NCBI RefSeq assembly: GCF_000026945.1
Contig: NC_012860.1
Location: 1,364,001-1,428,000 of the forward strand
DNA length: 64,000 nucleotides
Direction of reading: 5' to 3'
From: Candida dubliniensis CD36
Taxonomy: Eukaryota > Ascomycota > Pichiomycetes > Serinales > Debaryomycetaceae
Shown here: positions 1-64,000 of the stretch, one piece after another
How positions within the stretch are numbered: position 1 is the stretch's first letter
How the letters are laid out: each line of letters opens with the position of its first letter
Program-made: the position numbers and the translations under genes
The notes under the pieces: model-generated
What the model was told of the DNA's origin: nothing
Seen by the model: the letters and a program-made list of their open reading frames with translations, nothing else
The model's database searches: none

Positions 1-22
1 TGTTTCCGAGTCACACATATAC

Positions 23-57
<35 letters not shown>
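23..57. repeat. (TAT)n trinucleotide microsatellite
   Basis: Uninterrupted TAT/ATT triplets for about 35 bp, followed by a T run. Confidence 0.9.
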
Positions 58-227
58 GTATTATTTTTTTTTTTTAGTTTTTTTTTTTCAGTTTTTGCAA
101 ATATGTTACAAAAATAAAACTATAATATAACATCATTACTGCTGTGCTGCTTCAGTATACCTAATATTGTGTCTACGTATATGTATATGTGGGTCCATGA
201 CATAAAATTTAGGGCCATATTAAACTG

Positions 228-249
228 CATCATCATCATCATCATCATC
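228..249. repeat. (CAT)n microsatellite
   Basis: Seven CAT triplets, shortly before the T16-G10 tract. Similar CAT runs recur near 2770-2795. Confidence 0.9.
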
Positions 250-262
250 TTAATAGTTTTTC

Positions 263-295
263 TTTTTTTTTTTTTTTTGGGGGGGGGGAGGGGGG
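263..295. repeat. T16-G10 homopolymer junction
   Basis: Sixteen T residues pass directly into ten G residues (263-278 and 279-288), followed by A and six more G. Similar T-run to G-run junctions occur near 613-627 and 1419-1440. Confidence 0.9.
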
Positions 296-1900
296 AAGAG
301 GGGGTGGGAAATAATATAATATATGTTTCACCTTAGTGAAATATAGTACAATTGCAAAATACAATTTGCAAAATACATTTTGCATTTTGCATTTGCATTT
401 GCGTTGTTCATGCCTGGATACGATTAAAATAGATTAACATCACAGCACACCACCACCACCACCAGTACCATCACCACCTGCTGTATCACCACTTCTGTTC
501 TTCTTATTATGGAATGGTTATATCGGCGATAATTATTATTATTATTATTTTTTTTTGTGTGTTTTTTTTTGTTCACTATTACAAATTTTTATAAAAAGAA
601 TTAATTAATTAATTTTTTTTTTTTGGGGCTTTCATGGGAGTAAAATAACATTTTCAAATAATAAGAATGATTTGGAATATAAATTCCATAATTGTTAAAT
701 ATGTAAAAAAAAAAAAAGAAAAATTGATTGACTGATTGATTGGGCGGGAAGGAGGAGGGAGAGGATTTTCTGACCATGACTATTGGGGATTTTTTTTTTT
801 TTTTTTTGTTCATGAATATATGAATTTCATTAGAGGAATTTGAAATGGTAATAAACAAAACCTTACCTTGTATGTTTCTACAAACATTCTAGAATTGATT
901 AATAGAAAATACCTCCTCCAATTAGTATTGAATATTGAATATTGAATATGGAATGTATGTATCTCTATGGTATTAATCTCAGAACATTCTTTACTTTCTT
1001 TTATTCTTGTCAAAAAAGAAATTTTTTTAGAAAAAATAATTGAAAGAATTGTCTATTTTTTTATTCAATTTCTTTTCCTTTCCATTCCTTTCCTTTCATT
1101 TCTTGATTTGGTATTGGTTTTGGTATTGGTATTGGTTTTTAGCTTTGGTTTTGGTTTTGGTATTATTTTGTTTTGTTTTATTTTGTTGCGACAGTCTGAC
1201 AAAAAAAAAAAACAAATTGACAATTTTCAAATTTCAATTTTCAATTTTTGCGACATTAAATCTCAAAACGTAAATGATTTGCACCCCCCTCCCCCCAACA
1301 ACCATATCACCTCGCTCTCTACCATGAGAGGCCTGTTTCTAACTTCTGGTATACCAACAGACATTATTAACTAAATAAAATATTGTATTATTGTAACTTA
1401 CAATTGTACTACTTCAAATTTTTTTTTTTTTTTTTGGGGGTTTGAGTTTAGGATTGGGTCTGTGTCTTTGTTGTTAATTCTTATTGAAGGAAACACAAAT
1501 TATAAAATCATTTTCAATTGTTGTTAAAAATAACTTAATATCAAACAACAACAACGATGATTATCATAACCCAATATCAACAATTTTAAACGATTCCAAA
1601 CAAACAAACAAACAAACCAAAAAAAAAAAAAAAGAGAATATTTCCCACGCAAATTTGTTATAAGAAAGTATATATACACAAACACACATAGAGAAACCAG
1701 AGTTTCATCATCATTGTATAGGTTCATTTTTTTGGGAATGACTATCAAAGAAGTAGAAGAAGAATAATAATAATATCATCTAATTTTTAATTTGATAAGG
1801 TTTATAAGTTTAGAAAATTTGTTTTTCAGAAAAAAAAAAAAAAAAAAAAGTATGTTCTTGTACTAGTTAATATGGTGATTTTTGTAGCATTAATACGATA

Positions 1901-1985
1901 GATAGGATAGGATAGGATAGGATAGGATAGGATAGGATAGGATAGGATAGGATAGGATAGGATAGGATAGGATAGGATAGGATAG
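1901..1985. repeat. (GATAG)17 pentanucleotide array
   Basis: Seventeen perfect head-to-tail copies of GATAG covering 85 bp with no mismatch. Perfect arrays of this length are usually length-polymorphic between strains. Reverse-strand translation gives a spurious Leu-Ser-Tyr-Pro-Ile repeat ORF. Confidence 0.97.
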
Positions 1986-3977
1986 AACTTTGCTTTACTT
2001 TTTAGCTGATCATTTCTTTTTTTTTTTTTTTTCAAAAGTTATTAATATATCATTTGATAAATTATTCTTTAAAGAAACACCCATCGATTGCATTGATAAT
2101 TAATTTATTCATTTCATTAGTAATACTTGTTGTTGTTGTTGTTTCATTTTGAAAAGCCTGGTTTGGCTAGCTTTAATTTTTTTTTTGGTTTTTTTTTTTG
2201 TCTGAATGATTGTTAATTCTTTTGTTGTATTTTTTTTTTTGCAATCAAATTTGTGTCCTCCCCCAAAAAAATTATGAATATGGTGGTGGTGATGGTATCA
2301 AATTATCAAAAAAAAAAAATTAAAATTAAAATTAAGCCATTTATCAACGGTAATTTGAAAGTCAAGTTCCTAATAATAGAAACATTAAATTACTCAAATT
2401 ACTCAAATTACTCAAAATGAAAAAAAAAAAAATGGATTGAACGCAATTTAAATTCAATTTATATTTGATTTCTTTCGATACGAATAATAATAAATTGTTG
2501 AGAGGTTTATTTATTTATTTATATCAATTAATAATCAAATTCGTATTCGTATTCGTATTCTATACAAGAGAAAGTATTGCCTTACGTTACGTGTGTGTGT
2601 GTGTGTATGTGTGTATTGGTCGTATCGATGATTTAAAATATATAATATGTATATATCTTGGGTTTTACTTATTTGTTTTGAACCCTCATAAAAAAAAAAA
2701 CAAAAACCAGAAATCATTCATCAAGTGATGTTGTTGTTTGTTATTCAAATTAGATTTCAAATCGTTCATCACCATCATCATCATCATCATCATCAACAAC
2801 AACAAGTATAAAAATAGAAGAATGTATAGATTAAAAAATTCTATAATATATCTTATAACCTTGAATATATTCAATTAATTTATGAAAAAAATGAATTTGT
2901 TTTACCAATAAGTTGCTAAGTTATGTTTGTGGTAAAAACTGACTTATTTCCTTATTAGGAAGTCTAAGTTTTTTTTGTTTTTTTTTTTTGAGATGAGCCA
3001 TTAATCAACACAATTTAAAAAAAGAAAAAAAAAAAAATCTTTTCATATTTTTTTATTCTCTTTTTCTTCTCTTTTTCTTCTTTAACATATTTTTAAAAAA
3101 TTAACTTCCGGATTACCAGCAAGACTAATTATTACCTCCATTTAGTTAAGCATAAATGGCTGGAAGGAAATTAAATTAAATTATTATTCCATCTTTAATA
3201 ATTCAGAGTAACTTTCAATTATTATTATTATTATTATATATCCAACAACAATAATGATTTTATTGGTTGGTGGATGTTATATTAAAATAATTGTGTGTGT
3301 TTTTTTTATTTTATTTATTTTCTGATTCGCTTGATGGATACATTGTTATTAAATTATGTTGTAATAATAAAGAAGTAATAATCAATAAGGGGAATAGGAT
3401 ATTGGAAAGTTATAAATATCCTCATCAAGAATTGAGCAACTAGTAATATAGTTTGTCTTGTTCTTGTTCTTGTTCTGCTTGTTCTGCTTGTTTTTTTTTT
3501 TTCATTTTCTTTGAACCTATATTACATTATATTATGTTATCTTTCATAACCATATCGATTGTAATGGGTTTCTTGTTTGTAAGTCATACCGAAACACCCA
3601 TTTTAAGAATTCTTATCCTTTTCTTGTTGAGAGAGAGAGAGAAAAAGATTTGGTTTTTAATTGTTTAAATATTATAACAAAAATTTTTAAACCAACCACC
3701 CCTTCTCCCCCCTTTCTCCCACTTTCTCCCACAATAATTGTAAATAGATATGATTTGTTTTTGATCTAACTTTTGATTCCAATTATTCCAATTACTTTTG
3801 GTGTAATCTTACAAAAAAAAAAAAAAAAAAACCACAGTGTATAAAGAAAACGAAATTTTACAAAATTCAAGTACTCGTACTCCCAGTATATTATGTATAA
3901 TTAATGATGATTTTTGTTGATGTTGAATAATTAACCAATACTAATACTAAAATCCATAGTATTAATTTTATTCATAT

Positions 3978-4052
3978 TTAGTTAGTTAGTTAGTTAGTTA
4001 CATGGTTGGTTGGTTGGTTGGTTGGTTGGTTGATTAGTTGGTTGGTTGATTA
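3978..4052. repeat. (TTAG)n and (TTGG)n tetranucleotide arrays
   Basis: A GTTA run changes to a GGTT run, with a few TGAT interruptions at the end. Plain slippage-type microsatellite. Confidence 0.85.
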
Positions 4053-4207
4053 GTCGTTTTAGTTAGTTCTCATTTGGGAAATTATATTACTCTATTAAGA
4101 TTTGTCTTCAAACTTCTAAAGGGGAATTATTATTACTTTTTTTTTATTCATTTTTGTGTTAATCGCGTGAAATAAAATATATATATATCAACAGTATAAT
4201 ATTGTCG

Positions 4208-4209
<2 letters not shown>

Positions 4210-4240
<31 letters not shown>
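4210..4240. repeat. (GATT)n microsatellite
   Basis: Almost eight perfect GATT copies. The same unit recurs in mixed form near 9290-9345. Confidence 0.9.
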
Positions 4241-4737
4241 CGTTTTTGGGTGGTGGTTATAGTTGTTCATTTTTTATAATTAATTCAAAACAATAGCTCT
4301 ATTTAATGACAATAAAACAACAACAATAGATCTTAATAACAAAGAAAGTGAAAAAAAAAAATATAGTATAATATGACACAGATAGATCTTACAGGTCTGG
4401 TCTGGTCAGGTCTGGTCCCAATATGTAAAAGTAGAAAGTGTTATTTTCTTTTTGACACATATATCGACAACAACAACAACAACAACAGCAGATACAACAA
4501 CAACAACAATGTCAATTGGTGATAATCACATTGAAAACAATGAAAATAAACATCTGAATTAGATGAATCATAAATTAGTTTAGAGAGATAAAACTAATTG
4601 GAAAGTACCGTTAAATCAATGAATTAAACGAAATTCCATGATTAAATTATTTAGTAAAATTACAAATAAGTTGTAGTGTGTTTTTTTTTTTTTTTCAATA
4701 GATTGAATAATGACAATAATTAATTCACAATCTTTAT

Positions 4738-4779
4738 AGTCTATAGTTTATAGTCTATAGTTTATAGTCTATAGTTTAT
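4738..4779. repeat. 14-bp tandem repeat, three copies
   Basis: Three exact copies of AGTCTATAGTTTAT with a partial copy on the left. Each unit contains the 6-bp palindrome CTATAG. Confidence 0.95.
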
Positions 4780-4967
4780 ATTTTTTTGGTCCAATTTGTC
4801 ACTTTATTCAGTTTTTTTTTTTTAAAAAAAAAAAAAGAATTAATGAATCTGATTATTTGACAAATCAACTGAACAACTGAAGATGTGAAATAAAAAACAA
4901 AAACAAAAACAAAATATATTAACAATCGCGTATCACAAACTAAAAACTAAAAACTAAAACCCAAAGA

Positions 4968-5001
<34 letters not shown>

Positions 5002-5295
5002 GAAAAAGCCTTCATCTTAATAAGGCTAGAAGTTTTCCTTCGATTATTATGTTTAATGTATGTATTGTCTCGATTATTATTGTTACCACTACTACTACTA
5101 CTACTACTACCCCCTTGATAAGTCTTGTTCAAGCCCCCCCCCTCCCCCCCTGAAGATTTGATATATGTTAATTTTCCACTCATTGAAAGATAAGAAATAC
5201 CAAAATAAAACAACTAAAGTAAAGTATTTAATTAGTTAGAGCAAATTTTTGTAATCATCACCATCAGTAGCTGTCGGTTGTGCTAGTTGTGCTAG

Positions 5296-5326
<31 letters not shown>

Positions 5327-5418
5327 AGTAGTAGTCTTTAGGTGCATATTATAGCTTTTGTTGTGCGTGCCTGAATCAATTAATAAACGAATGATTACAC
5401 AAAGCTCAATTCACGTAC

Positions 5419-5420
<2 letters not shown>

Positions 5421-5455
<35 letters not shown>

Positions 5456-5456
5456 T
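5421..5456. repeat. (ACACAT)6 hexanucleotide array
   Basis: Six perfect copies of ACACAT. Confidence 0.95.
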
Positions 5457-6523
5457 ACCAGTTTGTGTTTGTATTTTTCTCTCAATTCTCTTGTTATACA
5501 ATTAATGGGTAATTACCCGTTTTAAAAGATAATGAATTGAAAATTACAACCACCACTATAAAGTAAGAAATCTATTCAACCATTAATGTAGGGAAACCAC
5601 TGATTAAGAATATAGAATTATTTGTGAATTTTTAGTTTTAGTTTAAACAACATTCAAGGCTCCCCCAAAAGAAGAAGAAGAAGAAGGTCGTGTACAAATG
5701 TTACGTGTTTTTTTTCTTTCTTCTTCTTTCTTCTTTCTTCTTCTTTCTAATTTTCAACAAAAGTTTTCTTATCAAAATGAATATTTGATGAAATTTCAAT
5801 GTAACTTTTTAAGATTAATTAGTTTGATTGTTTGGTTGTTTGGTTGTTTGGTTGGTTGGTTGGTAAGTCATTCTATTTTTCTTGATTAAGTGAAGTTATT
5901 CCAATTCTTTTTTTCTTTTTTTTTTGTTTGTAAAATGTTATTATTCAAATAGATTAAGTAACTTTTAGTGTATTGTGTGCTATTGTGCTGTACAATGTAG
6001 TGGAAAGATTTTTAAAATCTTCCAAATTTGTTTGTGTGTTTGTTTGTGTGTGTGTGTGTGGCCTTTGTCTAATTTACTCCACTCCACCACTCCAACCACT
6101 CCAACCACCCACTGCCGCTGCCGCTGCCGCCGCCTTACAGTTTTTTTTTTTATTAATTAATTAACCCTTTAACCTTTTTTTTTCCCTTCTCCCTTTGTTT
6201 TCTTCCTTTTTTCTTACACAACACACACAATACACATACAACACATACAATACACACACAAGTAAAAAAAAAAATTTTCTATTTATTTATTTATTCAAAC
6301 CAAAACATACACTTCTTTCTTTTTTTTATCAACTGGCTTACTTTACCCTATTTACTTTACCTACTTATTTGGTTTCTTTCTTTGTTTAATTTCATTAGAA
6401 CTCCATATATTCATTCATTTTTATCATTAACTACTTCACTTCACTTTACTTTACTTTACTTTACTTCACTTGAAACAAAGAACCCCCCCCCCTTTTTCCT
6501 TTTCATTTTCATTTTCCTTAATT

Positions 6524-9139
6524 ATGTCAAAATCAAATCAACATTCAATTACAACTAGTCCTATAGTCATATCTTCTCCAACATTATCTGGTCCCATTAG
6601 ATCTTTACCTATATCAAAACCTCAACAATCATCAACAATTTTATCAAATTTACGTGGTAATGTCATTTTAGTCACTAAATATAATTTTATTGCTGAAGGA
6701 GAAAATGAATTATCAGTTAATAAAGGAGATTTAGTTAAATTAATTGATCGATTAGGTAATGGTTGGATATTAGTCAAATATATTGATCGTGTACAACCTC
6801 CAGGATTAATTCCTGCTTCATATGTTGATATTGCCGTTAATGATCAAATTAATCCCATAACTTTGACTTGGTTACAAAAACTTGATGATACACTAGAAGA
6901 AGAAGAAGAAAAAGAAGAAGAAAAAGAAAATCAATCTCAATCTCAATCTCAATCAACTAATCATAATCATGCTATTAATAATATTATTGATGAATTAAAT
7001 TATTTAGATTTACAATTTAATAAAGTTGAATCGAAATTTGTCACCATAAATAATCGTCCTTATCCTATTCAAGCTTCAATATCAAATTTCTTATTATTTA
7101 ATGGAAGAATATGGTATCGATTAGATATTGAATATAGTGATAAATCAAAATCATATATTTGTCGTTATTATCAAGATTTTTATAATTTACATATTAAATT
7201 ATTGGATTTATATGAAATTTTATCTCAAAATAATATTGGCAATTCTAATTCTAGTGGAACCATTGGTGGACCCACTGGTGGTGGTGGTGGTGATAATAAT
7301 AATATCAAATTACCTAAATTACCTGAACCAATACCAACTCAAAATAAAAATGATGATGAAAATAAAGAAATTTCAATGTTATTAAAAAGATGTAATGAAT
7401 TGAATATTTATATTAATAAATTAATATTAAATAAATATTATCAAACTTCTGATCAATTAAGAGATTGGTTAGAAATTAAAAAAGATTTACCAGGATTTAT
7501 TATTAATTATTCTAATAATAATGAAGATAATATTAATGAAATATCTAATGATGAAATTAATGAAAAAATTTTACCTGGTTCAATTAATATTGTTAAAAAT
7601 TATTATGAAAAATTGAATGAATTAGAAGAAATTGAAAAACAAAAACAAAAACAAATTCAAGTTCAAGAATCAAAAGATACTAAATTACCTCAAAGATCTC
7701 ATTCAAAAAATATTTATAATAATTATCAACAAGCTACTCATGCTTTGGTAGGTCATAGTAATAGTATGAAACATACAATGGTTATGTCTAAAACTGGAAC
7801 AATAAGACATGTACCGATTGGGTCTGGGGCTAGGTCTGGGTCTGTTTCTGGGTCTGGGTCTGTTTCTGGGTCTAGGTCAGGATCCGTTTCTGTTTCTGTT
7901 TCTCGATCCGGGTCTAGGATTTCTGATGGTAAATCATCACATTCACATCCATCTCAATCTGATAGATTTTCTTCATCGAAAAGTAGTAATACCCCAATGA
8001 CTAGAAATAATACCACTATAATTACAAAATCACATCCTCATCATAATCATCATCATCATCAACAACATCAAACTAAAAATAATAACACTGGTAGTACTGG
8101 TAGTACTGGTAGTAATGGATCAGATAATTTTTCTTCAACTTCACCAACATCTTTAACTTCAAATTCAACTTCAACAACAACAACAACAACAGCTTCATCT
8201 TCATCTTCATCACCAACTCCAACACCAACTCCAACTCCAACTCTTTCAATAACGAAAAAAAATAGTGAGACACCAGTTGATAATAATTATATACTATCAT
8301 CACCAGAAATGTCAAGAATTACCAGTACCACCACAAGTAATGGTATTTTTCAATCAAATCCAGGGTCACCATTAATAGGACCATCAGCGGCACCATCAGC
8401 AGGACCACCAGTAATACCCTTGTCAACACTGTCACCACTGTCACCAATATTTAATTCACAATCACCAAAATTAATCAATAATAATTTGAATTCTTCTAAA
8501 ATGGATTATAGTCCTAAACCTGGATTTACTCCAAGAATTATCAAACCACCAACTCCAACAATTTCATCAACAAATAAATTTCAACCAACAACTACATCTA
8601 TTACTAGTACAACAACAAATTTTTCAACTTCATCACCAAAAATGTCACCAATGGGAGGTCATTTTAATGCTAATTTTCCTTCTTATTCTCAAACCAATGA
8701 TCTTAACAATAATAACAACACCAATAATATCAACAACAATATCAACAACACCAACAATAAGGCAAAACATCAAAGAACATTTTCTAATCAATTTATTCGA
8801 TGTAAAATAATTGATCAAAATAATGATATTATTGTTATTAAATTAAATAAAGGAGAATTAAATCTGATTAATGATTTAAAAAATTGTCTTAAATCTAAAA
8901 TTAATATAAATTTTCCACCTCCTTCAAAAAATATGTTAAATCCAGAATTATTTAATAGTAATAGTAATGGTCACGATGGCCATGATGTTGATGGCCATGA
9001 TGTTGATGTTGATGAAAAATTTAATCAAATATTTATTAAATTACCAAATTTAAATAATTTTGAAAATATTGATATGATAAAATTCAATTTTTATGAATTT
9101 TTAAGATTTAATGATAAAATGTATCTTAAAATTGAATGA
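6524..9139 (+). CDS. Bem1-like scaffold protein 1 (SH3-PX-PB1)
   Basis: Predicted 871-residue cortical scaffold. The start is the ATG at 6524 (MSKSNQHS); the frame is open 54 nt further upstream but only from a TTG. Residues 45-105 form an SH3 domain ending in the Bem1-type GLIPASYV. Residues about 180-318 form a PX domain with RYYQDFYNL, which I recall as nearly identical to the phosphoinositide-binding stretch of Bem1, plus LPKLPEPIP. The C-terminus (about 755-871) has a PB1-like pattern ending in KMYLKIE. The middle is disordered: Ser/Gly, His, Asn and Thr tracts. Bem1 links Cdc42, its exchange factor Cdc24 and PAK kinases at growth sites, using its PB1 to bind Cdc24. Classical BEM1 has two SH3 domains and is shorter, so this is probably a paralog and not BEM1 itself. 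CTG codons at 8429 and 8438 lie in Ser/Thr/Pro-rich sequence and should be read as Ser. Confidence 0.85.
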   Translation: MSKSNQHSITTSPIVISSPTLSGPIRSLPISKPQQSSTILSNLRGNVILVTKYNFIAEGENELSVNKGDLVKLIDRLGNGWILVKYIDRVQPPGLIPASYVDIAVNDQINPITLTWLQKLDDTLEEEEEKEEEKENQSQSQSQSTNHNHAINNIIDELNYLDLQFNKVESKFVTINNRPYPIQASISNFLLFNGRIWYRLDIEYSDKSKSYICRYYQDFYNLHIKLLDLYEILSQNNIGNSNSSGTIGGPTGGGGGDNNNIKLPKLPEPIPTQNKNDDENKEISMLLKRCNELNIYINKLILNKYYQTSDQLRDWLEIKKDLPGFIINYSNNNEDNINEISNDEINEKILPGSINIVKNYYEKLNELEEIEKQKQKQIQVQESKDTKLPQRSHSKNIYNNYQQATHALVGHSNSMKHTMVMSKTGTIRHVPIGSGARSGSVSGSGSVSGSRSGSVSVSVSRSGSRISDGKSSHSHPSQSDRFSSSKSSNTPMTRNNTTIITKSHPHHNHHHHQQHQTKNNNTGSTGSTGSNGSDNFSSTSPTSLTSNSTSTTTTTTASSSSSSPTPTPTPTPTLSITKKNSETPVDNNYILSSPEMSRITSTTTSNGIFQSNPGSPLIGPSAAPSAGPPVIPLSTLSPLSPIFNSQSPKLINNNLNSSKMDYSPKPGFTPRIIKPPTPTISSTNKFQPTTTSITSTTTNFSTSSPKMSPMGGHFNANFPSYSQTNDLNNNNNTNNINNNINNTNNKAKHQRTFSNQFIRCKIIDQNNDIIVIKLNKGELNLINDLKNCLKSKININFPPPSKNMLNPELFNSNSNGHDGHDVDGHDVDVDEKFNQIFIKLPNLNNFENIDMIKFNFYEFLRFNDKMYLKIE

Positions 9140-9530
9140 TTGAATGATTGAATGAATGAATGAATTAAACAAAAAGAAGTTATGGTGGTGATGGTGGTGA
9201 TGATGGTTGTCCTATATATATGATTATATTCCATTTATTATTTTGTATTAGTTCTTTTTTTTTGTTTTTTTTTTTTACATTTCCATTTGATTAATTGATT
9301 AATTGATTGTTTGATTGTTTGATTGTTTGATTGTTTGATTATTTGTTTTTTTATTTCATTTCATTTCCTTCGTCTGTGTGTGTTTTGTTTTTTTGTTTTT
9401 GTTTTTTATTTTTCCATTTTATATCGTTTAAAATCCTATAGTGGTGGTTTTTTTTTATTATTTTGGTGGAGTTATATTCAATTATATAATAGTATATTTA
9501 TGTATCAATGTGTATCTTTATTAACAACAA

Positions 9531-9638
9531 TAGTAATAATAGTATTAATAGTAATAATAGTATTAATAGTAATAATAGTATTAATAGTATTAATAGTATT
9601 AATAGTAATAATAGTATTAATAGTATTAATAGTAATAA
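9531..9638. repeat. 9-bp minisatellite with two alternating unit types
   Basis: Twelve exact 9-bp units. Unit A is TAGTAATAA and unit B is TAGTATTAA, in the order A B A B A B B B A B B A. In the phase of the units, A reads as three consecutive stop codons; another phase gives a spurious Val-Ile-Leu repeat ORF. Confidence 0.95.
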
Positions 9639-9666
9639 TATTTCAAAACTTTATATTGTATAGGTA

Positions 9667-9747
9667 GTGATGGTGATGGTGATGATAATGATGATGGTGA
9701 TAATGATGGTGATAATGATGGTGGTGGTGGTGTTGGTGGTGGTGATA
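9667..9747. repeat. GATGGT/GATAAT and GGT triplet array
   Basis: Imperfect triplet repeats of GAT, GGT and AAT, ending in a GGT-rich run. They begin about 28 bp after the 9-bp minisatellite. Confidence 0.85.
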
Positions 9748-10628
9748 TCTAGAAGAGTAAGTTTTTTTGTTTCTGATATATAAACACCATATCAATTCAT
9801 CATCAAATGGGCAGATAATTAAGACAACATCAACCTTAGAAACAAACTATTCTCTTTAATAATACCTTACCCTATTGGTTTATATTATACTTTATTTAAA
9901 AAAAAAAAAAATATAATATAATATAGACAAATTATTTAATTAATTAATGGTAGTTTGATTAAACAATTGTAAAAATAGTAAGTAATGGCCTTGTAATGGG
10001 GGGGGGGGGTAAAGAAATTTAACTTTAAAATGAGAATCAGAATGAATCAATAAATAAATAAATAATATTAATTAGATGATATATTATATGATTATTTATT
10101 TATATTATATTATATTATATTATATTCTAATTTCTTTACTAATTTTATATGCATTGAGGTTATTGCAAAATTTTTTTTTTTAAAATTTGGTAGCTTTTCT
10201 AGATTGAAAAAGAAAAAAAGAAAAAGGAAAGGAAAGGAAAGGAAAGGAAAAATTAATTTTTTTGGTTTTCTAAAAATGTTTGATTTAAAGTAGAATAAGA
10301 TACAAGATAGTAAAATAAAGATGAATTGTGAAGATGAGGAATATGAAAGAAAGAAATTGGAGAAGGTTTTTTCTTTTTTTTTTTTTTTTTAAGATGGTAA
10401 ACATAACTATAATGGAATATAATTCATAATTGAGTGAAACGATGATTACGAAAATTTGGGTGCAATTTTTTTTTGAAAAGTATAAACAAAGAATTAGTAA
10501 ATATTGACAGAAAAAGAAGTTACTTGTTTTGCAATCAATTTAATATTGGACAATGTTTGGTTGTTTGGTTGTTTGTTGTTGTTTATAATTAAAATATAAT
10601 CTCATTGTTTTGATTTAGTTATTATTAT

Positions 10629-10699
10629 TACTACTACTCCTACTACTACTACTCCTACTACTACTACTACTACTACTCCTACTACTACTTCTACTACTA
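10629..10699. repeat. ACT/CCT triplet array
   Basis: ACT triplets regularly interrupted by CCT, giving ACTACTACTCCT-like higher-order units. Confidence 0.85.
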
Positions 10700-11039
10700 A
10701 TCTTTGAACTATCTCCCTAACCAAATCAATTCAAATGATAAATAAAACAAATAATCACCATGATTTCAAAATAAGTTATATATATATAAAAATATATATC
10801 ATAGAATTAGCCTAAACCAAAAAAAAAAAAAAAAAGGACAAGGACTAGTAAATGTTAACTATAATAATAACTTGATGGTTTTTTTTTTTTTAATGTTAAA
10901 TTAGGGGCAAGTATATCTAATCCATCAATAAGATAACTAAATTTAGTAAAAAAAAAAAATATATATATATATAATAAGTAAACTATAATTCAATATTTAA
11001 TTGTCCAATAGTTGATTTTTCACTTCCTTTAAAATCACC

Positions 11040-11060
11040 GATATATTATAATAATATATC
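11040..11060. repeat. Perfect 21-bp palindrome (10-1-10)
   Basis: Arms GATATATTAT and ATAATATATC are exact reverse complements with one A between them. Confidence 0.85.
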
Positions 11061-11098
11061 ACAACCCCAACCAACCAATCAACCAATAAATGAATTGG

Positions 11099-11119
11099 AT
11101 TTGGGTTTAAAACCCAAAT
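11099..11119. repeat. Perfect 21-bp palindrome (10-1-10)
   Basis: Arms ATTTGGGTTT and AAACCCAAAT are exact reverse complements with one A between them. The centre is 59 bp from that of the preceding palindrome. Confidence 0.88.
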
Positions 11120-11141
11120 TTACACAAATAAATCAATTTGG

Positions 11142-11180
<39 letters not shown>
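11142..11180. repeat. (AACT)n microsatellite
   Basis: About nine to ten perfect TAAC/AACT copies directly after the second palindrome. Confidence 0.9.
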
Positions 11181-11845
11181 TTACATAAATAAGTACTCAA
11201 GTACCTAAGTCAAATATAAAAATATAAAAATGAAAGAAATATCACAAAATATTGAATATAGAATATAGAATATAGAATATGTCTATTATTATTTATGTCT
11301 ATGTTACTTCAAATATTAACTAAAAAAAAAAAAAAAAGAAATTTTTTTCTTGGGGAAAATATAAACAATTGATATCTTTCTATGGCTAATGAAAATATTC
11401 CTAACAATCAAAAAATATGATATGATATGATATGATATATATATATATATATATATTACTATGCTTTTTTTTTTTTTTCAGAATTTTCATTACTTCAACG
11501 GCATTATCAATAGTAAATTTGATTTTTATTATCATTAAATTTAATACTTGTGAAATGGACTATAAAAAAAAAAAAAGAAAGTGATGAATCTAACCCAATA
11601 ATAATAATACATAATAAAAACATTACCCACATAAAACGGTAAATAATACATAAAGTAATATTGCATTTACGAAAAAACAAAAAAAAAAAAAACTCAACAT
11701 AGATATGTAATACTCTACATTTACATTTACATTTACAATGTTCATTCATTCATTCATTCTCTTTCTTTCATTCATTCTCTTTCTTTCATTCTTCAATTCT
11801 AATAAACCCAGTTAATGAATATTACTATTTTCTGTCTTTTATTCT

Positions 11846-11875
11846 TTTAACAATATATATATATATATTGTTAAA
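11846..11875. repeat. Perfect 30-bp palindrome with an AT core
   Basis: TTTAACAA and TTGTTAAA arms flank a TA core with no spacer, so all 30 bp are self-complementary and could extrude as a cruciform. Confidence 0.9.
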
Positions 11876-11886
11876 TAATGGTTGGA

Positions 11887-11920
11887 TGGGGGGGTGGAGG
11901 AGGGGGGAGGTGGAGGTGGA
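11887..11920 (+). repeat. G-rich tract with G-quadruplex potential
   Basis: Runs of seven, six and several shorter G residues within 35 bp, 12 bp after the 30-bp palindrome. Confidence 0.6.
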
Positions 11921-13333
11921 GTGAAGATGGTCTGTTTATTTACAATTACAATGGAAGATTTTTATTCAAGCAAGTGAAATTTTTTTTTTTTTTTTTTATT
12001 GCGCATATTAATATTACATTGCGTGATTTTGAATTTGCTTATTTAAATATATAAATATAAATATATATTATTATATACAATAAGGTAAAAAAAAAAACTT
12101 TTCATTATTGTTATTATCAACATCGTCCATTCATCATTCATCATCCAAATGGACTGATCTAAGACCTAAGACATTTCTGTATAATCTAATATTTAATGTA
12201 GATTGACTTAAATCATTGTCTATTGGTATGACTACTATTTCATTTAGTTGCAAAATTTTTTTTTTAACCCCCCCAACTCCCAAAAAAAAAGAAAAAATAA
12301 AAGAAACTAGTTGTCTTTCTTGTTATTGTTGTCTCTACCTTCCTATATTATACCAATTGTGAAGTAGTAATCATTTGCTTGTTTCTATTTAATTCATGTT
12401 TTACATCATCATTTCAAAGACCGAGAAAAGGAATATTACATATTTGCCAAACTCTTTAATATCTATAAAAATGTTATAAATGATTCTTGTTTAATATTTG
12501 ATTAAATTGTATAAGTTAAAAAAAGAGAAATAAAATTAAAATAAAGAAGAAACGTCACTTGAAATAACTGAAATAGTTTCCTATTCTAATTGTTGTTGTT
12601 GTTGTTGTTGTTCTTGATTTGTTGCTACTTTCTTATGTTAAAAAATGAAAATCCTAATTTATAAACATGTACTACGATAAATAATATCAATGTATTTATG
12701 GGAAAACATTCATAACTATAATGTGTTGAATCATTCAATTTGAAAATTCTTGTGATTGAATGTAAAAAAGTGATTGAAATGAATGGAAATGAAATGAAAG
12801 AAAATGAAGCAATGTCAGAAATAATATGCAGGATGCGACATCATGTACAGTGGGTTAAAATTATATGTATGATTGTGTTTGTGTTTGTGATTGTGTTTGT
12901 GTTTGTGTGCACGCACCGAAATATATCTTACAATCTTTTGTAACCAATAGGCTAAAAATAACTAACAATGTTTATTGTTGTACTTTAAACATCAATGCTT
13001 CAAATATATTGATATGTATATATATATTTTTTTATAAGAATCCTACTCCAAAAGAGAGATAGAGAGAGAGAGATAAGCACAAATGCCGGACACAAAGGAA
13101 GAGGACCAACTTTATTTAGTATCAATGACATAATCGTTATAACAATAACAATAACAATAGTCTTTTGAATGGTTTTAGTGGTTTTAGTCTTTAATTTCTT
13201 TTTTAGTAGGAGAAGAAATCTAAAAACTAAAACCATTAAGAACTCTAATAGGTCTTGTTTGTTGTTTGTTGTTTGTTGTTTGTTGTTGTTTTTAATAATC
13301 GTCAATGTTTGTGTTACAATTTTTTGAATTGTC

Positions 13334-13368
<35 letters not shown>

Positions 13369-14502
13369 GTATAAGGTTTATTATCAACTAGAGTACCACA
13401 ACAACAACAACAACATGTATTGTTTGTACTTGATTTTGCAAGTTTTCATAATCATCTTCCTCCTCTTGTTTCTTTATTTCTATATAATCCCTTTCTATTT
13501 TCTATTATATTTTCTTCTATTCTTTTCTTTGTTTATACATATATATATATATATTTATACTGCAATCACTTCACCCCAAAATTTTAGTTAATTCTTTTAT
13601 ATATATATATATATATATATTAACAAATCCATTATACCACAACAACAACAACTTCCAACTTCCAACTATTTTTATTTTTGTTATTTCTTATCAAGATTAA
13701 CGAGATCACAAAGAATAATTCCCAAATAATAGTTACATCAATTGGTTACTACAAGAGAGTGTTTCCCAGTTACATAATATAGAAATACTGTATCTATATT
13801 TAACCACAACAACAACAACAACAACAACAACAAATCCACCCCCTTTGAAGATAATAATTATTTATTTATTATAATTTGATTATCTTCTTTTTTTTGCTTT
13901 TCTTCTTTGACATAAACTTGCGTTGTGTTGACAAATAATTGAACTCGATCAATAGTTCTTCTTCTTCTTTTTTTTTTTTTTATTATACCGATTTGGGTGA
14001 AATTTCTCTTGTGCATGAATTTGCATCAATTCAAATTAACAATAAACAATAACAAACAACAACAACAAATAATTGAATTTTATACAAATCCCAACAACAA
14101 CAATTACATTCCTTTGAATTCATTAACATTATTTATTTGGAATTTAAATAAAAAGAAAATTTGGACATAGCCCACTCCCCCCCGCCATATAAACATATAT
14201 ATATATATATATACATATATTATAAGTTTTCATACAAGAAAGGAAATCAATATCAACAACAACAACAACAACAATTTCATTGAATCTGGGTTTCATTTTT
14301 TGTTTATATTTATAATAATAATAATTTCCTTCAAGTTACATTTGTTTTTTTTTATTTTGGCTTTATTGGCTTTTCTTTTGCAATAAACTGAAAACAAATA
14401 AGCAAACCCTCCAAAATTTTTTTTTTTTTTTTTTTTTTAATTTTAATTTTCAATTCAAACTTCCCTTAACTGTTGATCCAAGGGATAATCTCATAAATAA
14501 CA

Positions 14503-14846
14503 ATGTCATTATCATCACCAACAAAACCCAAGGTACCACCACCAACAACAACACTGTTACCTTCACCATCTTCACCATCATTGAAATTATTCAAATCTAA
14601 AAGAAAATTAAAGAATGTTAAAAATTTGACTATTATTGGTCCATTAAGTGAACAACAACCCGGTAAAAATGTTAAAGTAATATCATCATCATCATCATCA
14701 TTGGTATCACCTATTACTCCACGAATGTCAAACATTCCAAAAACTCCAAAAACTCCAAAAACTCCAAAAAAGACAAATGGATCATCATCAATAATTACTG
14801 AAATACAATCTATACCCATACCAAGAATAACGAAAACCTTATTACC

Positions 14847-14880
<34 letters not shown>

Positions 14881-16016
14881 TCTTCAACGTCATTAGAGAA
14901 AACCTTATCAATGCCAATATTATTTAATCAAGAGAAAGAAAAGCATGCAAAAATTCCCCAACCAGATGAAATTGATAATAATAATAATAATAATAACAAA
15001 AATTCAATTGATTTAACTAATAAAAGTATTATATTAATAACAAAATATGATTTTATTAGTGACACTGACAATGACACTGACAATGACAATGACAATGAAA
15101 CTAAAAATCATTTAAATATAAAGGCTAAACAATTTTTAAAATTATTGAAAAAAATCGGTAATGGATGGTTATTAGTTCATGATTTATATGATAAAACTAA
15201 AATAGGATTAATACCTGCTTCTTATGTTGATATTGCTTTAAATGATCCTCTTGAACCAATTAAATTAACTTGGTTATATGAATATAGTAAACAATCACTA
15301 CCACTACCACTACCACTACCAACACCAACACCAACACAACCACCACCACCACCACTTTCACAATTATCATTATCAACTCAATCTACAAAACAATTAGGAA
15401 TTGAAAAAACTTTAAATGAACCACCCATAATATTAGAAATTGAAAATGATAAACCAAAATTATTATTTCAAATTGATGAAATTTTTTATAATAAATTGAA
15501 TAAATCATTTTGGTATAAAATCAAATTTTTTGATAATTTAAATGATCAAATCATTTATTTAGGGAAATTTTATAATGATTTTTATAAATTACATGATGGA
15601 ATTATATTACAATATAATAATAAAAATAAAGATTTCCCAATTAAATTACCACCACCAATATTAAGAAATTCTTTATATCATTCTCCTAATGTGAAATTTG
15701 ATAAAAATTTAATTGAAAATTCTTTTAAATTATCTAATAAATTAAATGATTATTTAAATCAATTAATAATTTATTGGCCAAATATTTTAAATGAATGTTA
15801 TAAATTTCATGATTTCATTTATAATTCTAATAATATAATTGTTAATACTAATACTAATAATAATAATATTATTGATGATGATATACCTACCAATATAACT
15901 AATGAAACTATAATTAAAACATTTTATCCTAATTCAATTATTATTAATAAAAATATTCAAGATAATTCAGTTACTTTTTCTAAAACTGCTCCATTACCAA
16001 AATTACCATCAACCAT

Positions 16017-16054
<38 letters not shown>

Positions 16055-17919
16055 ATAACAATATCAGACCAATATCGATCAATACCACTAGTACTACCAT
16101 TAGCAATAATAATGGAAATCTTGTTAGTCCAATCACCAAAACTAGACCAGTTATATCTCCTACTACTACTACTGCTAATAATAATAATAATCGAATTTTT
16201 AGATTACCTGATCAATATATTAATAATTCAACATATATTGATCAACTTAGTAAGAAAATTCGTGATAATACTAATACTACTACTATTAAATCAAAAGATA
16301 ATAAAGATCTTGATAATTTATCTACTATTGTTCATTCAGAAAGTAATAAATCATTATTTAGTTATACATCAATAATTAATACTTATAATAATCATAATGT
16401 TGGTGTTGATGATATCACTAATGTTGAATTATCACAATCATCACAATCATCACAATCATCATCATCATTATTATTAGAAACAAATAATGATAATAATATT
16501 GATAGTAATAATGATAATCAAATTCCAGATACTTCAATTAATGAAATCCAAAAAAACAACAACAATGACGATGTCAATGTCAACGACAATAAGTTATTAG
16601 ATAATTTTTCAAATTTATTATTATTATCATCATCATCACCTTCTTCTTCATCACCACCTTCTTCTTCTTCATCTTTATTACCAAAGATTCATTCTAATAA
16701 GCAACAACATCAAAAAATTAATTCTCTTTTACAATTGGATTGTCATAGATTAGATAATCATCAACGAATAAATTCAATTCAAAGTGAACCTGAAGAAAGT
16801 ATATTTGATCATAATCCACATCAGCATCAACATTCACATCAACATCAACATCATTCTGATCATTATTCTTGTTATTATTATTATTATCGTCAAAATCACA
16901 ATCATAATCGATATTGTAGTAGTTGTACTACAGCAACTAATCATAGTTCAAAAATGAATTCACCTTCAACTACTCCATTAACAATATATTCTCAAGATCA
17001 AGATGAATCAGGAGGAGGAAAAGAAGGAGGAAAAGAAGGAATAGCAATATTTGAAAAATTCCCTACTCAAAACATCAACATTACAATAGATAAACCATTA
17101 CCTAAATTACCATCAACTCCAACTTTAACAAAAACAACAACAACAAAAACAAAAACAACAAACACAAAAGTCAAATCTATGATAATAAATTCATCAAATA
17201 TTATTCCTGTTACTGAACAATCTGCGAAAACTTATTCTTATAATAATGGTAATAATAATAATGATAATAATAACAATAATAATTCATTAGTTTTATCTTC
17301 ATCACCATCACTTTCTCCATCCAATAATTCATTATCAGGTTCAACTTCAACTTCAACTTCAACTTCAGCTTTAGCTTTTTCTACCACTTCTTCTCCATCT
17401 TCTCCTCATGGTTCATTTTTCGAAGTATCTATGAATAATATAATTCATGAATTAGATGAATTTAAATTCGCCTTAGATTCTAAACCACCACCACCATCAC
17501 CACTATCACCACCAATAATTGATAATACCATTACCACCACCACCACCAAGTCAGATAAAATTCAAATTGAAGTTTATTTAAATAAAATAGATATAAATTC
17601 TATTGAATCAAATGATATAATTAAATTTCAATTATTTAAATATGATATATTATCAATTGATTATTTAAAAAAAATTATTAGTTTTAAAATGTATAATGAT
17701 TATGAATTATTAAATCATTTTAATTTATTTTTATTATTATTATCATCAACATCAACAGAACTCAAAGACAATACTATTACTGCTACTACAATTGATGATA
17801 ATGATATTAAATTGGTTTTACTTGATGATGATGATTATTTAATAAATTATATTAATAATGAATCAATTATTAAATTGAATTTAATTAGATCAAGAGCTAA
17901 AAGAGAAACTATTTCTTAA
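14503..17919 (+). CDS. Bem1-like scaffold protein 2 (SH3-PX-PB1, diverged)
   Basis: Predicted 1138-residue paralog of the gene at 6524, starting at MSLSSPTK. The N-terminus has a TPK repeat (about 79-90) and a poly-Thr run. SH3 spans about 175-246, with an Asp/Asn-rich insertion in its first loop and the same LIPASYVDIALNDP-type exit as paralog 1. A PX-like domain spans about 306-442, but RYYQDFY of paralog 1 has become GKFYNDFY, losing the arginine expected to help bind phosphoinositides. PB1-like sequence covers about 1019-1138, with an acidic DDDDYLINYINNE patch resembling the OPCA motif. The middle is disordered, with poly-Gln (16021-16053), poly-Asn, poly-Ser and a His/Tyr-rich segment. 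The peptide PLPKLPST occurs twice and is a plausible SH3 ligand. The shared architecture argues for duplication; function is inferred from Bem1. Confidence 0.82.
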
Positions 17920-20561
17920 ATCATTATATATTGGATATAAGGGAGAGGTGTTTAATTCTTGTTATGTTTATAGTTATTTAGTTATGAATTTATTAAAAAA
18001 AAGAAAAACAAAAAAAAAAAACACTCAAGTCAATTAGATTTACAGTAACTTCTAACTCCTTTTGATAGAATTATTGATTTGTTAAAACTATAGATGTTGA
18101 TATTATCTATGTACCGCTACCAACTGTGTTCTTGTTTTATTTTTTTTTTTCAATCTTGTATTATAATTAGAAACATATTTTCCAAACAATTTTTACGATT
18201 CCAATTTCCCAAAATTAATTTAACTTAATTGGTAAAAATAAGCAAGTAAGCAAGTAAGCTATGGTAAGGTAAATAAAAAGTTTCAATATCAAGGGAGAAG
18301 TATGTTGCTTTTTAATTGGTTGGATTTTAAGAGAACATATATATATTTCCTACAAACATTCCAACTTGATGCAAAAAAATTTCTTTTTTTTTTTTCTCTC
18401 TTTCTTTGATTGCGATTTTCAACCTCAAAGGGGAAAAGGGGGGGGGGGGGGAAGGGAGTTGATATAATGAAAGAGTAAGCAGTTAGTTGAATTGGGAACT
18501 AAAGGGGGGGAGGAGGGAGCTAATCATTAATAATGTAAATAGAAGATATAATATAGGTAACTAAGAAAAAAGAATCCATTGAAATGAAATGAAATGAAAC
18601 GAAATAAATGACAAAAACACACACACACACACCCCTACTACAATGTGGTCCCAATTTAACTATGAAACAACAACGACAACAACAACAAGATTTGATAAAT
18701 CAAATAAGTAAATCACGTCTCTTATTTCATCTGTTAGTTATTAATTATACCGAAAGGGTAATAATAATAAGAACTGAAACAGAACTATCAATCAATCAAA
18801 AAAAAAGCTAAGCAGGAACAACTTCTATGTATGTGGGATGTTGGTTTTACAAAGAGAGGATAAATTTCTTAATAATATTGTTATTATTATTATTATAGTA
18901 TTTGAAAGGGGGGGGAGAGAGATAGAAAGGAAGGACAAATATATTCTCAAAGTTAAAATCACGTTGATATTATGAGTAACACATTAAGGACATTAAAGCC
19001 ACCACTAACACAAACGATTGTGTAAGAAGAAGAACAAAGAAAGATGGGAAATTCTAGAATCCATTTATACTCTACTCTAATAAATAGAAATATGACCAAA
19101 GGAATGGAAGGATGGACCTGTTAATAATAATAATGACCAATTCTATAAACGTGACAGCAACAACAAGAACAACAACAAGAACAAATAGTTAGATAAATAT
19201 CAATTGTGTAACATATTATTACTGCTGGCTTTGTAAATGACTTGTATTGTTTCAAACGTATTCTTTTAAAACAATGAATGAATTAAACAGCAAACAACAG
19301 CAAACAACAATAAATGTATTGGCACAACTTACTCTAACAAATAAGAACAATAGAAAAGGAATCACAATCACAATCACAAGAATTTTTTTTCTCTTTTCCA
19401 AACCCAAATCTACATATATATATTTTCACATTGTTTCAAAAAAGTAGAAGGAGATTATATAATCCATCATTATTATTATCATCTATTTGGTTCAATCACA
19501 TATGATTGTGATCGTATAATACATACATACATACATACATACATACATAAGAAAATAGAAAACGCGTTACATTGTTGTTTGGGTTTTTATTTTTTTTGTG
19601 CTTGTTGGTTCTTGCAAATTATTTTCTTCTCAACGTACACTACTTTTTTTTCTAACTTAAACTTGAACATCCTCCACATGGTAATATTACTTTCTATACA
19701 TTAGTAGAAGTAGTAGTAATCTTGTAAGAATATTTTTACTCAGATATCTTGCTAATGTTAATTCAATTTTAATAAACTAAACTAAAAATAAAACAAAAGA
19801 AATAAGAAATTAAGCAGGTTTAATTAGATTACTAAAAACAGTTATTAAGAAGAATTTTGATTTACCAACAACGACAACATTTACTTTTGTAACTTAAATT
19901 ATTCTTTCATTTTTTTTTTTTGTGTCATGCACACACCACCACGTACCGTACCAATACACTTCCCATTTCCCACTTCCCACTTCACCCATTATTATTTATT
20001 ATTCCATCTCTTCCTCTTCTTCCAAACTATTTCACTCCTTTCAATCTTAATTCATATTATTCATATATATATATATATATTACAACTCCACACCAACAAC
20101 TTTCTCTTCTTCCCCCCCTTTATTTCCCATAACAATAATTTTATTTTTTATTCCTTTATCCTTCCATTACCATTATTAACCCTATCATTTGTTTCATAAA
20201 TTGATTAGAAGGTTACTACAACTACAACTACAACTACAATATTATTTTTTTGAATCAATAAGTTTATTATTATTCAACATTTACTTTCTGTAACAAACTC
20301 AATTTAAAAAGAACAATAATCAAATAACAATTTAACACAGAGATCATCCCTCAACACGTCCTTTTATTTATTATTATTATTATTATTGTTCTTCTTTCAA
20401 TTTTTTTTTTCACTTTCACTTTCATGTATCATTAAATATATATATATATAAGTACAACTACCTTTTAATTTGATTTCTTGTTATTTTCCATTTCCATTTC
20501 CATTTTATTTGTTTTATACTAATTCCAAATATTTCATTTCAAGACAAAAAAATATATTCAT
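17920..20561. other. 2.6-kb gene-free region upstream of the third + strand gene
   Basis: No supported gene. It holds T runs after the paralog 2 stop, G-rich tracts at 18430-18456 and about 18504-18518, CAA-rich stretches and a CATA array near 19525. An isolated ACGCGT lies at 19562-19567. The last 600 bp are pyrimidine-rich, as in a leader or promoter. Confidence 0.7.
18430..18456 (+). repeat. Long G-tract with G-quadruplex potential
   Basis: G4, A4, G14, A2, G3 in sequence. Another G-rich cluster follows about 50 bp later. Confidence 0.7.
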
Positions 20562-22131
20562 ATGTTAAAACTGTCTACTATATCAGATGACGTTCATCGT
20601 CCTATTAGTGTTTATGCTACACCTCCATTAGATATTTCTATTATTGATGAAATTGAAGAAATTGATGAAATTGAAGAAGAAGAAGAAGAAGAAGAAGAAG
20701 AAGATTTGATGGATAAACATTCTTATCAACTGTCTCAATTATTATTCACTCCTCCTACTTCATTAGATAATAATTCAAAATTCATTCTGTCATTTGAATC
20801 TCCAAGAACTCCTCCACCACCACCACCTCCTCCTCCACAATCATCATTACAATCAAACCAATATTCTCATCTAACTCCTAAAAGAATTAATAGTAAGAAT
20901 TCTCAATTGACTTCAGATACTCCTTCATTATTGAAACCACTGTTATCTTTAAAATCCATGAAAACCACCACCACCACTACTACTACTACTTCATCATCTT
21001 CTAATTCATTCAAATATCAACCTCCACCTCCATTACTGTCCAATCCTCTATTAAAATCCCCATCCAAATCACCCAATAGAAGAAATAGTACTAGTAATGT
21101 TGCTGGTAATTTACTACTGTCTCCATCAAAATTATTGAAACGTTTATCAATGAGAATTTCTTCATCAAATTCAAGTAAACGAAATTCAATTGTTCCAAGT
21201 GAAATTAAAGTAACTATATCAAAACCACAACCACAACCGCAACCACAACCACAACCACAACAATTATTGCTGCCTCGATTACCTTTACAAGAATGTGAAA
21301 CAAATCCAGAAGGGACATTACAATCACAACTGATACCATATTTAAATGCTCAAACACTACCAGTACCACCACCACCACAACATGATAAACCAATTCCATT
21401 ACCTTCATCACAAGATGAATATCCATCACCTACATTATCTCTTACCCCACCATATTTGACTTCACCATCAAATTCAAATTCTTCATCATGTTATAGTTTA
21501 CAACAACAACCTTCTAAATCTTCAACTTCTATGGTATCATCAAATTTACCTTCTCAAAAATTAAACAAATCATTGTCAAATAGTACTAATGATGAGAAGA
21601 AGAATATCCCAAATATTGATAATACAGTGATTGATACACCAAAGAAAGAAAGAATAAGAAGAAGAAGAAGAAGAAGTCATACTATTAGTGCATTTATGTC
21701 ACCTCGTAAATTAGTAGATGAATATCATAATCGAGTTAAATCATCTTGGAGAAATTCCCTGACACCTAGTTCTTCTCAATTGTCACAACCTATAATACCT
21801 TATTTACAATATCCTAAACCATCAACTGAAGAATTGATTGGATATAAATATAAAGAAGATGAAGAAGAGGAAAAAGAGGGGGTTCAACAAAGAAAAGAAG
21901 TAAATCAACCACCACAACAACAACAAGAAGAAGAAGAAGAAGCTGATGACGAAGAAGAAGAAGAAGAAAAAAATGATAAAGATTCACAGGACCCTCAAAA
22001 TATTGGTGATACATCATTAATTAGTGGGATAATCAATGATATAATTACAACTAATCATACCCATGATATAACTTCATTTTCTGGATATTCCTTAGATAAA
22101 TCAGTAACTACTGATATTGATATTGATAATG

Positions 22132-22162
<31 letters not shown>

Positions 22163-23144
22163 CACGACTAATTCAATTCTTGTTTTACCTGTATCTCCTC
22201 AAAAGAGTACATTTTCAATGACTACTACTAATTCCACTATTACATTTGATAATGATAATGAATCATTTTCTTCACCACCATCAGTTTCAATTTCTTTAAC
22301 TCCAATGAGTAAACATCATCATAATCATAATCATCATCATGATGTTATGGGAGAGTATAATGATACTTTAGATACTATTAATACATCATCAATCACAACT
22401 GGATTTGATGATGATAATATCAATGGTATTAATTATAAAGGAAGTATTTCAAATCAAAGAAAACAAATTTATAAATATCATAATCATAATCATAATCATA
22501 ATCATAATCATGTTCAATCACTGCAAAGACGGAAGATTCATCATCAAAGTAAATTATCAACATCTACTACAATTAGTACAGCAGCAATGATTGAACAACC
22601 TCCAATAACATCATTGCCATCAACATCAATATCATCAACATCATCATCATTAAAATCAGAATCAATATTAAAATTGAATATTTTCATCCAAGATTCAACC
22701 ACTAACAACAATAACAATAACAAGAATAGAACTTCTTCTTGTTCTTCTTCTTCTTCATCATTATTACAATCGATGATTTCTATTAAATTACGTAAAGATA
22801 AATTAAAAAATCTTGATGAATTAATTAATTTAATCATTTATAAATTAATGAAAAAATTAAATCGAAATGATTTAATTATTGATAATATTAAATTATTAAT
22901 TTTTTTCAAATCCAAACAAAATTCTATTGATAATAATAATAATAATAATAATAATGGTGGTCAAGATGGTAAATTATTATTGAATCCAATAATTTTAAAA
23001 GATCGAAAAGATAAGAAAAACAATGGTAACAATTCTTCTTCTTCTTCTTTTTCTTCTTCTTCATCGATTAATAATTATAAAAATGATTTATTATTGGAAT
23101 ATATTCAAATGAAACTGAAATTATATATTAAAGCTATTATTTGA
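20562..23144 (+). CDS. Large disordered protein with a PB1-like C-terminus
   Basis: Predicted 860 residues; I do not recognise a named ortholog. Visible features in order are an acidic Glu run (about 30-50), a poly-Pro stretch after RTP (about 85-95), Ser/Thr/Pro-rich disorder, and a basic RRRRRR block (about 365-371) followed by SHTIS, an Arg-Arg-x-Ser/Thr site suited to AGC kinases. Gln/Glu-rich and His/Asn-rich stretches follow. The last about 185 residues look folded: LKLNIFIQDS, then MISIKLRKDKLKNLDELIN, KLLIFFK and MKLKLYIKAII. That order of strands and helices is PB1-like and resembles the ends of the two Bem1-like proteins upstream, with Asn/Ser insertions. No SH3 or PX is visible. 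Several CTG codons sit directly before serine codons, so they should be read as Ser. The gene is followed 0.55 kb later by an AGC kinase. Confidence 0.75.
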
Positions 23145-23472
23145 TTTAAATGTATCATACATACATACATACATATTATTATAACTTTGTTTTTATATTT
23201 TTGTTAATGATGATTATTTGTTCAATTGTATTATAAAAAAAAAAAAGGTTTACCGTATTTGATATTTTGTTATTTCATAGTTTGTTTATATTTATGTATT
23301 TGTTTAATTCCTTTTTTTTTTTTTTGGTTTAATGTATTTTTATATCGGAATTTCTTAATCATAAATGAAATGAATCTCTATCATTATCGTCTCAGCTATA
23401 TATCTCCTATTGAAGATTGTTCATCTTAAATTGTTCATTTGAGTTTATTGTTCACGTCATGGAAGGTAAAGT

Positions 23473-23478
23473 CACGTG
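23473..23478. promoter_or_regulatory. CACGTG E-box 1 upstream of the kinase gene
   Basis: TCACGTGT, 221 bp before the kinase ATG. CACGTG is bound by Cbf1-type bHLH factors in yeasts. The next box is 38 bp downstream. Confidence 0.55.
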
Positions 23479-23510
23479 TGGGTAGGGTAGGAGTTAGTTT
23501 CTTATTTGGG

Positions 23511-23516
23511 CACGTG
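23511..23516. promoter_or_regulatory. CACGTG E-box 2 upstream of the kinase gene
   Basis: GCACGTGT. Two perfect copies 38 bp apart in very AT-rich DNA are unlikely by chance. Confidence 0.55.
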
Positions 23517-23698
23517 TAAGCGAGTAGATTTAACAGAAACGTTTGAAAGTTTTTTTTTCTTTGTATGTGTGTAGTTGTTCTTTACTACCACTACCACTTC
23601 TTTTTCTTTTTCTTTTTCTTCTTCTTCTTCTTCTTCTTCTTCTTAATATCAACTAATGATTAATATTTATTACCACCAAATAGAACAACTATTTTATA

Positions 23699-25249
23699 AT
23701 GACAGATATATTTGATATGGAAGATGAAGTTTCCACATTAACTTCTCAATTCCATACGAAAATCATTATTAGTCCTGCTGCTCCATCCATTCCCACAACA
23801 ACATCAACACAAGAATTAAATTATAAATTAATTGATGCAATAGATGAAGAAGAAATAGAAGAACAAGAAGAAGAAAATGATGAAGATTATGATTATTTAC
23901 CACAAGGCTATCAACCACAATTATCTTCTAGACCAATAAAAATCAATAACAACAACAACAACAATAATAATAATAATAGACAACGAAGGAAATCATCAAT
24001 AGTTTCATCATATGAAGTAAATATTACAAATTCTTATATATCTTCATCATTAATAATTGATAGATCTCCAGGAATAGTTTCTAATGGAGGGAATAATAAC
24101 AACAACATCAAGGTTATTTCTCCACCAAGATTATCTGATTTTGAACCAATTAAAGTATTAGGGAAAGGATCATATGGTAAAGTGTTATTAGTGAGACAAT
24201 TATCTACTGGTAGATTATTTGCTCAAAAACAATTGAAAAAGGCATCATTAATAATTAATCAACTGCTGGAAGAAGAAGAAGAAGAAGAAGAAAAAAACTC
24301 AGAACAAAAGGAAGTTGGAATTTTTGGAGTTAAGATTCATGAAAAAAATTATCAACGAACATTAAATGAAAAACAAATATTAGAATTAGTTAATCATCCA
24401 AATATTGTTAAATTATTTTATGCATTTCAAGATAATAATAAATTATATTTAATATTAGAATATTTACAAGGTGGAGAATTATTTCATCATTTAGCTATGG
24501 AAAAATTTATGAGTGAAAAAGATTCAAGTTATTATATTGCTCAAATGTTATTAGGTTTAAGATATCTTCATTTAAAATTAAAAGTAATTTATCGAGATTT
24601 AAAACCAGAAAATTGTTTATTAAATTCATTTGGTAATTTAGTATTAACTGATTTTGGATTAAGTAAAATAGCTACTGATAATGGTAATACCAAAAATCAT
24701 TCTATAACTGGAACAGTACAATATATGGCACCAGAAATCTTACAAGGTGATGCATATGATTTTGCTGTTGATTATTGGTCATTAGGTTGTGTTGCCTTTG
24801 ATCTTTTAACTGGTTCACCACCATTTACTGGGAATAATCCTAAAAAAGTATTGGAAAAAATGAAATCAATTAAAAAAACTCTTAAATTCCCATTTTATTT
24901 AAGTTTAGATGCTAAAGATTTTTTAAGAAAATTATTACAAGTAAACCCTGATAAAAGAATTAATCTTGATAATGAAGAAATTTTCCAAAAATTTAAACAA
25001 CATAGATTTTTCCGTTTTATTGATTGGAATCGTTTAGAAAATTTACCTCATCAACAACAAGAACAAGTAATAGAGGAAGATGAAGAAGATGAAGATGAAA
25101 AAAAAGTAACAATAAAACCTGGGAAAAAAGGTCAACAACAAAAAATGATTATACCACCAATTTTACCAGTTATTACTGATCCAATATTAGCAGAGAATTT
25201 TGATACTGAATTCACAGAAATGGATTTCACTCCTCCTCCTCCTCTTCCT

Positions 25250-25282
<33 letters not shown>

Positions 25283-25408
25283 CAACTAATACCTCAACAA
25301 CAAAAAGGGTTATCATCCAACAATACCACTTCTGATATTTTAAATATTCAAGGATTCTCTTATACAAATCCTAAATTTATAGATTATTCATTACATAATA
25401 ATAAATAG
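23699..25408 (+). CDS. YPK3: AGC-family protein kinase, Ypk3/S6-kinase type
   Basis: Predicted 569-residue Ser/Thr kinase. Budding-yeast Ypk3 is about this size and phosphorylates ribosomal protein S6 downstream of TORC1; I assign that role by similarity. The N-terminal 145 residues are disordered and acidic. The kinase domain runs from about 147 to 450: glycine loop GKGSYG, ATP lysine in FAQKQLKK, catalytic YRDLKPEN, metal-binding TDFG, activation-loop SITGTVQYMAPE, and AVDYWSLGC. The C-terminal extension has a turn-motif-like TEMDFTPPPP and ends near a hydrophobic motif IQGFSYT, both typical of AGC kinases. An acidic Glu-rich insertion of about 30 residues separates the ATP lysine from helix C (NEKQILE); it contains two CTG codons, which are Ser in this clade. 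Two CACGTG boxes lie upstream. Confidence 0.88.
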
Positions 25409-25513
25409 AAATATTAGATTTTTTTAGACTTGCAATTTAGTATTTTTTTAAGTATTTGCAACTATAAAGAGTGTAATTAGTGTTACAAGAAAATTTGAAC
25501 TGTTAGAAGTTGG

Positions 25514-25550
<37 letters not shown>

Positions 25551-26532
25551 CTGAATTGGGAGAATTAATTACTTGCATAGATAAAGAGTAATTATTATTA
25601 TGATCATTTGGTCATGGAAAATGAAATGGAGATTAACTCATCCCATCACAACAACAAAGAAAACCTCCTTATTCTGTTTGCATCATTTCATTCAATAACT
25701 ATTGCTGTTGTCTAGAATATTGAATAAAACCATATTTCTTACCAGAATGTAAATCAATTTTAGTAAATGATTTTTTTTTTTTTTTGGATTGGCGGTTGTC
25801 AATTGGATAGACAACACCTCAAAGAATCAAGATTACTCATCTCATCTTATTCAATTGAATAGGTTGATTTATTCTGTGGAAAAGTATTTTTATTTGGTAT
25901 ATAACACTGGGGTAGACTAATACATCATGTGGAGAATCATTATCAGAGTTTTGTTTTACATTGCTTTTTGAACTATTAATAGAAACTTGCTGCAATATTG
26001 TTTCAATTTTATGGTTTACATATTTTTTCTTTTTATCCCCTTGTGCGTGCATTAACGAACTGCAAAAAATGTAACGTTGCACCTTCAACCAATCCACAAA
26101 CATCATGATGATGCAAAAAATGAATGAAGTATTATATTTTCCAAATCAATAAATAAATCATTCCTAATAACAAAGAGAGTAAAAAAAAAAGAGTATTAAA
26201 AAAACTTTAACTTAATATATCTTTATATTTGTACATATAATATAACTAATTAACAAGCAACGAGAATACAAATATTGGAGGAGATGATAATGAATCATAC
26301 GGTTAAATTGAATATGATGATGAAGGGTATATATATATCTAAAATCAAATCAAATCATATCATATCAAAAATCACCAAAATTTATCAAACCACCCAAATA
26401 TTAAAAAAAGCAACGAAATGAAATGAAATGAAAAAAAAAAAAAAAATAAAACAAAAAAAGCAAACAATTTAAAAACTTTTTTTTTTTTTTCATGAAAATA
26501 ACCAAATTAAAAACCTCTCTCTTCTAATCTCT
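25409..26532. other. Intergenic region between convergent genes
   Basis: 1.1 kb with no supported gene. It contains an A27 run (25524-25550), 115 nt after the kinase stop. One open frame on the - strand (25837-26106, 89 codons) starts with ATG but shows no domain, signal or family feature, so I do not annotate it. Confidence 0.65.
25524..25550. repeat. A27 homopolymer
   Basis: Twenty-seven consecutive A residues in the 3' flank of the kinase gene, among the longest pure homopolymers in the window. Confidence 0.95.
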
Positions 26533-27060
26533 TTACAAGACAGCCCAATTAAGTCTACCATAGATCTTAACTTTGTAGGAGTTCTTTGGTGGCAGGTTTG
26601 GATTACCAACTTGGATAGCATATTGACTAGCAGAATAAGCTGGTTTATCAACAACATGAACAGCATATAAGTAATCATCACCAGAGAATTTAAGTTCACC
26701 ATTTGTTCCATCAAAATCAGAAATATAAATACCATCAGAACCAGCAGCAACACCAATTTTACCTTGTTCACTATAAGTTAAAGAATAAGAAGTACCTGAT
26801 TTATCATCATCATATCTTTGATAAATGTATGATGGTTCTAAATAAAAAGTAGCCCCTGGAGTAACATAATCACCAATGTAAATTTCATTAAATCCATTGT
26901 CTTTAGTAAGTGTATAAAGGGTCTTACCATTGACTTCTTCACTATCTGATTTAATGTATAAAGTTATATTACCACGGAATCCTTGTTGAATTGGAGCAGC
27001 AATAACTGATTGGAAGAATAAACTGAAAAAAGCAGCAATAAAAACAGTTAATTTGTACAT
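26533..27060 (-). CDS. Small secreted protein, unrecognised family
   Basis: Predicted 175 residues from MYKLTVF. The first about 21 residues are a clear signal peptide (hydrophobic core AAFFSLFF, likely cleavage near VIA-AP). The mature part is about 154 residues, apparently without cysteine, rich in Tyr, Gly, Asp and Ser, with one N-glycosylation sequon (NIT). It looks beta-rich. The C-terminus (GRLNWAVL) is not a convincing GPI-attachment signal, so it is probably soluble or loosely wall-associated. I do not recognise a family. Codons favour AGA, GGT and TTG, which fits good expression. A TATA-like box lies 124 bp upstream, and the upstream region is over 2 kb. Confidence 0.75.
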   Translation of the reverse strand: MYKLTVFIAAFFSLFFQSVIAAPIQQGFRGNITLYIKSDSEEVNGKTLYTLTKDNGFNEIYIGDYVTPGATFYLEPSYIYQRYDDDKSGTSYSLTYSEQGKIGVAAGSDGIYISDFDGTNGELKFSGDDYLYAVHVVDKPAYSASQYAIQVGNPNLPPKNSYKVKIYGRLNWAVL

Positions 27061-27268
27061 TGTGTAATGGTTGTTGTAATTCTTTTTCTTTTGTAGTTAG
27101 TTGTTGTTATGAATTGATTTATTGATTGATAAAGGAAAAAAAAAGGAAAACAAATTTTGATTTCAAGAGGAGGAATTGACCCCTATTTATAGTTGAGAAT
27201 TTCATGGTTCAAAACAAGGATGGAAGGTCATTTTCTAAGGGTAGAATAGTAGTTAATAGTCGGAGCGA

Positions 27269-27312
<44 letters not shown>

Positions 27313-29318
27313 ATGAGGATTCTGTTCTTTGTTTATTAGAGTTACTAATTGGTTAAATTACTTGCATAATTCTCTCTTTGTTTTGTACCATTTGCATCAA
27401 TCATTGTAACTCACAATTCTAAAGGTTCATGCTTATAAATTACTTGCAGCAAAAAATTCATGTGTAAATCAGCCACAACCACAAAATTAATATCGTTTTA
27501 TCCCTTAAATCAGGTGCTAACTTCCACAACCCCCTATGCAACAGTGTGCGTTTTTCTTGGTGGAGGTTTCACAATTGAGTTAGAAGTTGGAATGGACCAC
27601 AAAACAAAACAAAAAGAAATAATAGAAAAATATTTTTAGAAGGTTCTTTTACATTGATGGATGAAATAGTTGTTCAACATCATCATCACCACCATCATCT
27701 CTTAAATCCTCGATAGACACTTTCTAATTCTTCTTTTTTGTTTTCAATATTCCTTTTTCATCTCATTCCAAAGTTTTACGGTTTTTTTGAAACAACAACA
27801 ACAACAACAACAAAAGTATACCGGACATTTTTTTTTTTTTTTGTATAATCAAAACACACTTCGAAAAATTGAGAAAATCATTTCTTAACCCCCCCTTTCC
27901 CCTTGATCCATAACAGATGTCATTTTTGTCAATCTTGTAAATTAATTAATTAATTAATTAATTAATTATCACTATGCATTGATGGGCTCCACCAAATGCC
28001 AAGCATATAACAGATTATAATAGGGATTGTCAATGACTTTCACAACGATGATGATGATGATGATGGCGATCCCATTGTTTTCCTTGCATGTACTTGGTGA
28101 TGACAATTATTATTATTGTTATTATTATTAATGTTATGATAACAAAATGAAACAACTTGGAATGTAAGTAGAAACTAAAATTATGCAAGTAATTAAAAAA
28201 CTAAATTAGTAAATGTCAATGTCAAAAAACCCACACATACACATATACATTTACATTCAAACTAAAGATTTAGTTGTAGTAGTAGGACTGCCAAGAGGAT
28301 GTCCATAAGAAATAACTAAATTACAAGTACAATACAATACAATACAATACAATACTTTGTTGCATGGCCCATTGTCTTTAAACCCTTATTATGTTTGGTG
28401 AATTTTAAACAGAGGTTTAGTAATCTCTAATTTTTAAGTCCATTGTCTTTATTGAATAGCTACACTACTATTACAAACGTATAATTCCCTCTGTATTACT
28501 AGCCATTTGGAAACACCAAGTCTTTTCTACAAAATCTACAAAACGTTCCGAAACAAACGCTGGTTCAATTGTTTTGGTTCGTTATTTGAACTTGTCATAA
28601 AGGTCATTCAATCCCCCCCCCCCACACACACACACCCTAGATTAGTTTTTGCAATGACATAAAACAAGCCAATATAAAACAAACCTCAACATATCCACCT
28701 CAAAACTAAAACACCACAAGAACCTCTTTCCTTTCTTGTGGTTTTTTCTCTCCTATTGGGTATATAGTTTTATATCTTTCATTCTTTTGGTGGTGACTGT
28801 CCCCCCATTATTCAGGAGAAACACAAAAACATGTAATATCTTATGATGTTACATATTATTGGCGGGATAGTAATACCTACAATATTGACATTGCAACAGT
28901 GTTGTGCAACTATTGTAACTTGAAAATAGTCAACCAATTAAGATTTAGTAAATGACTTCAATTCATTCCTTTCTATAAATAGATTTCTTCATTTTTTTTT
29001 TTTTTCTTGAAATGAGACATATTGGGGTATGATGTATACAAATTATGCAACAAACATCCCTGGGTTTCTTACATAACAACAACAACAACAACAACAACAA
29101 GAACATGGGTTAATAATAATAATAATCATCATTTGAAAATGTAAACTAAACTATAACAAGTTTTTGGTAACATTCTTTCTTTTCTTCAACTTGAATCACG
29201 TTTTCTTGTTCAATTCATAGCAAATATAGGATACTTTTCCCTCTCCCGGAATACTAGCTCTTGGAAGTTCCAGCTGTCTATTTTTAGGTTTTAATGACTT
29301 CTGGTGTAAACTTTATCA
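27061..29318. other. 2.3-kb region upstream of the secreted-protein gene
   Basis: No supported gene. It contains a TATA-like box, a GTA triplet array (about 27270-27310), repeated GCAAGTAATT/AATTACTTGC-like strings (near 27357, 27438 and 28185), an ATTA array near 27940, and CAATA and CAA runs. The length suggests a large promoter for the gene at 27060. Confidence 0.6.
27184..27191 (-). promoter_or_regulatory. TATA-like box
   Basis: TATAAATA on the - strand, 124 bp before the secreted-protein ATG at 27060, a usual distance for yeast promoters. Confidence 0.5.
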
Positions 29319-29660
29319 TTAATTCTCATTGTCTGAGTTATTATCATCATCATCATCATGTTTGCCATGCTTGTAGTCAAACCCAGCACCACCTCCAAAT
29401 TCTATTTTACCACCACCACCACCAGGGAACTTGTATTTGAAATTACCACCTCCTCCTCCACCATAATGAGTATCTGTAGTTCCTAATGAATTGTCCTGTT
29501 TTTCCTCATCACTATAAGGTTGGCGTAATGTGAAGTATTTTTCTGAACTTGAAATTTGATGATGTAGTTGTTTCGCTCTCTTGTTGGTATAATATCTAAT
29601 AAAAGACAAACCCAATATTGTAAAAACTAACAGTAGTAGTATATAATAATATAATATCAT
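29319..29660 (-). CDS. Small single-span membrane protein with Gly-rich acidic tail
   Basis: Predicted 113 residues from MILYYYI. A hydrophobic segment (about 2-21) is followed by RYYTNKRAK, so the tail is likely cytosolic. Residues 67-95 are glycine-rich with GGGG blocks alternating with aromatic and charged residues, and the end is Asp-rich. I do not recognise a family. One CTG codon lies inside the hydrophobic segment (Ser in this clade). Its ATG lies 2 nt after the stop of another small membrane ORF (29663-29830). Confidence 0.55.
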   Translation of the reverse strand: MILYYYILLLLVFTILGLSFIRYYTNKRAKQLHHQISSSEKYFTLRQPYSDEEKQDNSLGTTDTHYGGGGGGNFKYKFPGGGGGKIEFGGGAGFDYKHGKHDDDDDNNSDNEN

Positions 29661-29662
29661 CT

Positions 29663-29830
29663 TTATTGCTTTGGTATTTCCACTTCTCTATTGGTTATTA
29701 GATTCTTACAAAGAGGTAGTGCTGATTTTTTCAATGGAACATCGTACACATCTGGATGGTCGTGCGGCGGATACAATTTATTGATCAATGTGGCGAAAAA
29801 AACCAGGGACAATATTAACAATCCACCCAT
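29663..29830 (-). CDS. 55-residue membrane ORF just upstream of the Gly-rich protein
   Basis: Read directly on the - strand: MGGLLILS, a hydrophobic span to about residue 16, then NKLYPPHDHPDVYDVPLKK and a tail ending in EIPKQ. The composition is not repeat-derived, unlike most short frames here. The frame is open for 12 more codons upstream (to KNWKSKSQW) but without another ATG before a stop. The stop is 2 nt before the next ATG, in another frame. It could be a real small membrane protein, an upstream ORF of the 113-residue gene, or one part of a gene broken by a frameshift. It starts 51 bp from the divergent YUH1 ATG. Confidence 0.4.
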   Translation of the reverse strand: MGGLLILSLVFFATLINKLYPPHDHPDVYDVPLKKSALPLCKNLITNREVEIPKQ

Positions 29831-29881
29831 TAACCACTGTGATTTACTTTTCCAGTTTTTAAGAGTCCATTGTTTTCAAAT

Positions 29882-30634
29882 ATGACTAAAGGTGATTCTA
29901 AAAGAGTGATTCCATTAGAATCAAACCCAACTTTATTTACTGAATTAGCTTATCAATTAGGATTATCACCATTATTACAATTTCATGATGTTTATTCTTT
30001 AACTGAACCTGATTTATTAGCAATGTTACCCACACCAATATATGCCATTATATTATTATTCCCCTTAAGTCCCAATTATGAAAAATATCGTCAACAACAA
30101 GACAATAACTCCTCCCAACAAAATGTACCAAAATATGATAATAATAATGAAATTGAATGGTTTAAACAAACAATTGGTAATGGATGTGGATTATATGCTT
30201 TATTACATATTTTAACTAATCTACCTCAAGATTTAATTATTTCTAATTCTAAATTATCTCAATTATTAAATGATTTGAAAAATTTATCCAAATTTTCTAT
30301 TAATGATCGAGCATTAATTATTGAAAATTTAGAAAAAGATATTAAATTAGATGAAAATTTTGGTGAAAAAGGTGATACTATAGCTCCTGATATTAATGAA
30401 TCAGTTGATTTACATTTTATTTCATTTATTAAAAGTCCCAAAAATGGTCATTTATATGAATTGGATGGTAGAAGAACTGGACCAATTGATTTGGGTGAAT
30501 CAAATAATGACAATAATAGTAGTATTATTAATGATCCATTATTAATTGAAAAAATTCAATTCTATATAGATAATGCTGATGAAGCAAATAAGAATAATTT
30601 TGCAATTATGGCGATTGGTCCTTCTTTTGAATGA
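29882..30634 (+). CDS. YUH1: Ubiquitin C-terminal hydrolase (UCH family)
   Basis: Predicted 250-residue cysteine protease that releases small adducts from ubiquitin C-termini and, in S. cerevisiae, processes the Rub1 precursor. The start is the ATG at 29882 (MTKGDSKRVIPLESNP), matching the N-terminus of Yuh1; the frame is open further only from a TTG. Catalytic residues are visible: oxyanion Gln96 and nucleophile Cys102 in WFKQTIGNGCGLY, His178 in LHFISF, and Asp195 in YELDGR. It keeps the YSLTEPDLLAMLP signature and ends in AIGPSFE, as in the family. Length is normal (about 236 in S. cerevisiae), with a Gln/Asn-rich insertion near residues 70-90. Confidence 0.95.
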   Translation: MTKGDSKRVIPLESNPTLFTELAYQLGLSPLLQFHDVYSLTEPDLLAMLPTPIYAIILLFPLSPNYEKYRQQQDNNSSQQNVPKYDNNNEIEWFKQTIGNGCGLYALLHILTNLPQDLIISNSKLSQLLNDLKNLSKFSINDRALIIENLEKDIKLDENFGEKGDTIAPDINESVDLHFISFIKSPKNGHLYELDGRRTGPIDLGESNNDNNSSIINDPLLIEKIQFYIDNADEANKNNFAIMAIGPSFE

Positions 30635-30852
30635 TTAAAGGAGGAAAGGTTAAGATTGTGAATTTGAGAGAAATGGAGCTCACTTACTAGTTTATTTATG
30701 ACAAAGTATAAGTTATGTAGTATATATTTATGTGTTTAAAGAAATGTAAATCACATTGTTATACATACTTGAATTTATAAGAGAAAGTTAAAGCTGGTCA
30801 AAAAGAAAATGTAAAAGAACAATGAGCTTTTAAAAAGCTGACCATCATTCTT

Positions 30853-33030
30853 CTATATTTGTCCCTTGATATCGACCTTGTGATGTTTTGCCATCAATTC
30901 ATGCATTGTCACCATTGTCTTTGGTATATCAATTTCCCGATTTCCGTTAATCAAACAATCTTTTAATCCAAGTTCAACCAAATAATTAAGACATGTTTGA
31001 GGGTCAGGAAATCTTAATTTGGTTGACACCATAAAGACAGGAAATTTACGATAACTTTGGACAATTTGATATAATGCTTCCAATCTAGCTTTATTTAATA
31101 AATGCATTCTTATGAAATTAAAGGCCAATTCAATTTCTTTAATATGTTCAAACTTTTCAAGATCACTGAAAAATATTTCAAAGTCTCCTTGTAAAATACG
31201 CAAATAAGATTTAAACAATGCATCCATCAATCTGAAAAATGGCTTTTCATAATCATACTTTCTAAAATATTTGTATTTCAAAAATTGTAATCTGAATCGA
31301 TTAATTTCACTTTGATTCCTAGTCACAATCATATATATGAATGAATAGGTCATCATTTCAACCTCACGATGCATAAATCTATCTTTATACTTTTCATTGT
31401 TTATTCTATGACGATGATATAATGGTTTTAATTGTCCTTGACATTGATTGAATTCTCCCAAATCATCATGTTTTATCGATATACGAGCATTCTTCTCATA
31501 AACATGAATTGTGAAATCATCTTTTATATGTTGCACAGTTAAATCTTGTCTAATTGATTTCAATTGATCAATAATATATGAATAATCATTAGTGGTATTA
31601 TATTTACTAATAACATACTTCAAACTGTTGTGTAAAACTTTAGGTGATCGAACTTCAGCTGGATTCGGTGCAGAAGTCAAACGAAAGTAATTTTTTTCTA
31701 ATCGATCACTTGTCCCCACTACTGCACCAGAATCCTTGCGTCGTTGTTCATAATATGTAGATAACGGTTTAAATTCAGTAATCTGAGCAAATCTTTCCGC
31801 ACGAGCTCTCTTTCGTGCTTCAGAATTATACTCTTCCTGTAAATGTCGTTTTTTATTCCCATTCTGTTGAGGATTGTTCCCTGTGTCCTTGGATTTTTTG
31901 TTATCTCCCTTAAACTTATTATTGGTATTCTTCTTTTTGTTTTTGTTAACATTGTTGTCGTTGTTATTGTTACCTTGAAGTATTTTACTTGTGGCAGGTT
32001 TGCTGGTAGGATCATAAGGCCCATCTCCATTCACGTCAATGTAAAAGGAATTATTGGTGGCCAGTGATTTTTCTTTTGATTCGTTAGTAGATTGTGATTT
32101 CCTTGATTTATTTTTAGCACGGAACATTTCCAACTCCAACTTCCCTCCTCCATTTAAAATAGGAACACGTTGATTCGCCCAATCATTATTATCGGTTAAA
32201 TTTTGACTCAGTGCCATTTCAATTATATTGGCCAACTGTTGTTTCCCACTAAGTTGTTTCGATTGTTTCAAATTCCCAATTCTGGCCATTGAATCAATAT
32301 AAAATTTATTCAATGATGCTGGCCAATTAGGGTCAGGATTCATAATAATTGGTGCATCAACCGGTGTGGGTATTGATGTTGGCATTGGTGCTGGTGCTGG
32401 TGCTGGTGGCACTGGCGTTCCGGTAGTACTAGGGGAGGCAGCAACTGGGGCTATTCCTACTTGAATATCGTTAGTATATGCACTGTTGTTATTAACAGAG
32501 TTGTATTGGTTGTTACCAACCATGTTTTGGTTTGAATTAATATTGTTAACCATTGGTGACGTTGCAAAATTGTTTACATTATTGAATGCTGCATGAGGTG
32601 GTTTTGGCGTCGATCTAGAAGGGACATATGCTTCTTCATTGGGATCATATTTTTCATTATGAAACATATTACTATCATAACTTGATTCTTTTTGGTCATT
32701 TGGTTGACTCTGGTTAGTTTGAGCATATGACTCATTCTGCCCTTCGTCATCATTTTGTTCTCTTAGCCTTGGTGTACCAAGAGGAATAAGGTTTGCATTG
32801 GGACCATTTTCTTTTGGTTGTTTACCTTTAGTAACTTTCCCCTTGCCCTTGCCCTTACCTTTGGCCTGTCCCTTTTTGTTATCAGACGATGTATCCCCAT
32901 TTGGTTTCCCATTTGCTGATCCATTCATTGCCCCACCTCTACCACCCCTAGAACCACCTTTGCTACCGCCTCTACCTCTTGAACCACCCTTTCCTCTAGA
33001 TGAATTTCCCAGATTGTCATGTCCACTCAT
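30853..33030 (-). CDS. THP3: SAC3/GANP-domain protein, Thp3-like
   Basis: Predicted 725 residues from MSGHDNLG. The N-terminus is low complexity: Gly/Arg/Ser and Lys/Gly repeats (12-70), then Asn-, Pro- and Ala-rich disorder to about residue 400, with a basic KKRHLQEE...RKRARAERF segment. The C-terminal about 280 residues form the SAC3/GANP/Thp3 helical region, beginning near NYFRLTSAPNPAEVRS and including QDLTVQHIK, HEVYEKNARIS-like and FNQCQGQLKPLY-type sequence. S. cerevisiae Thp3 works with Csn12 in transcription elongation and mRNA processing. I infer a nuclear mRNA role by family. Confidence 0.8.
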   Translation of the reverse strand: MSGHDNLGNSSRGKGGSRGRGGSKGGSRGGRGGAMNGSANGKPNGDTSSDNKKGQAKGKGKGKGKVTKGKQPKENGPNANLIPLGTPRLREQNDDEGQNESYAQTNQSQPNDQKESSYDSNMFHNEKYDPNEEAYVPSRSTPKPPHAAFNNVNNFATSPMVNNINSNQNMVGNNQYNSVNNNSAYTNDIQVGIAPVAASPSTTGTPVPPAPAPAPMPTSIPTPVDAPIIMNPDPNWPASLNKFYIDSMARIGNLKQSKQLSGKQQLANIIEMALSQNLTDNNDWANQRVPILNGGGKLELEMFRAKNKSRKSQSTNESKEKSLATNNSFYIDVNGDGPYDPTSKPATSKILQGNNNNDNNVNKNKKKNTNNKFKGDNKKSKDTGNNPQQNGNKKRHLQEEYNSEARKRARAERFAQITEFKPLSTYYEQRRKDSGAVVGTSDRLEKNYFRLTSAPNPAEVRSPKVLHNSLKYVISKYNTTNDYSYIIDQLKSIRQDLTVQHIKDDFTIHVYEKNARISIKHDDLGEFNQCQGQLKPLYHRHRINNEKYKDRFMHREVEMMTYSFIYMIVTRNQSEINRFRLQFLKYKYFRKYDYEKPFFRLMDALFKSYLRILQGDFEIFFSDLEKFEHIKEIELAFNFIRMHLLNKARLEALYQIVQSYRKFPVFMVSTKLRFPDPQTCLNYLVELGLKDCLINGNREIDIPKTMVTMHELMAKHHKVDIKGQI

Positions 33031-34135
33031 CTCTTTGTGATATCCTAGTTTTAACGATAATTTTAAATTCAGACAATAAAAAAAAAAAAAAATCTTTCAA
33101 AAAGTAATTATTGTATTAATAAATGTATATGTATATACAAATAACAAAGTATATGATGATGATGTTGGAAAACTCTAAGAAGAAATCCCTTTCCTTCTTG
33201 TGTGTGTTTCTTTTTTTTTTTTTTTATGGTGAAGACAAGAAAAAGAAACAATATTTTCTTTTGTTATATTTTACACACACCACCAAGACTATCATTGTGT
33301 TAGACATTTGATGGATTTGAATATAATTGAACTTCAAACGTGTTTATACACTGTATAATGTGGTATATATATATATGTCAACAAATAAGAGTTAAATCCT
33401 ATTATTGGCTTAAATTGAGTTGTGGGTGTGCGTGTTTAATTTTATGTAAGTTTGGGGAAAACTATGTACAACTTTGGTAAAGTAGCTTGATACACGGTTT
33501 TGGTGTTACAACCGTTTTTGGAAGGAGTGAGTTTCTACGAGACAAGGTCTGTAGATGTATCATGTAGGTTTAGAATGAATCTTGAGAGCAACAAATTATG
33601 TTTTTGCATCCATTGCAAATATACGGTGGGTTCACAATTGAACCAGTCAAAAATTCGCCAAAGTTTGGTTATATAATAATCCATTCTAAACCCCAATTAA
33701 TCGCATTGATGTTGCGATGGAATTAATTTATCAATGTTGCAACTGTCTACATGTTTTGATGAATTGTTTCAGGTTTCTGTCGGTGTGGGGTCGATGGAGC
33801 GAGGAACGAGCGGAGGAGGTGGGGGGAGGCCAATATTTTCATTCGCATCTTTAATTTTGTTTGGTGCTGAGTAAAGATTTTTTTTTTTTTTTCCCTTTCT
33901 TTTTCATTGTTAGTTTAATATACACATACACTCCATAGATAGACTAAAAATCTTCTATTTACTCTTTCTTTCTTCCTTCCTTCCTTCCTTTAACTTTAAT
34001 TCCCAATTCTTATATAGTATTATTTACTACTACCAAATTATCACAGAATCTTTATTATTATCCACTATATTAAACTAATTACACACATTTTTCCATTCTT
34101 TGAATTTGTATTAGTCCTGTTCATTATTGTTTCAA
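33031..34135. other. Divergent promoter region
   Basis: 1.1 kb between the THP3-like gene and the gene at 34136. No gene supported. It contains a purine-rich, comparatively GC-rich segment (about 33790-33835), T runs, and a CTTC-rich leader (about 33961-33992). Confidence 0.65.
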
Positions 34136-36487
34136 ATGAGATCATCCATATTCACCAGTAATAATAATACGCCTCCACCTACGGGACCACGGCATAAAAA
34201 ACCCAACTCCAATAGTAACTCCAATTCTTATAATACTACAAAAAGATTACAATCCTCAAGTCCCTATATAAATAATTCAAAACCAAATACTCCGAATTTA
34301 AACTCAAACACAACTAAAACTTTAGAATCACCTGCATCAACAACGGCACAACAACAGCAGCAACCTCATGCCAACTCCAAACGACATAACCCAAATCAAA
34401 CATCCAACAATGGCAACAATTCATCGTGGAATTTGGACAATATGATTTCTCAATATAATAGCATAGGAGAATTGCCTCCATTATTATCACCAACACTACC
34501 TGATTCATTTGGTGATATTTCGACAGAACTTGACAAAGATGAAATAGCCATTACTAAAATCAATGACTTTCCCCATAATGATAACGCTAAAAAATTATCA
34601 GCACCTAAACCAACATATCCAATGCAAAGTAAACGAATGATCAATGATGTTGACAGTGATAATAATAGTTCTGATGACGATGTCCCAATACGGCAACTTA
34701 AACATCGTCGATTCACAGATGAACCCAAAATTTCAAATGGACCTAAACAAAAAGAAGATAGGAAAATTGATGATATGCCCTTATCGATGCTTTCTCCAAC
34801 TTTACCTTTGATGTTTCGAAATCTTAATCATGATTACAGTTCAATCAAGAAGGTAAATGCCCCACCATCACTTTCAACAACTCCAGTTAACAATGGACAT
34901 ACTACTAGTAATAGTTCGAAGCCAACAAATGGTTCGTCACCATCATTTTTCAATCTTCAAACCAAAGTGGGGACATTCAAATGGATTGATAAATCTAATG
35001 ATCCAAATAAGCCAAGATTCATACTACGAATGACAGTTAATAATAAAATGAAGTATAAGAAATATTTCAATAAAACAACTAGTCCTCTGCAATTAACTGG
35101 CTTTAAAATCAGTTCCACAAAAGATTATATTAATGATGAAGGTAGTAATGATGATAGTGATGTAGAAGAAGGAGGTAAAGAAGGCGAACTACAGGAGTTA
35201 CTTAGGAATCCAGAGAAGATTCGACTAGAATTTCCAGAGATGACGGATAAACGTAACTCTTTAATGAAGCAATTAATTGAAACAAGGGAGTCACTATTGA
35301 AAAAACAAGAATTGCGGGTACAACAACTCTCCGATCAAGTGAAACTTGTGAACGACTTACAGGCAGCCATAACTGAAAGGGATAATAAATTAAAGTATTT
35401 AGAACAGAAATTGAAACAACAAGAATTGCAAAAACCAACTGCAACTACTAATCCTAATGCTAAATCCACTAATAATGGTTTATCTCGAGAGATCACAATT
35501 TCTGATGAGACAATGAAACGTCAATTACAAAAATTAACTGAAGATATAATGAAAAAAGAATCTACTCAATCCTCAGAAGAACCACAATCATATTCATTTA
35601 AAAGAATTGATATAAACAAATTTATTACCCCTACAAATTCCCAAAAACCATTTGCAAATTTAAGTAGATCACAACGTGAAGATATTAAATTAGATTTACA
35701 AGATAAAAAATTACAATGGTTTCAATTATCTAAAATAGCACAACAAAAATCAAATGAATGTATCAATACCACCGCCGCCACTCTTAGTGGAACCGATGAT
35801 TTAGTATTATCAATGATCATACAAGTTGATGCATTTTTATTACGAATGGTATCCAATGATTTTGATGAACGAAGTAAAATCATATCGGGAGTTTTACCAA
35901 GTGAAAGATCATGGAAATTATTAGATCAAGATATTGAAAATTTTATTAATAAAATCGATACTTATTTAAAACAACAACAACAGCATTATCCTAATGACAA
36001 GATTTTCAATGATTTTTGTACAATTTTAAATTGCATAATGTTTCAAACACGAGCATTAATTATGAAACGAATCAATGGAATATTAACTTCAGTTATTCAA
36101 CTGTATATTGATAAAAAAAATTTAGATTTAAATTTAAAAATTATTGAATTACAACAATTATCAATAAACAATAATTTAAAAATTATGGAATTTTTCATGA
36201 ATTCAAATCCAAGTTATTTAAATCATATAATCCGAATAAGATTCCCCATGACTTGGAATAAAAAAAAATTAAATTTACAAACAGTACAATTGACTTATAA
36301 TTTAATGAAATTTGATGAAAATATTAAACCTAATTCACAAATCTATTATTTACCATTTGGTAATTATACTAATTTAAACGAATTAGCAGGGTTTTTATAT
36401 AATATAATTAATGAATTTATTGATATTTATAATAAAGTTAAAGGATCAAAGAAAATTAATTACATTCTACAAAGTGGTCAACAATAA
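34136..36487 (+). CDS. Unrecognised coiled-coil protein with duplicated LSPTLP motif
   Basis: Predicted 783 residues from MRSSIFTS; the frame extends nine bases upstream only to a TTG. The first about 270 residues are disordered and carry the motif LSPTLP twice (117-122 and 219-224), each after a hydrophobic/proline stretch. About 278-312 look beta-rich (GTFKWIDKSNDPNKPRFILR). An acidic patch and a coiled coil (about 360-430) follow, then about 240 residues of predicted helices (from LDLQDKKLQWFQLSKIA). Basic clusters (KHRRF) fit a nuclear protein. I cannot assign a family or function. Confidence 0.75.
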   Translation: MRSSIFTSNNNTPPPTGPRHKKPNSNSNSNSYNTTKRLQSSSPYINNSKPNTPNLNSNTTKTLESPASTTAQQQQQPHANSKRHNPNQTSNNGNNSSWNLDNMISQYNSIGELPPLLSPTLPDSFGDISTELDKDEIAITKINDFPHNDNAKKLSAPKPTYPMQSKRMINDVDSDNNSSDDDVPIRQLKHRRFTDEPKISNGPKQKEDRKIDDMPLSMLSPTLPLMFRNLNHDYSSIKKVNAPPSLSTTPVNNGHTTSNSSKPTNGSSPSFFNLQTKVGTFKWIDKSNDPNKPRFILRMTVNNKMKYKKYFNKTTSPLQLTGFKISSTKDYINDEGSNDDSDVEEGGKEGELQELLRNPEKIRLEFPEMTDKRNSLMKQLIETRESLLKKQELRVQQLSDQVKLVNDLQAAITERDNKLKYLEQKLKQQELQKPTATTNPNAKSTNNGLSREITISDETMKRQLQKLTEDIMKKESTQSSEEPQSYSFKRIDINKFITPTNSQKPFANLSRSQREDIKLDLQDKKLQWFQLSKIAQQKSNECINTTAATLSGTDDLVLSMIIQVDAFLLRMVSNDFDERSKIISGVLPSERSWKLLDQDIENFINKIDTYLKQQQQHYPNDKIFNDFCTILNCIMFQTRALIMKRINGILTSVIQLYIDKKNLDLNLKIIELQQLSINNNLKIMEFFMNSNPSYLNHIIRIRFPMTWNKKKLNLQTVQLTYNLMKFDENIKPNSQIYYLPFGNYTNLNELAGFLYNIINEFIDIYNKVKGSKKINYILQSGQQ

Positions 36488-36540
36488 AATGTATAGAAAC
36501 CTAACATCTAGATCAGAAAATAATTTTCATCTTTATAGTC

Positions 36541-36562
36541 ATATATATATATATATATATAT
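36541..36562. repeat. (AT)n run between convergent genes
   Basis: About 11 AT dinucleotides in the 96-bp gap between the stops at 36487 and 36584, where both transcripts probably end. Confidence 0.8.
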
Positions 36563-36583
36563 AACATAGAATGCACTCTTTAT

Positions 36584-38698
36584 TCAATTCATATACTTAT
36601 CTTTATAAATCCAACTATTCCCAATTGATTTAACTCCAAATATTTCACTTAATCTTAACCAACCAGCAGCTTTAGTTAAATCTTTTTTCCGATTTTTCGT
36701 TTTATTACACCAAATTTCTCCCAATTGAACCATTGAATCAATATACCCCATTGACCCAGCTTTGGAAAGACAATTAATCCCATTAGTTTCATCTTTATGG
36801 GCCACCCCCCATCCATTAATTAAATAATTACCTAATTCATGATAACTAGCAGCTACTACATCCCCCTTAATTTTCGATATATTAATCACTTTAACTATTT
36901 GATTCTTTGTTAAAGCTTTGAAAATAGGGTATAAAATTAACGGATCTTGGCCATTCTTATGAGGATCTTTATCCACAGTATTAGTCAAATTTTTCATAAT
37001 TAATTTAATTAAATCTTCTATCGTTAATGCATTCAATTTTTCAATAACTAATGAAATATTCGTCAGATTAATATGCAGGGAACTCAATAATATACATTTA
37101 GTTAACCATTTTATTGAATGACGATAATTTTGTTTGACTCCTTGACCAAATTTAAGTGCCATAGCATATAAAAACATGGCTCGTGGATAATTATATGGTT
37201 CATTAGCAGCAATTTGTAATTGATATGATGCCTCTCGATGATTACCTAAGCCTCTCAATTCCATAGCATAATTCGTACGTGATTCAGCATTAGGACTACC
37301 ACCATTATCTTTATTTGATAAACTGTTCACGCTACGAGCACTAAAAATTGTTGATCCGGAATCAATCGAATCATTCAGATGATTATTCAAGGTGTTGCTG
37401 TTGGTGCTATCAGATCGAGATCTAAGTTGAGAATCAGTTTGTGCCTGATCAAACACATCATTTGTTTCTGTATTGTTTCTTAATGAAGGTGCTGATGGAG
37501 TTCTTGTCACCATTGAAGGTTTATTATTCATTGGTTTCATCGAGTTTGATTTCTGGATAGGTTTCATCGAATTTGATCTCATGGCCGTATTATCATCATT
37601 TAGATTGGAAAACCCATGATGTCCATTAGATTCCAAACCATTGCCCAGTGATGATGGCTGCATAGTGGGTGACAAAGTAGGTGATTGTTCTAAAGATGAT
37701 CGTCCAAGTGATTCAGAGGAATGTGCTGGTGATGCTGTAAAAGAATTTTTCGATGTTGCACTTGTTGGAGTTATTGAAGGGAGGGGTGGTGGTGGTACGT
37801 CTTCATTTGAATCAAGATATCTTATTTCTGGAACAACAGATTTACGAGTATCCAATTTCTTTAATGATGCCATGTCTGATTTAATAGTCTCAGTTGAATT
37901 ATTAGTATTTCTGAAAACTAGATTCATTGGGACATGTTTTAAATGAGCTGGTGCTTGTTGTGGGGTTTGAATAGGACCACTTTCACTTTTTTGTATTGGT
38001 CTTTGCACTGATTGCATTAGATTAGGTGCTTCATCTATTCGTTGAAGATGATGTTTCCCTGGAGGATGTCTTTGTGATACCACTGATCGTAGTTGTGGTT
38101 GTGATTGATCTCGTCGTGATATGCTGCTTTGGGTATTTTGTTGGTTTTTCAATCCACGTATATCAGCTAAATTGTTCACTGGTTGAATAGGTAAAATCTT
38201 ATTTGATTGTTTCGGTTGTTGTATTGACTTGTGGCGATGGTCTAATTCTAGTCTATCTAATAATCTTCCCGTAGTCTGAATAGATGCCATACTTTCTCGT
38301 TTATCGGTTAAAGTGTAAGTATCACTATCACTTTCAAAACGTTCAGTATCTTCATTGTCATCGTCGTCATCTTCAAGACCTAATCTATCTAATAGTCTTC
38401 CACTGGTGCTTACTGAATCAAAAGAATATATACTTTCTCTATCCATATCAATATGGTTAATTAATTGTTGAGAAATTGGAGAAGTATGATTTGAATGAGT
38501 GTTGGCTTGAGGAGAATCTGGATCTGAATCAAAGTTAGAAGATTGAGTAGCAGTAAATGTATTCCTCTTTTGGAATTCGCTCGACAATACTCGGTTGATA
38601 TCCTCTGTAGGATTTGGTGATGGAGAAGTAGGGTAATTTCTGATGGGTGATTCTTCAAATGAAAATCTATCTTCATTATTATTATTTAGGTCCGACAT
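36584..38698 (-). CDS. DSF2: Sel1-repeat protein, Dsf2/Nif1-like
   Basis: Predicted 704 residues from MSDLNNNN; I recall S. cerevisiae Dsf2 as of similar size. Residues 1-460 are disordered and Ser-rich. The C-terminal about 225 residues contain Sel1-type helical repeats (NYAMELRGLGNHREASYQL, PRAMFLYAMALKFGQGV, ASYHELGNYLINGWGV, GSMGYIDSMVQLGEIW). A short element is duplicated near the N-terminus: RESIYS...GRLLDRL at 87-106 and RESMAS...GRLLDRL at 134-150. NSMKP is also repeated in tandem. Related proteins are bud-neck or cell-cycle-linked; the exact role is inferred and the symbol is tentative. Confidence 0.7.
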   Translation of the reverse strand: MSDLNNNNEDRFSFEESPIRNYPTSPSPNPTEDINRVLSSEFQKRNTFTATQSSNFDSDPDSPQANTHSNHTSPISQQLINHIDMDRESIYSFDSVSTSGRLLDRLGLEDDDDDNEDTERFESDSDTYTLTDKRESMASIQTTGRLLDRLELDHRHKSIQQPKQSNKILPIQPVNNLADIRGLKNQQNTQSSISRRDQSQPQLRSVVSQRHPPGKHHLQRIDEAPNLMQSVQRPIQKSESGPIQTPQQAPAHLKHVPMNLVFRNTNNSTETIKSDMASLKKLDTRKSVVPEIRYLDSNEDVPPPPLPSITPTSATSKNSFTASPAHSSESLGRSSLEQSPTLSPTMQPSSLGNGLESNGHHGFSNLNDDNTAMRSNSMKPIQKSNSMKPMNNKPSMVTRTPSAPSLRNNTETNDVFDQAQTDSQLRSRSDSTNSNTLNNHLNDSIDSGSTIFSARSVNSLSNKDNGGSPNAESRTNYAMELRGLGNHREASYQLQIAANEPYNYPRAMFLYAMALKFGQGVKQNYRHSIKWLTKCILLSSLHINLTNISLVIEKLNALTIEDLIKLIMKNLTNTVDKDPHKNGQDPLILYPIFKALTKNQIVKVINISKIKGDVVAASYHELGNYLINGWGVAHKDETNGINCLSKAGSMGYIDSMVQLGEIWCNKTKNRKKDLTKAAGWLRLSEIFGVKSIGNSWIYKDKYMN

Positions 38699-40244
38699 TT
38701 TTCTCTTTTTCTTTTCTAGATCCCCTTATTTGGTTATTTCGTTGTTGTTTCAACTTAAGTTAAGAAAGGAGAAAGCGTGTTAAGAAATGGTACAGCTGCC
38801 AGAGAGGAGACACGTAAAAAACAAACAAAAACAAATAAACAGTTGTTTCAAATCAAAATTTTCTCAAAAAATGTGTTTGAATGGAAATAATCGATTCTAT
38901 TTTTTTTTTTGTCTCTCTCTCTCTCGTTGTTATTGTTGTTGTTGTTAGTGATGTGGTAAATTTTCTCTCTATTTTTTTTTTAGTGTGTGTACAGTTTATT
39001 GTGTTCCTGAATATTCTCTAAAATTAAATAACGTTGTCTCGGTTTGTTCTTTCTAATTCTTTTGAATTGTTAACAGGCTTATAGATTATACTTCAACTTT
39101 CTTATTAGTATGTGTGTATGTATTGTAGGACAGGTTGTATTCGAAAATCTTGGTGTAAAACTAAAGGAGGGAGAAATGGGGAGCCAAGTAGAAGGGAGCG
39201 AAAGAATGAATCAATCCTTAAGTGGGGCGATGGACCGCAGAGACGACGTGGAACCTTCACACCAAAATCAATCAATGAATCAACCAATAATAATAATTTT
39301 AGTCGTTCTAACTTCAATCCACAAAAATTCAAACCTCAATGCCAGTCGTGCAACAAATACAATACACTCAAATGAATTTGAAGATTATATAAACCAACTG
39401 ATAAAAATCCCCCCATAAGATATATGGACATATACAATCTTTGCTATTGACCAGTCTTGATGAAAAGCAAAAGCAAAAGAATTGAATTGAATTAAACAAA
39501 AAAAGGAGAAAAAGGAATAGGTAGAACATTTATCTATTTTTACAACCAATATCATTTTACTCCTATTATTATTATTATAACTCTAAATCTCTCTTTTTAC
39601 ACGAAAGGACAGAACTCCCGCCCTTCCCCCCTTCAACTTAACTTAACTTTTATATATCAGAGTGAACAAAAGCCACTAGACAATTTAAGTATTGACCAAC
39701 AATGATAAAACGCATGAAGCTTGGTACTTATGTAACTTGGTGCAACTATTACAAACGGTATAATTTACTTTCATTCAACTTTTCAAGGAGAAAAAGGGTT
39801 GGAAAATTGACCATGATGACGATGATGTAATGTGGAAAATTACATAGCAATAACACATAAGGTGGAATCCTAGATGATGATGATGCTTTAATCGGCGTTG
39901 TAATGACAAAAATTGCGTATTAGTTAAATTACTGGCATAACAATGGATTTGGTATGTGCTATTTATGAGAACTTTTGTGCATCAATTGGAGGGTTGAATA
40001 CTACTTACAGTTACAAGAGAGGATGTTTCCATTCGAAAGGTGATGTCTATCTATTCAGCTTGCATTTCTGTTACCAAACAATTAGCCCCTTGATATCCCT
40101 ACTGATAAATTATACTTTAAAAATCACAGAGTAACTAACACAAGGCTTTTTCTTACTCGTTTTAGAACTTAAATATAGTTTATTCTTTATTTAGATAATA
40201 ATGATAAGAGATCGCTAAACCTAAGCATACTTTTTTTTTCAAAC
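38699..40244. other. 1.5-kb intergenic region
   Basis: Promoter of the DSF2-like gene on one side and the 3' flank of the next - strand gene on the other. No gene supported. A GC-richer patch (about 39110-39420) has overlapping open frames of 75, 87 and 102 codons, none with recognisable features. A TCTC run and TTG repeats lie near 38911-38950. Confidence 0.6.
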
Positions 40245-41603
40245 TCACTCATTATCAGCTAGTTTCACATTTTTCAACGTATCCGTTTTCATGTTTTTCT
40301 TGTCATAAGAAGGACTTGGATTACTCCACCCATTGACGTAATCAAAGTTAGTTTTGCTCCAATAAGCAAATGGATAGGTGGGCTGAGTTTTCAATGGTGT
40401 TTCATCATTAATAATCCCAAGTTTATATTGTCTAGCAATTAATTTATCAAGATATTCAGCAAGATGATCTCTAATAAATGGAAAATTTTTATATTTTAAA
40501 ATATCTTCTGGACCTTCATACAATATTTTTTTCAAAAGTGATGGGATCATTGGTTCATCTTTCATTTCTTCAATAGAATAAAAAACTGGATGATTAGTGA
40601 AAATAATAACATTTGATTTAGGCAATCTTCTTAAAGTTTGTCTTTCAACACGAACATTAAATTCCTTAGGATCAGTAGATTTCATTTCTGCTTCTAAATT
40701 TGGTTTAAATTCTGGACGTTGATAAATGTTATTTACTTTTAATTTGACATCCCATGTAATATACCAACTTGCTCTTTCTACTGGATCATTTGATTTCATT
40801 CTATCAAACCATCTCTCCATTGATTTTTTCAATTTCTCTTTATAATATGGCACATCTGCATGTATAGTATCGATATGATGACCAATTTTCTCATCAATGC
40901 CAAAAGATCCACCAGGGAAGGGAACTGCAGCACCAACAAGATAATGTAATCCATCGTTAGGATTCTTTTTCACAACATAGAAATCTTCTTTGGCCAATTT
41001 AGAAACATAAACTAAAGGTGATTCTTTTAACGGCAAAGTCATATCTAATATTTCTTTAGTGATTTCATTACGAATAATCTTACCGTCGCCAGCTTTACCT
41101 TTTTCATAATTACCATTTTTCAAAACTGTAAATAACAAAGGATATCTTGCAATCAAATGATTTGTAACCGTTTCCATCAATTCAAAACAACCATCATAAC
41201 CTTCAGGTAACATATCAAAGTTTTGCTTACCATATTTATGTCTAATTCTTTCCTTTTCTTTAATATAATGCATGTAGTATTTGTCCATGTCCAACCAATG
41301 ATTAATATCTAATTTGAAAATGGACATAGTTTGATGATAAGGCCATCTAAATGGTCTCCATGGTCTATCATCATAATTTGAAACTTCTTCAGGAGTAATC
41401 ATCAATGGAGTTGGATCAGGTAATGGTTCATTTGATCCATACCCAGAAGAAGAAGAAGAAGCAACTTTTTTTTCAGCATCAATAACTGGTTGTTTTTTAG
41501 TTGTGGCCTTGAATGCTCTATAAAAAATTGCATTCAATTGCTTATAGGATAATAATAGGAATGAAACCCCAAGAAATAATAATACGAAGCCAGCTTCAAT
41601 CAT
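40245..41603 (-). CDS. Membrane-anchored DUF3445/HDOD-like protein
   Basis: Predicted 452 residues, starting at the ATG at 41603 (MIEAGFVLLF); the frame is open 87 nt further only from a TTG. One N-terminal membrane anchor (about 4-24) precedes a large soluble domain. RPFRWPYHQTMSIFKLD, AVPFPGGSFGIDEKIGHHIDTIHADVP, ERASWYITWD and RQTLRRLPKS fit the fungal DUF3445 family, called heme-dependent oxidative N-demethylase-like. A redox enzyme at the ER or another membrane is plausible by family only; I cannot identify the heme ligands with certainty. Confidence 0.75.
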   Translation of the reverse strand: MIEAGFVLLFLGVSFLLLSYKQLNAIFYRAFKATTKKQPVIDAEKKVASSSSSGYGSNEPLPDPTPLMITPEEVSNYDDRPWRPFRWPYHQTMSIFKLDINHWLDMDKYYMHYIKEKERIRHKYGKQNFDMLPEGYDGCFELMETVTNHLIARYPLLFTVLKNGNYEKGKAGDGKIIRNEITKEILDMTLPLKESPLVYVSKLAKEDFYVVKKNPNDGLHYLVGAAVPFPGGSFGIDEKIGHHIDTIHADVPYYKEKLKKSMERWFDRMKSNDPVERASWYITWDVKLKVNNIYQRPEFKPNLEAEMKSTDPKEFNVRVERQTLRRLPKSNVIIFTNHPVFYSIEEMKDEPMIPSLLKKILYEGPEDILKYKNFPFIRDHLAEYLDKLIARQYKLGIINDETPLKTQPTYPFAYWSKTNFDYVNGWSNPSPSYDKKNMKTDTLKNVKLADNE

Positions 41604-42349
41604 TGTTTGATGTATATATATGGTTGTGGAAATACATTTTCTTGCAATATATAAACTAGTATTTGAATGTATATTTATATTTAGTTGCAAATGAGGAGGA
41701 TGTTGGTGTTATCAATAATCAAAAACAAGAAATCAGGAAAATGTATTCGAATTTAGCAAAAATAACAAGGAGCATGAAACAAGGAAAGGCAAAATAAAAA
41801 GAGGAGGTGGTGGTGGTGGTGGTTAGAATACTTATCTGGTCACACACATATCATTCCTTCTTATCAATATACTTTTTATCGTTGTTCTATTATTGCAAGG
41901 GCTGCACATAACCAACCCAACAGGTGAAATTAAGTTCTCAGGAAATTTGCACCTAAATAGGTAACATGACACAAAACCAACTTCCAGTTCCAAAAAGAAA
42001 TCAAAGGTTTGTAATTGATAAGCATTTTAAAGTCATGTTTATGTATTTACGTTAATTTATTATTATCATTGCTATAATTTATTCCTCCTTGATATTTACC
42101 AAAAAAAACTGACTCAGTTACTTATATTATTTGGCTTATTCTTGGAGAGGTTTACACTACTAACTTAATGATTGCGAGAATGTATTAGTACGCGCCAGCT
42201 ATGTACAAACAACAGAAAGATATCAGATCAATTGACAAGACATCAACCAAGAACTTGATTTTTTAAAGCCGTTTTCGGTAAATCTTTTAGACACGAAACT
42301 TTTATTGGCACCTTCCCAATACTAGCAAAAACCTATTCTATGTGTTCCA
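41604..42349. other. Intergenic region
   Basis: 746 bp between two - strand genes, serving as promoter for the DUF3445-like gene. It contains a GGT run near 41806-41824. Nothing else recognised. Confidence 0.6.
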
Positions 42350-44968
42350 CTAATCATCTTTCTTGAATCTTTTTAGCAGTATCATTAATCTTTCTATATA
42401 CATGTGTAGTTCCTCTCGATGATTAAAATAAAGTAGCCCAATGTATTGGTTAAACATCTGGGCAAGAGTGACAAGTTCTAAATATTCGTTACGACATCGA
42501 TATTCAATTAAGGATTTGTATTTTTCACCATATTGGCCATCAAATGGTTGTAAAAGTCCTGTGGCCAAACAAACATCTTTTTTGAATATTTTGTTGGTAC
42601 AAATATCGTTATATTTACATGATCCCAATTTATACAACATTAAGTAATTGAAATATGCTCCTCCTATCTCAGCTTGTTTTGAAATATTCTCGTAAGTTGA
42701 CTTCAATTTTGGAAATTCGATATTCTTATAGAAACTCTTCATAAACCCTAAAAATATATAATAATTAATCAAATACAATTTTTCTGATGGACGGAAATTA
42801 ATTCTTGGAAGTATGATCAGACTAGGATCAATTTCAGATTCGTCAACATTTTCCAAAGATTTTGGATTAAGGGATATTGGCGGGAGTTTTTGTAGAAATT
42901 TTTCTGATGTTGATAGATCATTTAAAGCTTTTTTAGATACTCTTTTTTCAATTCCTGTAATACCAATAGAATCTATTAAAATCTTACTAAACTTTTCATT
43001 TTCTCCTAAATTATTCCCTTTAACAATTATTCCAATTTTAATTAATTGAGATGTAGTGATTGATCTTAAAATTAAACGGTTTAAAAAAATATATTGATCC
43101 TTTTCCCGGTCTATATGTTCTTTGGCACATGAATATTTGAGAAACATCAATCCTAATTTGTGTGCAAACTCTTTATCGGTTTCTTCAATAGAAACCTTTT
43201 CCAAGTATTTATCAAGTTTGTTGGTCGATACTTTGATTTTAGAAAAGGCATAATTGAATGTTTGTAATTTAAATTCTTTGAAAAAACTCTCTAATGATGC
43301 AAGATCAAGTTGTTTAATCATTTTAATTAATTTCAATATCAAATCATTTGTCCATGTTAATTTCTGTGCTTCTGACATACATCCGAATAATTTGTCAAAA
43401 TTATCTACTTGCAAATAATCTTGAAGGTATATTTTAAAAGACTCGCTAGTCAAAATTTCTTTCATAATCTCTTGTTGTGGTTTGAATTGCTTCGATAAAT
43501 GTTTTAGAATTGCCAAATTGATAAAATGGGTATATTTCATACCACCAACATATTGATTATCTCGAATAGATCGTCCAAGTTTACTCCATACTGTATCCAG
43601 TAAAAGTATTCTGTTGATCAAATTATTATTAATCACAGGGGTTGTTAACTGATAAGGATTTGCTATGGGTCTAGTCTTATTGGCAATTATTGGCAATTTT
43701 ATATCTGAATTGTTGAATAACTTGACCATTTTAAGCTTGGTATCTTTATCAAAAACAGGATCTACTCCAACAAACTTGGCACCCATGTTATAGTCTTGAC
43801 GTATAAAATAACCTAATAGTATCTTACTTCTTTCATTCAACTTCGAGTACTTAATATCCATTGGATCCTTTTCATTTAATTGAGAATAAGATAATATTAT
43901 TGAATTTAAAGTTTGATCAGCTATTTCTAAATGTTTAGCTCTTTTACCAAATGCAGCTTTTTCTAAACTAGCCTTTATATTGAAATTTATTTTGTCTTTC
44001 CCTTCTGCTTTAATTTGCTTTCTATAGGCAAACTGTTGGAGACTTTGTATACTTTTCTTTGAGAGACCTCCATTTATTAACGACATAACCCCCAAATATT
44101 GTAAAAGTACATTCATACTATTAGTATCTAACATCAATTCAACTAATCTTTGTCTGTCTTTGTGTTTAATAATTCTAGGAAATCCACAAGCTCTCAATAC
44201 TGCTCGTGGAGCAAACCTGTCAATAGGTGAATCAAACAATATTTGGTGATATGCCAATGACGATTTCCCCAACTTTCTGAGTTGGTTCAAATACTGACTA
44301 ATTTCATTACCTTCATATGGCTGATTAAATAATATTTGATAGACTGTGCTTAAAGACAGATCATCACCAGCTAATAGCATAGGGTTGAATTTCATAAACT
44401 GTTTCAATTTATCCAATTCAATCAAGTCATTAAATGAAGGAATAATATCGGCTTTTTTCGAACCTTCAGTTTCAAAGATCATAGATAAATCTACCAATTC
44501 ACTATTGGAAAATATGGGGAATAAAAAATCAAAGTCATCGAAAAATTTGGTTGAATCGGGTATATACACTTCAGGTAGCTTATCTTCTGATATTCTCTGT
44601 TTCTGCTGTACTATCCAATTATCTGGAGCATATGGTTTCCCAAATTGATATAAGGCATTCTGGTAGTCTTCGTATGCTGTTTGTAGTTCTGTGCTCCCTT
44701 GAATTGATAAAGTATTTGGTGGGTTGTTGATTTGAGTCTCGTTTGATGTCTCTTGTTTGGGAAACCTTTGTAATACTTTTCGAGTTGTTGACTGATATTT
44801 TTTATCACCAATTCCAGGGTATAAAAGATTTAGAGCAACATGGATCCTCGTTATATCAGCTTCGTCAGTTGATGTGTAAGATAGATGTCTAACTACTCTT
44901 GATGGTAATTGATGTCTTGTAAGTGGTCTGACACGTCGTATAAAATTACCTACAGATGCTCGGGACAT
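42350..44968 (-). CDS. Large probable mitochondrial helical protein
   Basis: Predicted 872 residues. The N-terminus MSRASVGNFIRRVRPLTRHQ is Arg/Ser-rich and without acidic residues, as in a mitochondrial targeting sequence. The rest is mostly helical, Lys/Leu/Asn-rich, without transmembrane spans or catalytic motifs I can see. The overall look resembles fungal mitochondrial RNA-processing or translation-activator proteins such as Sov1, Rmd9 or the fungal PPR-like group. I cannot choose between them, and the function stays unknown. Confidence 0.65.
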   Translation of the reverse strand: MSRASVGNFIRRVRPLTRHQLPSRVVRHLSYTSTDEADITRIHVALNLLYPGIGDKKYQSTTRKVLQRFPKQETSNETQINNPPNTLSIQGSTELQTAYEDYQNALYQFGKPYAPDNWIVQQKQRISEDKLPEVYIPDSTKFFDDFDFLFPIFSNSELVDLSMIFETEGSKKADIIPSFNDLIELDKLKQFMKFNPMLLAGDDLSLSTVYQILFNQPYEGNEISQYLNQLRKLGKSSLAYHQILFDSPIDRFAPRAVLRACGFPRIIKHKDRQRLVELMLDTNSMNVLLQYLGVMSLINGGLSKKSIQSLQQFAYRKQIKAEGKDKINFNIKASLEKAAFGKRAKHLEIADQTLNSIILSYSQLNEKDPMDIKYSKLNERSKILLGYFIRQDYNMGAKFVGVDPVFDKDTKLKMVKLFNNSDIKLPIIANKTRPIANPYQLTTPVINNNLINRILLLDTVWSKLGRSIRDNQYVGGMKYTHFINLAILKHLSKQFKPQQEIMKEILTSESFKIYLQDYLQVDNFDKLFGCMSEAQKLTWTNDLILKLIKMIKQLDLASLESFFKEFKLQTFNYAFSKIKVSTNKLDKYLEKVSIEETDKEFAHKLGLMFLKYSCAKEHIDREKDQYIFLNRLILRSITTSQLIKIGIIVKGNNLGENEKFSKILIDSIGITGIEKRVSKKALNDLSTSEKFLQKLPPISLNPKSLENVDESEIDPSLIILPRINFRPSEKLYLINYYIFLGFMKSFYKNIEFPKLKSTYENISKQAEIGGAYFNYLMLYKLGSCKYNDICTNKIFKKDVCLATGLLQPFDGQYGEKYKSLIEYRCRNEYLELVTLAQMFNQYIGLLYFNHREELHMYIERLMILLKRFKKDD

Positions 44969-45383
44969 TTGCTAAAGCATTTATAAGCACCTGGTTAAAC
45001 TTTGAAAACTTCAGAATAGTTTGGATTGGATGATCAATGGTGTCCAAAGAGAAAGAAAGGATGTTTAGATTAATATTATTATTTTTTTTTCATTGAGCTC
45101 ATGCGTTCTCTCCATCACAAGTCGTGCTAAGGATGGCCATTCATCGACATGTTCTACGCCTAATGCACACCGACATTTACGCCAGATATTGAATATCCTT
45201 TTTACATCATTTTCTGTTGTTTTTTTTTTTGTTTCTTTACATTATGTATATATTAATTTTATACAACCATTGCAATGCATTTTAATAAATGAATAGAATA
45301 CAGATAATAGTTTTATTTCACACACTCTCTTTCATTTCCTCCCCTTAATACCAAAAACTATAAAAAGTAAATGGTAAACGAAA
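44969..45383. other. Intergenic region
   Basis: 415 bp between the mitochondrial-protein ATG and the RPS14 stop, both on the - strand. Short frames only; nothing recognised. Confidence 0.6.
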
Positions 45384-46193
45384 TCATAATCTTCTACCTC
45401 TTCTACCACCCTTTCTTCTAGTAGAATCAGATGGAACTGGAGTAACATCTTCAATTCTACCAATTCTTAAACCAGATCTGGCTAAAGCTCTTAAAGCAGA
45501 TTGACCACCTGGACCTGGAGTTTTGGTCTTGGTACCACCAGTAGCTCTCAATTTAATGTGAACAGCAGTAATACCGACTTCTTTACATTTAGCAGCAACA
45601 TCTTGAGCAGCCAACATAGCAGCGTATGGAGATGATTCATCTCTGTCAGCTTTGACTTTCATACCACCAGTGACTCTGGCAATGGTTTCTTTACCGGATA
45701 AATCAGTAACGTGGACGAAGGTATCGTTGAATGAAGCAAAAATTCTAGCAACACCGAAAACTTGGGAACGGTCTAAAAAAAAGTATTATTGTTAGTATAC
45801 AAATATTCCTGTCAATTCATATTATCTTGTATTACACTCAAGTAAGGATTATCATATTCAAGTTGAAATATAATGGAAGGATATCTATATATGTAGGAGA
45901 TGAGACTTTTTGGTGGTGGTTTCTTGATATAAGCAGTTGTTTCTCGATATTTCTTACTTCAATAATTCTGATAGAATGACCTGAACTCTATTTATTCTAG
46001 ATTCTGATTTCTCTGATACATTTGCCAAATTGTTGATGACATTCAATCTTGTTCAATTCTTTCAATAATTCCTTTAATAATAACTACTTTTGTCTTTGAT
46101 TCCGTATTCTCTTCAATATTCGCTTTCACAGTCTATTCAACTTACATGAGCTGTAATACTTCATTGGTTCGGTTGGAACATACCAGTGGACAT
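45384..46193 (-). CDS. RPS14B: 40S ribosomal protein uS11 (Rps14), intron-containing
   Basis: Two exons on the - strand. Exon 1 is 46193-46184, only 10 nt (ATG TCC ACT G). The intron is 46183-45773 (411 nt), with donor GTATGT, branch point TACTAAC at 45797-45791 and acceptor TAG. Exon 2 is 45772-45384. The spliced product is 132 residues beginning [20 protein letters not shown] and ending in KGGRRGRRL, full length for uS11. It belongs to the small-subunit platform and contacts the 3' major domain of 18S rRNA. No leucine is encoded by CTG. The promoter carries CACGTG and a TTTAGGG/CCCTAAA palindrome. In S. cerevisiae RPS14B (YJL191W) is also next to RPS22A. Confidence 0.97.
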
Positions 46194-46376
46194 CTTTGAT
46201 ATTACTGTTTATATGTGTATAATATTAAACCCAAAATCAATGAAAGAGTTTTCAACTTTTTTTCCAATTAGTTTTTTTTTCCCATACGCACAATACTCTT
46301 TCTTCGCAGGCTTTTGGTGGGTGTACTAGCGAAAAAAAAAAAAAGTTAATTTCAAGCTTGCACAATATAGTGCGCG

Positions 46377-46382
46377 CACGTG
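46377..46382. promoter_or_regulatory. CACGTG (Cbf1-type) site of RPS14
   Basis: GCACGTGT, 184 bp upstream of the RPS14 ATG and 11 bp from the Tbf1-type palindrome. Cbf1 together with Tbf1 is the known arrangement at C. albicans ribosomal-protein promoters. Confidence 0.75.
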
Positions 46383-46393
46383 TAAAGATCAAT

Positions 46394-46413
46394 TTTAGGG
46401 CTATAACCCTAAA
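46394..46413. promoter_or_regulatory. Tbf1-type palindrome of RPS14
   Basis: Inverted arms TTTAGGG and CCCTAAA separated by 6 bp, 201-220 bp upstream of the ATG. Tbf1 binds TTAGGG-like repeats and drives ribosomal-protein genes in Candida, where S. cerevisiae uses Rap1. Confidence 0.78.
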
Positions 46414-46542
46414 CTTTGCAATTTTTCAAAATGTCTCACAATTGTAGGTTTATACTAACATTAACAACTACATTCCATATGGCAATTATTAGTTATCAAA
46501 ATGATATATTAAAAATGCTACAATACTTTTTATACATGTAAT

Positions 46543-46935
46543 CTAGTAAACGAAACCTAAGATTTTACCAGAAACGTGCTTTCTTCTAGCTTCTTCGTGG
46601 TCCATGATACCAGCAGAGGTAGTCAAGATAACGTAACCGAATTGTCTAGCTGGCAACAAGTTGTCGGTCCATCTTTCAATGTCGTTAATTTTAACGTTAA
46701 ATCTTGGTTGGATGACACCACATTTGTTTAATCTACCATTCAATTGAACAACAATTTTACCGGATCTGTGATCATCAATGTATTCGAATTCACCAATGTA
46801 ACCGTGTTTTTGCATGACAGTCAAGAATTTTATGATGACTTTGGAGGATGGTCTGATTAAGACTTGTCTTTTACCAGTTTTTTCAGCATTGTTGATGGCG
46901 TTTAAAGCATCAGCTAAGACGGAGGTTCTAGTCAT
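46543..46935 (-). CDS. RPS22A: 40S ribosomal protein uS8 (Rps22)
   Basis: Predicted 130 residues, the exact family length. The start is the ATG at 46935 ([11 protein letters not shown]); the frame is open about 84 nt upstream, but that extension is Lys-rich leader sequence absent from the family. The protein runs through [37 protein letters not shown] and ends in [12 protein letters not shown]. It binds the central domain of 18S rRNA. It is divergent from RPL39 across 372 bp, the same pairing as S. cerevisiae YJL190C/YJL189W. All leucines I checked are TTA or TTG. Confidence 0.97.
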
Positions 46936-47307
46936 GGTTGAATTGTCTGTTGATAAAAGAAACGTCAAAAAGACTTTCGAAAATTCGTTTGATATTTTTT
47001 TTTTTTTGTCTTTCCTCACTAATCACAAGTGAAACCACACACATTATTTACAACTGATGACCTGCATATTATCTTTCTGAAAATTTTTTTTTATTTTTCG
47101 CAGTATTTTGTAATCCTCTCATTTATAATGAGGTTTTTGGTGTCTAGTTCCCGCATAGTTAAAACTCCTAATGAAAAATCTGATTTCCTGTGCCTAAACA
47201 CCATACTGTCTCTCTCCTGGCAATTCTCTCAGAAAAAAAAAAAATTTCAAGCAAAAAAATTTTCCCATCTAGATTTTCTTTCTTCAGAATATCAAGTAAC
47301 TTTAAAG
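46936..47307. promoter_or_regulatory. Bidirectional RPS22/RPL39 promoter
   Basis: 372 bp between two divergent ribosomal-protein ATGs. It holds T runs (about 46996-47007), a poly-A/T patch (47231-47243) and no clear CACGTG or TTAGGG pair, unlike the neighbouring RPS14 promoter. Confidence 0.7.
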
Positions 47308-47667
47308 ATGCCTGTATGTACAATAACAGTGGTATAACAATGTCTTTTAGTCTTTCATGGGTGATTATTATGGTTAGATAAATGCAAATGTGTTGGATAA
47401 CAAATCGTACAAGTGGAATTAGCTGAACATTCTTGAGAGTAGAACCAAATACAATAGGACTAGACAATCCAATACAAATTATCAGAATATCAATACTAAC
47501 TCACGTATTTCTTATAGTCTCAAAAATCATTCAGAACTAAACAAAAGTTATCCAAGGCTCAAAAGCAAAACAGACCATTACCACAATGGATCAGATTGAG
47601 AACTGACAACAAAATCAGATACAATGCTAAAAGAAGACACTGGAGAAGAACTAAGTTGGGTATCTAA
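47308..47667 (+). CDS. RPL39: 60S ribosomal protein eL39 (Rpl39), intron-containing
   Basis: Two exons. Exon 1 is 47308-47313 (ATG CCT). The intron is 47314-47517 (204 nt), with donor GTATGT at 47314, branch point TACTAAC at 47494-47500 and acceptor TATAG ending at 47517. Exon 2 is 47518-47667. The product is 51 residues, exactly the eL39 length: [17 protein letters not shown], then [19 protein letters not shown] and a basic [11 protein letters not shown] end. eL39 lines the nascent-chain exit tunnel of the large subunit. Only 50 codons are in exon 2, so ordinary ORF calling misses it. The S. cerevisiae gene also has a very short first exon. Confidence 0.97.
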
Positions 47668-48069
47668 GCTCACATTACAAACGTTTATATACAAATATTG
47701 GTTTTATCAGGATTGATTTTGGAAAGGGTGATGATGTTGAAAATATGAAATTTAACTTCCAACGATGGTATATTTTGCTTTTAACAATACTTTGTTACAT
47801 TTGTTACAAGTGCCCTTTCCTATCTGTATAACTTTATAATGGGTGTTTAATACGACAAAAAAATTTATAATATTAGCATTAGAACGATACTTCAAAATTG
47901 TAGCTTATTAGTAAAGAAGGTTTTTACAAATATTTTCAAAAAAGAAAAAGAATATATTGAAATACAAACAAAAAAAAAGAGAACCAGTAATACTTGGACT
48001 TGATTGAAATGTATATGCCTCCCCCCCCCCCTCTCACAACTTGTACCTTAAACACACTCTATATCTAAC
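47668..48069. other. Convergent intergenic region (RPL39 / YIP3)
   Basis: 402 bp between two stop codons. AT-rich with A runs and a C10 run near 48018-48030. No gene seen. Confidence 0.65.
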
Positions 48070-48676
48070 CTACACTTCTTCTTCGAAAACAGTTTCAATT
48101 GGTTTTTCCATCAAAGCAGCATGAGCACCAACAGTGACACCACTAGAACCAATTAACCACATCATAGTCGAAATAGGACTAGCCAAAAATCCTAATGGAA
48201 CTGCAACAATCAATAAACCAGTGTATAATTGTGAAGTGTTGAATCTTCCAATAGGCAACACCAAGTCCTCGCCATTCAATTTATTAATACCATAAATCCC
48301 CCCAAGAACGAAAATAGTAACAAATAATAATAAAAAGTTTGTAATCAAAGCATATACACTCAATGCTAAAACGATTGTGATGTAATTGGCAGAAAAGTAG
48401 CCTAAATTGTATCCCACTCTTTGTTGAATTTCCCCAAAGTTTGCTGGTTTAGATAATCTTCTAAAATCAAAAAACTCTTGTGGTGGTCTTAGTTTTGAAA
48501 TGGTTGATTGAACTGAGGAGAAGTCTGACTTGATTCGTTCCAAATTGAATCTGTCTGTAACACCACTGAATTGCTATAAAACCCATTATGTTAGTATATA
48601 AAAAAATATGAAAATGAATACGTAAAAGTGTCTATGAGTTTTTGGAACATACTGCTAAGTTTAAATAGTTGGACAT
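48070..48676 (-). CDS. YIP3: PRA1/Yip3-family Rab-GTPase-interacting membrane protein, intron-containing
   Basis: Two exons on the - strand. Exon 1 is 48676-48653 (24 nt, MSNYLNLA). The intron is 48652-48574 (79 nt), with donor GTATGT, branch point TACTAAC at 48596-48590 and acceptor TAG. Exon 2 is 48573-48070. The product is 175 residues: QFSGVTDRFNLERIKSDF, the PRA1 signature LRPPQEFFDFRRLSKPANFGE, two hydrophobic hairpins (NYITIVLALSVYALITNFLL... and YTGLLIVAVPLGFLASPIST), and the C-terminus EKPIETVFEEEV, as in Yip3. Yip3 acts at ER/Golgi membranes with prenylated Rab GTPases in COPII traffic. Confidence 0.95.
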
Positions 48677-49859
48677 TGGTAATGTGATGTGTTTATCTAT
48701 TTATTAATGAAGAAAAAGAAAGAAAGAAAAAAGCTTGTTGTTGTTGTTGTGTTTTATTGTTGTGATATGTTTGGTGGTGGGAATAATTTTTTTTAAATAG
48801 TTTTTGGTGCGTGTCAGCTTCTCAAAAAAAAAAAAAACAAACAAAAAGATTGATTTGGTTGATTTCTTTTTTTTTCTCTCTTTTGGTTGACGTGGAAAGG
48901 TTAAGAATGAATGAATGAATGGATGAATGACATGATGGATCGGCGCAGTCGATTATTGAAAAGCATTTAAATTTTATAGAAAAAAAGGGGGGTTCAATGA
49001 ATAAAGTTAATGGCTGTGTAGATAAAAATAGAATTTGAGTATTTAATCTACGTTGTAAGAAAGAACAGCAATTCCATTTGGGTAAGTACTGCTGTATAGT
49101 TGAACTAACCCCTTTTCTCAACCAGAGTACATATTCAATGGGAAACAATATGTTTCGTATACGTAAGAGCTATGTACTGCTCACTTCTTGTAGGTATTAC
49201 CGTAATCTACAAAGAAGAAACATTCGCTTCAAATTGTTGCAAAATATATTGCTTTGAAATTTGGTTAAAATTTCATACCAAAAAATTATCTTGCTTCGAA
49301 AACAATTTGCTTCAACAACTAGTTATATATTCCTGAGCATTTGAGTTTCGTAACGGCTTTTGACCAAAATTTACTTTAAAAGTGCATTACAAGAGTTTTT
49401 ATTTGACACAGCTTTAAAGAGTCAAGTGATACCAAAAAAGTCACGTGCGCCATCTTACAAGGAAAGCGAAGAACACATTTGAATGTTTGAAAACTTCAAA
49501 ACCTAATAACATATAATTCATTTATCAAGATCATGCAGTTTTCCTCTATTTTACTCTGGTATGCGTTGTAGAGAGCAACAATCGTAGATATAAATTTAAA
49601 GGATAGTTGCCCTACAATAATACACATACGTTGTACAATAGAGAAGAAGAAGAGGAAAAAAAAAAAGAGAATCAAAAAAGTAAAAAAAATTCTCTTCAAG
49701 CTCGCCAGTCTTGCCAGTTTAAATAGATTTCTGATTTCTGGCGGCTCAATTATTTCCAGAACCGAGACCCAAGAGACACCAGAAAATTTGATTCTGCTGT
49801 TGCTTCAAAAACCCTAGAACAGCTCTTTTTAACAACAATATAACCAAAAAATTAAATAA
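48677..49859. other. Divergent YIP3/SOP4 promoter region
   Basis: 1.18 kb. No gene is supported: the one longer - strand frame has no ATG and is translated promoter DNA. It contains TTG and ATGA repeats near the YIP3 side and one CACGTG near the SOP4 side. Confidence 0.65.
49442..49447. promoter_or_regulatory. CACGTG site upstream of SOP4
   Basis: TCACGTGC, 413 bp before the SOP4 ATG. A single copy, so weaker evidence than the pair before the kinase gene. Confidence 0.35.
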
Positions 49860-50579
49860 ATGAGATTAATAGTTTTATCAATTTTTTGTATCTGTATAAC
49901 ATTCACTACTGCAATTGGATTCAAAGGAAAAATTGAAGGGATCCCATCTGTGAATGAACTTTACCACACCAAGAATAAAATTGTTCCCAATGGAGATAAT
50001 TATAACAACAGAATATCCGTTGATCTATATTTCTCAAACTCATTCACGCCCATTACAACAGTGGTTGATTCCAAATACAATTTCAAGTTTAATAACTTGG
50101 AATCTGGGGAATATGAATTACTTGTCAACTCATACGATTTTGGTTTCGAACAAAATAGATTCAAGATAATTGTCGATGACGAATCGATTGTTGCTTACGA
50201 ACATGGGATTGGCCAAGATTCATATAATACAACTTCCATCACTAATCTTAATGAGAACCCATTACCCATCAAATATCTTGCTACAAAAGAGTTTTATGAG
50301 TATCACGGAGGAAGCCTTAGTGATTTATTGATGAATAGTCCATTTGGATTCATATTCAAGAATAGGTATATGACTATTGTATTTACAGCATGTCTTGCAA
50401 TTATGGCTGCTCCATACATTCTTCAAGTGGTTAGCCCCGAATTTGCTGCTGAATTGAACCAAATCCAAGCACAAACTGCTAAGGAAAGATTAGGTGAAAA
50501 AGTTATCGAACCATCAGAATCTACAGTCAGATCAACTGGTATCAACAAATCTCAAGGGGCTGTTAAAAAAAGACGATAG
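49860..50579 (+). CDS. SOP4: ER membrane complex subunit Sop4/Emc7
   Basis: Predicted 239-residue type I ER membrane protein. A signal peptide covers about 1-18 (LIVLSIFCICITFTTA). The lumenal part (about 20-165) is a beta-sandwich typical of EMC7 (GFKGKIEGIP, YNFKFNNLESGEYELLV). SDLLMNSPFGFIFKNR leads into one transmembrane span (about 171-190), and PEFAAELNQ and a basic cytosolic tail end in KKRR. EMC7 is a subunit of the ER membrane protein insertase; in S. cerevisiae SOP4 affects quality control of the Pma1 proton pump. A lumenal sequon (YNTTS) is present. SOP4 is near RPS14B and RPS22A in S. cerevisiae too. Confidence 0.92.
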   Translation: MRLIVLSIFCICITFTTAIGFKGKIEGIPSVNELYHTKNKIVPNGDNYNNRISVDLYFSNSFTPITTVVDSKYNFKFNNLESGEYELLVNSYDFGFEQNRFKIIVDDESIVAYEHGIGQDSYNTTSITNLNENPLPIKYLATKEFYEYHGGSLSDLLMNSPFGFIFKNRYMTIVFTACLAIMAAPYILQVVSPEFAAELNQIQAQTAKERLGEKVIEPSESTVRSTGINKSQGAVKKRR

Positions 50580-50597
50580 TGTAATATAGGATGTATA

Positions 50598-51995
50598 TTA
50601 TACTCTTACATTCAATTTTAATCCAACTATGTAGAATCGACTGATAAACCAGCAACAAGTGCCTACAACACCAAATACACAACAATAAACGGCAAACATA
50701 TCGTACAGATGTTTAGAACCATTGCCAATAATGGCAGCACTCACTGGGATACCAAATAAGTTGCCCAAACTAACAAAAAAATACAATAATCCATACCTCT
50801 GGCCAAATTTCTGTACCGGCGTAATACTTCCTAAACACACCGGAGTTAAACTTAATATTGAGGAGCTGAAAAATCCAGAAATAGCAGCAAATGCATAAAG
50901 AGCACCAATGTTAGATCCAAATGGAAGCCAAAGAATCAACATGGATAAAGTGAAACCAATAAGCATTGCAATCATAATATTGAAATGACCGAATTTGTCA
51001 GATAAGATACCAGGAACCAATCTCCCCAACACACCAGTAGTATTGAAAACGGTCAACAATATATATGATTGAGATTCCGACATACCTTGGGCAATTGCAT
51101 ATGTGGCCAAATACGTCAACATTGATAATAAGGAAATTTCTGTGAAAAAAGTACCAATGATACAAAAGGAATATTTAGGGTCCAAAAGAGCACTAAATTC
51201 AAACTGATCTTTAATTTGCACCAAATTTGTCCATAATTGATTCTTAGCAGTTACAGCATCAGATTCTTGACAAATTCTCGATCGACACAATAATATGGCA
51301 ATGCCATTACAAGCTAAACAGAAAAACCCCAATATCCTGATTGCCCAAATAAACCCAACTTTTGTATACAATGATCTTAACATCAAAGGAACAATAATAC
51401 CACCAACAGATCCACCAATAGTAGCCATTCCAATAGCTCTTCCACGCTTTAAATTAAACCAGTGACTCAAGACACCAATCAATGGAGTTATATTCAATGA
51501 ATTGCCTAATCCTACACATATTGCCAATGCCAATATGAATTGTGGCACGGTGGTGCAATTGGCTACTGCCATAAACCCACCTGATATCATTAAAGTACCA
51601 ATCATCATAGGTAATAAAGCTCCCTTAACATCAAATAATGGACCAACTACCATGCAATTTGCAAATGAAATTGCTGTATAAATTGAAAATATCCATGATA
51701 TAGTGGATGTTTTCACATCAGATAATTGATGGGTAGCGATATATGCTTGAATGGCCCCAACTGAATTCAATGTACCAAAAGTTGCCATTAATCCAATGAA
51801 TGAACCAAAGACTACACTATAAGCTCGTAATCCACCTTCAGGATATTTCACTTCTTGTTCATCATCATTTTCGGATTGTGGTTCACTATCGTCGATCAGA
51901 AGCAGTTCTTGAGGAGTTGATAAAGTCTCCATTGCAATTCCATTGATGGTTATCGAACATGGTTCAAACTCAGTATTTACACTTGTCGATGTCAT
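50598..51995 (-). CDS. MFS transporter, monocarboxylate-porter-like (MCH family)
   Basis: Predicted 465 residues from MTSTSVNT. The first about 50 residues are an acidic cytosolic tail. PEGGLRAYSVVFGSF then opens the first transmembrane span, the characteristic start of fungal monocarboxylate porter homologs. About 12 hydrophobic spans follow, with the MFS loop signature HWFNLKRGRAIGMATIGGSVGG after span 4-5 and LGRLVPGILSDKFG after span 8. S. cerevisiae relatives are Mch1-5 and Esbp6; of these Mch5 carries riboflavin, and most have no proven monocarboxylate transport. The substrate cannot be told from sequence. The stop is 18 bp from the SOP4 stop, so the transcripts probably overlap. Confidence 0.85.
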   Translation of the reverse strand: MTSTSVNTEFEPCSITINGIAMETLSTPQELLLIDDSEPQSENDDEQEVKYPEGGLRAYSVVFGSFIGLMATFGTLNSVGAIQAYIATHQLSDVKTSTISWIFSIYTAISFANCMVVGPLFDVKGALLPMMIGTLMISGGFMAVANCTTVPQFILALAICVGLGNSLNITPLIGVLSHWFNLKRGRAIGMATIGGSVGGIIVPLMLRSLYTKVGFIWAIRILGFFCLACNGIAILLCRSRICQESDAVTAKNQLWTNLVQIKDQFEFSALLDPKYSFCIIGTFFTEISLLSMLTYLATYAIAQGMSESQSYILLTVFNTTGVLGRLVPGILSDKFGHFNIMIAMLIGFTLSMLILWLPFGSNIGALYAFAAISGFFSSSILSLTPVCLGSITPVQKFGQRYGLLYFFVSLGNLFGIPVSAAIIGNGSKHLYDMFAVYCCVFGVVGTCCWFISRFYIVGLKLNVRV

Positions 51996-52274
51996 TATGA
52001 TATTAATATTATGTCATTTGAAACAGAATAGAGGGGGTTATGTGAATGGAAACTTAAATAGTTGCTAAATGTGCTTAAAAAAAAAACAAGAAAAAGAAAG
52101 AATAAAAAAAGAGTGTGGAAAAAAAAAAGAGCATCGGTATTTCACTAAATAGATCAATGTTCAACACCCGCACGGAATTACTTCCTATTTCAGATTTAGC
52201 CGCGATATCCCCCTCAATTTAAGTAGAGAAAACAATAAAAACCAAAACAATCAATAGTTTGTGTATTATCATTT

Positions 52275-55200
52275 TTACAAAGTATATACTTTTCCTGTTG
52301 AATCCCCAATTACTAACTTTAAATTTCCTCTGATTAGTTTATCTTCAGTGTCAACTTCCGAACATTTAAAAAGCTCAATGACTGTTATATCTCCCGATAT
52401 TTTATCTTGTAAATCAACCTTATCTAGTTGTTTTAATTCCCAACCATTATCTGGAATTAATTCCCAAAGTTCAATGGATTTCTTTCGAGCAACCGCTAAA
52501 ATTTCTTTTGACCAATATATATGTTTGTTAACATTAATATTTCTTGTGTTATCAACCATAATTGAATTTGTTGTCGCAAAAGTTATCGCGTCAATTCTTT
52601 GTCCTTCAATAGCAGGGAATTCAAAAGATATAATTAACTCACCATTAATAGTAAATAACTGTAGTAAACCATTTAGATTTTTGTCAAAATGAACAGTAGC
52701 AAAATTCCCACTTTCATTTGACACTGCCAATAACGGGCTAACTGTAGCGTTCTCTTCAGTTAAAACTGGAGGAATCAATTTTCGAACATATTTGAACCGT
52801 ATGAAATCCCATACTATAACAATCCCATCCTTATCAATACTGGCACCAAATTTAAAACTCTTGGTGTAAACAATTTTTAAAACACTAGTCAAATGACCTC
52901 TTAAAAGTGCTTCGTATTGGAGTGTCGTCGTTGGTCGTAAATTACATTTCCATACATATATGCTGCCATCTTCAGCACCAGTGACGAATAGTTTATGTCC
53001 CAACTGTAATACTGTTGTAATGTCAGATGAATGCACACTGAGGAATAAAGTATCATTAACTAACAATGAACCACATTCATGCTTTAATTTCTTAGCTTTT
53101 CTAATCAACAAATCATCTTCACATGAAATGCAATTCTGTCTTCCAACCCATCGATTGGCATTTTTGGAACTTATTTCCAACTTGGATATAGGAGCTTTCA
53201 ATTTGGACTCAAATACAAGTTTCAAACGTGATGCATTGCCATCAAATTGAGTTAAATAATAATTTGGTAAATTAAGAACGTCTCGCAAGGGATGTGGACG
53301 GTTAAATAACTTGCATGGTGTTTGACCAAAATTGTTAATCATTCCTATCACAGCACGTTTTTCTACCTCGTCATTTATGTTATCCAAATTAATTGCTCCA
53401 CTATAGGAAAGGTGGTGGAAAACATTTAGAGCCTTTACAGCTTCTTCTCCACTCTGTTTATAACCAAAAATCAAATCAATCCACAAGTGCAAATTCGCTG
53501 ATACATATGAGCTTTCCAATGCTTCTCTATTTTTGGCAATAAATATTTTCGGATCACCTTTTGCCCATGGAGGTAATTCCACGTCATGGGACGATTCACC
53601 ATTTTGTAATTTACCAAATTCAAAATTGTTTTCATTGACCAAAAATTCGGGCAAGTAATAAAATTCTGGTGTCAATTCTCTAACATCAGTAGTGTTGTCT
53701 CTGGATGCAGATAACCAAGCTCGTTCTACCGAGTTAAATAATCGATCAGCATGATCAAATTTGCCTCCCTGCAATAATAGATACGATTGAACATAAGGCT
53801 TTAGACGAATCAAGAACGATGTGACAATCATTGCAGAAGAATAATGTGTACCGTAATGGAATGCTGGTGCATCATGATCATTGAGACTGTCCAATGCTTC
53901 AAACCTTTCTCGAAATTCATTTTCTCTCGCCGGCGTTTGCGCCCCCATTGGTTTTGATAAATCCCTGAATGTTCTGGGGTCAGATAAATCAAGCGTCTCA
54001 CTCTTATAATCAGCAATCACCCAGGGGAAAACAGGGTACTGGGTCAAATCGTTAAATGTTCTGCCAGCTAAGGTATTCACAATCATTAAATAGTAAAAAT
54101 TTGACATTTCACCTAATTTCCATTTTTTGGTCGCCTCAAGAAACATCATGTTGGAAATGCTGGTTTGTGAAAAGGCAGACACAAGTTTGGATGATAATGA
54201 TGATGCTCCAAAAGAATATAAGGAATCATGGGTAGAAGATTGCAATGCCTGTATTAAATCATAATCAACTCCTTTTCCCGAGGCAAAAGAATAAAGTTTA
54301 TTATATATTGCATCTCTGTCCTTTGTGGTCAAACAAGTGATCAAGATACTGGCGCCGTCACTGAAAAACATCTCTAACGCTATATCTCGTAGCAAAAAAT
54401 GTCTTTTGGAGATACAACTCAACTTGTCCAAGCTCCAATTTTTGCTTCGGTGTAATTTCCCATCATTTTTTAATATGTTGCTTGATTGAGAGTTGACCAA
54501 TTGAAGAATAGGATCTCTCAACTCAGGTGGCGCATCTTCCACATCAATAACGTTACCATCTTTACTGTGAAAATAATTTTCGATCAAATACAAATGACTC
54601 AACCCCAATATCATCAAACTTTCAATTGGAACTAGACCATTGATCTGACTAATATTCCAAAGTGTGACAATTTGATCACCAACATACAAACTTCTGCTCA
54701 CTTTCCGATTCTTATCTTCATAAACATGATTGATTTCCGTTTCTTCTTCCTCTCCTTCAGTCTCATTGCTTTCAACGAATTCGAAACTATCTTCCCCATA
54801 AGGAGACACTTCTTCATTAGATGATGATAAGCTCAATGTGTCAATTCCAGTAGCAGTAATAGCAGCGTCGTATTGGTGAATGGCACTCGAATTAGTAAAT
54901 GAATCAATTTGTTTCAATGGGACATCAATATTATAAGTGAGTCGTTCCGATTCTGGTAGCTGATCCTCAACAATAAGTCTTTTTCTCATTCGATTTGTGT
55001 TTTCGATATAATCCAACACATAACTTTTAGCAGCAGCATGATCTTCAAACAATCTTGAAACTTCTGTTTTCAATCCATGGTATGTGGAAATTAAATGTTT
55101 AATACTTTCCTCCTTATCTTGTACTAACCTATTAAATTTAACTAACTCGGCATTCATAGTTTGACTTTTGATCAGCTCGCAATCTTTTTCAAAACTCTTG

Positions 55201-58200
55201 ATATATATACTATTCATTTGTCCCAATTTCCCACCATTATGAAGAGTGACACTAATCATATTAGATACTTTCAAATACTCTGTACTGTTGTACTGTTCCT
55301 TTAACATTTGAAACTCTTTGAGTATACTTTTCACAAATGGTGGATACTTTTGTAGTCTCAATAAAGTTTCACTGTCGTTTTTGGATACCAAATTATTGAA
55401 AAACTCTTGCATCAAGTTTTTATCACAATTCATTTTTTCTAAAATCAGGGAAAATTCATCTTGTCTCATCAAGTAACATGTTCTCAAGAAATTAAATGGT
55501 AGTTCAACGTTAGCAGTTTTGTTTTCAGGGCCAGGTGTAAGTACCATACCGAGCAACAAAATAATGATATGAACTAGCCTTTTGCTAATTATCACATCAG
55601 GTTGCAAAATGGTTGTTTGCCTATACAACAATGTTTTTAATACGGAATCCAAATTTTCCTTGGAATGTGTAAACAGAATATCCCAATCCGATGCTAACCT
55701 AACAAACTTGACAACAACGTTATCGCCAATCATTTTCTTTACATATTGCAAATTGTGGCCAATTCCAAGCTCACTAATCGCAATTGAACACAATAAGAAT
55801 GTATCAAAATTCGAATAAGACACAAAATAGTTTTGATTTAACAATTCTTCGTTGTAATGATGTAATAATTGTATGGTGTTATTAAAAAACTGTTTTTCGT
55901 TGAAAACAAAATTTGTAACACTGATAAATTGGTTAATATGTCCTAATACTTCCGGGAACACAAGATCTAATAAAACAACTTTAGTAAAATCACTCAATTT
56001 CTCAAAGCTTTGTAAAAACGTTTCATTGGATAAGTTGGAAATATAAAAGCTTGCAATCAATTTAGAAAGTCTGTCAAAAGTTGTTTGCATATTTTTCTGA
56101 ATATCAACATTACTCCACAGTAGTGATAACTTCAAATAACCCAACAACTCAACGATTCCTTCGAGAAATTCTTTACTGAGATAAAATGTCTGCAACAATT
56201 TTGATTTCTCAAATCCGACTTTTATTGAGGTGATATATTGGTTGATCAAGTGAAGAACATTCAAAGCCAACGTTACATTTTCTTGATTGCTACTTTTGAT
56301 TGGGGTTGAGGGATTACTATGAAGTAATTTCCCTGATTTAAGACTCAAAATGTACATAGAATTCAAAACCAAATTGTTCAATAACAATAAAAACTCGGGG
56401 ATAATCAATTGCTGTAAGTTGTTTATATTTGAGTTTAATACTTCTGTCAAATCTCTATTTTGAGAAAGCTCGGGATTGGTGGTATCTTGAGTATCAATTC
56501 CAAAGGATGCTAGAAACATTGAACACAATACTGTTTCGTTATCCCACCAATCTTTTAAAAACAGAGTCAATACATCCAATCCGTGATTCAATTGGAAAAA
56601 CTTTCGTATTATGTGGGTGCCTAACACCTTGAGTAATTTAGTCAAAAGTCGAATTCCACAATTAACAACTATCTCGGACTCTTGGAATCGAAATAAAAGT
56701 AGAATCCAGTGAATAGTAATGGACCTTGAAAATTTCTTTAAAGTTTTTATGGAAGTTGTTGAGTCACATAAATAGTCAGTTAATACTTGTAAAGTTATTG
56801 TGCCACATACAGTTGAGCTATCGTTATTATACAAGGCAAAAATAATATACGATGAAAACAAAACAATGGTTTCAACAGACGAATCAAGATGAAGAATTCC
56901 TGTCAAAGTTTGTGCCAACTGTTCTTTAAATGTTTGTGACATATTATAATCATCAATTTTCAGCTCCTTGATGAATTGAACAAGTTTACGTAATATCTTC
57001 ATTTTCCGCAACTCGTTGTAATTATACTCTTTATGTCTTGATGTGTATAATAGCAAGTGTATTTGAAATAACAAGTAATCAAATGATTCAGTTCCATAAT
57101 GTAAATCAAAATTGAGTACTAGTATACGATAGCTAATTGGATTCACAACTGCAGATTCATAAGGATACTCATAATCGTGTCCAGAAAATTCAAGTAAAAT
57201 ATTGAGCAAATTGGTTTCTGGTTCGACATCATCCAACACTTTATCAAATTTCAATTGTTTGTTGAAATCCTTGTATTTGGTTAGAAGGACAGACAATATT
57301 CCATATCCGTTGAAACTTTCAAACTCTTTTTCTAATCGCCAATTATTGGACAATAATGTTAGCAAAAGGGATAACACTGTATATACTATTGAATCGCGAA
57401 GTTGGGGATTGGTAATTTCAAGTGATGTTTCTAGAATTCGTAATACTACAGATGATCCACCGATAACATTAAATGCTTGATAAATAGATCTCTGATTGTT
57501 AAAAATAATTGAACTAGTGACACTCTGTCTCACATTTTTCTTTCCTTGATGTAAAATATTTTGGAAAAAATCATTAGAATCAAACGTAACATTTTCACCT
57601 TTTATTTTTGATAACGAGTTGGCAATTTTCTCTTTATTCATATATTTATGAGCGGTGTTGAATTGGATTTTGTGAAAATTCCTTTCTCTAATTCTGGTGC
57701 CCCCAAAAGTTGCAAGAGTATTCTTATCATTTTTAGCAGCCGTTGATGAACCAAACATGTGATTATTATTATTGCTGTTAACCCCGATATTTTTCTTCTG
57801 TTCTTTGATTTCATTAAACTTAAGGGCTACGTTGAATAGCCCTTGATGGTTTAGTTGGGTTAGTAAATGTAGTGTGGTGTCATTAGCAAAATCTTTCACT
57901 TCCCAGTCAAACCCTAACCCCAAATTGTATAACAAGTTGATCCATTCATTTGACAAAATAGTATTCAAAATAGTCAAATTTCGAAGAATGATTTCATTAT
58001 TTCTTAAAGCAATGTCCTCGGATTTTTCGCCAATCGATATTTTATTCCAGTTGCTTAAATGCTTGTGAAGTTCGGGACATGGAATAGATTCACTGTATTC
58101 TCCATCAATAAATAAGTTCAAATTTGTATAGTTATCATAAGTTAGCACAAAATGAACGAATCCCTGGTTTTTCTCTGTTTCTTGCAAGATATGATTAAAT

Positions 58201-59078
58201 GTATAACGAATTTTTGAACCATTTACATGATTTTTGATTTCAACCATAAATTGAGTATAGTTAATTAATTTAATTTTTAGTAAAGCTCCATTATGGTCAT
58301 TCCCATTAACAGGACCAGAACTTGAAACAGTAAACAATGTCATGGCATCTTCATTGAAATTGTGTAATTGTCGATTCACTTTGAACCAGGAATGGATACT
58401 AAATGTTTTCTTCAAATTATCATTACTAAACGGGAAATTGATTCGTTTTGTAATTGAGACAACAGGGAATTGAGCTTGATATTTGGTATATATTTGCAAC
58501 AACATTTCTGATAAAATAAGATTTGCAATAGGGTTCTTTTTTTGGATCAATGGATTGACCAATTTTTTGAAATGCCTTGTATCACATCCAAATTCCATAT
58601 ATAGAATTATCAATCTCATATATTGACTAATAATGCTTGGTTGTCTGATATTTTCCAAAGTAGCACCTCTTCCAATACTCAATTTCTTCAAAAATGAATC
58701 AATCAAATACTCCAAAGTATTATGCAGTAATATTCTTAATCTAAATGAAGAAGAAATAATAAAAATAAGAATTTCTAATATGATAATCTTGAATTCATCA
58801 TTATCCTCATCATCTTTATTGTTACTAGTCAAATCCTGCTCTAGATATGATAATATTTCATTAATATTTGGCTCATGCTCCAAACTAATTGCATCAATAT
58901 CAAGAACAACATTATTGGATATAATTAATGATAATGATGAAAATTCAGTAATTTTATCCAGTATTTCAACTTGCCAATTGATTATTAGTTCTTGATTGAG
59001 TCGTAATGTAGGAAAATTATTATATAGCAAATTGATTAACTCAATTTCTTTTGCTTCTCTTGTATTCAATGAATTCAT
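52275..59078 (-). CDS. BPH1: BEACH-domain protein Bph1
   Basis: Predicted 2267 residues, one uninterrupted exon. A lectin/ConA-like segment sits at about 219-360 (FSIHSWFKVNRQL, FVHFVLTYDNYTNLNLFIDG). Long helical armadillo-like repeats follow. A PH-like domain covers about 1445-1560 after an acidic linker (SNETEGEEEETEI). The BEACH domain covers about 1633-1916, with KKWKLGEMSNFYYLMIVNTLAGR, YPVFPWVIADY, HYGTHYSS, LPEFLVNEN and LHLWIDLIFGYKQ. WD40 repeats fill about 2000-2267. Bph1 is the yeast relative of the Chediak-Higashi/LYST and neurobeachin proteins; a role in vacuole or protein sorting and cell-wall integrity is known from S. cerevisiae. The size fits S. cerevisiae Bph1 (about 2170 residues). 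Confidence 0.95.
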   Translation of the reverse strand: MNSLNTREAKEIELINLLYNNFPTLRLNQELIINWQVEILDKITEFSSLSLIISNNVVLDIDAISLEHEPNINEILSYLEQDLTSNNKDDEDNDEFKIIILEILIFIISSSFRLRILLHNTLEYLIDSFLKKLSIGRGATLENIRQPSIISQYMRLIILYMEFGCDTRHFKKLVNPLIQKKNPIANLILSEMLLQIYTKYQAQFPVVSITKRINFPFSNDNLKKTFSIHSWFKVNRQLHNFNEDAMTLFTVSSSGPVNGNDHNGALLKIKLINYTQFMVEIKNHVNGSKIRYTFNHILQETEKNQGFVHFVLTYDNYTNLNLFIDGEYSESIPCPELHKHLSNWNKISIGEKSEDIALRNNEIILRNLTILNTILSNEWINLLYNLGLGFDWEVKDFANDTTLHLLTQLNHQGLFNVALKFNEIKEQKKNIGVNSNNNNHMFGSSTAAKNDKNTLATFGGTRIRERNFHKIQFNTAHKYMNKEKIANSLSKIKGENVTFDSNDFFQNILHQGKKNVRQSVTSSIIFNNQRSIYQAFNVIGGSSVVLRILETSLEITNPQLRDSIVYTVLSLLLTLLSNNWRLEKEFESFNGYGILSVLLTKYKDFNKQLKFDKVLDDVEPETNLLNILLEFSGHDYEYPYESAVVNPISYRILVLNFDLHYGTESFDYLLFQIHLLLYTSRHKEYNYNELRKMKILRKLVQFIKELKIDDYNMSQTFKEQLAQTLTGILHLDSSVETIVLFSSYIIFALYNNDSSTVCGTITLQVLTDYLCDSTTSIKTLKKFSRSITIHWILLLFRFQESEIVVNCGIRLLTKLLKVLGTHIIRKFFQLNHGLDVLTLFLKDWWDNETVLCSMFLASFGIDTQDTTNPELSQNRDLTEVLNSNINNLQQLIIPEFLLLLNNLVLNSMYILSLKSGKLLHSNPSTPIKSSNQENVTLALNVLHLINQYITSIKVGFEKSKLLQTFYLSKEFLEGIVELLGYLKLSLLWSNVDIQKNMQTTFDRLSKLIASFYISNLSNETFLQSFEKLSDFTKVVLLDLVFPEVLGHINQFISVTNFVFNEKQFFNNTIQLLHHYNEELLNQNYFVSYSNFDTFLLCSIAISELGIGHNLQYVKKMIGDNVVVKFVRLASDWDILFTHSKENLDSVLKTLLYRQTTILQPDVIISKRLVHIIILLLGMVLTPGPENKTANVELPFNFLRTCYLMRQDEFSLILEKMNCDKNLMQEFFNNLVSKNDSETLLRLQKYPPFVKSILKEFQMLKEQYNSTEYLKVSNMISVTLHNGGKLGQMNSIYIKSFEKDCELIKSQTMNAELVKFNRLVQDKEESIKHLISTYHGLKTEVSRLFEDHAAAKSYVLDYIENTNRMRKRLIVEDQLPESERLTYNIDVPLKQIDSFTNSSAIHQYDAAITATGIDTLSLSSSNEEVSPYGEDSFEFVESNETEGEEEETEINHVYEDKNRKVSRSLYVGDQIVTLWNISQINGLVPIESLMILGLSHLYLIENYFHSKDGNVIDVEDAPPELRDPILQLVNSQSSNILKNDGKLHRSKNWSLDKLSCISKRHFLLRDIALEMFFSDGASILITCLTTKDRDAIYNKLYSFASGKGVDYDLIQALQSSTHDSLYSFGASSLSSKLVSAFSQTSISNMMFLEATKKWKLGEMSNFYYLMIVNTLAGRTFNDLTQYPVFPWVIADYKSETLDLSDPRTFRDLSKPMGAQTPARENEFRERFEALDSLNDHDAPAFHYGTHYSSAMIVTSFLIRLKPYVQSYLLLQGGKFDHADRLFNSVERAWLSASRDNTTDVRELTPEFYYLPEFLVNENNFEFGKLQNGESSHDVELPPWAKGDPKIFIAKNREALESSYVSANLHLWIDLIFGYKQSGEEAVKALNVFHHLSYSGAINLDNINDEVEKRAVIGMINNFGQTPCKLFNRPHPLRDVLNLPNYYLTQFDGNASRLKLVFESKLKAPISKLEISSKNANRWVGRQNCISCEDDLLIRKAKKLKHECGSLLVNDTLFLSVHSSDITTVLQLGHKLFVTGAEDGSIYVWKCNLRPTTTLQYEALLRGHLTSVLKIVYTKSFKFGASIDKDGIVIVWDFIRFKYVRKLIPPVLTEENATVSPLLAVSNESGNFATVHFDKNLNGLLQLFTINGELIISFEFPAIEGQRIDAITFATTNSIMVDNTRNINVNKHIYWSKEILAVARKKSIELWELIPDNGWELKQLDKVDLQDKISGDITVIELFKCSEVDTEDKLIRGNLKLVIGDSTGKVYTL

Positions 59079-59549
59079 TCCATTAACATCTATTTTTAAA
59101 CAAAATGTGTTAAACTAACAAATACGAAACCAAAAAAAAAAAAAAAGCAAAAAGGAAAGAAGGGTAAACCAATTTCGTATGTATGATTTGCTGCTCTCAA
59201 TGTATGTGTTATTATCAATCAATTAATTTTTGTATCGTTTAATATTTGGTCTTGGTCGTCAGTGAATGTTATTCTAGTTTATTTTACGATTTATGGAGAC
59301 AGAGAAAGGGGGGAACACCAGAGGCAAATATTGCGACATTTGTTTTATTGTCGCAGTTTTTTTGTTTTATCAAATGCTTTTTGTTGTAGACTGCAAAACG
59401 ACATTATTTGATTATGGAGGAACCAACTAAGATGGTAGTCTACATCACTTAATTTATATTTGCTAAATGTGTAATACATGTGGGGGTGTACAGACGTAAT
59501 ATTGAGTTTGCTATTCCATGCCTTCTCTTTTTTTAAATCAAAACACTAC
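59079..59549. other. BPH1 promoter region
   Basis: 471 bp between the BPH1 ATG and the UBP12 stop, both - strand. AT-rich with one A run; nothing else recognised. Confidence 0.6.
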
Positions 59550-62500
59550 TTATCCAGAATTAGAATCAGTGGCATCAATTTCACCATCAGTTTCAATTGG
59601 TACTGGTGACGAAGTGACTTCTTGGCGACCGTTGCTCTTGATATGTACCAACTTATTGCTGTTATTTTCTTTTGAAAGCAATCTTTGTTTGCGGATATTG
59701 GAATCTTCTACTTCTGCTTCATAGTCATAATCATTATCTTCATCATCAAAGTTGAACTGAGTGGTTTGTTGAGAGGTATTGGTTTCAGTAGTTGATGGTT
59801 TGAGATCATCAAATGGCCTTGATTTTTTCACTGTTTCATTCTCTTCCTGTTCCTGTTCTTGTTCCTCTTTCTGTTTCTCTGCTTCTTCATCAATTATATC
59901 TTGTTCAATTTTGGCATAGGCGTTAACCATTTGGCCAACATCTTGGAGAGCTAGTCTTTTCTTCTGTAAAGTCTCAGAGTACTCTTCTCTACCTTTTTGA
60001 AGTAATTCAATAAAGTTTTTCCCTCCCAAAATACCAGATCCTCTTGAACTTCTTCGGCGGTAGAATAAAAGGTATGCAGAGTTTGCAACGACTTCTTCAG
60101 GATTATTAATCTCAGTAACCCGACTGTCATTAAAATAATACCATTTATCGTCTCTAAAGTTCTTTACAGAAGCGGTGTAATGACCACCTCCTAATCCACC
60201 ATAATGATTGTCAACTGCAATCAAATCGTACAAACAATCTTCAGCCTTCAAGTCAGTATTAGCAACATACGAACTTATATCTAACTCTTCAATTGGGAAA
60301 TCAACTAAAACATCAATCTTATCACTAAATGCCCGAGCACTATGAAATCTTTTCAAATGAATAGTGAGAATATCTCCAGTTGACCAAAGCTGGATTGTCT
60401 TTGTTGCACGTTTGTGTTCTGTACAACGTGGACAATACCATAAATCATGCTCCCCTAAAATCTCTGGTGTGCTAAAACTTTTAAGACAATCAGATAATGT
60501 GATCTTAGCTTTTCTTTGTCTTTCAAAATGAGCTCTATTTTTTTCCAATTCTGGATTTGGTAAATTCGATATATTTTCCCATGCTTGTAATTCCTTGTCT
60601 CCAAAGCAGCGTTGGAAAATTTCTTTATCCCAATCACATAATAAAACAGTGTCCTTCGATATCAATGTAGTAGAATTCAACTCTGCTGATGAACTTTCAA
60701 AGTTGCTTTCCATAGGCGAGTTTACATTCGAAGGTTTTGTGGATTCCGAATATGTAGATGGTGGAGGTAACGGTAAGTTTGATGTTGAATCAAACAAGCT
60801 TCCTAAATTGGCTTCACTTTCTGTTTCTTCATCGGATGAAGGAATGTGCCCTCCATTATTATTTCTAACAGGTAATGGTGGTGGCACCATTTCAGCGGGT
60901 ACGGCTGATTGCTGCTTAAGAGTTTCCTCTTTATTTATTAGTACAAATCCATCTTGTTCTTCCAGTGCCCTGCTACTATTATCTGATCCTGATGATCTGG
61001 CTTCTTCTTGCTCTGCCAAATTTTCGTTGACTTCATCGACCAATTGATCCATTTCATCATCCATTTTTTTATAATCTGGATAAAAATAGTAGTTGCGCTT
61101 TGATTCTGATAATTGGTCCGATAAAGGCTTGAAATCACTAAAAGTTGGTTTGTGTGTAGGAACATTAATGATTCTCTCTGCTTGTTTGAATTTATTTGTT
61201 TGGTTAAAATTGTACCTGTTACGAAGGGATGAATTTAATTTAGGGCTATAGTCATGGACATACATGATTTTGAACCCAAAATTAGCACCAAGGTATGGGT
61301 TAGCCAACGACACTTCACTATCATAGCCTTCGTCGTTGTCATTATAGTCCGTACCTTCTAATGATTGTGGCAATGCAGGGAAATCCAGTTTCTTGTAAAA
61401 CTCTTTCTCAACATAACCTTGACAACTCTTTTTGATCTTTTCATATTCCTCGACCAAGTCAATCTTGCTCAATAGAGAAGCTGTTTCTAACAATTTCTTT
61501 CTGATAAAACCAAAACTGTTCACATCTACCTCTTTATTCATCACCACAAATAAAGGTATTCCAAAAAAATTAACCATTTGATATGAACTATCAGCATCCT
61601 CAACAGCATTGAAAACCGGCACAATGATATCAACTGCAGGGTTATGTGGAACAATGTATACTATAACATCATCTGTATCTCTGATGATATCGCTGATGGG
61701 TAAAAATTTGTTCTTGTTGTAATCTAATTGGAAGTCAGAATAGATTGCATTTTGAAAGATCTCGTAAATAAACAATTCTGTAGATGGAATATTCAAGAAA
61801 TTACTTAGGTAACCAAGTAAATCATCAAAATTAGACGTCTTATTCAACTCAACTTCCAACTTCATTATCCTTTCAGGTATAACACCTTCGTTGGACAAAT
61901 CCACAATAGTGAATGTGTGATACCATTTCTTACTGATCGGTAGAGGTAAAGTCAAGTCATTAAAGGGATCAAAAGTTATGGATTTCTTACCGCAATCAGG
62001 ACAGATTAATGTAGATTGATACAACCCAGTAAATAAATCGATTATCACCGAGTCGTTTCTTGCCTTATGTTGGTTCCAACAAGTATTGGCTAATTTGTTT
62101 ATCGCTTGAGGATCATCTATTTCGTCATCTTTTAATTCAGGCTTTTCGCAATAAGGTTTTTTGTGGATTCTATTCAAATCCTCATGAAGAGCATCTAACA
62201 ACCAACTCAATAGCTCTTGTGAATCTTGTTGAAGATACCCAGAAAACATGGAGGAGTATCTCCCGATAGTTGATTTGAATTCTCTAGGTGAAATACTAGA
62301 CCCATTCTTCACGTGATCAAAAGCCTGTTTTAAAAGGGATCCAAATGCATTGGCAACATCACCATGATAACCCAAGGGGTTGTCGAAATTCAATTCTTTC
62401 TTGTAAATGTTGTAGAAGAAATAATAGTTAATCTCAGGAACATGTAATAGACATTGCAAAGCCGAGTTCATATAACAAGTGTTCCCCATGTTTGATAATC

Positions 62501-63479
62501 CAAGGTGTCCACCACCTTGTGCTACTTCTTCGTATGCGTTCGAATGAGACAAAATGAATTGATCAGTGGGGAATTCTGTCTGATGTTTTTCTTTTGTCTC
62601 CACCATTATATGATAGGTGTTAGCCATGATACCTTGATTCTTCAAGGCATCATCAAGCATATTTGGTGAAACTAGGGTTTTTTGGGAAATATCAAACATA
62701 AAAGTTTGTACTGAAATCAAATACTGTAAATCTTTGTCTTGAGGAATAATAAACCAAATTCTATAATCTTTCATCGATTTGCGCGGTGCCTTAAGAACAT
62801 TATAACGGATCAAATCCATTAAATTATAAAAAGTGCTTGTTTTCGAAAGAGACACTGGTATTGGTGAATCATGGTGTCCATGATGATGACCATGGCTGCT
62901 TCCATTATGACGGTGTCGCAAGTATGTCGGTTGAGTCTTTTTGCCTAGTTGGTAAACCCAAAATAGGGGAGTGTTTCTTTCAATCTCTTTTTCTTTGGTT
63001 TCTGGATTGATAATAATAGCTCTAATAATTGGTTGGCCCAATATTCCAAACCATTCACCAAGATACTCAAATACTTTGGTCGATACATGACAGGAAGGGA
63101 CCGGTTCCTCGTTCTCAGGGTATAAAATACCTTGCTGATCGACTACTAAGTGGAAATCAATAGGACCAAGCTTTTCCTTCAAATCACTAAAATTATCGAT
63201 TGGTAAATTCAAAAATTCATGCAAAAAATCTTGTGGAATAATATAACGTTCAGTTCCTTCCTTAATAACATCATTATGTAATAAATCATTAATCAATTGA
63301 CGTTTTGATGCAAGATTATCGTTGTGGTACTCTTCTGTTCGTTCATTTGATTCGTTATGACGGAGTTCGTTATCGACATTTGTTGTGTGTTCTGAATCTG
63401 TTGCTTCAATCTCATTTGTAGTCACAATTTCCTTCGCATCAGAAGGTATTTTGGATCGATCTTCTATATTGTCAGACAT
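59550..63479 (-). CDS. UBP12: Ubiquitin-specific protease Ubp12 (USP15/USP4 type)
   Basis: Predicted 1309 residues, like S. cerevisiae Ubp12 (about 1254). A DUSP-like domain covers about 57-150 (LGPIDFHLVVDQQGILYPE), followed by a His/Gly-rich linker and a ubiquitin-like stretch. The catalytic domain opens with GLSNMGNTCYMNSALQCL; Cys335 is the nucleophile. YLQQDSQELLSWLLDALHEDLN follows. Two CxxC pairs (LICPDCGKK near 500 and WYCPRCTEHKR near 1017) form the zinc ribbon. A long acidic, Pro-rich insertion (about 770-930) splits the domain. The histidine box NHYGGLGGGHYTASVKNF is near 1100 and AYLLFYRR near 1135. The C-terminal about 170 residues are acidic and coiled. It removes ubiquitin from substrates in the nucleus and cytosol. 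An ACGCGT lies 354 bp upstream. Confidence 0.95.
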   Translation of the reverse strand: MSDNIEDRSKIPSDAKEIVTTNEIEATDSEHTTNVDNELRHNESNERTEEYHNDNLASKRQLINDLLHNDVIKEGTERYIIPQDFLHEFLNLPIDNFSDLKEKLGPIDFHLVVDQQGILYPENEEPVPSCHVSTKVFEYLGEWFGILGQPIIRAIIINPETKEKEIERNTPLFWVYQLGKKTQPTYLRHRHNGSSHGHHHGHHDSPIPVSLSKTSTFYNLMDLIRYNVLKAPRKSMKDYRIWFIIPQDKDLQYLISVQTFMFDISQKTLVSPNMLDDALKNQGIMANTYHIMVETKEKHQTEFPTDQFILSHSNAYEEVAQGGGHLGLSNMGNTCYMNSALQCLLHVPEINYYFFYNIYKKELNFDNPLGYHGDVANAFGSLLKQAFDHVKNGSSISPREFKSTIGRYSSMFSGYLQQDSQELLSWLLDALHEDLNRIHKKPYCEKPELKDDEIDDPQAINKLANTCWNQHKARNDSVIIDLFTGLYQSTLICPDCGKKSITFDPFNDLTLPLPISKKWYHTFTIVDLSNEGVIPERIMKLEVELNKTSNFDDLLGYLSNFLNIPSTELFIYEIFQNAIYSDFQLDYNKNKFLPISDIIRDTDDVIVYIVPHNPAVDIIVPVFNAVEDADSSYQMVNFFGIPLFVVMNKEVDVNSFGFIRKKLLETASLLSKIDLVEEYEKIKKSCQGYVEKEFYKKLDFPALPQSLEGTDYNDNDEGYDSEVSLANPYLGANFGFKIMYVHDYSPKLNSSLRNRYNFNQTNKFKQAERIINVPTHKPTFSDFKPLSDQLSESKRNYYFYPDYKKMDDEMDQLVDEVNENLAEQEEARSSGSDNSSRALEEQDGFVLINKEETLKQQSAVPAEMVPPPLPVRNNNGGHIPSSDEETESEANLGSLFDSTSNLPLPPPSTYSESTKPSNVNSPMESNFESSSAELNSTTLISKDTVLLCDWDKEIFQRCFGDKELQAWENISNLPNPELEKNRAHFERQRKAKITLSDCLKSFSTPEILGEHDLWYCPRCTEHKRATKTIQLWSTGDILTIHLKRFHSARAFSDKIDVLVDFPIEELDISSYVANTDLKAEDCLYDLIAVDNHYGGLGGGHYTASVKNFRDDKWYYFNDSRVTEINNPEEVVANSAYLLFYRRRSSRGSGILGGKNFIELLQKGREEYSETLQKKRLALQDVGQMVNAYAKIEQDIIDEEAEKQKEEQEQEQEENETVKKSRPFDDLKPSTTETNTSQQTTQFNFDDEDNDYDYEAEVEDSNIRKQRLLSKENNSNKLVHIKSNGRQEVTSSPVPIETDGEIDATDSNSG

Positions 63480-64000
63480 GACACAACTTGGAAATAGAAA
63501 AAATCAGGTATCAGTTGTTTATAGAATAATTCAATTATTTATTATTGTTATTTCGAATAAGATATGCAGTTGTAAATTGGGGTTTGTATTTTCAGTTTTG
63601 TTGATAAAACAAAAAAAGATTACTTGAATCTTATTTTTTTTCTTTGTCTCTTCTCCATCCGTTGTAAAAAAAAAAAAAGAGTGCTTATATTTTTAGCAGC
63701 ACGTCGAGAAACTGCGAGGAAAGAGAGAAAGCAAAAAAAGAAAGAATTGTTGTCGACTCAAGGGGGATTAAGAAATTACAACGTAGATTATTGAGTCAGA
63801 TCTAATGCATAAGTAAAGAAAACAATATAATAACGCGTTTTTCTCGTGTACGAATAGATATCTTGATTGGTTCAACGTTACATATACTGTTTAAATTTAC
63901 AATATCTGGAAAGATTCTTTTCTTGTTGTTGAATGTTTAGAACTGAATATCTATTGCTAATAGACGTGTGGCTATTGCAAATTTTAAAAAGTGGCATTTG
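63480..64000. other. UBP12 promoter region, to window edge
   Basis: 521 bp upstream of the UBP12 ATG. Contains A runs, a GA-rich patch (about 63708-63750) and ACGCGT at 63833-63838. No coding sequence seen before the window ends. Confidence 0.6.
63833..63838. promoter_or_regulatory. ACGCGT (MCB-type) element
   Basis: Single perfect copy upstream of UBP12. In yeasts ACGCGT is bound by the G1/S factor MBF, but one 6-bp match alone is weak evidence. Confidence 0.25.

What the first reader, a model, noticed from the sequence alone, without database searches (positions are those of the whole stretch)
6524..17919. Two neighbouring, diverged Bem1-like scaffolds with a single SH3 each
Both proteins have the order SH3, PX, PB1-like, and the SH3 exits (GLIPASYVDIA) are nearly identical, so they arose by duplication. 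Classical Bem1 has two SH3 domains and is about half as long as paralog 2. Bem1 organises Cdc42 polarity, so extra scaffolds beside the normal BEM1 could tune budding, hyphal growth or mating. I know of no described system built on such a tandem pair.
Basis: partly seen in the sequence, partly recalled or inferred. Interest (0 to 1): 0.8.

Follow-up and report, generated by a model that had tools for sequence, protein, structure and literature searches.

The report
Tandem single-SH3 Bem1-type scaffold genes
Two neighbouring yeast genes encode slimmed-down, diverged relatives of the cell-polarity scaffold Bem1; the pair is old and appears to have stayed side by side in several related yeasts, one extra Bem1 copy was already on a published list, and the function of both is untested.

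Summary
Both ORFs encode SH3, PX and a C-terminal PB1-type fold, each with one SH3. In the second protein no Pfam model fires, but 39 of 41 members of its family alignment match SH3_1 and 40 of 41 PX, and the AlphaFold model shows all three folds.

The duplication is old. Trees split first-gene (alpha) and second-gene (beta) families before the sampled CTG-clade species diverged. Eight alpha/gamma-beta pairs share a contig length, two with consecutive locus tags, so the tandem looks conserved. Single-SH3 relatives also occur in Pachysolen and Wickerhamomyces.

The layout matches the Bem1 fragment SH3b-PX-PB1 that complements bem1-delta in S. cerevisiae (PMC7409549, passages). I read alpha as a parallel Cdc24-to-PxxP-ligand scaffold. 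Beta has Lys for the PX Arg and, in this lineage, Glu for the PB1 Lys, which should weaken Cdc24 binding.

One extra Bem1 paralog in C. albicans, CaBem1-2, was listed in 2015 (PMC4466140); the passages I read give it no function. My searches found no mention of a second copy or of the tandem.

The parts
6524..9139 (+). Gene 1 (W1, alpha family): 871-aa single-SH3 Bem1-type scaffold
6662..6832 (+). W1 SH3 domain (residues 47-103), ligand-pocket Tyr/Trp/Pro/Tyr kept
6839..6874 (+). W1 conserved post-SH3 segment N-D-x3-N-P-x4-W-L (residues 106-117), aligned with P and W of the Bem1 SH3b extension; low model confidence at 106-112
7046..7513 (+). W1 PX domain (about residues 175-330); Arg214 of RYYQDF at 7163-7165
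8786..9136 (+). W1 C-terminal PB1-like domain (residues 755-871, with a low-confidence loop at 797-829); beta-1 Lys761 at 8804-8806
9140..14502 (.). 5.36-kb spacer between the two genes; no ORF of 100 aa or more lies wholly inside it
14503..17919 (+). Gene 2 (W2, beta family): 1138-aa single-SH3 Bem1-type scaffold
15022..15240 (+). W2 SH3 domain (residues 174-246) with an acidic insertion in the RT loop
15241..15276 (+). W2 post-SH3 segment N-D-P-L-E-P-x4-W-L (residues 247-258)
15448..15849 (+). W2 PX domain (about residues 316-449); Lys355 in place of Arg at 15565-15567
17548..17895 (+). W2 C-terminal PB1-type domain (residues 1016-1131); Glu1023 in place of the beta-1 Lys at 17569-17571

Best explanation
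The two genes are an old, retained tandem pair of Bem1-type scaffolds that lack the first SH3 of Bem1. Shown: each encodes one SH3, a PX domain and a C-terminal PB1-type fold, joined by long low-confidence linkers; W1's SH3-PX part is most like Bem1's second SH3 and PX; alpha and beta split before the sampled CTG-clade yeasts diverged; a normal two-SH3 BEM1 exists elsewhere in the genome. Inferred: alpha (gene 1) works as a second Bem1. Its lysine-type PB1 holds the exchange factor Cdc24, its PX docks on membrane, and its SH3 holds a PxxP ligand such as a PAK kinase, so that Cdc42-GTP made by Cdc24 is delivered to a chosen effector. Beta (gene 2) is the specialised copy. Its PX carries Lys where alpha and Bem1 carry Arg, and in W2 and its closest relative P0050 the PB1 has lost the Lys that Cdc24 binding needs in Bem1, so here it probably anchors SH3 ligands at another membrane or to another partner rather than recruiting Cdc24.
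For: Domains and folds. W1's best other own-genome match is BEM1's SH3b-PX stretch (C5:306814-307434, E 6e-12); W2's only other own-genome match is W1 (E 1e-11). Two-SH3 BEM1 elsewhere. Age: beta is a clade at 100/97* and alpha at 97/93* in the careful tree of 52 of 117 rows; 99* and 97* in the quick tree of all 117. Tandem retention: 8 alpha/gamma-beta pairs with equal contig length, two with consecutive locus tags. SH3 pocket: Trp 59 of 59 alpha and 45 of 46 beta (1 gap); Pro the same; Tyr 59 of 59 and 44 of 46 (1 Phe, 1 gap). PX position: Arg 58 of 59 alpha (1 Lys), Lys 45 of 46 beta (1 Leu) and 8 of 8 gamma, Arg in 3 of 3 outside rows and BEM1. PB1 Lys: 51 of 59 alpha, 39 of 46 beta (4 gaps), 3 of 3 outside rows, BEM1; Glu in W2 and P0050. 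Published: ScBem1 145-551 (SH3b-CI, PX, PB1) complements bem1-delta, K482A impairs Cdc24 binding, SH3b holds Cla4, Ste20 and Boi1/2 (PMC7409549, passages). Partners in this genome: a DH/PH/PB1 protein read as Cdc24 with an acidic PB1 motif and two PBD proteins read as the PAKs; these names are my reading.
Against: No binding, localisation or mutant data. PB1 is not recognised by Pfam in W1 or W2, nor by profile searches of solved chains; directly against own BEM1's PB1 the profiles give only 0.2 (alpha) and 3.4 (beta). The part of the Bem1 extension that carries ScBem1 N253 (Cdc42 binding) has no counterpart after the Trp in W1 or W2 (by eye), so Cdc42 binding may be lost. 8 of 59 alpha rows lack the PB1 Lys (7 another residue, 1 gap), among them C. 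auris P0039; in gamma it is Lys in 4 of 8, Asn in 3. For W2 the PX ties with sorting nexins. W1 did not recover W2 in the own-genome search, though W2 recovered W1. Contig sharing is inferred from equal lengths read by eye, since contig names are not given. The only Bem1 in the trees sits on a long branch.
Confidence: 0.6

Rival explanations
1. The two proteins are not polarity scaffolds any more but act in endosomal or vesicle traffic: the PX selects an endosomal lipid, the SH3 holds an endocytic PxxP ligand, and the PB1 makes homo-oligomers or binds the CBS-PB1 protein.
Confidence: 0.2
2. Beta in the line of W2 and P0050 is decaying: relaxed constraint explains the Pfam-silent SH3 and PX, the Lys-to-Glu change and the repeat in the RT loop.
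For: W2-P0050 core identity 78% against 92% for W1-P0001; long branch to W2 and P0050 (0.91); RT-loop repeat absent from P0050.
Against: An intact 1138-aa frame, a 950-aa relative P0050 that stands for 69 sequences, SH3 Trp, Pro and Tyr kept, and confident folds for the three domains.
Confidence: 0.15
3. The single-SH3 line is not a recent duplicate of Bem1 but an old sister scaffold lost in S. cerevisiae; the tandem arose inside it. This concerns origin and is compatible with the best explanation.
For: Single-SH3 members in Pachysolen (P0049), Wickerhamomyces (P0056) and an unnamed source (P0046), with a weak PB1 match below cut-off in P0046 and P0056; A. gossypii also has a Bem1-2 (PMC4466140).
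Against: Only one Bem1 was in the trees, on a long branch, so the age of the Bem1 split cannot be read. Whether AgBem1-2 has one SH3 was not seen.
Confidence: 0.4

Closest known systems
Bem1 (S. cerevisiae) and Scd2 (S. pombe) polarity scaffolds
   Same: SH3b-like SH3, PX and C-terminal PB1-type fold in the same order; ligand pocket residues; PB1 beta-1 Lys in alpha
   Different: First SH3 absent; long linkers; the Cdc42-binding extension only partly present; beta has Lys in the PX motif and, in W2 and P0050, Glu for the PB1 Lys
CaBem1-2 and AgBem1-2, the extra Bem1 paralogs listed by Verschueren et al. 2015 (PMC4466140)
   Same: Very probably CaBem1-2 is the C. albicans form of gene 1 (alpha), the copy that Pfam sees; I could not read the accession table, so this is inferred
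   Different: The passages I read name one extra copy per species, no architecture, no tandem and no beta copy
p40phox-type PX-SH3-PB1 organisers
   Different: Domain order differs (PX first in p40phox; the order is partly from PMC7051960, and partly recalled)

Membership tests
Bem1 family (two-SH3 polarity scaffold) | Two N-terminal SH3 domains (SH3a and SH3b) | tested here: not met
   One SH3 in W1 and one in W2 (by relatives); own BEM1 has two
Bem1 family (two-SH3 polarity scaffold) | PX domain most like Bem1 PX | tested here: inconclusive
Bem1 family (two-SH3 polarity scaffold) | C-terminal PB1 with the basic Lys that Cdc24 binding needs (ScBem1 K482) | tested here: inconclusive
   PB1-type fold matched for W2, similar element order for W1; Lys in W1, Glu in W2; Pfam PB1 silent in both
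Bem1 family (two-SH3 polarity scaffold) | SH3b extension (CI) that binds Cdc42-GTP | tested here: inconclusive
   P and W of the extension align; the segment with ScBem1 N253 has no counterpart (by eye)
Bem1 family (two-SH3 polarity scaffold) | Rescue of bem1-delta or binding to Cdc24 and PAKs | not testable with these tools
   Needs bench work
Single-SH3 Bem1-type family (alpha, beta, gamma; this report) | SH3 followed by a conserved segment ending in Trp, then PX | tested here: met
   Trp of the segment in 59 of 59 alpha, 44 of 46 beta (1 Leu, 1 gap) and 8 of 8 gamma rows; SH3 and PX by Pfam in 42 of 42 alpha rows scanned and in 39 and 40 of 41 beta rows scanned, W2 being a miss
CaBem1-2 of Verschueren et al. 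2015 | Identity of the listed gene with alpha | not tested
   The table with accessions is a supplement, which I could not read

The most novel reading that the evidence does not exclude
The tandem pair encodes two halves of one device: alpha keeps a basic, lysine-type PB1, while beta in the line of W2 and P0050 has swapped that Lys for Glu and gained acidic runs, so that beta's PB1 may have turned into the acidic partner that pairs head-to-tail with alpha's PB1 or competes with Cdc24 for it. Two linked genes would then form a tunable brake and accelerator on Cdc24-Cdc42 signalling beside Bem1. Against it: W2 itself holds no strict D-x-D/E-x-D/E motif, though P0050 and P0051 do.
Probability: 0.1. 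Interest if true: 0.75.

Novelty: new variant of a known kind. Interest (0 to 1): 0.52.

Why it matters
Bem1 is the textbook hub that feeds Cdc42 to its effectors. If CTG-clade yeasts have kept two further, simpler hubs side by side since before the sampled species diverged, then models of polarity in Candida that use one scaffold are incomplete, and the alpha copy is a natural version of the minimal Bem1 fragment that was shown to work in engineered S. cerevisiae. The clade-wide PX Arg/Lys split and the lineage-specific PB1 charge change are directly testable predictions. The question left open by Verschueren et al. in 2015, whether the extra Bem1 copies come from a common yeast ancestor, gets partial evidence: single-SH3 members outside the CTG clade favour an old origin.

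Tried and rejected
Recent local duplication: rejected, because alpha and beta families are separate clades across many yeasts. One of these being the only BEM1: rejected. Missing domains in protein 2: rejected by family members and model, though Pfam is silent on protein 2 itself. Full conservation of the Cdc42-binding extension: I first took the N-P-W pattern for the whole element; the numbering, worked out by hand with W192 as anchor, puts ScBem1 N253 (PMC7409549) in a later segment that is missing here, so I withdrew that claim. PB1 by sequence against solved chains: nothing relevant; Pfam on 12 alpha PB1 pieces: nothing relevant. In one search no row starts in the W1 PB1 range, which says nothing against that fold. 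The strict acidic PB1 motif is a poor guide here: W1 also has one match, inside its low-confidence loop.

Pfam membership counts used 42 of 59 alpha rows and 41 of 46 beta rows (alignments A2 and A3; P0054, P0077, P0111, P0113 and P0114 left out of beta). The tree is a quick one; the careful tree used 52 of 117 rows chosen by hand. Grouping of gamma: joins alpha at 89/56 (unstarred); gamma with beta is not rejected (p-AU 0.261) and alpha with beta against the rest is not rejected (p-AU 0.185). Beta was not found for C. parapsilosis, C. orthopsilosis, L. elongisporus or C. viswanathii; these searches depend on shared five-residue words and the first two scored only the candidates sharing most words, so absence is not shown. 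Synteny could not be searched directly; no fungal genome collection was at hand. Claim that the tandem and a second extra copy are not in print: literature searches, seen as listings, plus passages of PMC6220992 (which names only BEM1 itself); no bioRxiv and few subscription papers are held there.
Full report
What is there. The window lies at C2:1364001-1428000 of a 14,618,422-base genome in 8 contigs. The reading frames were taken with table 12 (CTG as Ser). Size, contig number and the nearest relatives suggest Candida dubliniensis, with P0001 and P0050 from C. albicans; those names are recalled and come from no call. Gene 1 (W1) is 6524-9139 and gene 2 (W2) 14503-17919, both on the plus strand, 5.36 kb apart.

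The normal BEM1. One ORF on C5 (632 aa) has two SH3 and a PX. W1's best other match in its genome is the SH3b-PX part of that gene; W2's only other match is W1.

Relatives and age. W1 found 49 proteins, W2 found 4, and a masked profile of five diverged relatives found 105. A quick tree of 117 rows (114 relatives, W1, W2, BEM1) gives alpha 59 rows, beta 46, a small group gamma 8, and three single-SH3 proteins outside (P0046; P0049 Pachysolen; P0056 Wickerhamomyces). In a careful tree of 52 of these rows beta is 100/97*, alpha 97/93*, and gamma joins alpha at 89/56, unstarred. Named species with both alpha and beta include Priceomyces carsonii, Scheffersomyces coipomensis, C. maltosa and C. auris.

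Tandem retention. The protein search gives no gene neighbourhood, only the length of the longest contig. Among 114 relatives, eight pairs share an exact length (read by eye), each pairing beta with alpha or gamma: P0034/P0076, P0020/P0069, P0025/P0062, P0096/P0093 (alpha with beta), P0102/P0088, P0074/P0070, P0084/P0078, P0071/P0091 (gamma with beta). Two pairs have consecutive locus tags (PRCAT00000686001/685001; PSN45_002709/002708), and two contigs are only 9,963 and 13,219 bases long. I read this as a conserved tandem, with gamma standing at the alpha place in a Yamadazyma-like line. For the other species the data cannot tell.

What differs between the copies. The SH3 pocket is kept in both. 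In the PX motif R-Y-Y-x-D-F the first residue is Arg in 58 of 59 alpha rows, in BEM1 and in 3 of 3 outside rows, but Lys in 45 of 46 beta and 8 of 8 gamma rows. The PB1 beta-1 Lys is Lys in 51 of 59 alpha and 39 of 46 beta rows (4 gaps), and Glu in W2 and P0050. The RT-loop Glu is kept in 58 of 59 alpha (1 gap) and 41 of 46 beta rows (2 gaps); W2 has His. W2 carries a short acidic insertion in the RT loop, encoded by a six-base repeat, that P0050 lacks. In this pair of sister sequences beta has changed more: core identity 78% for W2-P0050 against 92% for W1-P0001. A strict acidic motif D-x-D/E-x-D/E (definition from PMC7051960, passages) is present in the acidic runs of P0050 and P0051 but not in W2; W1 has one match, in its low-confidence loop.

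How it most likely works. Published passages on S. cerevisiae Bem1 (PMC7409549): SH3b holds Cla4, Ste20 and Boi1/2, its extension binds Cdc42-GTP, PB1 binds Cdc24, K482A impairs that, and the fragment 145-551, which is SH3b-extension-PX-PB1, complements bem1-delta. Alpha has this layout, so I infer a parallel scaffold that links Cdc24 to PxxP ligands on membrane. This genome's two Pfam PB1 hits are a DH/PH/PB1 protein that I read as Cdc24, with an acidic motif, and a CBS-PB1 protein with a similar motif; two PBD proteins are read as the PAKs. Beta, with its PX change and its lost PB1 Lys here, should bind Cdc24 poorly and do something more specialised. Cdc42 binding by either is open, because the later part of the Bem1 extension is missing.

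What was known. Verschueren et al. 2015 (PMC4466140; outline, sections 5 and 6 and passages seen) list one additional Bem1 paralog in C. albicans (CaBem1-2) and one in A. gossypii, and, of duplicated genes discussed there, say they could not decide whether they come from a common yeast ancestor. Two PB1 surveys (PMC2121648 and PMC7051960, passages) name Bem1, Cdc24, NoxR and CBS-PB1 (Mug70) families in fungi; the passages I saw do not mention these genes. Searches for the tandem or for a second extra copy found nothing in their listings.

Verdict. Real, old, and a variant of a known scaffold family; partly catalogued. The tandem retention and the paired changes at binding sites are the new part. 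Function is inferred.

Noticed in passing
G000:C2:1348124-1370523 (L023 4124-10000, L022, window 1-6523): About 22.4 kb upstream of gene 1 holds four ORFs of 100 aa or more, the largest 135 aa at window 967-1374. At its far end a divergent 904-aa gene has a C-terminal Zn2Cys6 cluster and looks like UME6, the hyphal regulator; that name is recalled. UME6 of C. albicans is reported to have a promoter within 7 kb upstream and a 3-kb 5' leader (PMC4374957, passages).
   Followed up: partly
window 15060-15102: A six-base repeat lies inside the coding part of the SH3 RT loop of gene 2; the insertion it encodes is absent from relative P0050, so this ligand-facing loop may vary in length between strains.
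   Followed up: partly
window 3087-3194 (+): Rfam match to H/ACA snoRNA snR5 (53.4 bits, gathering 45) in the ORF-poor upstream region.
   Followed up: no
   Followed up: partly
P0036-P0039: In the C. auris/haemuli group the alpha copy has Gln or Glu at the PB1 Lys position, so this residue was lost there in alpha.
   Followed up: no
P0002, P0003, P0006: Public records name alpha copies of C. viswanathii and C. maltosa 'Bud emergence protein 1', which can be mistaken for the true BEM1.
   Followed up: no
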